From: Alphaproteobacteria bacterium RIFCSPHIGHO2_12_FULL_63_12 | Lineage (GTDB): Bacteria; Pseudomonadota; Alphaproteobacteria; Caulobacterales; Parvularculaceae | Length of the DNA stretch: 47,598 nucleotides | NCBI GenBank assembly: GCA_001767925.1 | Contig: MEMM01000132.1 | Location: 39,807-87,404, forward strand | Reading direction: 5' to 3' | In this document: piece after piece, positions 1-47,598 of the stretch | Numbering within the stretch: position 1 is the stretch's first letter | How the letters are laid out: each line of letters begins with the position of its first letter | Notes under the pieces: generated by a model | What the model was told of the DNA's origin: nothing | The model's input: the letters and a program-made list of their open reading frames with translations, nothing else | The model's database searches: none | Position numbers and translations under genes: made by a program

Positions 1-44
1 GCCCCTCTCTCGCCGCCGCCGAAAAAGAAAAAAAGGAGTCCGTC

Positions 45-482
45 GTGACCGGTCGCTTCATCCCGCTCGCCGACGATTATCTGGTATCGCCGCAGATCGG
101 CCCCGACGAAATCGCCGCGGCCAAGGCGCTCGGCGTCACCTTGATCATCAATAACCGCCCCGACGGGGAGGAACTCGGCCAGCCAAGGGGCGCCGACATC
201 GAAGCGGCGGCCAAAGCGGCGGGGCTTTCCTATGCGGCGATCCCGGTCCGGGGCATGGCGATCGGACCCGCCGAGATCACCGCCCTCGCCGAGGCATTGT
301 CGGCGCAAGAGGGAAAGGTTCTCGCCTTTTGCCGGTCGGGGACGCGCTCGACCGTGCTGCGCGCCTATCTGCGGGCGCGCGACGGCGCTTCCGCCGACGA
401 GATTATCGAGGAAGCTGCCGACGCCGGCTACAACATCGCCGGGCAGAAAGGCGCGCTGATCGCCCTTGGAGCGCGCCGGTAA
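45..482 (+). CDS. TIGR01244/DUF442-like sulfur transferase / phosphatase-fold protein
   Basis: 145-aa ORF; CRSGTRS P-loop-like motif (HCxxGxxRS type) and overall DUF442-like pattern (ADDYLVSPQI...NNRPDGEE). Confidence 0.8.
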   Translation: MTGRFIPLADDYLVSPQIGPDEIAAAKALGVTLIINNRPDGEELGQPRGADIEAAAKAAGLSYAAIPVRGMAIGPAEITALAEALSAQEGKVLAFCRSGTRSTVLRAYLRARDGASADEIIEEAADAGYNIAGQKGALIALGARR

Positions 483-491
483 ACGCGGCCG

Positions 492-839
492 CTAATAATG
501 AACGATGATGCGGGCGCTGGTTGACGCCGCCGGAATGACGATCGTCTCGGTCAAGGTGACGCCGCAGGTCAGTTCGGCGATGTCGCGCCCCGCAAGGTCG
601 GTCGCGCGGGTTTCCTGCCCCTCGCCGCAATCGAGGAAGCTTCCGCGTTCCTTTTCAACGACATAGAGCCAGTTCGGCGGCGCAATGACATAGGCCTGGT
701 CGGTGATCCCGCCATGGCCTTCGCCGAGCGCGATCCCGCCGGCCGAGCGCTCGCCGGCGAGCGCCGGACCTGCCGCCGCGGCCGCCAGAGCAAAGGCGCC
801 GAGGCAGGCTTTAACGATTTGTTTACGACTGGCACACAT
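492..839 (-). CDS. small secreted hypothetical protein
   Basis: 115-aa ORF with N-terminal signal peptide (IVKACLGAFALAAAAAGPALA). Confidence 0.55.
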   Translation of the reverse strand: MCASRKQIVKACLGAFALAAAAAGPALAGERSAGGIALGEGHGGITDQAYVIAPPNWLYVVEKERGSFLDCGEGQETRATDLAGRDIAELTCGVTLTETIVIPAASTSARIIVHY

Positions 840-857
840 GGCGCCGGCGTCGCAAAG

Positions 858-900
858 GCCGGGCCGGGCCGGGCCGGGTTGGGCCGGGTTGGATGGGGCC
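858..900. repeat. short tandem GGGCC/GGGTT repeat with G-quadruplex-type pattern
   Basis: ggccgggccgggccgggccgggttgggccgggttggatgggg read directly; GGGCCGGGCCGGGCCGGG at 861-878. Confidence 0.85.
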
Positions 901-1010
901 GCCCCGGCCAGCGGTCTGATCGCGAAGACTTTATTTCCTTGTCAGCGCCGGAAAAGCCATGTTGAAGATCGGCGGGCGGACAACAAACGAATTCTGGGTG
1001 CGGGCCGGGC

Positions 1011-1943
1011 ATGGCTTTTTTCTCTGATTTTGAGATCAGCGGCGGCGGCATCGTCGCCAAGGAGACCGGCGCGCATATTCGCTGGTCCCCTGAATTCGCC
1101 CGCGACGCGCTTCGCATCGCCTCTTTCATCGGCCTCGTTCAGGGGGTCAGGGCGTCGCGCGCCGTCAAGGGGCGCGAGCCGCGGGCGTCGATCTGCTTTT
1201 ATCCGAAAAAGCCCCGCTCCTATTACGCGATCTGGCCGGTCTGCCAGCTCGCCGACGTGAAGATCGTCGACGATCCGGCGGACGCCGATTTGCATTTCTA
1301 TTTCGAAGACCGCGAATTCCGGACCGCGCCGCTCGCCGCGCCGTCGAACCGGCCGGCCTTCAATATCGGCTGCCACGACATCAGGAAAAGCGTTGTCAGC
1401 CGGATTTTCGAAGAGGTCTTCGGCTACACGCTGATGGTCGATCCGCATACGCATAAAGGTCTTGCGGTCGAGAAGTCGGAACTCAACGGCAAGCATGACG
1501 GCCGTATCGTCTCCTGCCCGATCGATGCGCCGCGCCATGACCGCGTCTATCAGCGCCTCGTCGACAATACATTCAATGGCCGCGAATTCATCGACATCAG
1601 GACGCCGGTCGTCGGCGGCAAGGCGCCGTTCGTTTATCTGAAGCGCCGGACGCGGGACTTGCGATTTTCCAACGACAATCACCGCGTCGATCTGGCGCCG
1701 GTCGATGCGATGCTTTCCAAGGACGAGCTTTCGAAAATCGCCGACTTCACGCACGCGATCGGCCTCGATTTCGGCGGCCTCGACGTGCTGCGCGACCGCG
1801 AGGACGGGCGCATCTACATCGTCGACGCCAACAAGACCGACATGGGCCCGCCCTCCGCGTTGTCCGCGCAGGACAAGCTGAAAGCGATGCGCGGCATCGC
1901 CGACGCCTTCGCGAGCCTTGTCGACGAGCGGATGAAAGCCTGA
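1011..1943 (+). CDS. conserved hypothetical, possible ATP-grasp-like protein
   Basis: 310-aa ORF; C-terminal GLDFGGLDVLRDREDGRIYIVDANKT resembles the ATP-grasp Mg-binding end. Confidence 0.6.
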   Translation: MAFFSDFEISGGGIVAKETGAHIRWSPEFARDALRIASFIGLVQGVRASRAVKGREPRASICFYPKKPRSYYAIWPVCQLADVKIVDDPADADLHFYFEDREFRTAPLAAPSNRPAFNIGCHDIRKSVVSRIFEEVFGYTLMVDPHTHKGLAVEKSELNGKHDGRIVSCPIDAPRHDRVYQRLVDNTFNGREFIDIRTPVVGGKAPFVYLKRRTRDLRFSNDNHRVDLAPVDAMLSKDELSKIADFTHAIGLDFGGLDVLRDREDGRIYIVDANKTDMGPPSALSAQDKLKAMRGIADAFASLVDERMKA

Positions 1944-1945
1944 GC

Positions 1946-2857
1946 TTGGCGGCCATTCCCTTCGTCAAGGAAATCGATTTCAGCTATGGGCGCGCCGACC
2001 GGCTGTCGCCGCTGATCCGCCGCGTCATCTGCAACAATCCCGGACCCTTCACCTACACGGGAAGCGGGACCTATCTCGTCGGGCGCGACGGCGGCGAGAT
2101 CGCGGTGATCGACCCCGGTCCCGCGAACGAGGCGCATCTCGACGCATTGGTAAGGGCGATCGGCGGCGCGCGGGTCAGCCATGTTCTGATCACCCATACC
2201 CATTCCGACCATTGCGGCGGCGCGCGCGCTTTCGCTGGGCGGGTCGGCGCGCCGATCTTCGGCGCGGGGGCGCATCCGGTCGCCGACAAAAAGCTCGACG
2301 CGCCGGCGCTCGACGAAGGCGCCGATTACGCTTTCGCCCCGGACAAGATCCTGCGCGACGGCGACGTCATCACCGGCGACGGCTGGACGATCGGGGCGGT
2401 CGCAACGCCCGGTCATCTCTCCAACCATCTTTGCTTTGCGCTTTCGGGGGAGGGCGCGCTGTTCACCGGCGATCACATCATGGGCTGGGCGACGACGGTG
2501 ATCGCGCCGCCGGACGGCGACATGGCCGACTATTTCGACAGCCTAGACAAGCTGCTGGCGCGCGACGACGTCATTTACTATCCGACGCATGGCGCGCCCA
2601 TCGAAAACCCCAAGCCCTTTGTCCGCGCCATCCGGACGCACCGGCGCATCCGCGACGGGCAGATTCTCGATCAGCTGAAAAAAGGCCGTACCCGGATCAA
2701 AGAGATCACCGAAATCATCTACGCCGATATCGACAAGCGCCTGCACGGCGCGGCGGCGCTCAATGTCTATGCGCATCTCATTCGTCTGGTGAAGACCGGC
2801 GCCGTTGCGTGCGACGGCGCGCCGGGGATGAAAAGCGCCTATCGCCCGAACGAATAG
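1946..2857 (+). CDS. MBL-fold metallo-hydrolase (LACTB2-like)
   Basis: HTHSDHCGG motif, later GDHIMGW and THGAP; TTG start 2 nt after the previous stop. Confidence 0.85.
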   Translation: MAAIPFVKEIDFSYGRADRLSPLIRRVICNNPGPFTYTGSGTYLVGRDGGEIAVIDPGPANEAHLDALVRAIGGARVSHVLITHTHSDHCGGARAFAGRVGAPIFGAGAHPVADKKLDAPALDEGADYAFAPDKILRDGDVITGDGWTIGAVATPGHLSNHLCFALSGEGALFTGDHIMGWATTVIAPPDGDMADYFDSLDKLLARDDVIYYPTHGAPIENPKPFVRAIRTHRRIRDGQILDQLKKGRTRIKEITEIIYADIDKRLHGAAALNVYAHLIRLVKTGAVACDGAPGMKSAYRPNE

Positions 2858-2879
2858 GCGGCGCAACGTCAAATTCCAT

Positions 2880-4193
2880 CTATTCATTGAATACCTTCGT
2901 CACCTTCGCGAGCGCTTCGAGTTCTTCGGCGCAATAACCGCGGTCCGCGATTGAGCACCGTTCGAGGAGCGCTTCTGCGGCGGCAATATTATCCTGTGTT
3001 TCAGTCAGGCGCAGGAGGGACATCAATGCAAGCGACTTCATCGCGTAGACGTCGCCAAGCGCCGCCGCCTTTTCGAGCCATAATCGCGCAAGTTCGATGT
3101 TCCGCTCAACCCCTTGATAGCAATACATGAGGCTGGCCCCGATTTCATTCATGGCGGCGGCGCTTCCTTGCGACGCGGCGACCTGAAACAAGCGCATCAA
3201 AATTTTTTGCCGCCTTTCTTCCGAAATTTCGCCACCCAGATCGTCCGCATTGTCAAATGCATATTGAGCGAGAGCATCGCCCTGGAATTTGTCCGTGATC
3301 GCCTCGGCTATCGCCTGATCTTCAGCCGAGAGACTCCAGACCGAGTCGATCGGCTGCAAATCGTCCTTTTCGCAAGTCGCGGAGTTTCCTCGATCAACCC
3401 ACGCCGCCAATGTTTTAAGCGCGCTCTCATAGGAGAGCACGGGAGGCGCGATTTCACTCGCGTTGTCGGCGACAGAGCATTCCGTAGCTGCCTGAACCAT
3501 GCATTCGAGTTTGCGCCCCATTGGTGCGCGATCCAGATGCGTGAACGTCAACGCCATCTCAACTCCATCGGTATAAATCACTCTTTGGAAGCAGAGCATG
3601 ATGCCAATGCGATCCTTGATCCAGATTCGACAGGGTCGGCGCTTTCCGGCGTCGACCACGAAACCGGTCGGGCTGTATTCGTCGAAACCGCCAGACGCCA
3701 ACGGGCTCCCGTATAATTCATTAAGTTTTCGATCGAGAATCAACGCGTGCAAAATCCTTTGCAGCCGGACAAGTATCGGATCATCGGGAAGCACGCGATG
3801 CTGGAAGTGATATTCGATTTCAACAGGCAAGGAATCAGCGCTTAAATTGACGCTGACGCCGCCGCGCGCAAGCGACGCAGGGAGCATTTCTCTTTTGATG
3901 TAAACGTTCGAATATTTACCATTGACGCAATGCGCCACTGAAGCGTCGACATAGACAGCCGGAATGACGGCAGCGAGTTTCTTCACCAACTCCTCGCAAC
4001 CCGGCCGACTCCAATTTCCCCGGCTAACGGCGTCACGATCAAAATCATTCCAGGAAATTCCGAGCGGCCGCTCAATGCTGAGTTCGTCGGATGAGATCGG
4101 GTGTTCCAACTCTCCACATGCGCAAAGCATGGTCAGCGGCGCGATCGTCGCGGCCCGTACAGCATGGGCGATTTTAAGACAAAATTGGGACAT
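2880..4193 (-). CDS. Sel1-repeat-containing putative lipoprotein
   Basis: C-terminal Sel1-like repeats (AAMNEIGASLMYCYQG...ARLWLEKAAALGDVYAMKSLA); signal sequence ending TMLCACGELEH; start chosen at MSQFCLK inside ORF 2880..4256. Confidence 0.65.
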   Translation of the reverse strand: MSQFCLKIAHAVRAATIAPLTMLCACGELEHPISSDELSIERPLGISWNDFDRDAVSRGNWSRPGCEELVKKLAAVIPAVYVDASVAHCVNGKYSNVYIKREMLPASLARGGVSVNLSADSLPVEIEYHFQHRVLPDDPILVRLQRILHALILDRKLNELYGSPLASGGFDEYSPTGFVVDAGKRRPCRIWIKDRIGIMLCFQRVIYTDGVEMALTFTHLDRAPMGRKLECMVQAATECSVADNASEIAPPVLSYESALKTLAAWVDRGNSATCEKDDLQPIDSVWSLSAEDQAIAEAITDKFQGDALAQYAFDNADDLGGEISEERRQKILMRLFQVAASQGSAAAMNEIGASLMYCYQGVERNIELARLWLEKAAALGDVYAMKSLALMSLLRLTETQDNIAAAEALLERCSIADRGYCAEELEALAKVTKVFNE

Positions 4194-4362
4194 GGCCTCT
4201 CCCCCGAAACCATTTAATTGCGGCTTTATATCGCAATCCTGAATTGACGAATGCAATCCCCTGCACCCAGGACAAAAAACGCGTCCGGCAGCAGTAAGCG
4301 TCCATCAGGACAGGCGATGCGTCGAATAATCGGGGGGCGTAGGGCGGTTGACACGTCCCCCC

Positions 4363-5043
4363 TCACGGATAAAGCCGCTCGGTCACCCACCCCGCGCCGG
4401 CGCGGCGGAATTGCAGCCGGTCGTGCAGGCGGAACGGGCGATTGACCCAGAATTCGATTTCGGACGGCGTCAATCGAAAGCCCGACCAGTGTTGGGGGCG
4501 CGCGATCTCGCCCAGCCCGAAACGCGCCGCCTCGCGGGCGACCGCCTTTTCGAGCGCGAACCGGCTTTCGAGCGGCCGCGACTGCGCCGAGGCCCAGGCG
4601 CCGATCTGCGAGCCGCGGGCGCGCGTCGCGAAATAGGCGTCGGCTTCCGCGTCGGAGACCGGCGCGACGGTTCCACGGAAGCGGACGACGCGGCGGATCG
4701 ACTTCCAGTGAAAACACAGCGCCGCCTTCGGATTGGCGGCAAGCTCGCGCCCCTTGGCGCTTTCAAGATTGGTGAAAAAGGTGAGGCCCGCCGCGTCGAT
4801 ATCCTTCAAAAGCACCATGCGGACATTGGGAAGGCCGTCCTTGTCGACGGTCGCCAGCGCCATGGCGTTGGCGTCGTTCGGCTCCTTCTTTTTGGCGAGC
4901 TCGAACCATTCGCCGAAAAGGGCCAGCGGGTCCTCGCGGGTGAAGACCTCCCCCTGATCCTCGTCGACCTTATAGGCCTCGGCGGAGGGGCTCGGCGGGA
5001 TGATCGATTTTCGGCTCATTCGGGCGGTCCCCGCATTTTCCAA
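4363..5043 (-). CDS. pdxH: pyridoxamine 5'-phosphate oxidase
   Basis: [65 protein letters not shown]; ends ERLYP. Confidence 0.93.
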
Positions 5044-5126
5044 TCGGCGACGGATCGTTCTATAGGATCATCCGCCTGATTCATAACCGGTTGGATCGTT
5101 TTCAGGGTAGGGCGCGGGGCGCGGGA

Positions 5127-6227
5127 ATGTCGCATAACAGTTTCGGCCATCTTTTCCGCGTGACGACCTGGGGCGAAAGCCACGGGCCGGCGATCGGCTG
5201 CGTCATCGACGGCTGTCCGCCCGGCATTGCGCTCACCGCCGCCGAGATTCAGGCGGCGCTCGATTTGAGGAAGCCCGGAACCTCGAAATTCGTCACCCAG
5301 CGGCGCGAGCCGGACGAAGTGAAAATTCTCTCCGGCGTTTTCGAAGACGACCGCACCGGCGGCCTCAGAACCACCGGGACGCCGATCAGCCTGTTGATCG
5401 AGAATGTCGATCAGCGATCGAAAGACTATTCCGACATCCGCGACACCTACCGGCCGGGTCACGCCGATTTCACCTATGACGCCAAATACGGCTTTCGCGA
5501 TTATCGCGGCGGCGGGCGCTCGTCGGCGCGCGAGACCGCCTGCCGGGTCGCGGCGGGCGCCGTCGCCCGGAAAGTCCTCGATCACCTTTATGGCGGCGTC
5601 GTCATTCGCGGCTGCCTCGTGCAGATGGGAAAAATCCATATCGACCGCGCGCGCTTCGACTGGGACGAGACGGCGCGCAACCCGTTCTGGTCGCCCGACG
5701 CGGTCGCCGCCGAAGAGTTCGAGCTGGCGCTGGAGAAGGCGCGCAAGGCCGGCTCCTCGCTCGGCGCCGTTATCGAGATCGTCGCGTCCGGCGCGCCGGC
5801 GGGGCTCGGCGCGCCGGTTTACGGAAAGCTCGACGCGGATCTTGCCGCCGCGATGATGTCGATCAACGCGGTCAAGGGCGTCGAGATCGGCGCCGGCATG
5901 GCGGCGGCGGCGCTCACCGGCGAAGAGAACGCCGACGAAATCCGGTTGAAAAGAAAGAAGCCGCATTTCCTGTCGAACAACGCCGGGGGAATTCTCGGCG
6001 GGATTTCAACCGGCCAGGACATCGTCGCGCGTTTCGCCGTGAAGCCGACTTCGTCGATCCTGTCGCCGCGAAAGACCATCACGCGCGACGGCAAGGAAGC
6101 CGAAATTTCAACCAAAGGCCGCCACGATCCTTGCGTCGGGATCAGAGCCGTGCCAGTCGGCGTCGCGATGATGGCGGCGACGCTCGCGGACCATGCGCTG
6201 CGTCACCGCGCCCAATGCGGAAGTTGA
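5127..6227 (+). CDS. aroC: chorismate synthase
   Basis: [63 protein letters not shown]. Confidence 0.96.
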
Positions 6228-6229
6228 GT

Positions 6230-7222
6230 ATGAAGCGCGCGTTTGCATTCCTCGCCGGTTTCATCGCGATCATCGCGGCGGTCTTCATGCTGGTGAGAAC
6301 GCCAGATGCCGACCGCGACGAAATGATCGCGAAATATGGCGGCCCGAAAGCGATGTTCGCCGAAGGCGCCGGCGGCATGCGCGTTCACTGGCGCGACGAA
6401 GGCTGCCGCGACTGTCCGGCGATCATCCTCCTGCACGGGTCGAATGCGAGCCTTCAGACATGGGAGCCGCTGGTTCAGCAGCTGAACGGCGAATACCGCA
6501 TCATCACCTATGATCAGCCGGGCCACGGCCTCACCGGCGCGCATCCGCGCGACGATTATTCGGCGGCCGGCATGTTCGAGGCGCTGAACGCCGTCGCCGG
6601 CGCCGCGCGGCTCGATCATTTCTATCTCGGCGGCAATTCGATGGGCGGCTGGATCGCCTGGCGCTATGCGCTCGCTTATCCCGAACGCGTCGACGGGCTC
6701 ATTCTCATCGACGCGGGCGGCGCACCCCTGCGCGACGGGGAAACGCCGCCGCCGCTCAATCTCGGCTTTCGCCTGATGCGCAATCCGTTGCTGCGTCCGC
6801 TGGTCGAACAGATCACGCCGCGCGACATTGTCGCGAAGTCGGTTTTGGAGACGGTCGCCGTCAAGTCGATCGTCGATGACGCGATGATCGACCGCTATTG
6901 GGAGCTGAACCGCTTTCCCGGCAATCGCCGCGCCTCGGCGATCCGCGCCACGACCGATCGCGAAGAGGCGTTCGCGGACCGGCTCACCGAAATCACCGCG
7001 CCGACGCTGATCGTCTGGGGCGCGCAAGACCGCCTCATCTATCCGACGGCGGCGGAAACTTTCGCCGAGCGCATTCCCGATACCGATGTCGTGATCTTCG
7101 ACGGCGTCGGCCATGTGCCGATGGAAGAAGCGCCCGAAGCGACGGCCAACGCGATCCGCCGCTTCCTCGAAGCGCAACAGCCAGAAGCCGTCGACACCTT
7201 GAAGCTCGAACAGCCGCAATAA
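6230..7222 (+). CDS. alpha/beta hydrolase, membrane-anchored or secreted
   Basis: N-terminal hydrophobic segment; LLHGSNASLQTW oxyanion region, GGNSMGGW nucleophile elbow, GHVPMEEAP. Confidence 0.88.
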   Translation: MKRAFAFLAGFIAIIAAVFMLVRTPDADRDEMIAKYGGPKAMFAEGAGGMRVHWRDEGCRDCPAIILLHGSNASLQTWEPLVQQLNGEYRIITYDQPGHGLTGAHPRDDYSAAGMFEALNAVAGAARLDHFYLGGNSMGGWIAWRYALAYPERVDGLILIDAGGAPLRDGETPPPLNLGFRLMRNPLLRPLVEQITPRDIVAKSVLETVAVKSIVDDAMIDRYWELNRFPGNRRASAIRATTDREEAFADRLTEITAPTLIVWGAQDRLIYPTAAETFAERIPDTDVVIFDGVGHVPMEEAPEATANAIRRFLEAQQPEAVDTLKLEQPQ

Positions 7223-7302
7223 AGCGAGAGGCGAAATACCGTTGCATCACTCTCTCTTCATCGAGAGAGGCTGATCCGACATGCGCTTTGGACAGCTCCT
7301 TT

Positions 7303-7350
7303 CCTCCCCCGCTTGCGGGGGAGGTGGCCCGAAGGGCCGGAGGGGGGTCG
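7303..7350. repeat. palindromic intergenic repeat (cctcccccgcttgcgggggaggtggcccgaagggccggaggggg)
   Basis: two consecutive inverted repeats read directly; resembles a widespread alphaproteobacterial intergenic repeat class. Confidence 0.75.
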
Positions 7351-7430
7351 TCAAAAGCGGCGGCGCTCGCGGACGGAGCGCGCCCTTTGCGTCATACCAA
7401 TTTGTGCTGAGAAGAACCGGTATCGAAGCC

Positions 7431-7512
7431 GTCACTCCGGGGCGATGCGCAGCATCGAACCCGGAGTCTACGTGGATTCCGGGTTCGCGACTTCGCCGCG
7501 CCCCGGAATGAC
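7431..7512. repeat. long inverted intergenic repeat (gtcactccggggcg...cgccccggaatgac)
   Basis: outer arms gtcaNtccggggcg/cgccccggaatgac and inner arms cgaacccgga/tccgggttcg read directly; common alphaproteobacterial REP-like class. Confidence 0.75.
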
Positions 7513-7572
7513 ACCTGATTTGACTGTCGACCGGTGAAGGCTGGAATGAATCGGATGAATCGCGGATTGGCG

Positions 7573-8640
7573 TCAGGCTTTCGCGAACGCTGTCACTTTC
7601 GTCAGAAAGGCTAAACGCTCGTCGCGCTTTTCAAACCCCGCCGCGGCGAATTCCCCGGCGAGATCGAGACGGCAATAGCTATCGTAATACGGCTCGTGAA
7701 AGCCGCGCGGGAAATTTTCAAGCAGCGTGTCGAGTCCCGGCTCGTCGCCATACTGGATGGTGTCGACCAGCAGAAAGATCCCGCCGGGCTTTAGAAGGCG
7801 CGCGGCTTCGCGCGCCGTCTCGAGGCGAATTTTCGGCGGCAATTCATGGAAGAGATAAACCGCCGTGATGATGTCGAAAGACGCGTCGCCAAGCCCGCTC
7901 GCTTCCGCCTTCGCGCGGATGAAGCGGACATGGCGGAATTTCGACAGTGTCGTTTGCGCCTTGCCGAGATAAGCGGGCGACAGATCGAGCGCGCTCGCCT
8001 TGATCCCCGGCCAGTTGTCGAGGACGGTTTCGAGAAAACCGCCCGCTCCGCAGCCAAGATCAAGGAGCTCGATCGACGCCGGATCGCGCCCCGCAAGCGC
8101 GCGGCGAATGAACGGCAGCGCCTGACGGCGCATCGCGGCCGCCGCGCCCGTGAACAGCGTTTCCACTTGCATGTCGTAACGGTCGGCCGATTGCGCCGAC
8201 AACCAGCCGTCGGTCTGAAAATGGAAATTCTGCAAATAATAGCGCGGATATTTCCCGGCGGTCTCTTCGTTCATGACTTCCGAATGGCCGTTGGCGTATT
8301 TGCGCCGCGCCACGTTCTCGGTGTCGCGCAGGTAATCCCGCGACCGCGTCAACAGCCTTGAAAGCGAGGGCGGGCGGCGCAATTCGAGCGGCATCTTGTA
8401 GGCGCCGGATTTGATATGGCTCCAGTCGGCGCGGAAAAGTTCGCGAAACGACTGCTTCAGCCGCTCACGGTCGAGCGGCGCGAACGCGTCCGCGGCGGGC
8501 GCCTCCCCCGGCCGGGCGATCGGGCCCATTTTGCGGCGGCCGGCGAGATAATGTCCGGTGAACCAGGCGACGCGCGCCAACTGCGACGCGCCGTAGAACG
8601 CATGTTTCGCGCCGGTTGTCGCAGATGTTGCAAGCGACAT
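7573..8640 (-). CDS. class I SAM-dependent methyltransferase
   Basis: ELLDLGCGAGGFLETVLDNWPGIKASALDLSPAYL; LKPGGIFLLVDT. Confidence 0.87.
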   Translation of the reverse strand: MSLATSATTGAKHAFYGASQLARVAWFTGHYLAGRRKMGPIARPGEAPAADAFAPLDRERLKQSFRELFRADWSHIKSGAYKMPLELRRPPSLSRLLTRSRDYLRDTENVARRKYANGHSEVMNEETAGKYPRYYLQNFHFQTDGWLSAQSADRYDMQVETLFTGAAAAMRRQALPFIRRALAGRDPASIELLDLGCGAGGFLETVLDNWPGIKASALDLSPAYLGKAQTTLSKFRHVRFIRAKAEASGLGDASFDIITAVYLFHELPPKIRLETAREAARLLKPGGIFLLVDTIQYGDEPGLDTLLENFPRGFHEPYYDSYCRLDLAGEFAAAGFEKRDERLAFLTKVTAFAKA

Positions 8641-8643
8641 CGC

Positions 8644-9930
8644 TTATTTCCTCTTGAACACGCCGACGATTTCAACGTGGGGCGAATAGACGAACTGGTC
8701 AACCGGCGTCGCCTGCGTCAGCTTGTATCCGCCGCTGGCGAGAATCGCCGCGTCGCGCGCGAAGGTCGCGGGATTGCAGGAGACGCCGATGACGGTTTTA
8801 ACGCCGCTCCCGGCGATTTGCAGGGCTTGTTCGGCCGCGCCGGCGCGCGGCGGATCGAATACGACCGCGTCAAAACCGTTCAGCGCTTTCGCCATAATGG
8901 GCCGCTCGAAGAGGTCCCGCACCTCCGTCGCGACGGGGTTGACGGCGAGACCCGCCGCTTGCGCGCCGGCGGCGGCTTTGGCGAGCGCATCGATCGAGGC
9001 GCGGTCGCCATCGACGGCGAACACCGTCGCGGTTCGCGCCAGCGGCAGCGCGAACGTTCCGCAGCCTGAAAATAGATCGGCGATCTTTTTGGCGCCGCGC
9101 GCCGCCGCCGCGACCTGTGCGATCAGCGCGACTTCACCTTCCCTGCTCGCCTGCAGGAACCCGCCCGGCGGCGGCGTCACCGGGACGCCGCCAAGATGAA
9201 TAACGGGGGGCGCGAACAGCGCGAGCACGCCGCCGTTCATCGACAGCCGGACAGCGTTCGCGGCGCGGGCGGCCGCCATCAGATCGGAAAGAGCCGCGCC
9301 GCGCGGCTCCTCGATTTTTCCGGAGATCGCGATGTCGAGGCCGTTGTCGCAGCAGGTGACCGCAAGATCGAAGGCGCGCGCGTCGATTTTCGCCGCCAGT
9401 GCGCGGAGCGCGGCAAGGCGCGACGAGAGTTCATCGCGCAATATCAGGCAACCGTCGACGCGGGCGATCCGCGCGGACCGCCGCGCGTTAAAGCCGAGCT
9501 GAATGTCACCGCCTCGCTTCTCCACCGCGAAGACCGCGCGGCGGCGGGACGCGGCGGGCGTCTCGATCGTGTCGCCGACAGGGACGTCGCTGAAGCCTTC
9601 CCGCGCCAGCGCCTCGATCACGCGCCGCCTTTTCCACGCGCGATAATAATCCGGCGACACGTGCTGCAAGGCGCAGCCGCCGCAGTCGCCATAATGACGA
9701 CAGGGCGCATCAATGCGGCCTTCGCCTTTTTCCAGCAGCGCGACCAGCGTCCCCCGGTCGCCGCTGAGATCGATTTCAGCAAGATCCCCCGGCGCCGTCA
9801 GCGGCGTGAAGACGCGCCGGCCATCGACGCTCGCAACGCCGTCGCCGCCGGCGCCGATATCGTCGATCCGCACCGTCGCGCGCCGCGCCGGCGGCGCCTT
9901 ATTTTCCCTGTGCCGATGGATTCGCGCCAA
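8644..9930 (-). CDS. TrmA/RumA-type class I SAM-dependent RNA (uracil-5-)methyltransferase
   Basis: TRAM-like N-terminus, CRHYGDCGGCALQHV Fe-S motif, LFSGCGTFALPLA, FDPPRAGA, SCNPATFARD. Confidence 0.92.
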   Translation of the reverse strand: MARIHRHRENKAPPARRATVRIDDIGAGGDGVASVDGRRVFTPLTAPGDLAEIDLSGDRGTLVALLEKGEGRIDAPCRHYGDCGGCALQHVSPDYYRAWKRRRVIEALAREGFSDVPVGDTIETPAASRRRAVFAVEKRGGDIQLGFNARRSARIARVDGCLILRDELSSRLAALRALAAKIDARAFDLAVTCCDNGLDIAISGKIEEPRGAALSDLMAAARAANAVRLSMNGGVLALFAPPVIHLGGVPVTPPPGGFLQASREGEVALIAQVAAAARGAKKIADLFSGCGTFALPLARTATVFAVDGDRASIDALAKAAAGAQAAGLAVNPVATEVRDLFERPIMAKALNGFDAVVFDPPRAGAAEQALQIAGSGVKTVIGVSCNPATFARDAAILASGGYKLTQATPVDQFVYSPHVEIVGVFKRK

Positions 9931-10023
9931 TCAGAAATTCCTTGCCGCCGCTGTCCGTGAATATGACCAGCGAGCCTTGAATTCGTTATGGCGCCCTCGC
10001 AGCTAGAGCGCTAGAAGGCGTTC

Positions 10024-11352
10024 ATGGCGTCAACTTTTGATCTCATCTTGAAGAACGGAACCGTCGTCAATCAGGACGGCGAGGCGAAGCGCGATGTCGG
10101 CGTCCTTGCCGGGCGCATCGCCGAGATCGGCGACTTGTCGCGCGCCTCGGCGGGCGAGACGATCGATTGCGCCGGCCTGCACGTGTTGCCGGGCGTCATC
10201 GACACCCAGGTCCATTTCCGCGAGCCAGGACCGACGCACAAGGAAGACCTCGAATCGGGGAGCCGCTCGGCGGTTCTGGGCGGCGTCACCGCCGTCTTTG
10301 AAATGCCGAACACCAATCCGCTGACGACGACGGCGGCGGCGCTCGAAGACAAGCTCGCGCGCGCGCATCACCGGATGTTCTGCGACCACGCCTTTTATGT
10401 CGGCGCCACGCATCAAAACCCGAAAGACCTCGCCGAGCTTGAACGCCTCAAAGGCGTTTGCGGCGTCAAGATTTTCATGGGCGCATCGACCGGCGATCTT
10501 TTGGTCGAGGATGACGCGGGCGTCCTCGACGTGTTGCGTCACGGATCGCGGCGCGTCGCGGTCCATTCCGAAGACGAGTTCATGCTGCGCGACAACAAGA
10601 AGTTCGCGCGCGAGGGCGACTGGACCTCGCACACCGATGTGAGAACGGCGGCGGCTGCGGTCTCGTCGACGATCCGCCTGTTGCGGCTGGCGCGTGAGGC
10701 GCGGCGGCGCATTCACGTTTTGCATGTGTCGACGGCGGATGAGGTTCCGCTCCTCGCCGCCGCGAAAGATATCGCAACGGCGGAAGTGACGCCGCAGCAT
10801 CTGACTCTCGCCGCGCCCGAATGTTATCGCGACCTCAAAGGCCTCGCGCAGATGAACCCGCCGCTGCGCGACGCGGGCCACCGCGACGGGCTGTGGGCCG
10901 GTCTTCAGCAAGGCGTCTTCGACGTCATCGGCTCCGATCACGCGCCGCATACGCTGGAAGAAAAGGCCAGGCCCTATCCCGCCTCGCCCTCCGGCATGCC
11001 GGGCGTGCAGACGCTCGTCCCCGTCATGCTCAATCACGTCGCGCAAGGCCGGCTCAGCCTCGCGCGCTTTGTCGATCTCGTCTGTCACGGCCCGAACCGG
11101 ATTTTCGCGCTCGCCGGCAAGGGACGCCTCGCCGCCGGTTACGACGCCGATTTCACCGTCGTCGACCTCAAGCGGCGGGAGACGATCACCCATCAATGGT
11201 CGGCGTCGCGCGTCGGCTGGACGCCGTTCGACGGCATGAACGTTCAGGGATGGCCGGTGATGACGATCATCCGCGGCCGGACGGTGATGCGGGAAAACGA
11301 AATCATCGGCGCGGCGATCGGCGAGCCCTTGCGGTTCCAGGATACGCTCTGA
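10024..11352 (+). CDS. pyrC: dihydroorotase
   Basis: LPGVIDTQVHFREPGPTHKEDLESGSRSAVLGGVTAVFEMPNT; IGSDHAPHTLEEK. Confidence 0.88.
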   Translation: MASTFDLILKNGTVVNQDGEAKRDVGVLAGRIAEIGDLSRASAGETIDCAGLHVLPGVIDTQVHFREPGPTHKEDLESGSRSAVLGGVTAVFEMPNTNPLTTTAAALEDKLARAHHRMFCDHAFYVGATHQNPKDLAELERLKGVCGVKIFMGASTGDLLVEDDAGVLDVLRHGSRRVAVHSEDEFMLRDNKKFAREGDWTSHTDVRTAAAAVSSTIRLLRLAREARRRIHVLHVSTADEVPLLAAAKDIATAEVTPQHLTLAAPECYRDLKGLAQMNPPLRDAGHRDGLWAGLQQGVFDVIGSDHAPHTLEEKARPYPASPSGMPGVQTLVPVMLNHVAQGRLSLARFVDLVCHGPNRIFALAGKGRLAAGYDADFTVVDLKRRETITHQWSASRVGWTPFDGMNVQGWPVMTIIRGRTVMRENEIIGAAIGEPLRFQDTL

Positions 11353-11445
11353 GAGTCCAGCCGAAAATTCTACTATCGCTGGCTGCAAATGGCGTTTTTC
11401 TGCGCTCCGGCGCTCACGTGCCGCTGCGGTTCCAGGATACGCTCT
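11330..11445. repeat. 21-bp exact direct repeat (tgcggttccaggatacgctct) bracketing a 74-bp insert
   Basis: copies at 11330-11350 and 11425-11445, read directly. Confidence 0.9.
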
Positions 11446-11453
11446 AGCGGCCG

Positions 11454-11882
11454 CTACTGGACTTCGTCGCCGCGAACGACATTGACGCTGTCGTCGTCCA
11501 CGCCGCGCTCTTCTTCATAGAGCGACGCCGTCAGGTTCGACACCAGCGCCTCGCCGGTCAGCGCGCGCGCCGCCGCATAATCCTCCGCGTCGCGGTCGCA
11601 ATAGGCGTAGCGCGATTGCGCCGACGCATAGCCGTCATTGAACGAGCCGACCATCTCGTCGCGCAGGTCGAATGACGGCTGTTCGAGATCGATGAGGCGT
11701 TTCATCCGGTCGCGCCAGATGTCGCCTTCGCGATCCGGCTCGCACAGGCGCCGGATATGATGCAGCTCGCCGAAGATCCCCGCCAGGCCGGTCAGCGCGG
11801 CGCGGCGCGATTCATAATCGTCCTGCGCGGCGGCCGGCAGCGCGGAGATCATCGTCAGAACAAGGAGGATTTTCTTCAGCAT
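11454..11882 (-). CDS. TIGR02301-family secreted protein
   Basis: MLKKILLVLTMISALPAAAQDDYESRRAALTGLAGIFGELHHIRRLC; start chosen inside ORF 11454..12401. Confidence 0.78.
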   Translation of the reverse strand: MLKKILLVLTMISALPAAAQDDYESRRAALTGLAGIFGELHHIRRLCEPDREGDIWRDRMKRLIDLEQPSFDLRDEMVGSFNDGYASAQSRYAYCDRDAEDYAAARALTGEALVSNLTASLYEEERGVDDDSVNVVRGDEVQ

Positions 11883-12367
11883 CAACGTCGCTTGCCCGCC
11901 GAATCGGGCGTTTGAACGGCGATATTGCGGAGTTTTTCCGCACGCGCAATGGCGGCGCGGGTCTCGTCCCAGGAAACCCGGGACAGCGCCTCGTCGAGCG
12001 CCGCGAACTCCGCCGCCGCCGCATCGTCGCCCGCCGCCGGCTCGCCCGCCACCCATTCCGCCCAATAATCGACCATGACGACATGGCGGTTGAAGTCGGG
12101 ATCGGCGCCGGCGGGGATCGCCTCGAAGACGCCGATCAGCCCGCCGAGGCGGATCGAGACGCCGGTTTCCTCCATGACTTCGCGGATGGCCGCATCTTCG
12201 AGCCGTTCGCCATGGTGAAGGCCGCCGCCGGGAATCGACCAGCGCCCCTTGAAGGGCGGTTTCCCGCGCTTGATGAGGAGAACCTCGCGTCCCCTGAAGA
12301 CGACCGCACCGACGCCGACCGATATTTGTTGTTCGCCCATAAGCGCGCTTATAACCGCTTTTATCAT
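11882..12367 (-). CDS. NUDIX hydrolase
   Basis: GGGLHHGERLEDAAIREVMEETG Nudix box; alternative start at 12337. Confidence 0.9.
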   Translation of the reverse strand: MIKAVISALMGEQQISVGVGAVVFRGREVLLIKRGKPPFKGRWSIPGGGLHHGERLEDAAIREVMEETGVSIRLGGLIGVFEAIPAGADPDFNRHVVMVDYWAEWVAGEPAAGDDAAAAEFAALDEALSRVSWDETRAAIARAEKLRNIAVQTPDSAGKRR

Positions 12368-13061
12368 GTGCGGAAGATTTTTGCTTGTCTCGCCGCCTCA
12401 CATCGTGCGCGATCTGCTCGATGTCGAGACCCGTGAGAATTTCCCGGCGCGCTACAACATCGCGCCGACGCAGCCGATCGCGATCGTGAAGATCGGCGAG
12501 CGGCGCGCGCGAGAATTCGCGCTCGTCCGCTGGGGCTTCATTCCCTCATGGGCGAAGAAGGATTATTTCGAAAAGGTCGGGACCAAGCCGCTGATCAACG
12601 CCCGCGGCGAGACCGTCGCCGACAAGCCGACTTTCCGGAGCGCTTTCAAGCGCCGCCGCTGCCTCATCCCCGCCGACGGTTTTTACGAGTGGCGCACCGA
12701 GAAGGGCGCGCGCCAGCCATACCTCCTCAAACCATCCGCAGGCGGTCTTTTCGCTTTCGGCGGCCTCTGGGAGACGGCGGTCGACCCCGACGGCGGCGAG
12801 ATCGACACCGCCGCGATCATCACGACGGCGGCCGGGCCCGACATCGCGCCGCTGCACAATCGCGAGCCCATTGTGATCGCGCGCGAGAATTTCGAAAAAT
12901 GGCTCGATATCGACGAACGCGAAACCGCGGCCGCAACCGCGCTGATCGCCGCGCAGCCAAAGGGCTTCTGGGCGATTCATCAAGTGTCGAAGGCGGTCAA
13001 CAATGCGCGCAATGAAGGCGAAGACCTCGCCCGCGAGATCGGGCAACGCGAGATGTTTTAG
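12366..13061 (+). CDS. SOS response-associated peptidase (SRAP, YedK/HMCES-like)
   Basis: starts MCGRF; ARYNIAPTQPIAIV, INARGETV, RRCLIPADGFYEW. Confidence 0.93.
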   Translation: MCGRFLLVSPPHIVRDLLDVETRENFPARYNIAPTQPIAIVKIGERRAREFALVRWGFIPSWAKKDYFEKVGTKPLINARGETVADKPTFRSAFKRRRCLIPADGFYEWRTEKGARQPYLLKPSAGGLFAFGGLWETAVDPDGGEIDTAAIITTAAGPDIAPLHNREPIVIARENFEKWLDIDERETAAATALIAAQPKGFWAIHQVSKAVNNARNEGEDLAREIGQREMF

Positions 13062-13085
13062 CGCGGGGGTTTTTCGCGCCGACCC

Positions 13086-13874
13086 TCAGGATTTTTTCAG
13101 CGGCGGCTGCGGGCGCGTGAACAGCCAGTCGGCGGCGCTCGAACCCTGCGCGCGGAATTTGTAGCCGTCGGCGTCGCTCTTCCTCAGCGCCGCCGGATCG
13201 TCGATGCGATTTGCAATCGCCCAGCGCGCCATCGACCCGCGCGCGCGTTTTGCGAAAAATTGCAGGGCGCGCAGCTTGCCGTCCTTTTCATCCTTGAAGG
13301 TCGGCGTGATCACTTCCGTGTCTAGGGCGTTGCGATCGACCGCCGTGAAATATTCGATCGACGCGAGATTGACGACGACGGGATTTTTGCGGCCCTTCAG
13401 CGTCTTGTTGATCTCTTTCGCGATCCGGTCGCCCCAGAACTCATAAAGGTTTTTGCCGCGCGGATTTTTCAGCGCCGATCCCATTTCAAGGCGGTAGGGC
13501 TCGATGAGATCGAGCGGGCGCAGCAGGCCGTAGAGGCCCGAGAGGATTCGAAGATGATCCTGCGCGAAAGCGAAATCCGCGGGCGTCATGGTTTTCGCGT
13601 TGAGCCCCAGATAAACCTCGCCGTTAAAGGCGAGCGCCGCCGCCTTTTGCGCATTTGATTTTCCGTCGCCGCGAAACGCCTGAAACCGCTCATGGTTGAG
13701 CGCGGCGAGCTTGTCGGAAATCGACATCATTTTTTTGAGCCGCGCCGGCGGAAGCTCTTTGGCGACGGCGGCGATCTCGCGCGCGTCCTTCAAAAACGTC
13801 GGCCTTGTCCCCTCAGGGGCGCCAGGGGCCGGGTCGAAATTCATGTTCTTGGCGGGGGAAAGCAGAATCAGCAT
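13086..13874 (-). CDS. yaaA: peroxide stress protein YaaA (UPF0246)
   Basis: MLILLSPAKNMNF; SGLYGLLRPLDLIEPYRLEMG; NLASIEYF. Confidence 0.93.
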   Translation of the reverse strand: MLILLSPAKNMNFDPAPGAPEGTRPTFLKDAREIAAVAKELPPARLKKMMSISDKLAALNHERFQAFRGDGKSNAQKAAALAFNGEVYLGLNAKTMTPADFAFAQDHLRILSGLYGLLRPLDLIEPYRLEMGSALKNPRGKNLYEFWGDRIAKEINKTLKGRKNPVVVNLASIEYFTAVDRNALDTEVITPTFKDEKDGKLRALQFFAKRARGSMARWAIANRIDDPAALRKSDADGYKFRAQGSSAADWLFTRPQPPLKKS

Positions 13875-13905
13875 GCGGGCGAGTTCGCATCATCCCGGTT
13901 CAAAA

Positions 13906-14325
13906 TCAACCGTCCGACGCGAGCGGCGCGACGCCCGGCACGCCATGCTTGCGCCGTTCGTCGACGAATTTCTCCTCACTGAACGGCCCCTTCACGGCGC
14001 GCGCCGGATCGGCGCGCGGGCCGTCGAAATCGCGGACGATATAATAATAGTCGCGCTCGTCCGGCGCGCCGACTTTGCGCACGGCGGCGGCGATGAAATC
14101 ATCGTCCCAGCCAAGCTCGACAACCGGCGCCGCGATGCGCTGATCGCAGCCGCCGGTGAATTTTTGATAGCAGATCAATTTGCCGGTCTCGACCATGACA
14201 ACGTCGCCGACCAGCATATAGGGACCGTCGATCCGCACGCCGCCGAGCGGCGGCGCCGGCCGGTCGCAACCGACGAGCGCCGCGATGATCGCAAGCGCAA
14301 ATCCCGCCCTGACGCCAAGTGTCAT
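13906..14325 (-). CDS. hypothetical lipoprotein
   Basis: signal peptide with lipobox-like AALVGCDRP. Confidence 0.6.
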   Translation of the reverse strand: MTLGVRAGFALAIIAALVGCDRPAPPLGGVRIDGPYMLVGDVVMVETGKLICYQKFTGGCDQRIAAPVVELGWDDDFIAAAVRKVGAPDERDYYYIVRDFDGPRADPARAVKGPFSEEKFVDERRKHGVPGVAPLASDG

Positions 14326-14372
14326 TCGCCCCTCCCCTTGGAAGACCGCCCGATCGTAGCAGCCGGGCGCGG

Positions 14373-15776
14373 CTAAATCATCTTCCCCGGATTCATGATC
14401 CCCTGCGGGTCGAGCGCCCGCTTGATCGCCCGCATCATGGCGATTTCGGCGGGCTGCTTGCGCCGCGCGATGTCGTCGCGGCGCGCAAGGCCGACGCCGT
14501 GCTCGGCGGAAATCGATCCGCGATGGCGATCGATGGCGTCATATACCGCCTGCTCGATGCGGTCTTCCGCCTGTTCGAACGCCGCGCGGTCGCCGCCCTC
14601 GGGCTGCAGGAGATCGTAGTGAATATTGCCGTCGCCCAGATGCCCGAAGGCGATGACGCGCGCGCCGGGATGAATCTTTTCGACCGCCTCGCCAGCGTCT
14701 TTCAGGAACGCCGGCACCGAGGCGACCGGCACCGAGACGTCGAATTTCGCCTGCGCGCCCTCGGGGCGCATCGCCACCGAGATGACGTGCCGCAAATGCC
14801 AGAACGCCGCCGCCTGCGCTTCATTTTCCGCGATCGTCGCATCGAGAATGAGGCCGGCCTCGAACGCATCGGCGAGTATCGCTTCAACATCGGCGCGCAA
14901 GGCGCCTTCGCGCCCCGACGAAAACTCGGCGAGAACATACCAGGGAAAGGGTTTGTCCAGCGGATCGCGCGCGCCAGGAATGTGCTTGTAGACAAGCCCG
15001 ATTGAAAATCGCGACATCAGCTCAAAGCTCGTCACATTGCCGCCGCTCGCGATCTGGGCGCGCGTCAGCATAGAGAGCGCGTCATCTGGCGAGGCGAGCG
15101 CGACAAACGCCGTCACCCGCTCGCGCGGCCGCGGAAAAAGTTTCAACGCGGCGCCGGTGACGACGCCGAGCGTCCCCTCGCCGCCGACGAAAAGCTGTTT
15201 CAGGTCATAGCCGGTATTGTCCTTGCGCAGACTTTTAAGCCCATTCCAGATTTCGCCGTCCGGCAAAACAACTTCAAGGCCGAGCACGAGATCGCGCATG
15301 TTGCCGTAGCGCAGCACATTGACCCCGCCGGCATTGGTCGAGATGACGCCGCCGATCTGGCAGGTGCCTTCCGATCCGATCGACAGGGGAAACAGGCGAT
15401 CGATCGCCGCCGCCGCCTGCTGCGCTTCGGCGAGCGTGACGCCGGCGTCGACCGTCAACGTCATGCCCTCGGCCGACGCCGCGCGGATCTTTCTCATCCG
15501 CCGCAGGGAGATCAAAATCTCGCCGTTCTGCGGCATCTGTCCGCCGACGAGGCCGGTGTTGCCGCCCTGCGGCGTGATCGCAACTTTCGCGCGCGCGCAG
15601 GTCCTGACGATTCGGGAGACTTCTTCCGCGCTCGCCGGTGCGACGACGAGCGAGGCTTTGCCCGGCCACCATCCGCGCAGCTCATGCACCAGCGGCTCGG
15701 CGTCGGCGCCGTCGATGACGCCTTTGGGACCGACGATCGCCCGGATGTCGCTGATCACGGTTTCGGGTGCGGTCAT
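14373..15776 (-). CDS. FAD-binding oxidoreductase (D-lactate/D-2-hydroxyglutarate dehydrogenase-like)
   Basis: ITPQGGNTGLVGGQMP, GGVISTNAGGVNVLRYGNMRD, FVGGEGTLGVVT, SAEHGVGL, DPQGIMNPGKMI. Confidence 0.92.
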   Translation of the reverse strand: MTAPETVISDIRAIVGPKGVIDGADAEPLVHELRGWWPGKASLVVAPASAEEVSRIVRTCARAKVAITPQGGNTGLVGGQMPQNGEILISLRRMRKIRAASAEGMTLTVDAGVTLAEAQQAAAAIDRLFPLSIGSEGTCQIGGVISTNAGGVNVLRYGNMRDLVLGLEVVLPDGEIWNGLKSLRKDNTGYDLKQLFVGGEGTLGVVTGAALKLFPRPRERVTAFVALASPDDALSMLTRAQIASGGNVTSFELMSRFSIGLVYKHIPGARDPLDKPFPWYVLAEFSSGREGALRADVEAILADAFEAGLILDATIAENEAQAAAFWHLRHVISVAMRPEGAQAKFDVSVPVASVPAFLKDAGEAVEKIHPGARVIAFGHLGDGNIHYDLLQPEGGDRAAFEQAEDRIEQAVYDAIDRHRGSISAEHGVGLARRDDIARRKQPAEIAMMRAIKRALDPQGIMNPGKMI

Positions 15777-15927
15777 GGTTTTCCTAAAGGGTGAAACGGC
15801 GGGGCAATCTTTGATCTCAGGACGCCGCCGTCAAGGCGGCGCGTCGTCCCGCTTCGCCTTTGGCGCGTTTTCAGCTAAAAGCGCCGCCGGCGCGTTGGAC
15901 AACAGGCAACTCAAAAAGGGCAATTCG

Positions 15928-16770
15928 ATGAAAATGGACACCCGCAGCTTGATGCTCGCGTTAATGGCGTCCGCCGCCGCACTCGCGGCGTGCGCGAAAA
16001 AAGCCGAGGCGCCGGCCGCGCCCGCCGAGGCCGCGCCAACAGCGCCCGCCGAAGAAGCGCCGACGGCGCCGGCGGCCGATTACGCCGCCGTCGCCGCAGC
16101 AGCTGTCGCCGACCCGGCGCGCTCGGCCGACGACCGCAAGGACGATGAACGCCGCAAACCGGCGACGGCGCTCGAATTTTTCGAGGTCGCGCCCGGCATG
16201 AGCGTTTTTGAAATCGAGGCGGGCGGCGGCTGGTACACCGAACTCCTGTCGCGCGCCGTCGGGCCGCAAGGCTCGGTCGTCATGCAGAACCCTGAAGGCT
16301 TCCTCTCTTTTGTCGGCGAGCAGATCAACGCGCGCCTTGCCGATAACCGCCTCGCCAATGTCCGGCAGTCGCTGTCGATTTTCGACACGCTCGACGCGCC
16401 CGACGCCAGCGTCGATCTTGTCACCTGGGTGCAGGGACCGCACGAGCTTTATTACAAGCCCGATGACGGTTCGACGCTCGGCGACCCGTCAGCGTCCTAC
16501 GCCGAAATATACCGCATCACGAAGCCCGGCGGCGCATTCGCCGTCATCGATCACTCAGCCGCCGCCGGCGCGCCGGAGACAAGCGGCAACGATCTTCACC
16601 GCATCGATCGCGCCATCGTCGTCGCCATGGCGCAGGCCGCGGGCTTCACGCTTGAGGCTGAAAGCGACTTTCTCGCCAACCCGGAAGACCCCAGAACCAT
16701 CGCGGTTTTCGACCCGGCGATCAGGGGGCATACGGACCAGTTCGCGCTGCGCTTCAGGAAACCGCGCTGA
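15928..16770 (+). CDS. exported lipoprotein with class I methyltransferase-like domain (COG4798-like)
   Basis: lipobox LAAC, Ala/Pro-rich linker, then MSVFEIEAGGGWYTELLSRAVG ... ITKPGGAFAVIDH. Confidence 0.75.
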   Translation: MKMDTRSLMLALMASAAALAACAKKAEAPAAPAEAAPTAPAEEAPTAPAADYAAVAAAAVADPARSADDRKDDERRKPATALEFFEVAPGMSVFEIEAGGGWYTELLSRAVGPQGSVVMQNPEGFLSFVGEQINARLADNRLANVRQSLSIFDTLDAPDASVDLVTWVQGPHELYYKPDDGSTLGDPSASYAEIYRITKPGGAFAVIDHSAAAGAPETSGNDLHRIDRAIVVAMAQAAGFTLEAESDFLANPEDPRTIAVFDPAIRGHTDQFALRFRKPR

Positions 16771-16776
16771 TTTTCA

Positions 16777-18348
16777 TCACGGCGCCGCGCTTCGCGTGAA
16801 GATGCGGCCATCCCAGTCGATGAAGATTTCGCCTGCCTTCGCGCCGCGCTTGAATTCAAAGAGCGACGGCGGATCGCCCCAGAGCCCGGCGTCGACGAAA
16901 TAGGAATCGCCGCCCGCCGGAACAGGATCGCCGTCTTTCACGCCGAGGCGGATCGTGAGCGATCCCCCGGCGTCGCCGACGACGACATCGCCGAGGCGAT
17001 CGTTGCGATAAACGCCGGCGAGCGTCGCGGCGTCCATGCTTGGCGGCCCCTTCGGCGCGCGCGCCTTCAGCTTCGCCATGTAATCGGCGATCGCAATCTT
17101 GCTCTTGTCGAACGACGCGCCGAGTTCGCCGAGACGTCGCGCCCATCGTTCATCCGCATCCGGCTTTTCAAGAAGCGAATCATAGATGAGCGCGGCGAGC
17201 CGGTGCGAGACGAGAACGCCGTCGCCGATCGCGTTGGTGAGGACGACGACGCCGATCCCGCGTTCCGGCATGAACGAGAAATGCGTTTCGCCGCCGAAGT
17301 GGTGCGAGAGCACCTCGCCTTCGTAGTCGGCGTCATACAGGCCAAGACCCGCGGCGAACCGCCGGAATTCGTAATAGGTCCAGTCGAGCTGAACCTGCCG
17401 CGCCTGCGTCTGCTCGACGACCCGTTTTGGAAACACGCTGGCGCCGTTCACCTCGCCGTCGCCAAGCTCGATCTGCGTCCAGCGCGCCATGTCGGCGATC
17501 GTCGAATAAGCGCCGCCGGCCGCGTGCATCTGCGCATCGGCCTTGGTGTAGGTTTTTTCAAACGACCCGCGCGCCGGCGTCAGATAGCTGACCGCCGCCG
17601 GCCCCGCTTCCGCCTTCGCGACATAGGTAAAGCTCGAATTCATGCCGGCCGGCGCAAAGACTTTCTCTTCGATCAGATCGCGCCAGTTCGCGCCGGTCGC
17701 GGCGCCGAGCGCATGCGCGCCTATGATCGGCGCGAAATTTGTGTAGTCGAATTCGATCGACCGTTCCTGCGCATGCGCGTTGACGTGCCGGACGAAATCT
17801 TCCTCCGGGATCGAGCCGAACGCCGCCGTCGCGTAATTGAGCCCGGAATCGATATAGGGAATCGTGTGGGTGAAATGAGCGCGCAGCGGTATCTGGGCGG
17901 CGTTGAGCGGCGCCGGCAGGGAAAGACCGGGGAGATATTCCGTCACCGGCGCGTCGAGCTTGACCTTGCCCTCATCTTGCAAGATCGCAGCGAGCGCGCC
18001 AAGAAACGTCTTGGTCGTCGACTTCAGATAGAACCGCGTATCGACGCTGACCGGCGCGCAGGCGCCGAGATCTTCAAAGCCGTAACCGCGAAGGAGCGCG
18101 ATCTTTCCGTCCTTGACGACGGCGACCGCCATGCCGGGCAGCAATTTCGAGTCGCGCCCGAACGCCGCGATTTTTTCTTCAAGTCTTTTCGAGACGAACC
18201 TGCGATCTACGGCGCCGCCGGCATTCGCGACAAATCCGCCGCAGCGGTCAGGCGACAAGGGCGCGTCCGCCGCCGACGCCGGCGCGAGCGATATGGCGGC
18301 GAGGGCGGCGGCCGACAACAAAACTGATTTCATCATGCGATCCATCAA
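16777..18348 (-). CDS. serine hydrolase (class C beta-lactamase/DD-peptidase family), secreted
   Basis: signal peptide; LKSTTKTFLGAL SxxK motif; YTNFAP; HHFGGETH. Confidence 0.87.
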   Translation of the reverse strand: MMDRMMKSVLLSAAALAAISLAPASAADAPLSPDRCGGFVANAGGAVDRRFVSKRLEEKIAAFGRDSKLLPGMAVAVVKDGKIALLRGYGFEDLGACAPVSVDTRFYLKSTTKTFLGALAAILQDEGKVKLDAPVTEYLPGLSLPAPLNAAQIPLRAHFTHTIPYIDSGLNYATAAFGSIPEEDFVRHVNAHAQERSIEFDYTNFAPIIGAHALGAATGANWRDLIEEKVFAPAGMNSSFTYVAKAEAGPAAVSYLTPARGSFEKTYTKADAQMHAAGGAYSTIADMARWTQIELGDGEVNGASVFPKRVVEQTQARQVQLDWTYYEFRRFAAGLGLYDADYEGEVLSHHFGGETHFSFMPERGIGVVVLTNAIGDGVLVSHRLAALIYDSLLEKPDADERWARRLGELGASFDKSKIAIADYMAKLKARAPKGPPSMDAATLAGVYRNDRLGDVVVGDAGGSLTIRLGVKDGDPVPAGGDSYFVDAGLWGDPPSLFEFKRGAKAGEIFIDWDGRIFTRSAAP

Positions 18349-18409
18349 TGGCTGCGCCTGTTTCGCACCAACGGCGGCGAAACTCTTGAACGGATGTAAC
18401 CTTAGTTGC

Positions 18410-19180
18410 TCAAAAGAGCCGGGAAAGCGTTTTCGGCGTCATCCCCGTCGCCGCTCGCATGTCGCGCGTCAGATGCGCCTGATCGGCGTAGCCTGACGAA
18501 ATCGACGCCGCGCCGAGCGACGACCGATCATAGATGATTTCGCGCGCGGCGCGGCCAAGGCGCGCGCGGCGCCGGTCTTCGCTGAGCGTGACGCCGAAAT
18601 GCGCCTTGTAAGCGCGCGACAGGTGCACGCGATGAACCTTCGCGTCGCGCGCGATCGCCGCCGAGCTGAGCCGCCCTTCAATAACCGCTTCCCTGGCGCG
18701 TTTCAGCCAGTAGGGCGGCGTCCGGCGCGAGGGGCGCGCGTCGTCCGACAAAAGCGCGGCGAGAATGTCGTCGGTCAGATCCTCGATCCGCTCGCCGTCG
18801 ATCGCCGCCATGGTGAGCGCGCGCACCAGCGCCGACCATTCCCGGCGCACCGCCTGCGCCGGCCGCACCCGCCATGCGTCCGCGGCGATTTCTTCATCAT
18901 CCTCGCCGGCGCGCCGCAGCGTGATCGAGAGGAGCAGCGCGCCGTCCGGTCCGAATTCGTTTTCATGCCGGAAGTTGCGCGGCTTGAAGGCCATCCACTG
19001 GCCGCCCGTATCGACGCTTTCACCGCGCGAGGCTTCCCGCTGGACGCCGGCCATGACGAGCGAAAAATGCGCGAGATCGTGCCGGTGCGGCGCCATGCGC
19101 TCGCCAGGCCCATAATAAGCGAAGCGCCATTCGGCGCGGTCGCTTTCATGCGCTATCTTGACGCCCAGTTTTTCCGTCAT
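18410..19180 (-). CDS. AraC-family transcriptional regulator
   Basis: C-terminal AraC-type double HTH (RDAKVHRVHLSRAYKAHFGVTLSED...GYADQAHLTRDMRAATGMTP). Confidence 0.88.
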   Translation of the reverse strand: MTEKLGVKIAHESDRAEWRFAYYGPGERMAPHRHDLAHFSLVMAGVQREASRGESVDTGGQWMAFKPRNFRHENEFGPDGALLLSITLRRAGEDDEEIAADAWRVRPAQAVRREWSALVRALTMAAIDGERIEDLTDDILAALLSDDARPSRRTPPYWLKRAREAVIEGRLSSAAIARDAKVHRVHLSRAYKAHFGVTLSEDRRRARLGRAAREIIYDRSSLGAASISSGYADQAHLTRDMRAATGMTPKTLSRLF

Positions 19181-20177
19181 TTCCTCTCGGCGCCGCCGCC
19201 CTCTTCAACCGGTCGTTGATCGCTTCGCCAAGACCTTCGTTTGGAACCGGCGCGACCGCAATCGCATAGAGGCCAAGCGCCGACGCCATGCGATCAGCCG
19301 CATGAAGATGCGCGAATAGATTGGCCGCCGCTTCGACGAGGTCGCCCCGATCGCTGAGATTGTAGACGACGCGCGCGGGCGCGCCGTCATGCTTGCCAAA
19401 AGCGATATAGGCTTCGTCAGCGCCCGGTTTCGCGACATTGAGCTTTAGCCGCGCCTTCGGCGCATAATGGCTTTCAAGCATCCCCGGCGCTTCGACGCCG
19501 AGGCGCTCCGGGGTTTCAAGGCGCCTCCCCGTGACGCGTTCGATCGCTTCGCGCGCAACGCCGCCGGGCCGCAGCAGGATCGCGCGGTCGCCGTCGACTT
19601 TGACGATCGTCGATTCGACGCCGACTGCGCTCGGCCCGCCGTCGAGGATGAGGCCGACGCGATCGCCGAGGCTGTCGCGCACATGGTCGGCGCGCGTCGG
19701 GCTGATCGAACCCGACCGGTTGGCGCTCGGTGCGGCGAGCGGCTTTCCGCTGATCCGGATCAGCGCCTGCGCCAGCGGGCTCGCCGGCGCGCGCACGGCG
19801 AGCGTCTCCAAACCGGCGCTTGCGAGCAGCGAGAGCCCCGCGTCCCCTTTGCGCGGCAGGACAAGCGTCAGCGGGCCGGGCCAGAACTCTGCGGCGATTT
19901 TTTCGGCGAGCGGCGAAAAGTCGACATAGCGGCGCGCCATCTTGAGATCGGCGACATGCACGATCAGCGGATTGAAGGAGGGGCGCCCCTTGGCCTCATA
20001 GATCCGCGCCACCGCCCGGTCGTCCGTCGCATCGGCGGCGAGGCCGTAGACGGTTTCCGTCGGCATCGCGACAAGCTCGCCCGAATTGATCAGCGCCGCC
20101 GCGCGTTCGACGGCAAGGGCCGCCGCCGCCGGCGTCGCCGCATCGAGGATTTCCGGGCGGAGCGAATTTTTTGCCAC
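19146..20177 (-). CDS. tsaC: L-threonylcarbamoyladenylate synthase (Sua5/TsaC)
   Basis: PTETVYGLAADA, KGRPSFNPLIVHV, APSANRSGSISPT plus C-terminal Sua5 domain (ESHYAPKARL). Confidence 0.93.
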   Translation of the reverse strand: MAKNSLRPEILDAATPAAAALAVERAAALINSGELVAMPTETVYGLAADATDDRAVARIYEAKGRPSFNPLIVHVADLKMARRYVDFSPLAEKIAAEFWPGPLTLVLPRKGDAGLSLLASAGLETLAVRAPASPLAQALIRISGKPLAAPSANRSGSISPTRADHVRDSLGDRVGLILDGGPSAVGVESTIVKVDGDRAILLRPGGVAREAIERVTGRRLETPERLGVEAPGMLESHYAPKARLKLNVAKPGADEAYIAFGKHDGAPARVVYNLSDRGDLVEAAANLFAHLHAADRMASALGLYAIAVAPVPNEGLGEAINDRLKRAAAPRGNDGKTGRQDSA

Positions 20178-20273
20178 AGGCGTCGATTACGGCGGAACTC
20201 ACTGCAAAGCTAGCGATGCCGGTAAGGACTCGGCATAAGATTGGGCGTCTTATCAGCGCCGGAGAATGACGCC

Positions 20274-22073
20274 ATGACCCATGCAACGCCTGTTCGCGAT
20301 ATGCGTTTCGCGCTCAATCATATGGCCGGATTTCCGGCGCTCATACGGTCCGGCGCCTATCCGGACCTTTCCGCCGACATGGTTGAGGCGATCCTCTCCG
20401 AAGCGGCGAAATTCTGCGACGGGGTCGTCGCGCCGCTGAACGCGGCGAGCGACCGGACGCCGTCGCGGCTCGAAAACGGCGTTGTCCGGACGAGCCCCGG
20501 CTTCAGGGAAGCCTATCGTCATTATGTCGAGGGCGGGTGGAATTCGCTCGCCTTCCCGGAGGAATGGGGCGGACAGGGCCTCCCCGGCACACTCGCCAAC
20601 GCGCTCGTTGACGCGTTGAACGGCGCTTCGATGTCGTTTGCGATCGGCACGACGCTGACGACGGGCGCCGTGAAGGCGATCTTGCACGCCGGAACCGACG
20701 AACAGAAGAAAACCTATTTGCCGAAAATGGTGTCCGGCGCCTGGACCGGCACGATGAATTTGACCGAGCCGCAATCGGGATCCGACCTCTCGGCGCTGCG
20801 CGCGAAAGCCGAGCCGATGGGCGACGGCCGCTACAAGATCAGCGGCCAGAAGATTTTCATCACCTATGGCGATCACGACATGACGGACAACATCGTCCAT
20901 CTCGTGCTCGCGCGCTTACCCGACGCGCCCGAAGGAACCGCCGGCATTTCGATGTTCATTGTGCCGAAATTCCACGTCAACGCCGACGGCTCGCTGGGGC
21001 CGCGCAATGACGCGCACTGCATCAAGCTTGAGGAAAAGATGGGCCTGCACGGATCGCCGACAACCGTCATGGTCTTTGGCGAGCGCGGCGCGTGCATCGG
21101 CACGCTGCTCGGCGAGGAGAATAAAGGCCTCAAAAACATGTTCGTGATGATGAACGCCGCGCGGCTCGATGTCGGCTTGCAGGGCGTCGGCGTTGCGGAA
21201 GCCGCCTATCAGCGCGCGCTTTCCTATGCGCAGGAGCGCCGCCAGGGGCGCGCCGCCGGGGTGAAATCCGGGCCGATGATCGCGATCTACGAACATGCCG
21301 ACGTTCGCCGCATGCTCTATTCGATGAAGTCGCTGGTCGAAGCGTCGCGCGCCATCTGCTACGCCAACGCCGTCGCTTATGACCTTGCGCGCCATGCGCC
21401 GGATGAAACGCAGCGGGCGAAATCGAAAGCGCTCGAAGAGCTGCTGACGCCGATCTCGAAGGGATGGTCAACCGATCGCGCCAATGACGTCGCCTCGCTT
21501 GGCGTGCAGGTGCATGGCGGCATGGGCTACATCGAGGAAACCGGCGCCGCCCAGCACATGCGCGACGCGCGCATCGCGGCGATCTATGAAGGAACCAACG
21601 GCATCCAGGCGATGGACCTTGTCGGACGCAAATTGCAGGGCGACGGCGGCGCCGCGATCAAGGCCTATATCCAGGACGTCCGCGAGGAAGCGACGATCGC
21701 CAAAGCGGGAAAGCGCGACGAGCTGAAAATCATCGGCGCGCGTCTTTTGGAGGCCGCTGACGCGCTGAAGGCGTCGACCGACTGGCTGCTCGACGCCGCG
21801 AAAATCGATCAGGAACATGTTCTCGCCGGCGCGACGCCTTATCTCAAACAGTTCGGCAATGTCGCCGGCGGCTATTATCTCGCCCGCGGCGCACTCGCGG
21901 CGGCGCTCGCGATCAATGAGGACGGCGCCGACAAGGCTTATCTCGGCAGCCGCATCGCCATCGCCCGCTTCTACGCCGAGAATTTCCTCACCGAGGCGAC
22001 CGGCCTCACCGCCGCGGTCACCGCCGGCGCTGGGCCGATTGCCCGCCTCGACCCGGCGGCGCTCACCGGCTGA
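20274..22073 (+). CDS. acyl-CoA dehydrogenase with C-terminal extension domain
   Basis: MNLTEPQSGSDLSALRAKAEP, GQKIFITYG, QVHGGMGYIEETGAAQHMRDARIAAIYEGTNGIQAMDL. Confidence 0.93.
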   Translation: MTHATPVRDMRFALNHMAGFPALIRSGAYPDLSADMVEAILSEAAKFCDGVVAPLNAASDRTPSRLENGVVRTSPGFREAYRHYVEGGWNSLAFPEEWGGQGLPGTLANALVDALNGASMSFAIGTTLTTGAVKAILHAGTDEQKKTYLPKMVSGAWTGTMNLTEPQSGSDLSALRAKAEPMGDGRYKISGQKIFITYGDHDMTDNIVHLVLARLPDAPEGTAGISMFIVPKFHVNADGSLGPRNDAHCIKLEEKMGLHGSPTTVMVFGERGACIGTLLGEENKGLKNMFVMMNAARLDVGLQGVGVAEAAYQRALSYAQERRQGRAAGVKSGPMIAIYEHADVRRMLYSMKSLVEASRAICYANAVAYDLARHAPDETQRAKSKALEELLTPISKGWSTDRANDVASLGVQVHGGMGYIEETGAAQHMRDARIAAIYEGTNGIQAMDLVGRKLQGDGGAAIKAYIQDVREEATIAKAGKRDELKIIGARLLEAADALKASTDWLLDAAKIDQEHVLAGATPYLKQFGNVAGGYYLARGALAAALAINEDGADKAYLGSRIAIARFYAENFLTEATGLTAAVTAGAGPIARLDPAALTG

Positions 22074-22090
22074 CGGCTTGACATGTTATA

Positions 22091-22116
22091 ACGGATGTTC
22101 TAATTATAACATCCGT
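22091..22116. promoter_or_regulatory. candidate autoregulatory operator (inverted repeat acggatgtt-N8-aacatccgt)
   Basis: perfect 9-bp inverted repeat 17 bp before the antitoxin start codon, in an AT-rich patch. Confidence 0.65.
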
Positions 22117-22132
22117 ACCCACGAGGCTCGCC

Positions 22133-22432
22133 ATGACCAAAGACAAAGGCTTGAAAAACAAGGGATTTTCCGAGGAGCCCGCGAAATTCGCGGGTGGGAA
22201 ATCGCGTCCCGACGTCCTCAAGATCCGCCAGATCGGCAATTCCCTCGGCGTCGTCCTGCCCAAGGACGTGCTGGCGCGTCTTGGCGCGGCCGAAGGGGAT
22301 GAAATCCTCATCACGGAAACCGAGACCGGACTTCAACTGCACCGCAAGGACTCTGAATTCGAAGAGCATATGCGGGCGGTTGAGAAAATCATGGCCCGTT
22401 ATCCGAACACGCTGCGCGCGCTGGCGAAGTAG
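22133..22432 (+). CDS. AbrB/MazE-family antitoxin
   Basis: IRQIGNSLGVVLPKDVLARLGAAEGDEILITETETGL swapped-hairpin motif; directly upstream of a Doc toxin. Confidence 0.85.
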   Translation: MTKDKGLKNKGFSEEPAKFAGGKSRPDVLKIRQIGNSLGVVLPKDVLARLGAAEGDEILITETETGLQLHRKDSEFEEHMRAVEKIMARYPNTLRALAK

Positions 22433-22438
22433 GCGCCG

Positions 22439-22822
22439 ATGACGTGGATCTGGATCCCGAAGGCGACCGTCTTTGGCGCGCACGCGAAATCACTCGCCGG
22501 ATTCGGCGGCGCGGACGGCGTGCGCGATGAGGGCTTACTGGAAAGCGCCCTCGCCCGGCCCGAAAACCTCGCCGCCTATGGCGAGCCGGACGCGTTCGAT
22601 CTCGCCGCCGCTTACGCGTTCGGAATCGTGCGCAATCACGCCTTCGTCGACGGAAACAAGCGAACGGCGTTCGTCACCGCCGCCCTGTTTCTTGAACTCA
22701 ACGGATTTTCGCTCGCGGCGTCGGAGCCGGAAGCGACGGCGACGATGCTCGCCTTCGCGAGCGGGGAAGTCACCGAATCCGCTTTCGCCGCGTGGCTGCG
22801 CGAGAACAGCGCGCCGTTATGA
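22439..22822 (+). CDS. doc: death-on-curing (Doc) family toxin, Fic fold
   Basis: RDEGLLESALARPEN; HAFVDGNKRTAF Fic/Doc motif. Confidence 0.92.
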   Translation: MTWIWIPKATVFGAHAKSLAGFGGADGVRDEGLLESALARPENLAAYGEPDAFDLAAAYAFGIVRNHAFVDGNKRTAFVTAALFLELNGFSLAASEPEATATMLAFASGEVTESAFAAWLRENSAPL

Positions 22823-23787
22823 CCGCGTCGGGCCCTCTGGAAATCCTGAAGCTCGCGATCTTTTACGGGAGCTGGCTCTATTTTCCGGCGGCGGCATTTC
22901 TCGTCTGGACCTTGCACAAACGGCGCGGCGCCGAACGCATCGCCGCCGCCGTCGCGCTGTTATTCCTGACGACGCTCGCTTATGCGCGCTTCATCGAGCC
23001 GCGCCTCCTGCTGACGGCCGAGCACGAAGCGTCGCTTTCGCGCTGCTTCCCGGAAGCCGGGTCGCTGCGCCTTGCCGTCTTCTCCGACACGCATGAGGGG
23101 CTCTTCGGGAACGCCATTCCGATAAGCCGCATCGCAGCGCGCGTCGAACAAGCGAACGCCGACGCGGTCCTTATCGCCGGCGACTTCGTCTATTTCCTCG
23201 CGCCGGAGCGCTACGATGAGACGTTCGGCGCTTTCATGACAATCAGTGCGCCGGTTTTCGGCGTCCTCGGCAATCACGATATCGGACTGCCGGGCGCTGA
23301 CGTCTCCGCGCCGCTGACCGCCGCGCTGACCGCGCTCGATGTCCGCATGATCGACAACAAGTTTGAAACGATCGCGCCCGGCGGCGCGCAAGTTGAGATC
23401 GTGGGCCTTAGCGATTTGTGGGCGGAAAACCAGAAGAGAGCACTTCTTGAAAAGCGGGGCGACGCGCCGCGTATCGTGCTGACCCACAATCCTTCAACAA
23501 TTCTTGAGCTGCGACCGCGCGAGGCTGTCGATCTGCTGATCGCGGGACACACGCATGGCGGGCAGATCAACATTCCGCTCGTCACCTGCGCGCTGACATC
23601 GGCCTGCCGCGTCGCCCGATATGGTTTTGCGCAAACCGAACGCGGGCTGGTATTCGTCACCTCCGGAACCGGCATGGTCGGGTTGCCGATGCGGTTCAAT
23701 GCGGCGCCGCGCATCGATATTATCGATCTCGACTGGCGCGCGTGCGAAAAATTCGCTGCGGTGCGGCGACCGCTAAGTTTTTCATAA
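22819..23787 (+). CDS. membrane-anchored metallophosphoesterase
   Basis: FSDTHEG, GDFVYF, GNHD, LTHNP, AGHTHGGQ motifs; N-terminal TM segments; ATGA overlap with doc. Confidence 0.9.
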   Translation: MTASGPLEILKLAIFYGSWLYFPAAAFLVWTLHKRRGAERIAAAVALLFLTTLAYARFIEPRLLLTAEHEASLSRCFPEAGSLRLAVFSDTHEGLFGNAIPISRIAARVEQANADAVLIAGDFVYFLAPERYDETFGAFMTISAPVFGVLGNHDIGLPGADVSAPLTAALTALDVRMIDNKFETIAPGGAQVEIVGLSDLWAENQKRALLEKRGDAPRIVLTHNPSTILELRPREAVDLLIAGHTHGGQINIPLVTCALTSACRVARYGFAQTERGLVFVTSGTGMVGLPMRFNAAPRIDIIDLDWRACEKFAAVRRPLSFS

Positions 23788-23846
23788 AAGTCCTTCCACG
23801 GAATAATCATTTACAGCGTCGAAACTTCGCCGCATTCTTCGTTCAT

Positions 23847-23880
23847 CATCCGGCGGCCTCGAAGCGAGGCGAACCGGATG
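23847..23880. other. stem-loop (catccgg-N3-cctcg-aag-cgagg-N4-ccggatg)
   Basis: nested perfect inverted repeats read directly. Confidence 0.65.
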
Positions 23881-23921
23881 CGGGGAGAATATTCCCAAAC
23901 TCATTTTAAATTGGAGCGATT

Positions 23922-24134
23922 ATGACTGAACTGCAGACCATCAAGCATCACGTCGACGAGCACGGCCTTGGCTCCGCGATCGTCGGCGACCATGTGGCGA
24001 TCGGCGTCGTCTGGACGACGAAAACGCTGGATGGCCGCGTGCGAAAACGCGAGATCATCGAGCGCGCCTATTCGATGGAGGACGCCGTATCAATCATCGG
24101 TTGCCGGTGTGAAAACCGGACGAACGCCGCCTGA
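23922..24134 (+). CDS. small hypothetical protein
   Basis: 70-aa ORF preceded by ggagcg RBS-like sequence. Confidence 0.5.
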   Translation: MTELQTIKHHVDEHGLGSAIVGDHVAIGVVWTTKTLDGRVRKREIIERAYSMEDAVSIIGCRCENRTNAA

Positions 24135-24212
24135 TGACGCTTTCCTTCCGCCGCTGATTGGCTATGGTCGGCTGAAATCTCCGATAGAGACTTTCAAAAA
24201 GGAAAGCCGGCC

Positions 24213-25097
24213 ATGGCGTCATTAAAAGGCAAAACCCTCTTCATCACCGGCGCCTCGCGCGGGATCGGACTTGCGATCGCCCTTCGCGCGGCGCGCGACG
24301 GCGCCAATATAGCGATCGCCGCCAAGACCGCCGAACCGCACAAGCACCTGCCCGGCACGATCTACACCGCCGCTGAAGAAATCGAGAAGGCGGGCGGCAA
24401 GGCGCTGCCCTTGATCGTCGACATCCGCGACGAGACGATGGTGAAGGACGCGGTCGCAAAAACCGTCGACCAATTCGGCGGCATAGACATCTGCGTCAAC
24501 AATGCGTCGGCGATATCGCTGACCGGCACCGAATCGACCGACATGAAGCGCTGGGACCTGATGCATTCGATCAACGCGCGCGGGACGTTTCTGGTGTCGA
24601 AGACCTGCATTCCGCATTTGAAGAAGGCGGCGAACCCGCATGTCTTGACGCTGTCGCCGCCGCTCGACATGAGCCCGAAATGGTTCGGCGGCCATGTCGC
24701 CTACACCATGGCGAAATACGGCATGTCGATGTGCGTGCTCGGAATGGCGGAAGAATTCAAAAGCGACGGGATCGCCTTCAACGCGCTGTGGCCGCGAACG
24801 GCGATCGCGACGGCCGCGGTCGAATTCGCGCTCGGCGGCGACGCCATGATCAAGGGATCGCGGACCGTCGATATCCTCTCGGACTGCGCGCATTTGATCT
24901 TCACCAAGCCGTCGCGCGCCTTCACCGGCAATTTCATCATCGACGACAATTTCCTCTATGACCACGGCGTCCGCGATTTCGAGAAATACCGGGTCGATCC
25001 TTCGCGGAAGCTTTTCCCGGATTTCTTCGTGCCGGACAGCGCGACGCCGCCGCCGGGCGTCAGTGACACGCTGGCGACGTCGATGATCGGCGAGTGA
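24213..25097 (+). CDS. SDR-family oxidoreductase (HSDL2-like)
   Basis: FITGASRGIGLAIALRAARDGANIAIAAKT; NNASAI; YTMAKYGMS. Confidence 0.92.
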   Translation: MASLKGKTLFITGASRGIGLAIALRAARDGANIAIAAKTAEPHKHLPGTIYTAAEEIEKAGGKALPLIVDIRDETMVKDAVAKTVDQFGGIDICVNNASAISLTGTESTDMKRWDLMHSINARGTFLVSKTCIPHLKKAANPHVLTLSPPLDMSPKWFGGHVAYTMAKYGMSMCVLGMAEEFKSDGIAFNALWPRTAIATAAVEFALGGDAMIKGSRTVDILSDCAHLIFTKPSRAFTGNFIIDDNFLYDHGVRDFEKYRVDPSRKLFPDFFVPDSATPPPGVSDTLATSMIGE

Positions 25098-25262
25098 TCG
25101 GCCTGGATCATCGGGCGCGAAGGGGTCAGAGAGCGCGGGCCCTGGCTTACGGGCGCCGGGAGGACGTATTCTCACGCGCCGACTCATGGTCTTGATAAGA
25201 GGCGATCAACCCTGATCGACGCATGTCCGTCGCCCGCCGTCCCGTTAAGAGGAGCCGCCCCC

Positions 25263-25535
25263 ATGACCATCGTTCAGCCGACCTTGAAGCGCGTCGTCAT
25301 GATCTGGCTGTCGATCACGTTGCGGGCGCTGATCTGGGGCGTCGGCGCCGCGGTGCTCGCGTCGCTCCTTCTCAGCCTGTTCGTCGTTGCGACGGGCGGC
25401 GGCGAAGACATCATCCGCAAGGTCGCGGGCGTCGCCGGCCCGATAATCGGGCTGCCGGTCAGCCTTTACGCGGCATATTCGCAACTTGGCCGCAAATGCG
25501 GCGACGTCCGCCTCGTGCTTATCGCCGCGGAGTGA
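25263..25535 (+). CDS. small membrane hypothetical protein
   Basis: 90-aa ORF with two hydrophobic segments and upstream aggagccg. Confidence 0.5.
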   Translation: MTIVQPTLKRVVMIWLSITLRALIWGVGAAVLASLLLSLFVVATGGGEDIIRKVAGVAGPIIGLPVSLYAAYSQLGRKCGDVRLVLIAAE

Positions 25536-25564
25536 ATTCAAGCGCATATTGTCCGTATCCTGAT

Positions 25565-25662
25565 GGTTAACCGGGCGCCCCGGGAAAATTAACTGCGTTT
25601 GTTAGTGACGATTTTTTCGCCGTTAACGTGTTCACTTAAATTAACTTAATCAGTTAACTGAT
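25565..25662. promoter_or_regulatory. AT-rich cluster of TTAA(C) motifs upstream of flp, including 14-bp palindrome atcagttaactgat (25649-25662)
   Basis: TTAAC at 25567, 25589, 25623, 25641, 25654 and extra TTAA at 25636 and 25646, read directly. Confidence 0.5.
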
Positions 25663-25761
25663 CGTAACCCGTTGTTTCATCTCCATTTCGCTTTTTCGGC
25701 GAACAACCGCCCGGCGTATTGTTCCGCACAAAGACAAGTTGCTCTTGTTTTGGGGCGACCA

Positions 25762-25778
25762 TACCCTGTCACAGGGTA
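25762..25778. other. perfect inverted repeat taccctgt-c-acagggta in the flp leader
   Basis: 8-bp arms read directly. Confidence 0.6.
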
Positions 25779-25908
25779 AGGCTGCTCTTGGGGCCTGACG
25801 TGCGGATGCTTCCGTTGTGGGGGAGCGACGTAGAAAAAAAGTCCGAGCGGAGCGTCCGTTCGGCTGTCAGGGGGAGCGCCTTCGCCTTTGCAATGGTGGA
25901 GACATAGC

Positions 25909-26082
25909 ATGCTTAAACTCATCAAGAAGTTCTACAAGGAAGAAGACGGCGCATCGCTGATCGAATACAGCTTGCTCGTCGGCCTGATCTCGGTCGTGAT
26001 CATCGCTTCGATCACCGCGATCAGCGGCAACCTGACGACGATCTGGTCGAAACTCGCCAGCGTCATGGCGACCGCGGCCTGA
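25909..26082 (+). CDS. flp: Flp-family type IVb pilin (copy 1)
   Basis: EEDGASLIEYSLLVGLISVVIIASITAISGNL; Flp-type cleavage/EY motif. Confidence 0.92.
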   Translation: MLKLIKKFYKEEDGASLIEYSLLVGLISVVIIASITAISGNLTTIWSKLASVMATAA

Positions 26083-26089
26083 TATCGAG

Positions 26090-26120
26090 GGACGCCTTTC
26101 CCGGAAAGGGAAAGGCGTCC
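26090..26120. terminator. perfect 13-bp stem-loop between the flp genes (partial terminator/processing element?)
   Basis: ggacgcctttccc-ggaaa-gggaaaggcgtcc; no U-tract follows. Confidence 0.6.
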
Positions 26121-26135
26121 ACGGCCGCGTATCCG

Positions 26136-26339
26136 GTGACCGCCATGAAACCAGTCCCGTTAGCCGTATCCGTTAACGATTATGCGCGCGATCAAAACGG
26201 CGCGTCGTTAATTGAATACAGCCTGCTGACCGGCCTCGTTTCCATCGCAATCGTAACGGCGATCGCCGCAATCTCGGGCAACCTCGCGATCACATGGTCG
26301 ATCCTTTCGTCGATCGTCGCGCAGGCCGCCGGCGGCTAG
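26136..26339 (+). CDS. flp: Flp-family type IVb pilin (copy 2)
   Basis: DQNGASLIEYSLLTGLVSIAIVTAIAAISGNL. Confidence 0.88.
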   Translation: MTAMKPVPLAVSVNDYARDQNGASLIEYSLLTGLVSIAIVTAIAAISGNLAITWSILSSIVAQAAGG

Positions 26340-26477
26340 AGCGGCGGCGCGGCGCGCGCCTTGCAAGGCGCCGTGCATGAACGGCGTTAACTTACGTCAG
26401 AACGTCGATTTCGGAATTATCTGTTTACGGAGTTTGCGCGGCGGCGGCCGCGTTCATCTCCCGGAGGCTTGGGGAAA

Positions 26478-27422
26478 ATGCGGAACACATCGCTCATCAT
26501 TCTGGTCGCGGCTATCCTGCTCGGGCTCTTCGCCGTCGCCGGCGTTCGCGGCGTCATGCTGAGCCGCGATGGCGGCGCGGCGGCGAAAATGGCGATGACG
26601 ACCGTCGTCGTCGCGAGAAAGCCCCTGGAGTTCGGAAACGAATTGTCCGCCGAATCGCTGCAGGAGCGCGAATGGCCTGCGGACGCGGTTCCCGACGGCT
26701 CTTTCACCAGGATCGATGAAGTCGTCGGCGCCGAGCGCCGCGTCGCGCTGCGGTCGATCGCCGTCGGCGAGCCGGTCCTCAAGGAAAAGGTTTCAGGCTT
26801 CGGCGGCAGGGCGGCGCTCAGCCAGGTCATCGCGGAAGGATACCGCGCCGTCGCGGTGAGGATCAGCGACGTCTCCGGCGCCGGCGGATTCATTCTCCCC
26901 GGCGACAAGGTCGACGTGCTGCTCACGCTCTCGACGACCAATGATCGCCTCGACACGGTCACGAATATTCTGCTTGAGAACACCCGCGTTCTCGCCATCG
27001 ATCAGGAAGCGGACGAATCAACCGGCGGCGCGATTGTCGCCAAAGCCGCGACAATCGAGGTTTTGCCCGAGGACGCGCAGAAGATCGCGCTTGCGACGAC
27101 CATCGGCACGCTCTCGCTCTCTTTGCGGAACACCACCGGAGAAGAGGTAGACGACGCAAAGCCGAACAAGACGATCCGCCTCAAGGATCTCGGACCCGCG
27201 ATGACCGAAGAGCAAAAGGTCGTCGTCCGTGCGAAAGCCGATCCTTATGCGACGATGAACGTCATTCGCGGCGTCGAGCCGGCGCGCGCCAGCGTGCCGC
27301 GCGAAGGATCGAGCCGGCAGTCGTCGCTCGGCGCCTCGACCGGCGCCATGCGCCGGGACGCCGCCGCGGCGACGTCTTCCGTGCACAATACGATGAAATT
27401 GACGGCGCCGGCGGGGGAATGA
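26478..27422 (+). CDS. cpaB: Flp pilus assembly protein CpaB (RcpC)
   Basis: N-terminal TM, SAF-like region (VVVARKPLEFGNELSAESLQEREWPADAVPDGSF), FILPGDKVDVLLT. Confidence 0.92.
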   Translation: MRNTSLIILVAAILLGLFAVAGVRGVMLSRDGGAAAKMAMTTVVVARKPLEFGNELSAESLQEREWPADAVPDGSFTRIDEVVGAERRVALRSIAVGEPVLKEKVSGFGGRAALSQVIAEGYRAVAVRISDVSGAGGFILPGDKVDVLLTLSTTNDRLDTVTNILLENTRVLAIDQEADESTGGAIVAKAATIEVLPEDAQKIALATTIGTLSLSLRNTTGEEVDDAKPNKTIRLKDLGPAMTEEQKVVVRAKADPYATMNVIRGVEPARASVPREGSSRQSSLGASTGAMRRDAAAATSSVHNTMKLTAPAGE

Positions 27423-27459
27423 TCGACGGCGCGCCAACGGGTTTTCAGAGGAGATTTGT

Positions 27460-28962
27460 ATGAGTAAGCGGGGAACAAGATTGCTGGCGGCGGCGCTGAT
27501 GCTGGCTGTCGCGCCGACGGCGTCGTTCGGACAAGGCGCGCCGGGGTCAGGCGATCGCGAGGAAATGATCACGCTCGCCTCGAATGGCGGGCCGGCGATG
27601 ACCGATGTCGACGTCGCGGTCGGCAAATCGATGGTGCTGCGTTTCGATCGCCCGATCGTCGACGTGCTTGTCGGCGATCCCGAGGTCGCCGATGTCATTC
27701 CGCTGACCGATCGCAGCATCTATGTGATCGGCAAAGGCGTCGGCGGCACCAGCCTCACGCTGTTCGCGCGCGGCAAGCAGCTGGTCGGCGTCGTCGATCT
27801 CAATGTGACGCACGATCTTTTTGCCCTGAAAAAGCGCCTCTATGACATGATGCCGAACGAGCAGATCGAAGTTCGCGCGGACGGACAGGCGATCATCCTC
27901 GCAGGCGCGGTCACCGACAGCGGCGTTTCAACGCGCGCGTCCGAGCTCGCCCGCAATTTCACCGGCGCGGAAGGCGTCGTCAACAATATGATGACCGTGC
28001 GGCAATCGCAGCAGGTGATGCTGGCGGTGCGCTTTGCCGAAGTCTCGCGCTCGGCGCTGAAGGATGTCGGGATATCGACCGACGTCTTCTTCAACAGCGG
28101 CAAGGAGATCGGCGCCTTTCAGTCGGGCCGCCAGGTCATCCAGAACTCGCTGCCGGTCGGCGCGATCGGGCAGGAGGGATCGTTCATCGTCAATCCTGAA
28201 AAATTCGGCGCGGCGTTCGGCAAGTTCGCGCTCGGCGACGTGAAGTTCGACCTTTTGCTCGATGCTCTCGAGAAAAAGGGCATCGTTTCCATCCTCGCCG
28301 AACCGAACCTCATCGCGGTTTCCGGCCAGACGGCGAGCTTTCTCGCCGGCGGCGAATTCCCGGTGCCGATCGCGGTCGATGACACGAGCAACTCCCGGCG
28401 CATCGGCATCGAATTCAAGGAATTCGGCGTGCGCCTCTCCTTCACCCCGACGGTCATCGGCGAGACGATCAATCTTCTCGTCGAGCCGGAGGTGAGCGAA
28501 CTCGACCCGCAAAATTCGATCGTCCTCAACGGCTTCTCGATCCCGGGCCTGACGACGCGGCGCGCCCGCACCACGGTCGATCTGAAGAACGGCCAGAGCT
28601 TTTCCATCGCCGGCATGTTGCAGCGCAAGTTTATCGACGACATCGACCAGATGCCGGGCGTCGGCGATATACCGGTCCTCGGCGCGCTTGCCCGCAGCGC
28701 CTCCTACCGTCGCGAGGACACGGAGCTTGCGATCATCATCACCGCTTATTTCGTCGAGCCTTCGACGCTCGCCGAGCTTTCGGTCCCGACCGACTCGATG
28801 ATCCTTCCGCACGATCTCGAAATCTTCCTCCTTGGACGGATGGAAGGCGCGGAATGGCTGCACGGCGTAAAATCGAACAATCGCGTCACCGACGCCGGGC
28901 TTCCCCCGGTCGCCGATGCGAGCCCCGGCGTCGACGGACCCGTCGGCTATGTCGTCAAATAG
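27460..28962 (+). CDS. cpaC: Flp pilus secretin CpaC (RcpA)
   Basis: BON/N0-like N-terminus (GKSMVLRFDRPIVDVLVGDPEVADVIPLTDRSIYVIGKGVGGTSLTLF) and secretin core (LAEPNLIAVSGQTASFLAGGEFPVP). Confidence 0.95.
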   Translation: MSKRGTRLLAAALMLAVAPTASFGQGAPGSGDREEMITLASNGGPAMTDVDVAVGKSMVLRFDRPIVDVLVGDPEVADVIPLTDRSIYVIGKGVGGTSLTLFARGKQLVGVVDLNVTHDLFALKKRLYDMMPNEQIEVRADGQAIILAGAVTDSGVSTRASELARNFTGAEGVVNNMMTVRQSQQVMLAVRFAEVSRSALKDVGISTDVFFNSGKEIGAFQSGRQVIQNSLPVGAIGQEGSFIVNPEKFGAAFGKFALGDVKFDLLLDALEKKGIVSILAEPNLIAVSGQTASFLAGGEFPVPIAVDDTSNSRRIGIEFKEFGVRLSFTPTVIGETINLLVEPEVSELDPQNSIVLNGFSIPGLTTRRARTTVDLKNGQSFSIAGMLQRKFIDDIDQMPGVGDIPVLGALARSASYRREDTELAIIITAYFVEPSTLAELSVPTDSMILPHDLEIFLLGRMEGAEWLHGVKSNNRVTDAGLPPVADASPGVDGPVGYVVK

Positions 28963-28972
28963 GAGAGTTGGC

Positions 28973-29239
28973 ATGAGACTAAACATTCTGGCCGCCGCCG
29001 CGCTTCTCGCCGCCGCCGGCTGCGCCTCGAACCAGCACGATCTGAGCCCCAGCTTCGGACAGTCGTTCACCGCCAACGCCGCCGCGCAGATTATCGATCC
29101 GACGCCGGCGGCCGGCGCGCCCGAAGGCGACGGCGCGACGATCGATATCGCGGTCGCCCGCTACAAAACCGATAAGGTGAAAAAGGGCGACGCTGGCGAG
29201 TTCACGCCCGAAAACGAAACGGAAGAAGGCGAGAAGTAA
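28973..29239 (+). CDS. small lipoprotein with CpaD C-terminus-like motif
   Basis: AAAGCASNQHDLSPSFGQSFTANAAAQIIDP; sits at the usual cpaD position. Confidence 0.65.
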   Translation: MRLNILAAAALLAAAGCASNQHDLSPSFGQSFTANAAAQIIDPTPAAGAPEGDGATIDIAVARYKTDKVKKGDAGEFTPENETEEGEK

Positions 29240-29268
29240 CCGCCATCGCCGCGCCTATGGGGAGGCAT

Positions 29269-30717
29269 ATGCGTTTCTGGAAGGACGAAGACGGCGCTGT
29301 TCTTATCTATGTGACGCTTATTCTCGCGGCGTTCATCGGCGTCGGCGGCCTTGCGCTCGACGCCGGCCGCGCCTTCACGCTGCGCGAGGAAATGCAGCAG
29401 GCGGCGGATGCGGCGGCGCTCGCCGGCGCCTGGCAGCTTGACGGCACGGCGGCGGGCGCGGCGCGCGCCGACGCCGCCGCGCGCGCGGTCGTCTCGAACA
29501 GCCAGAAATGGGCGTCCGGAGGATCAGCGGCGGTGACGATCGCCGGCGGTACAGCGGGCGTTCAGTTTCTTTCGACGGTCCCTTCAAGCGACGACGCCGC
29601 GCTCACCTTCACGGCCGCGGCGCCGTTCGACTACGTCTGGGTGAAAACGACAGCGACGAATTTCGATCCTTGGTTCATGCGCCTGTTCGGCTTCAACGCT
29701 GTGACGCCGGTCGCAGCGGAGGCAGTGGCGCGCAAAGGCAGCTCGCAATGCCAGGTGACGCCGCTCTTCATGTGCCTGCCGGGCGGCGCCTCCTTTAATC
29801 CGACGGCGTGGGTCGGCCATCAGGTGTTGATGAAAGCGGCGCAGGGCGGCAGTTGGACCAACGGCAATTGGGGACTGCTCGATACGCCGGGCGGCTCGCA
29901 AAGCGCCGGCGCGCTTGCCAGCATGATCGCCGGCGTCAACGGACTGCCGCAGTGCATCGACAGCGCCGGCGTCGACACCAAACCCGGCAACGTCGCGTCG
30001 ATTTCGGCGGCGTTCAACGTTCGCCTCGACGTCTATGAGAACCTGCCCGGCAATGTGAACTACCAGAACACGGCCGGCTATCCGCCTGCGGAGCATGTTC
30101 AAAAAGGCACGGCGGCAAACGCCTCGTGCACGGCGCGGCCGACCTTTGTCGGCGGGGCGATTCCCCCCGGATTTCCGCGCGACGCCGACATCATTTCGAG
30201 CGGCGGCGCCACCAGATTCGGCAATGGTCAATGGGATTGTCTCACGTATTGGGCGCAGGCCCATCCCGGCGACACCCTCAACATCCCCGCCGCCTGCTCA
30301 TCGGCGGGCGGCATGACGCGATACGAAATGTATTTGCACGAGATCACCTCGCTCGCGAACAAGGCGCTTATCCCGGATCTTTCCGGCTCGGGCGGCGATA
30401 ATGGCGATCCCGCCGAGCGCTCGCCGATATGTTATACTGGCGGCCCGATTCCGCCGACGCCGACAACCCTCTCGCAACGTATCAATGACCGGCGCATCTT
30501 TACGGTCGCCGGCGTCGATTGCTCGACGATCGCGATCAACGGCAACACGCCAAATGTCCCCGTGCAGCAATATCTGTCGATGTTCCTGACGGAACCCGCA
30601 GGGACGCAGGGCTCCACCAACGGCGACGTCTACATGGAGATCGTCGGCTTCGACCAGGGCGGCGGCGGCGGGCTCGTGCCCATTCAGCTTCGCGAATGGA
30701 CGGAGCTTGTCCGGTGA
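29269..30717 (+). CDS. TadG-like pilus assembly protein
   Basis: DEDGAVLIYVTLILAAFIGVGGLALDAGRAFTLREEMQQAADAAALAGA. Confidence 0.88.
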   Translation: MRFWKDEDGAVLIYVTLILAAFIGVGGLALDAGRAFTLREEMQQAADAAALAGAWQLDGTAAGAARADAAARAVVSNSQKWASGGSAAVTIAGGTAGVQFLSTVPSSDDAALTFTAAAPFDYVWVKTTATNFDPWFMRLFGFNAVTPVAAEAVARKGSSQCQVTPLFMCLPGGASFNPTAWVGHQVLMKAAQGGSWTNGNWGLLDTPGGSQSAGALASMIAGVNGLPQCIDSAGVDTKPGNVASISAAFNVRLDVYENLPGNVNYQNTAGYPPAEHVQKGTAANASCTARPTFVGGAIPPGFPRDADIISSGGATRFGNGQWDCLTYWAQAHPGDTLNIPAACSSAGGMTRYEMYLHEITSLANKALIPDLSGSGGDNGDPAERSPICYTGGPIPPTPTTLSQRINDRRIFTVAGVDCSTIAINGNTPNVPVQQYLSMFLTEPAGTQGSTNGDVYMEIVGFDQGGGGGLVPIQLREWTELVR

Positions 30718-31313
30718 TTTTCGGCGGCCGCCTCAGTCGACGCGCGCCCCGCCTCTCCCTTGGGAGAGGCCAGCGAGGCGAAAGCCGAGCGGGTGAGGGG
30801 CGATCCTTCCAGCAGGACGCCAGCGGCGCCGCGCTCGTCGAGTTCACGCTGGTGTTTCCGCTGCTGCTGGTCTTTCTCGCGGGGCTTTCCGAACTCGGCT
30901 TCGCCGTTCACCAGCAGCATATTGTCCAGAAGGCGGTGCGCGACGCGGCCCGCTACGCCGCGCGCACGAATTATGCGCTGAAATCCTGTCCCCTTTCGGC
31001 ACAGCCGGAATGGGCCCAGATGGTGACGAATACGACGACCGTCGCTCTAAGGGGTAATCTCGACGCCGCGGCGCCGCTGTTGATCCCGACTTGGGACGGG
31101 TCGCGCGGCATCGACGTGCAGGTCACCGAGGCCTGTTTTGATCCGGCGTCGACGACGCCCGCGATTTTCAGCACGGCGGGCGCCGGCAATCGCATCCCCG
31201 TCATCACGGTTTCAGCTTCCGCGCCTTTCGCCGGCGTCGGCTTCCTGTCGCTGGTCGGATTATCGGCATTTGAGGTCACGGCGACGCACTCGGAAGCCTG
31301 GGTGGGTCTTTGA
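30714..31313 (+). CDS. TadE-like pseudopilin with repeat-derived N-terminal leader
   Basis: GTG start overlapping the tadG stop (GTGA); FQQDASGAALVEFTLVFPLLLVFLAGLSELGFAVHQQHIVQKAVRDAARYAAR. Confidence 0.82.
   Translation: MIFGGRLSRRAPRLSLGRGQRGESRAGEGRSFQQDASGAALVEFTLVFPLLLVFLAGLSELGFAVHQQHIVQKAVRDAARYAARTNYALKSCPLSAQPEWAQMVTNTTTVALRGNLDAAAPLLIPTWDGSRGIDVQVTEACFDPASTTPAIFSTAGAGNRIPVITVSASAPFAGVGFLSLVGLSAFEVTATHSEAWVGL
30747..30800. repeat. intergenic-type palindromic repeat located inside the tadE-like coding sequence
   Basis: ccccgcctctcccttgggagaggccagcgaggcgaaagccgagcgggtgagggg; inner palindrome cctctcccttgggagagg. Confidence 0.82.
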
Positions 31314-31314
31314 C

Positions 31315-31902
31315 ATGATGAAGCTCTTGCGATTCTTCCGCGAAACCCGCGCCGCGGCGCTCGTCGAGTTCAGTTTCATCGCGCCGCTGCTCTTTCTCCT
31401 CACCTTCGGCGTCGTCGAGCTCGGCTTTTTCTATTTTCAGTATCAGGCGCTCGATGCGGCGACGCGAATGGGCGCGAGGGTCGCCGCGACAAGGGGCCCG
31501 GCCATCACCGGCATGCCCGACTGCGGCGTCGCAGTGACGACGTCTCCCGGGAATTTCTGTTCGGCGACGGGCGCCGGAACGCAATGGTCGGCGACCTGCA
31601 CCGGCACGGCGTTAACCACTTCGGGCGGGGCCGTCGCTTCGGGGTGCGACGCCGCGATACTGGGCCGGATCTTGCAAGAGATGCAGCTTGTCTACCCCTC
31701 GCTGCAGCAGAGCAACATCGTGGTCGCTTTCTCCGGTTCCAATCTCGGCTTTGTCGGCAAGACCCGGCCTGTGCCGCTTGTCACCGTTCGGGTGACCGGC
31801 GTGGCGGCAAGCCTGCCGGTGCTCACCGCGCTCGGCGTCGGGACGTTCCTGATGCCTTCCTTCTCGACCAGTCTTCCTGCCGAAGACCTCGCGGGGACCT
31901 GA
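31315..31902 (+). CDS. TadE-like pseudopilin
   Basis: ETRAAALVEFSFIAPLLFLLTFGVVELGFFYFQYQALDAATRMGARVAA. Confidence 0.87.
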   Translation: MMKLLRFFRETRAAALVEFSFIAPLLFLLTFGVVELGFFYFQYQALDAATRMGARVAATRGPAITGMPDCGVAVTTSPGNFCSATGAGTQWSATCTGTALTTSGGAVASGCDAAILGRILQEMQLVYPSLQQSNIVVAFSGSNLGFVGKTRPVPLVTVRVTGVAASLPVLTALGVGTFLMPSFSTSLPAEDLAGT

Positions 31903-33146
31903 TGAAAATTCCATCGAACATGAAGAGCCTTGTCGCCATTCTCCGCTCCAACGAGATTGCGGCGGAGATCGAGGCCTATTGCGACGCATCGCCCGACATT
32001 CTGGGGCAAATCCGCCTCATCGAAAGCACGGTCGCCGACGCGCCTTCGATCATCAATGGCGGCGCGGACATCGTTGTTATTGAAACGGGCGACGCGGCGC
32101 AAACCGACATCACGGCGCTTGAACAGCTCTGCGCGTATGTGAGCCGCGGCGGGTCGTTCATCGTCATCATGAATGAGCCGTCGTCTGAGGTCATGCGGCG
32201 GCTCTTCCGCGCCGGCGTGACGGATGTGCTGTCAACGCCCGTGAACGCCGCCGAACTCGCGGCGGCGTTGAACGCGGCGCACGGCCGGAAAATCGAAACG
32301 CCGGCGCAAGCGGCGTCCGCATCCGGCAAGATCATCACCGTCGTCAAGACCGCCGGCGGCGTCGGGGCGACGACGCTCGCCGCCAATTTGGGCGGCGCGC
32401 TCGCCTCGATGGTCGAGGGCAAGGTCGCCCTGGTCGATTTGGATATTCAGTTCGGGCAGATCGCGACGGCGCTCGACGTGCGGCCGAGAATGACTGTGCT
32501 CGACGCGGTGCGCGCCGGCGCGCGGCTCGATCCGATCCTGCTTGCATCGACCTTCACCGAACATGACAGCGGCCTTCAAATTCTCGCCGCGCCGGGCGAC
32601 ATCACACCGCTCGAAGCGGTTACCGACCAATTCATCGACCGGCTTTTCATGCATTTGCGCGCGGTGGCCGCCGTCTCGATCATCGAGGTTCCCGCCGCCT
32701 GGACGCAGTGGATCGGCAACGCGCTCGACAAGTCCGATCGCGTCATTCCGGTCGCCGAGGCGAGCGTCAGAAGCGCCGCAGGCGCGGCGCGCATCAATCA
32801 GAGCTTCATCGATTTCGGGCTGACGGGCCTCAATCTCCATTTGATCGTCAACAAATATGAGAAGACGATCGAGAACAATGAGCGGGCGAAAAGAATAGGC
32901 GACATTTTCCTCGCCCGGCCCGCGGGCGTCGTTCGTCTCGACGTCAGGACGGCGCAGGACGCTGCGGATCGCGGACTGCTCTTTTCGGCGGTTTCGCAAA
33001 AATCGCTGGCCGCGAAAGATATCGAAACGAACGCCCGGAATATCGCGGGCGCGCTTGGCCTCTCTGTTCGCTCGGAGCCGGCGGCCGCGCCGCCGCTCGC
33101 GCGCATCCTGGGCGGCCGGACCGGATCAAGGGGGCGTGCGCAATGA
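31902..33146 (+). CDS. cpaE: CpaE-like pilus localisation ATPase (ParA/MinD-like)
   Basis: KTAGGVGATTLAANLGGALA; VALVDLDIQFGQIATALDVRPRMTVLDAV; receiver-like N-terminus. Confidence 0.92.
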   Translation: MKIPSNMKSLVAILRSNEIAAEIEAYCDASPDILGQIRLIESTVADAPSIINGGADIVVIETGDAAQTDITALEQLCAYVSRGGSFIVIMNEPSSEVMRRLFRAGVTDVLSTPVNAAELAAALNAAHGRKIETPAQAASASGKIITVVKTAGGVGATTLAANLGGALASMVEGKVALVDLDIQFGQIATALDVRPRMTVLDAVRAGARLDPILLASTFTEHDSGLQILAAPGDITPLEAVTDQFIDRLFMHLRAVAAVSIIEVPAAWTQWIGNALDKSDRVIPVAEASVRSAAGAARINQSFIDFGLTGLNLHLIVNKYEKTIENNERAKRIGDIFLARPAGVVRLDVRTAQDAADRGLLFSAVSQKSLAAKDIETNARNIAGALGLSVRSEPAAAPPLARILGGRTGSRGRAQ

Positions 33147-34555
33147 ATTTTCGTTTTACCGATCTGAAGAGCAAACGCGGCGGCGACACGCCGGCGGGCG
33201 CGCAAACGCTTGTTCGAAAGGAGCCGTCGCTCGCCGAGACGCGGTCGGCCGCGCCGGTTATTCCCCTCAACAAGGGTGAGGCGTCGACTCACGATTATCT
33301 CGACCTCAAGGTTCGCCTTCACCAGCGCTTGATCGAGGAAATCAATCTCAGCGTCCTCGACCGCGTGGATCGGGCGGATCTGAAACTCGAGATCAGCGGC
33401 GCGATCGGCCGTCTGCTCGCGGACGAAGACAAGCCGCTCAACACCCGCGAGCGCGAGACGATCATCGACGAGCTTGTCGATGAGCTGATGGGATTCGGGC
33501 CGCTCGAGCCGTTGCTCGCCGACGACACCGTCGCCGACATTCTCGTCAATACGCCGCATTTGGTCTATGTCGAGCGTCGCGGTGTCCTTGAAGAGACGAA
33601 TGTGCGGTTCAAGGATGACGCACATCTCCTGCGCATCATCGACCGCATCGTCGTGCAGGTCGGCCGCCGGATCGACGAGGGAACGCCGCTTGTCGACGCA
33701 CGCCTGCCGGACGGCAGCCGCGTCAACGCCGTCATCCCGCCCGTCGCGATCGACGGGCCGCTTCTTTCCATCCGCAAATTCTCGCGCATTCCCTACGATC
33801 TCGAACGGCTCGTCGAAGTCGGATCGATGACGAAGTCATGCGCTGACGTGCTGAAAGGCGTCGTCAGATGCCGGCTCAACCTTCTGATTTCAGGGGGCAC
33901 CGGCACCGGCAAGACGACGCTCCTCAATGCCGTGTCGCGCTATATCGGGGAAAAGGAGCGCATCGTGACCATTGAGGACGCGGCGGAATTGCAGCTGCAA
34001 CAGCGCCATGTCTGCCGCATGGAGACGCGCCCGACGAACATCGAGGGTAAAGGCGAGATTTCGCAGCGCGAACTTGTCAAGAACGCGCTCCGCATGCGTC
34101 CCGACCGCATTATCGTCGGCGAGGTTCGCGGCGGCGAGGCTTTCGACATGATGCAGGCGATGAACACCGGTCATGACGGTTCGATCACCACGGTTCACGC
34201 CAATACGCCGCGCGACGCGCTCTCACGACTTGAACAGATGGTGTCGATGGCGCATCTCGACATTCCGACGCGCGCCATCCGCAACCAGATCGCCTCGGCG
34301 CTCGATGTCGTCGTCCAGATCAAGCGCTTCGCCGACGGCGTCCGCCGGGTCGTCTCTGTTCAGGAGATCACCGGCATGGAGGGCGAGGTCGTCACCATGC
34401 AGGAAATCTTCCGCTTCAGGCAGGAACGGATCGACAATGACGGCCGCGTCATCGGGCATTTCGAGGCGACCGGCGTCAGACCGCATTTCTACGAGACGTT
34501 CCTCGCCAACGGCCTCGCCGCGCCCGAACTCTTCGCCGCCGGGAGCCGGACGTGA
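33143..34555 (+). CDS. cpaF: CpaF/TadA pilus assembly ATPase
   Basis: [75 protein letters not shown]. Confidence 0.97.
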
Positions 34556-35520
34556 ATGTGACCGTCATACAGATTGTTCAGGCGATCGCCTTTGTCGCGG
34601 TCATTTTGACGGTCGAAGGCGTTTATCTTTTCATCCGCAGCAATAATCGCCGCGAGAAAGCGGCAAATCGACGAATGGCGATTGCGGCGGCGCGAAACGA
34701 ACGCGTCCTCAATCCGGAGCTGTTCCGCAAGCAGGTCGAGGGCGGGTTTCTTTCAGGACTTCTCGGCGATCTGATACCCGGGTTTACGAGGCTGATCTGG
34801 CGCGCGGCGATACGCGTGAAGCCGGCTGAATTTTTCATGATCATGTGCGCGATCGCGGCGGCGACCGGGTTATTGTCAGCCGGCGTATTGCACGCACCCC
34901 TCCTTTTCAGCCTGATCCTTTCCGCGCTTCTCGGCTTCGCGGTTCCCTGTCTATTCCTCAAAGCCCTCGCCGATCGGCGCGAAAAAAGATTTGCCGACCA
35001 ACTGCCGATGGCGATCGACATCATGGTTCGCGGCCTGCAGGCCGGCCATCCGGTGCCGGTAGCAATCGAAATGGTGGCGCGCGAGGTTGAAGATCCGATC
35101 GGCTCGGAATTCGGCCACGCGCTCGATGAAATGAATTACGGTCTCGATCGCGGCGTCGCCATGCGCAACATCGCGACGCGCTTCACCAATCCGGAATTCC
35201 GCTTCCTCGTTTCATCGATCGAAATGCAGAAGGAAACGGGAGGTAATCTCGCGGAAATTCTCACCAATCTTTCAAAGGTCATCAGAGAGCGCTCGACAAT
35301 GCGCAAGAAAATCGTTGCGATTTCGGCGGAAGGCCGCATCACCTGCTTTGTCGTCGGCGGGCTGCCCTTTCTCCTCGTGCTTGCGATCATGGGTCTCAAT
35401 CCGGCTTTCTTCCTCGAAGTCATCGATGACAAACTGTTCTGGCCGATGATCGGCGGCGGCTTCGTGCTCTGGGTCCTCGGCATCACCTGGATCTGGCGCA
35501 TGGTGAATTTCAAGTTCTGA
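34552..35520 (+). CDS. tadB: TadB pilus platform protein (type II secretion F family)
   Basis: RFADQLPMAIDIMVRGLQAGHPVPVAIEMVAREVEDPIGSEF; ETGGNLAEILTNLSKVIRER. Confidence 0.94.
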   Translation: MNVTVIQIVQAIAFVAVILTVEGVYLFIRSNNRREKAANRRMAIAAARNERVLNPELFRKQVEGGFLSGLLGDLIPGFTRLIWRAAIRVKPAEFFMIMCAIAAATGLLSAGVLHAPLLFSLILSALLGFAVPCLFLKALADRREKRFADQLPMAIDIMVRGLQAGHPVPVAIEMVAREVEDPIGSEFGHALDEMNYGLDRGVAMRNIATRFTNPEFRFLVSSIEMQKETGGNLAEILTNLSKVIRERSTMRKKIVAISAEGRITCFVVGGLPFLLVLAIMGLNPAFFLEVIDDKLFWPMIGGGFVLWVLGITWIWRMVNFKF

Positions 35521-35532
35521 CGGGGCGGGGCG

Positions 35533-36462
35533 ATGATGGAAACTCTTCTTCTGACGGCGGTGTTCGCAGCGGTCGTCCTCGTGGTCGTCGGCGTCGCGGG
35601 CGTCATGCAGCGCGATCCCGCCTTGCGCCGGATGGCGACCGGGGGGCATTCGCCTGGCGCGCCAGGTTCGATCTTTTACGAAAAGAAGCGGTCGAAAATT
35701 CTCGATCTTCTTGAACCGGTGCAAAAGCAGCTCGCGCAAAGCGACGCCAAACAGGTCGGCGTCGTCAAAGGCCGGCTGGTGCAGGCGGGCTTTTATCATC
35801 CCTCAAGCGTCGAGATCTATTACACAGCGCGGGTGACCCTTGCGCTCGGCCTTGCCGTTGCGGCGGTCCTCGCTCTTTTATTCCTGTTGCCGCCAGTTGG
35901 CGCCAACGGCGCCCTGATCCTCGTTCTTGGCGGCGCGACGACCGGCTATTACCTGCCGGCGCTGATCCTCGGATTGCGGATCAAGGACCGGCAGACGGCG
36001 TTCCGGCACGGCATGCCGGATGCGATGGACATGATCCTCGTCGGCGTCGAGGCCGGCCTGTCGCTGCCGGCGTCCATTAAGCATCTTTGCGACGAATTCG
36101 CCGACGCGCACCCGGTCATTGCGGAACAGTTCCGCATCGTGACCCTCGAATTCCAGGCGGGAAAGAGCCGCCCCGATGCGCTCGCCTCGCTCGCAAAGCG
36201 CATGGATGTTCAAGAAGCGCGGGTCTTCTCGACGATGATCGCCCAGTCTGAAACGCTTGGCACAAGCCTCGCAACGACCCTGCGGGTGCTGGCTGAGGAA
36301 ATGCGGCGCGACAGGATGTTGAAGGCGGAACAAAAGGCGGCGGAACTTCCGGTCAAGATGGCGATACCGCTCGTCATGCTGATCTTCCCGGCGCTTTTCT
36401 CCGTCATCATGACCCCGCTCGCGATCCGGATTTTCCGAGCGCTTGGCAACATCGTTTCCTGA
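35533..36462 (+). CDS. tadC: TadC pilus platform protein (type II secretion F family)
   Basis: RHGMPDAMDMILVGVEAGLSLPASIKHL; GTSLATTLRVLAEEMRRDRMLKAEQKAAELPVKMAIPLVMLIFPALF. Confidence 0.94.
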   Translation: MMETLLLTAVFAAVVLVVVGVAGVMQRDPALRRMATGGHSPGAPGSIFYEKKRSKILDLLEPVQKQLAQSDAKQVGVVKGRLVQAGFYHPSSVEIYYTARVTLALGLAVAAVLALLFLLPPVGANGALILVLGGATTGYYLPALILGLRIKDRQTAFRHGMPDAMDMILVGVEAGLSLPASIKHLCDEFADAHPVIAEQFRIVTLEFQAGKSRPDALASLAKRMDVQEARVFSTMIAQSETLGTSLATTLRVLAEEMRRDRMLKAEQKAAELPVKMAIPLVMLIFPALFSVIMTPLAIRIFRALGNIVS

Positions 36463-36474
36463 AGGGGCGAACAA

Positions 36475-37401
36475 ATGAGCATCATTTCCGGCATCAGCGC
36501 TTCTTTTGTCTTTTCGCGGGCAGGAAAAGCGGCGGCCGCGGCGGTGATTTCCCTTGCCGCCAACGGTTGCGCGACCGTGAAAACGATGACCGATGATTTC
36601 GAACGCAAATGGGAAGATCCAAAAAGCATCCTCGCCCAGATGGATGAAACGGCCGCGGCGAACCGCGCCTCGGATTCCTCCGCCGCGCAAATGGCCGCTT
36701 TCAACTCGAATGACTGCGCCAAGAAGGCGGGTCTTCTCGATGAGACGGCGGATGAGGCGACGTTGACGGCGAGACAGATCGTCGGCGGCGAATGCCTGCT
36801 CGCCTCGGGCAAGAACGAGGAAGCGTCAAAGCTTTTTGCGATCGCCGAGGAAAATGCAGGCGGCGCGATCGCGCTGCAGGGAAAAGGCGTCGCCCTTGTC
36901 CGGCTTGGAGATTTTCAGCAGGCGTCAACGGCGCTGCAATCGGCGACCGCGCTCGATCCGTCGCTCTGGCGCGCCTGGAATGCGTATGGCGTCGCCGCGG
37001 ACAATCTCGGACTGAAAGACGAAGCCATCGCGTCATTTGAAAAAGCCGCCGAGCTTAACCCGGCGGACGGCGCGGCGCTCAACAACCTCGGCGTTGCGCT
37101 TCTCAAGACCGACCGGCGCCCCGAAGCGATCGCGGCGCTGAAACGCGCGCTCGAGGCGGACGGCGCGCGTGAGGCCGCGGAAGCCAATCTTCGCCTCGCT
37201 TATGCGCTCGATGGCGATTATGCGAATTCGACCCGCGCGCTGCCGGATACGGAGCGTGCGATCGGGCTCAACAATGCCGGCGTTGCGGCGGCGACGCGCG
37301 GCGACACCGCCGAGGCAAAGCGCCTGTTCGCGCGCGCGATCGAGGAGAGCCCGCATTTCTACGCCAAGGCGTACAACAATCTCTCCTTGCTGACTGAATA
37401 A
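36475..37401 (+). CDS. TPR-repeat protein (TadD-like)
   Basis: repeated TPR motifs (LGLKDEAIASFEKAAELNPADGAALNNLGVALLKTDRRPEAIAALKRAL). Confidence 0.87.
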   Translation: MSIISGISASFVFSRAGKAAAAAVISLAANGCATVKTMTDDFERKWEDPKSILAQMDETAAANRASDSSAAQMAAFNSNDCAKKAGLLDETADEATLTARQIVGGECLLASGKNEEASKLFAIAEENAGGAIALQGKGVALVRLGDFQQASTALQSATALDPSLWRAWNAYGVAADNLGLKDEAIASFEKAAELNPADGAALNNLGVALLKTDRRPEAIAALKRALEADGAREAAEANLRLAYALDGDYANSTRALPDTERAIGLNNAGVAAATRGDTAEAKRLFARAIEESPHFYAKAYNNLSLLTE

Positions 37402-37415
37402 GCGGGCCAAGGCCA

Positions 37416-37907
37416 ATGATCGAGACTGTTGAGAACTGGCGCTGGCTCTTATACGCGCTACTTGCCGCGGCGGCGTTCAGCGATCTGCGATCTTTGAAGA
37501 TCCCGAATGCGTTGCCGGTACTCATTGCGCTGTCGGCGGCGGCTGTTCTTTTCATCGGAAAGGCCGCGCCCTCGGATTATGCCGCGGCGGCGGCGTCTGG
37601 ATTGATCGGGCTTGGCGTCGGCTATGCGCTCTACGCGGTCGGGCTGATGGGCGCGGGCGACGGGAAGCTCTTCGCCGCCGCTTCAACCTGGTTCACCGCG
37701 AGCGCACTTCTCGTTGCCGGCCTGTTTGTATCGCTCGCCGGCGTCGTCCTCGCGCTTGTCATGCTTGGCGCCCGACTCATTCGCGGGACGAGCGCCGCCG
37801 AGCGGATTGGCGCGACCGTCAAAAGCGCATTAAAGACGCCGGTCCCTTATGGAGTTGCGATCGCACTCGGCTTCGTCGCGACAGCGCAGCAGTCGGTGGC
37901 CGGATGA
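37416..37907 (+). CDS. cpaA: prepilin peptidase CpaA/TadV (A24 family)
   Basis: FSDLRSLKIPNALP and GLMGAGDGKLFAA catalytic Asp motifs; short form without the PilD N-terminal domain. Confidence 0.92.
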   Translation: MIETVENWRWLLYALLAAAAFSDLRSLKIPNALPVLIALSAAAVLFIGKAAPSDYAAAAASGLIGLGVGYALYAVGLMGAGDGKLFAAASTWFTASALLVAGLFVSLAGVVLALVMLGARLIRGTSAAERIGATVKSALKTPVPYGVAIALGFVATAQQSVAG

Positions 37908-38536
37908 CCGCCCTTGGATCCACGATGAATTTCTCCCGGGCGGCGCTGATCGATCGCTTCGAGCAGGCTGCGGTGCTCGTCCTTTACGGCTTTCTTGTCG
38001 CGCGGGTCTGGCCGGGCGATCTTTCCGCGGACAGTCTGGCGCCGGCGCTGGTCCTGGTGTCGGAAGGCGTCATCCTCTTTTTCCTTTTGATCCGCCGCCC
38101 GACAAACGCCATCTCAATGAAGCCGCGGGACTGGCTCGTCGCGCTTGTCGGCACGATCGCGCCCCTGCTGGTGTCCAAAACGGCCGAGCCGGCGTTTCTC
38201 GGAATCGGCGTTTTTCTCATGTTGTTCGGAATGATCACGCAGCTGTCGGCGAAATTCAGCCTGCGGAGGAGCTTCGGTCTCGTTCCGGCCAACCGCGGCG
38301 TCAAGACCGGCGGCGCCTATCGCTATGTCCGCCATCCGATGTATCTGGGTTATATCCTCTCCCATATCGGATTTTTGTTGATCGCGCCGACTTTCTGGAA
38401 TCTTGCAGTTTATTTGGTCGGCTGGGCCTGCCTCCTCCTCAGAATTGAATATGAGGAGCGACTCCTTTCGGAAGACGCGGCCTATCAGGCGCTCAAACTC
38501 AGAGTGCGCTACCGCCTGGCGCCCGGCATTTATTGA
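37904..38536 (+). CDS. isoprenylcysteine carboxyl methyltransferase (ICMT/PEMT)-family membrane protein
   Basis: GGAYRYVRHPMYLGYILSHIGFLL ... RIEYEERLLSEDAAYQALKLRVRYRLAPGIY; ATGA overlap with cpaA. Confidence 0.88.
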   Translation: MTALGSTMNFSRAALIDRFEQAAVLVLYGFLVARVWPGDLSADSLAPALVLVSEGVILFFLLIRRPTNAISMKPRDWLVALVGTIAPLLVSKTAEPAFLGIGVFLMLFGMITQLSAKFSLRRSFGLVPANRGVKTGGAYRYVRHPMYLGYILSHIGFLLIAPTFWNLAVYLVGWACLLLRIEYEERLLSEDAAYQALKLRVRYRLAPGIY

Positions 38537-38667
38537 AAAGACGCTGAACCGCGCCTTTGGGATAATGTCCGCCTGCGACTGCGCGGCCATGAAATTTGCA
38601 TTCCGTGACGCTTCCCTTGCCGCGGCCGATAAAACCGTGACAGGTTCCGCCGGGACAAAACACCCGG

Positions 38668-39498
38668 ATGACTTACCCAATGCGCGTCGCTTCCTTGCAC
38701 ATTCACCCCGTCAAAGGCATGCGCGCGGTCGACGTTGCCCGCGTGAAGGTCGAAGCGCGCGGGCTTGAGGGCGATCGGCGCTGGCTCGCGGTCGATGCGA
38801 ACGGCGTCTTCCTGACGCAGCGCACCCACCCGCATATGGCGACGATGACGGCGATATTGACGCCGCAGGGGCTCGCGCTTTCCGCCGACGGCTTCGGCGC
38901 GATTGAAATCCGGAAACCGTCAGGCGACGCGCGGCGTAAAGTCGTCGTGTGGGAGAGCGAAGTCGACGCCGCCGCGACCAACAGCGCCGCGAGCGCATTC
39001 CTGTCCGATCTGATCGGCGAGGAAGCCCACCTCGTCTATATGGACGAACACGCGGCGCGCCTCAAAGACAGCGTGTGGACGCCGGCGCCGGTCCCGGTGA
39101 GCTTCGCCGACGCCTTCCCAATTTTGGTGACGACGACCGGCTCGCTCGCCGCGCTCAATCGCGACATTGCGGCCCATGGCGGCGATCCCGTGCCGATGGG
39201 GCGCTTTAGGCCGAGCATCGTCATCGATTGCGATGCGCCGTGGGCGGAGGATCGCTGGGACCGCTTGCGGATCGGCGACGTCGTTCTCGATCTCGTCAAG
39301 CCATCCGACCGCTGCATCGTGACGACGACGGACCAGGCGACCGGCGAGCGCAGGGGCAAGGAGCCGCTGGCGGCGCTGGCTCGAATTCACCGCTCGACCG
39401 ACCCGCGCATCAACGGCGTCATCTTCGGCGAAAACGCCGCGCCGCGCGCGCTCGGCGAGATCGCGGTCGGCGACGCCGTCGAGATCGTCGCCGCCTAG
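38668..39498 (+). CDS. MOSC domain-containing protein (MOSC N-terminal beta-barrel type)
   Basis: MRVASLHIHPVKGMRAVDVARVKVEARGLEGDRRWLAVD; RFRPSIVIDCDAPWAEDRW. Confidence 0.92.
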   Translation: MTYPMRVASLHIHPVKGMRAVDVARVKVEARGLEGDRRWLAVDANGVFLTQRTHPHMATMTAILTPQGLALSADGFGAIEIRKPSGDARRKVVVWESEVDAAATNSAASAFLSDLIGEEAHLVYMDEHAARLKDSVWTPAPVPVSFADAFPILVTTTGSLAALNRDIAAHGGDPVPMGRFRPSIVIDCDAPWAEDRWDRLRIGDVVLDLVKPSDRCIVTTTDQATGERRGKEPLAALARIHRSTDPRINGVIFGENAAPRALGEIAVGDAVEIVAA

Positions 39499-39600
39499 CG
39501 CAAAATGCTCGACACCAGACTCAGCATTTTGCGCTGGTATTTTGATTTGTCGCGTGACTTTGCAAAAAACCGGTTCCCACTTTTTTGCGTCACGCTCTAA
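39497..39600. repeat. intergenic repeat (agcgcaaaatgct...aaaaccggttcccactttttt...cacgctcta)
   Basis: 13-bp inverted repeat 39497-39509/39523-39535 plus the ccggttcccactttt core typical of alphaproteobacterial repeats. Confidence 0.75.
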
Positions 39601-40328
39601 AACAGCGTCGAGGCGCCGTTCGCGATATTATGGCCGATGATCGGCATTAGGACGCTGCCGGTGCGCTCCTTGAGCCAGAGCAGGATAAGCGCGGGCCCGC
39701 CCGTCAGGGCGAAGGTCATCGCATCAAAAGAAAGCCCGCTCTTGTCATAGGCAAGCCCGTGCGCGAGGCCGAACAGGACCGTCGCGAGCATGCCGCCGTA
39801 ACCGATCGGCGCGCCAAGAATCCTCGCGCGCGCCGAAAACGCCTCGTTCATCGCCAGCAAAAAGAGGCCGCGATAGAAAATCTCCTCATCGAGCCCCGGC
39901 ATCGTCCACTGAAAGGCGATCGTCTCCCAGTCGTCGCGGCCGTCCGGATTGGAAATAGCGAGATAGAAGAATAAGCCGCCAAGCAGCGCGAGGACGACCG
40001 CCGCCGCGATCCACCCCTTACCCTGACGCATCGTGATCCCGGCGCGCCTCCAGCCGATCGCCGGCAAGGCGCATATGGCGAGCACGCCGACGAGCGACAT
40101 CAGCTTTCCGGCCCAGTTCCACGACGCTTCCGGAAAAGGGTCGGGCAGCAGGTAAAAGCCGCGCGTCAGCAGGAAGTCGTAGAGCGAATAAAGAACAAGC
40201 CCGCCGACGAACCATGTCGCGCGGAAGGATTTTCGGAACGCCAATGCGCCGGCGCCGCCGAGCGCGGCGACGACGCCGAGTTGCACGGCGACCGTCAGCG
40301 CTTCGTTGATGGTGCTTTCCGGGAACAT
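39597..40328 (-). CDS. CPBP-family intramembrane glutamic endopeptidase
   Basis: MPGLDEEIFYRGLFLLAMNEAF; FGLAHGLAYD; IGHNIANG. Confidence 0.9.
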   Translation of the reverse strand: MFPESTINEALTVAVQLGVVAALGGAGALAFRKSFRATWFVGGLVLYSLYDFLLTRGFYLLPDPFPEASWNWAGKLMSLVGVLAICALPAIGWRRAGITMRQGKGWIAAAVVLALLGGLFFYLAISNPDGRDDWETIAFQWTMPGLDEEIFYRGLFLLAMNEAFSARARILGAPIGYGGMLATVLFGLAHGLAYDKSGLSFDAMTFALTGGPALILLWLKERTGSVLMPIIGHNIANGASTLF

Positions 40329-40352
40329 GGGTGGAGCGCGCCCCCGGCGAAG

Positions 40353-40589
40353 TTAATGATGATGATCGTGCGGCGGGTCGATATTGATGCGGCCGCATTT
40401 GCCGCATTTGATGATCGCGCCATGCGCGTCGTGATGCGCGACGTCGACCATAAGCTTGGTCTTGCAGATGCCGCAGCGATAGGTCTCATCGCCGCCGCCT
40501 TCTTTCAACGGCTGTCCTGCGACATGCGTCGCCACTTCCATTCCCGCGACGTCTTCCGCGTCGACGATCATCATATCAAATTGCGGCAT
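40353..40589 (-). CDS. small zinc-ribbon-like protein with His-rich tail
   Basis: CGICKTKL...CGKCGRIN two CxxC pairs; C-terminal DPPHDHHH. Confidence 0.65.
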   Translation of the reverse strand: MPQFDMMIVDAEDVAGMEVATHVAGQPLKEGGGDETYRCGICKTKLMVDVAHHDAHGAIIKCGKCGRINIDPPHDHHH

Positions 40590-40702
40590 CTGACATTCCC
40601 TGCCTGCGGCGCCGAACCCTCGTCCGGATGCGGCAGTAGAAGCCCTTTCGCGCCGACAAGGCAAGGCTAGCGCGAAAGGGCTGCCCGGCTCCGAAAGGGG
40701 GA

Positions 40703-41050
40703 TCAGTCGGAGCGGACGACGCCGGTCATCGCCGGGTGGAAGGTGCAGACGTAATCCGTCTCGCCTGCCTTATCGATCGTCACCGACCATTCGTCGCCGG
40801 CGCCGATCGATCCTGAATCCCATTCGCCGCCGGACGCCGTCGCCGTATGGGGAACGAGGTCGCGATTGACGAAGGTGACGGTGTCGCCGACCTTGACGTC
40901 GATCTCGGCGGGAGAGAACGCCATGTTGGCGATTTCAACGACATGATCTTCCGCGCCCGCCACCGACGGCGCCGAACACGCCGTGAGGAATAAAAAGGCG
41001 AGAAGCAACCGGCGCGCGGAGCCCGGTCGCGATGCGTTTGCGGTTTGCAT
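40703..41050 (-). CDS. cupredoxin (plastocyanin/azurin-like) lipoprotein
   Basis: type-1 Cu ligands VPHTA and CTFHPAM; signal/lipobox FLTACSAP. Confidence 0.88.
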   Translation of the reverse strand: MQTANASRPGSARRLLLAFLFLTACSAPSVAGAEDHVVEIANMAFSPAEIDVKVGDTVTFVNRDLVPHTATASGGEWDSGSIGAGDEWSVTIDKAGETDYVCTFHPAMTGVVRSD

Positions 41051-41052
41051 GA

Positions 41053-41583
41053 TTATTTGACCTCCGCTTCGAGGGTCTCCGCATGACGCTCATGCTCGGT
41101 GAAAATGCCGAGGGCGCTGGTCAGCAGGGCTTTCAACTCGGCGTTTTTCGTCTCCGGGATCAGCGTCTGGTCGAGCGTCGTGTTGACGAGCTGGTGATAG
41201 GCGACCTCGTTCGCGACATAGGCCTTGTCGAACGCGGCGCCCTTCAGCGCGGAAAGTTCGGCGCGCTTGGCGGCGGCGGCGGTTTCAAGCGACTGGCTGG
41301 TCGCATTGTCCTCGGGCGCGACATTGAGCTTCTTCAGCAGCGCGAGGGCGGCGTCGTTGACCTTGGCGTGGTCGCGCAACATCGTGTCGGCGAAGGCGCG
41401 CACGTCCTTGTCATGCGTTTTTTTCAGGGCGATTTCCGCGTAGCCGATGTCGATCTGGCCGGCGGTGTAGGCGATATGGGCGATCTGGAGATCGTTGAGA
41501 CCTGCGTCGGCGGCAAACGCCGCCGGCGACGCCGAAAGCATGGACGCAATCGCGATCGCTGACCAGAATGATTTGTTTTTCAT
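41053..41583 (-). CDS. DUF4142-family periplasmic protein
   Basis: signal peptide; IAHIAYTAGQIDIGYAEIALKKTHDKDVRAFADTMLRDHAKVNDAALALLKKL. Confidence 0.88.
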   Translation of the reverse strand: MKNKSFWSAIAIASMLSASPAAFAADAGLNDLQIAHIAYTAGQIDIGYAEIALKKTHDKDVRAFADTMLRDHAKVNDAALALLKKLNVAPEDNATSQSLETAAAAKRAELSALKGAAFDKAYVANEVAYHQLVNTTLDQTLIPETKNAELKALLTSALGIFTEHERHAETLEAEVK

Positions 41584-41697
41584 GAGGTATTCCCTTTTTT
41601 CCTGTGTCGGATAAGAGCCGTAAGAAGCGGGGCGCGGCGCCGAAGATCGGCTGGAACGATGGTAGGAAAAGCGCGGTCCTATCGACGGGCGTCTCGC

Positions 41698-41721
41698 TTA
41701 TGACATATTAATATGTCATAA
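41698..41721. promoter_or_regulatory. perfect 24-bp palindrome, candidate operator
   Basis: ttatgacatattaatatgtcataa read directly, between divergent genes. Confidence 0.8.
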
Positions 41722-41784
41722 CTATATGATATGGCAATAGCCGGGATGCGCGTTCGGGCGCGGCTCGCGAATTGGTGAACGAAC

Positions 41785-42429
41785 ATGGCGGATGCAGGCG
41801 ACCTTCAGGGACTGGGCGAGACGCAGGCGGCCCTTCTCCGGCTGCTCCTTCGGAACAAGGAAGGGCTGACCGTCGACGCGATCGCGGAGGGCCTGTCGAT
41901 CACGCGCACCGCCGTCAACCAGCACCTGACCGCGCTGGAGCGGAACGGACATGTCGCGCGCCGCGATTTCGTCGCGACCGGCGGACGGCCCGGCCGGGTG
42001 TTCGCGATCAGCGAGCGCGGCGTCGCCCTCTTCCCGAAGAAGTACGACCTCGTGTCGCTGAAGATGCTGGAAACGATGATCGAGTCGCTGGGGCCTTTGA
42101 AAGCGCGCCGGCAACTGGACAGGATCGGCGCCGAACTCGGCGCGGAAGTCGGCGAGACTTTAAGCCAGAAAAGCCTCGCCCAGCGCGCGCCGGCGATTAC
42201 CGATCTCATGCAGAGTTTCGGATTTGACGCCGAGCTTGAAAAGGAAGGCCGCGAGCCGGTCATCCGGGCGTATAATTGCGTCTATCACGCGCTGGCGAAA
42301 TCGCATCCCGACGTCTGTGCGATCGACCTTGCGCTGTTGCGCGAGGCGTCCGGCGCCGATGTCGAGCATCTCGCCTGTATGGCGACCGGCGCCAACGCCT
42401 GCCAGTTCAAATTCACCGGCAAGAAATAG
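41785..42429 (+). CDS. HTH transcriptional regulator with SufR-like C-terminal Cys cluster
   Basis: wHTH N-terminus (LTVDAIAEGLSITRTAVNQHLTALERNGHV); C-X12-C-X19-C-X7-C, the only Cys residues in the protein. Confidence 0.83.
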   Translation: MADAGDLQGLGETQAALLRLLLRNKEGLTVDAIAEGLSITRTAVNQHLTALERNGHVARRDFVATGGRPGRVFAISERGVALFPKKYDLVSLKMLETMIESLGPLKARRQLDRIGAELGAEVGETLSQKSLAQRAPAITDLMQSFGFDAELEKEGREPVIRAYNCVYHALAKSHPDVCAIDLALLREASGADVEHLACMATGANACQFKFTGKK

Positions 42430-42439
42430 CGCGGCGGCT

Positions 42440-43918
42440 TCAGTTCCCTGATGGACCGGCGCCCGCGCCGCGGATCAGCGCTTCATACCAGGAAACGCCG
42501 CGCACGAGATCTTCGATCATGAGGCGCTCGTCCGTGCCGTGAATGCGCGCGAGATCGTCCGGCGCGTAGATGAACGGCGTGAAGCGGTAATTGTCGTCAG
42601 CGGCGCCGACATAATGGCGCGTGTCGGTTCCCTGCAGCGTCAGAAACGGCGCGACCGGAACTGCGCCGAAAATTTCGTGCGTCGCCTGTTCGATCGCCTT
42701 GTAGCCGGCGCTCGACGTCGAGGATTGCGGGCTTGGTTCGACGCCGCCGGCAAGCTCGACCTCGACGCCCAGCCCCGCAATTTGTTTTTCCGCCCGCGCT
42801 TTCACGCCGGCGACGCTGTCGCGCGGATGCAGGCGGTAATTGACGATGGCGCTCGCCGTCTGCGGCAGGATGTTCACCTTGACGCCGCCGTCGATCATCG
42901 TCGGCGCCGTCGTCGTGTGAAGCGCCGCCGCCGTCGTCGGGCTTTCGCCGAGCGATTTGGCGACCAGAGGCCCCGTCAACCAGAGATTGGCGAGCAAAAG
43001 GCGCGGCGCGAACGCCATTTCAGGGGCGATCGCATGCAGGAACGCCGTCATGCCGGCGTCGATTTCGAGCGGAAAGGGATCGTCCGTCACGGCGACGACG
43101 GCGCGCGAGACGAGCGAGACGGCCGTATCCTTTCCCGGCGCCGACGAATGACCGCCCGCCGCGCGCGCGGTGAATTTCAGGGTCGTCGACCCTTTCTCCG
43201 CGGTTGCGATCAATGCGACCGGCGACGCGACGCCGGGGATCAGGCCTTGCACGAGCCCCGACCCTTCATCGAGCGTAAAGGCGAAATGAACGCCGCGCGC
43301 ATCGAGCGCCTTGCGGATTTCGCCGGCGCCGGCGTCGCCGCCTAGCTCCTCGTCATGGCCGAACAGGAAATAAATATCCGTCTCCGGAACAAATCCCGAC
43401 GCGGCGAGACGCTCGGCCGCCTCCATCAGCGCGATCAGCTGGCCCTTGTTGTCCATCGCACCGCGGCCCCAGACGGCGCCGCCCTCGACGACGCCGTCGA
43501 AAGCGCCATGCGTCCAGCCGCTCTCTGTCCCCGGTTCGACCGGCACGACGTCGATATGCGCGATAAAGCCGACCGGCGCGACGTCGGCCGATCCCTTCCA
43601 GCGATAGAGGAGCGAGTGGCCGCCGATCGTCTCGCGCGTCATCGCCCGGTGCGCGGCGGGATAGGCTCTCTCAAGAAAGGCGGCGAAATCATCGAACGCC
43701 TGATGGTCGATCTCGCGGTCGCCCCAGGAAATCGTACCGAGCCGGATCGCTTCGCCGAGCCGCGCCGCAGCAGCCGCGCCATCAACCAATTCGGGCGCGG
43801 CCGCCGTAACCGGCGTTGGCGAAGGAACGCCGCCCGGCAGCAACAGCGTCCGCCCGACTAGGAGCGCGCCGAGGCCGGCGACAAGCGCCAGCGCGGCGCC
43901 CAGAATTATTTTCAGCAT
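42440..43918 (-). CDS. M20-family metallopeptidase (PM20D1/carboxypeptidase S-like)
   Basis: HIDVVPVEPGTESGWTHGAFDG, WGRGAMDNKGQL, GHDEELGG; start at MLKIILG (43918). Confidence 0.9.
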   Translation of the reverse strand: MLKIILGAALALVAGLGALLVGRTLLLPGGVPSPTPVTAAAPELVDGAAAAARLGEAIRLGTISWGDREIDHQAFDDFAAFLERAYPAAHRAMTRETIGGHSLLYRWKGSADVAPVGFIAHIDVVPVEPGTESGWTHGAFDGVVEGGAVWGRGAMDNKGQLIALMEAAERLAASGFVPETDIYFLFGHDEELGGDAGAGEIRKALDARGVHFAFTLDEGSGLVQGLIPGVASPVALIATAEKGSTTLKFTARAAGGHSSAPGKDTAVSLVSRAVVAVTDDPFPLEIDAGMTAFLHAIAPEMAFAPRLLLANLWLTGPLVAKSLGESPTTAAALHTTTAPTMIDGGVKVNILPQTASAIVNYRLHPRDSVAGVKARAEKQIAGLGVEVELAGGVEPSPQSSTSSAGYKAIEQATHEIFGAVPVAPFLTLQGTDTRHYVGAADDNYRFTPFIYAPDDLARIHGTDERLMIEDLVRGVSWYEALIRGAGAGPSGN

Positions 43919-44008
43919 GGGACGGTCTCCGCCATTGTTTCCGACATCATCCTGAAGCCATATGCCCGACCATCGCCGCAGGATGAACCCGATTGCGCAG
44001 CCAGAGCC

Positions 44009-44938
44009 ATGACCACATTGCTTTTTGAGCACGAGGCGTTCGGCGAACACGAGACGCCGGCGGGGCATCCCGAGCGCGCCGAACGCTACCATGCGGCATC
44101 AGCGGCGCTGCGCGGCGAGGCGTTCACGGAACTAGTCCGCAGGTCGCCGCCGCGCGCATCGCGCGCGGCGATCGAACGCGTCCACCAGCGATCCTATGTC
44201 GACGAGATTGAGGCGATCGCGCCCGCCGAAGATCTCGTCCGCCTCGATCCGGATACGACGATGGGACCCCATTCGCTCGACGCGGCGCTTAGGGCTGCCG
44301 GCGGCGGCGTCGCCGCGGTCGATGCGATTTACGCGGGCGAGGCGGCGAACGCCTTCGTCCTCGCGCGTCCGCCCGGACATCACGCGCCGCCGGCGCGCGC
44401 CATGGGCTTTTGCCTGTTCAATTCAGCCGCGGTCGCCGCGATGCATGCGCGCGCCGCTTATGGCGCAAGACGCGTCGCCGTCGTCGATTTCGACGTCCAT
44501 CACGGCAACGGCACTGAAGAAGCGTTCTGGCGCGACGAGTTCGCCTTTTACGCGTCGAGCCATGAATGGCCGCAATATCCGGGAACCGGGCGCGCGAGCG
44601 ATCGCGGCGCCTTCGACAATATCGTCAACGCGCCGCTCGCCGCCGGATCGTCCGGCGAGGAATTCCGCCAGGCCTGGGGCGACCGGCTCCTGCCGGCGCT
44701 CGACGCATTCGCGCCGGATATCATCGTCGTCTCGGCCGGTTTCGACGCCCACCGGGCGGACCCGCTTGGCGGCCTGAAACTGACCGAGCCCGATTTCGAC
44801 TGGGTGACGCGCGAGATCATCGGCGTCGCCAAAGCCCGCTGCGACGGCAGGATCGTCTCGCTGCTGGAAGGCGGCTATGATCTCGACGCTCTCGCCGCCT
44901 CGGTCGCGGCGCATGTCGCGGCCTTGATGCGGGGCTGA
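44009..44938 (+). CDS. histone deacetylase/acetylpolyamine amidohydrolase-family protein
   Basis: ARPPGHHAPPARAMGFCLFNSAAVAA, VVDFDVHHGNGTEE, VSAGFDAHRADPLGG, LEGGYD. Confidence 0.95.
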   Translation: MTTLLFEHEAFGEHETPAGHPERAERYHAASAALRGEAFTELVRRSPPRASRAAIERVHQRSYVDEIEAIAPAEDLVRLDPDTTMGPHSLDAALRAAGGGVAAVDAIYAGEAANAFVLARPPGHHAPPARAMGFCLFNSAAVAAMHARAAYGARRVAVVDFDVHHGNGTEEAFWRDEFAFYASSHEWPQYPGTGRASDRGAFDNIVNAPLAAGSSGEEFRQAWGDRLLPALDAFAPDIIVVSAGFDAHRADPLGGLKLTEPDFDWVTREIIGVAKARCDGRIVSLLEGGYDLDALAASVAAHVAALMRG

Positions 44939-44982
44939 AAACCGCGCGATAACCGGGCGACATTAAGGATCAGACATCTTCC

Positions 44983-45615
44983 ATGGCCGGACGGATCATC
45001 ACAGCGCGGCACGGCCGCCCGAATGTTTCGCATGACGTCCGCATTTCCGCGAAGGAGTTCGGCGGCTGGTGGTCGCGATATGACGAAAGCGGTCTGCATC
45101 CGGATGAGACGCCGCCGCCGAGCCTGATTGAGCTTGCGACGCGCGCCACGACCGTCCTTTCCTCATCCCTGCCGCGCGCCATCGAAACCGCCCGCCACGC
45201 CACCAAGGGCGCGCGCGACGTGCCGGCCGACCCGATCTTCATCGAGGCGCCCTTGCCGCCGCCGCCGGTGCCGTTTTTGAAACTCTCGCCGGCGAGCTGG
45301 GGCGTCATTAGCCGTTCCTTCTGGTTTCTCGGCTATGCGCCGGGCGGCGTTGAAAACCATCGCGAGGCGTGGAAGCGGGTGGATGAGATCGTCAGCCGGC
45401 TCATCGACCACGCAGCGCAAGGCGACGTCTTGCTGTGCGCGCACGGCTATCTTAACTGGATGATCGACCGGAAACTGCGCAGCTCCGGCTGGCGCCGCGC
45501 GGGCCGCGAAGGCGGCAATCATTACTGGTCGTGGCGGACTTACGAGCCTCGAGGCGAGCCCGCCGCCTTACGCAAAACGAGCGGCGCGACGAACGCGGCG
45601 GCCGCGGCGGAGTAG
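44983..45615 (+). CDS. histidine phosphatase-family protein
   Basis: [34 protein letters not shown]. Confidence 0.85.
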
Positions 45616-45623
45616 GAAAAATC

Positions 45624-45866
45624 ATGGCGAAAAAGCCCGAGCTTGACGGCGTCTCGTTTGAAAAGGCCCTCGCCGAACTTGAGGCGATCGTCCAGAAGCT
45701 CGAATCGGGATCGGTCGACCTTGAAGAATCGATCGCGCTCTATGAGCGCGGCGCGGCGCTGAAAGCCCATTGCGAAGCCAAGTTGAAGGCGGCGCAGGAG
45801 CGGATCGAGAAAATCGTCGTCTCCGGCGATGGCGCGGTGAAGACCGAGCCGGCGAAGTTCGACTAG
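45624..45866 (+). CDS. xseB: exodeoxyribonuclease VII small subunit
   Basis: [54 protein letters not shown]. Confidence 0.95.
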
Positions 45867-46021
45867 CGCCCTGGTTGCCGCCCTGCCTCACTCGCCCCGC
45901 AATCGGCCCATTCTCCCCCTGAATTGAGCCCCAAAGGGGTGGTCTTTTGCGTTGCAGCGCCTAAAAAGGCCGGCTAAGCCGCCAAAACCCAGCGGCATGC
46001 TGCGTTATGAAGGGGATGGTT

Positions 46022-47598
46022 ATGGCCGTCGAAACGCCGTTGCTCGATCAGGTGAAGTTTCCGGCCGACCTCAGGAAGCTCCAGAAGAACCAGCTGCGCC
46101 AGTTCGCCGACGAGCTGCGCGCCGAGGTGATTGACGCCGTCTCGCAGACCGGCGGGCATCTTGGCTCCGGCCTTGGCGTCGTCGAGCTGACGACCGCCAT
46201 CCATTATGTGTTCAACACCCCCGACGACAAGCTGGTCTTCGACGTCGGCCACCAGTGCTATCCGCACAAGGTGATCACCGGCCGCCGCGACCGCATCAGG
46301 ACGCTGCGCCAGGGCGGCGGGCTTTCAGGCTTCACCAAGCGCTCGGAAAGCGAATACGACCCGTTCGGCGCGGCGCATGCGGCGACGTCGATTTCCGCCG
46401 CGCTCGGTTTCGCGCGCGCCCGCGACCATCAGGGCAAGAAGAACCATGCGATCGCCGTTATCGGCGACGGCTCGATGTCGGCGGGCATGGCGTATGAAGG
46501 GCTGAACAACGCCGGCTCGCTCGGCGCGAAATTCATCGTCATCCTGAATGACAACGACATGTCGATCGCGCCGCCGGTCGGCGCGATGAGCGCCTATCTG
46601 GCGCGCGCCTCGTCCGGCAAGGCGTATCAGAAAGTCCGCGCGCTCGGAAAACATTTCCTGAAACGCGTGCCGCCGGCGCTGTATGAAAAACTCGCGCGCG
46701 CCGAGGAATACGGCCGCGGCATGGTGACCGGCGGAACTTTGTTCGAAGAGCTTGGCTTTTATTATGTCGGGCCGATTGACGGGCATAATCTCGACCATCT
46801 GATCCCGGTTCTCGAAAATGTCCGCGACATGGAGGACGGGCCGGTGCTCGTCCATGTCGTCACCAAAAAAGGCAAGGGCTACGCGCCCGCCGAGGAAGCC
46901 GCCGACAAGGGCCACGGCGTCGTCAAATTCGACGTCGTCTCCGGCAAGCAGCATAAAGCGGCGTCAAACGCGCCGGCCTATCAGAAAGTCTTCGCGCAGG
47001 CGCTGATCAAGGAAGCCGAGAAAGACCCGAAAATCGTCGCCATCACGGCGGCGATGCCGTCCGGCACCTCGCTCGATCTGTTCGCGCAGGCCTTCCCGGA
47101 TCGCTGTTACGATGTCGGCATCGCCGAACAGCATGCGGTGACCTTCGCCGCGGGTCTCGCCGCCGACGGGATGAAACCTTTTTGCGCGATCTATTCGACC
47201 TTCCTGCAGCGCGGCTATGACAGCGTGCAGCACGATGTCGATCTGCAAAAACTGCCGGTGCGTTTCCCGATGGACCGCGCCGGGCTTGTCGGCGCGGACG
47301 GCGCGACGCATGCGGGCGCGTTCGATCTCGCTTATCTCGGCTGCCTCCCCAACATGGTCATCATGGCCTGCGCGGATGAAGCTGAACTCGTCCACATGAC
47401 GGCGACCGCCGCCGCCTATGACGAAGGTCCGATCGCCTATCGCTATCCGCGCGGCGAGGGAATCGGCATCGACCTGCCGCAGATCGGCAAGGTTCTCGAA
47501 ATCGGCAAGGGCCGGATCGTCCGTGAGGGGACGAAAGTCGCGATCCTGTCGCTCGGCACGCGCCTCGCCGAGGCGCTCGCCGCTTCCGACGCGCTTGA
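46022..47598 (+). CDS. dxs: 1-deoxy-D-xylulose-5-phosphate synthase, truncated at window end
   Basis: translated by eye: [56 protein letters not shown]; frame stays open to 47598. Confidence 0.96.

Follow-up and report, generated by a model that had tools for sequence, protein, structure and literature searches.

Introduction

Short palindromes that are read in frame within protein genes have been described as the palindromic elements (RPE) of Rickettsia and as intragenic REPs. RPE lie in unrelated protein genes and are absent from the orthologues; nearly half of the Rickettsia copies are found inside genes, occasionally at the N-terminus (PMC10969869, PMC3733652). The REPs of the GTAG and CGTC families are intergenic repeats, often arranged as inverted dimers, of which some lie wholly within ORFs, in frame, and some of these are N-terminal (Di Nocera 2013, PMC3733652).

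Two further families are close by structure to the repeat described below. TMECO, the G-C-rich intrastrand triplex motif of E. coli, has a second loop of 3 nt (TTA/CCG), and its copies in E. coli K-12 are always intergenic (Holder 2015, PMC4666352); the ITxF triplex search was limited to loops of 1-6 nt (PMC4666352). The Rfam family whalefall-1 (RF01762) was presented with certainty as a non-coding RNA, with whalefall metagenomes as its sole source (Weinberg 2010, PMC2864571). The protein concerned here, TadE, is a pseudopilin. The leaders of type 4 prepilins are cytoplasmic, variable in length, subject to the positive-inside rule and removed by a prepilin peptidase, which for TadE is TadV (PMC10191384).

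Here, we show for an alphaproteobacterial stretch of 47,598 nucleotides (the window) that a copy of a dispersed two-hairpin repeat lies in frame in the leader of a tadE gene, and we compare its structure, its relatives and its placement in genes with these described systems.

Results

The tadE gene follows a tadG-like gene and precedes a second TadE-like gene (Table 1), in a locus that also carries genes for a secretin and a CpaF-type ATPase. Its assignment is based on the PF07811 match and the prepilin site; a search of the contigs with TadE returned distant relatives only. The end of tadG, the GTGA overlap at the tadG/tadE junction and the TadE body are all conserved at the orthologous loci L057 and L058 of two genomes of the same genus (G007 and G002, respectively).

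Table 1. Features of the tadG/tadE region, in window coordinates
Feature	Position	Strand	Basis
tadG-like gene	29257..30717	+	ORF; PF13400 Tad, 31.1 bits (Pfam); stop overlaps tadE start (GTGA)
tadE, 199 codons, leader with 22-codon insertion	30714..31313	+	PF07811 residues 38-80, 54.7 bits (cut-off 22.9)
GTG start codon of tadE	30714..30716	+	nearest start 5' of repeat; position conserved in L057 and L058
In-frame insertion, 66 bp, 22 codons (SRRAPRLSLGRGQRGESRAGEG)	30735..30800	+	protein alignment with two orthologues
Dispersed repeat copy	30751..30800	+	model R1 matches 30751-30799, 69.3 bits
Hairpin 1, GCCTCTCC-CTTG-GGAGAGGC	30751..30770	+	fold; pyrimidine and purine strands of triplex layout
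Hairpin 2, covarying stem-loop of variable sequence, forming the second loop of triplex layout	30773..30790	+	fold, covariation, survey sequences
GGGTGAGGG tail, candidate third strand of triplex	30791..30799	+	invariant in alignment A1; covaries with pyrimidine strand across relatives
Prepilin-peptidase site G↓AALVEF	30825..30845	+	sequence; equivalent sites in homologues; cleavage predicted from TadV/TadE literature (PMC10191384)
Second TadE-like pseudopilin gene	31315..31902	+	PF07811, 50.9 bits; ordinary 13-residue leader

The repeat copy (GCCTCTCCCTTGGGAGAGGCCAGCGAGGCGAAAGCCGAGCGGGTGAGGGG) has the sequence and position that the original prediction gave it, and lies, as proposed there, in frame between the GTG start and the GAALVEF motif. 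The codon listing places all other in-frame starts at this end of the gene further upstream (ATG 30696, TTG 30519) and contains no ATG, GTG or TTG between the repeat and the motif; the first start codons 3' of the repeat, CTG 30849 and GTG 30852, are both beyond the cleavage motif. The repeat would therefore be translated if TadE is made. Could the insertion instead have killed or truncated the gene, leaving the repeat untranslated? The N-terminus is a common place of mis-annotation in REP-containing ORFs (PMC3733652), but besides the lack of a start between repeat and motif, initiation at GTG 30852 would lose the cleavage site, and the ORF is unbroken and has ordinary codon usage, the motif and the tadE body downstream of the insert being intact as well. 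We regard a non-functional or truncated tadE as very improbable.

Alignment with the orthologues, a comparison suggested along with the original prediction, gives exactly 22 gap columns in both proteins; the bounds of the insertion were placed by hand at a conserved RSF rather than from a conspecific site lacking the insert, and since the orthologues are only 53-56% identical, the exact boundary and any target duplication are unreadable. The leader here has 38 residues compared with 16 in each orthologue (VKRICGIRSFRRDQRG or VRRFGLIGRFRRDSRG), a lengthening that had been foreseen, and without the 22 codons it has exactly the orthologue length. Among ~40 homologous leaders the usual length is ~11-26 residues. 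The 54-bp unit proposed at first does contain the repeat, but it corresponds to the 50-bp repeat plus CCCC, and the insertion by alignment is the longer stretch given in Table 1.

The codons of the insertion score -0.19 for coding signal, like non-coding DNA, as against 0.22 for the TadE body, and therefore give no sign that the inserted stretch is adapting to coding; the copy retains the full repeat consensus and its non-native codons. Counted through GGGTGAGGG it measures 49 nt, and the frame leaves it as GGT GAG GGG, whereas the commonest form of the repeat, 50 nt long, would in this frame run into a TGA stop. Two features thus make the repeat readable here, a net insert divisible by three and a 49-nt copy that avoids the TGA.

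As the genome is a draft (84.7% complete, 172 contigs) and the repeat is multi-copy, an assembler may have joined the repeat wrongly into tadE. Several contigs (C66, C76, C103 and C112) end in the repeat, so assemblers do stumble on it. However, the present contig runs through the repeat for 87 kb, the flanks of the insert are adjacent genes in the two orthologous genomes, and an artefact would have had to keep the net insert a multiple of three. Of all the explanations we consider, this one seems the least probable.

The 3.38-Mb assembly has 25 occurrences of the core 17-mer CTCTCCCTTGGGAGAGG and 0 of a reversed-pattern control. BLASTN, the copy count proposed earlier, finds 30 copies, the best others being 92% identical to the tadE copy, and a covariance model built from 21 distinct copies finds 40 at E<=1e-4, with repeat sizes of 45-60 bp; the repeat is of the intergenic, dispersed type, as had been expected. 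The tadE copy is the sole full copy in the window, and a search beside it for a second, degenerate copy, with filters off, matched nothing but the opposite strand of hairpin 1. Nearly all other copies in the genome form head-to-head pairs; the tadE copy is solo.

The closing pair of hairpin 1 is kept by a compensatory exchange of G-C for A-T. Hairpin 2 varies freely in sequence while its pairing is largely kept, with four pairs showing double-sided changes; 26 double-changed cells were observed versus 14.8 in shuffles, and 0 of 500 shuffles reached 26, although the shuffles ignore the relatedness of the copies. The same two-hairpin layout is present in many relatives, with up to 89 copies per genome.

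Hairpins or a triplex between tadG and tadE could tune how the tad genes further downstream are translated or transcribed, the in-frame reading being incidental. A role in post-transcriptional control has been suggested for REPs that sit at the 5' end of an ORF (PMC3733652), and as RNA the repeat folds strongly (-36 kcal/mol, z -3.3), 37 nt past the start codon. In its 146-nt context, however, the fold is no stronger than that of shuffled sequence (z 0.5), the orthologues manage without the repeat, and the repeat lies after and not before the start codon; we consider such cis-regulation decidedly unlikely.

The order of strands in the repeat, CCTCTCCC / GGGAGAGG / GGGTGAGGG, is the layout of an intrastrand triplex. 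Across relatives, copies with T in the pyrimidine strand have A in the third strand in 73 of 73 cases, and those with C have G in 8 of 9, so that the pairs of pyrimidine strand and tail number 73 T-A, 8 C-G and 1 C-T, with no T-G and no C-A; as the copies within one genome are related, these counts reflect few independent events, which inflates the Fisher p-value. Where the pyrimidine T shifts to C, in G004 and G017, which belong to two genera (for instance at L142 and L199), the tail A shifts to G. Copies of these two genomes carry CCTCCCCC paired with GGGTGGGGG in place of the usual strand and tail. The Watson-Crick pairing of hairpin 1 does not tie the tail to the covarying positions; a joint change of pyrimidine strand and tail is what would be expected of base triplets, with Hoogsteen T:A.A changing to C:G.G. 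TMECO has the same three strands in the same order with inverted pairs, but its second loop is 3 nt long, compared with the 18-nt covarying stem-loop of the tadE copy, and its K-12 copies, unlike this one, stay between genes. The ITxF search would miss the present repeat because its second loop exceeds the permitted length. By predicted structure the repeat is closest to the triplex motif, departing from it in the second loop, and a physical triplex is a candidate.

In a search of Rfam, whalefall-1 was the sole match. The two share a layout of hairpin, stem-loop and GGGUGAGG, and the RF01762 model matches the tadE copy from one end to the other, at 18.5 bits, below the gathering score of 37. 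Copies in the relatives G014 and G013 lie above that score, with 44.8, 42.3, 38.4 and 38.4 bits, and most other copies in relatives reach 25-36 bits. The threshold is passed at L178:1304-1358 (-), L180:1284-1339 (-) and, at L168, 1351-1402 (-) and 1423-1476 (+). Because copies of the repeat in relatives, where it is often paired head to head, pass the Rfam threshold, whalefall-1 looks like a dispersed repeat, which suggests that this orphan 'RNA' is more likely a dispersed DNA repeat.

Is the insertion into tadE an isolated event? In its own genome, tadE is the only one of 21 sites that lies in a gene with doubtless coding flanks on both sides. In relatives, 5 of 191 sites (~3%) lie in frame inside genes by a strict test, namely an ORF that spans the repeat with both flanks scoring best in that frame. 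In the ThiC of G007 (L157, minus strand; element 1389-1441), two head-to-head palindromes form a 42-residue in-frame insert that is missing from the solved ThiC 3epm and from five orthologues of the genus. In the PutA of G013 (L176:1303-1430), a repeat pair adds 43 residues in frame immediately ahead of the aldehyde dehydrogenase core; the residues that flank it, 692 and 693, are neighbours in the aligned 5kf6 chain. A repeat pair is likewise in frame in GlyS, the glycyl-tRNA synthetase beta subunit, of G031 (L304:1123-1238, minus strand); in the pyruvate dehydrogenase (PDH) E2 of G044 (L218:1369-1430), a copy lies in the flexible linker from the lipoyl to the E3-binding domain. The fifth host is an unnamed protein of G004 with no Pfam match. 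These intragenic copies use both strands of the repeat and several frames. Judged from these cases, genes in the relatives repeatedly absorb the repeat in frame.

Three other loci bear on coding repeats in a different manner. The ThiC of G000 (L223) has a hairpin at the same site as that of G007, and an adjoining gap of 18 Ns hides the frame. A CysD (C9) was considered as a second in-frame case with a C-terminus made by the repeat, and was dismissed because the 28 Ns between MEKK and the repeat leave room for the KQEGYF-stop of the orthologues (KAEGYF in one). Finally, a repeat pair covers the 5' end of a cupin gene of the same genome as tadE (L012:1452-2051), whose product has a signal-peptide-like N-terminus; the true start may be a GTG with which the repeat ends.

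Discussion

How did the repeat come to lie in the TadE leader, and what does it do there? The repeat is probably a tolerated, nearly neutral in-frame passenger rather than a domesticated part. A solo copy of the dispersed, triplex-type repeat would have entered tadE at its 5' end; the frame would have been kept because the net change was +66 bp, and the copy happened to be open in the frame that it occupied. Translation from the ancestral GTG would then run through the repeat and produce the longer leader. All leader residues ahead of G↓AALVEF, including those encoded by the repeat, are predicted to be removed by prepilin peptidase, and the mature pseudopilin would be unchanged because the repeat peptide leaves with the leader, so that the insertion could persist. 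The solo state of the tadE copy, in a genome where the others are paired, is a point against this explanation.

The original prediction spoke of domestication, which finds no support in a copy that still has the consensus and non-native codons and whose peptide should leave with the leader. A form of exaptation may nevertheless be considered, in which the arginines of the repeat provide the positive charge by which the leader orients the pseudopilin within the membrane, replacing lost basic residues next to the site (RRDQR to QQDAS). With the insert the leader has a net charge of +5, equal to that of both orthologues, and without it +1; over the 12 residues preceding the site the charge in this TadE is -1, the lowest of the ~40 homologous leaders. 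Charge is the sole hint that the repeat is of use in the leader. It comes from one species, at a divergence that permits no test of selection, some homologous leaders also have 0 to +1 near the site, and the repeat is unchanged from the intergenic consensus; exaptation therefore seems unlikely to us, and we continue to favor the passenger.

The resemblance to RPE that had been noted holds in part. By its placement, in frame in genes and absent from orthologues, the repeat appears to work like an RPE, and the likeness rests on this placement and not on RPE sequence; by type it belongs to a triplex-like family overlapping whalefall-1. In contrast to RPE, 20 of the 21 sites in its own genome are outside confidently coding genes, and unlike Rickettsia the host is GC-rich, with relatives of 2-5 Mb. 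At the base of the palindrome the listed copies lack the conserved tag, GTAG or CGTC, that marks the REP families. The Y1 transposase (RAYT, PF01797), sought as a mobiliser, has no match in this genome (85% complete); of 37 relatives just 5 have it, and its presence does not track the copy number of the repeat. Compared by placement, predicted structure and Rfam match, the repeat appears to be a different element from the RPE, and it adds a new family and a new lineage to the known in-frame palindromes, RPE and intragenic REP.

We put forward tentatively, and with rather more doubt than confidence, that a whole bacterial family to which this genome is related carries a mobile triplex-forming repeat, identical with the whalefall-1 'RNA', that recurrently enters genes in frame (the TadE leader, ThiC, PutA, GlyS and PDH E2), as a second, non-Rickettsial system of coding palindromes, and that in TadE the repeat now makes up the leader's charged part. 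An orphan Rfam 'RNA' family may thus be a dispersed DNA repeat with a triplex layout. The tadE locus offers a clean case of repeat DNA turned coding where the cost should be near zero, in a leader that would be cleaved off, while in the conserved enzymes the cost is not obviously zero; with the leader case beside the enzyme cases, the tolerance of proteins for repeat insertion therefore becomes testable.
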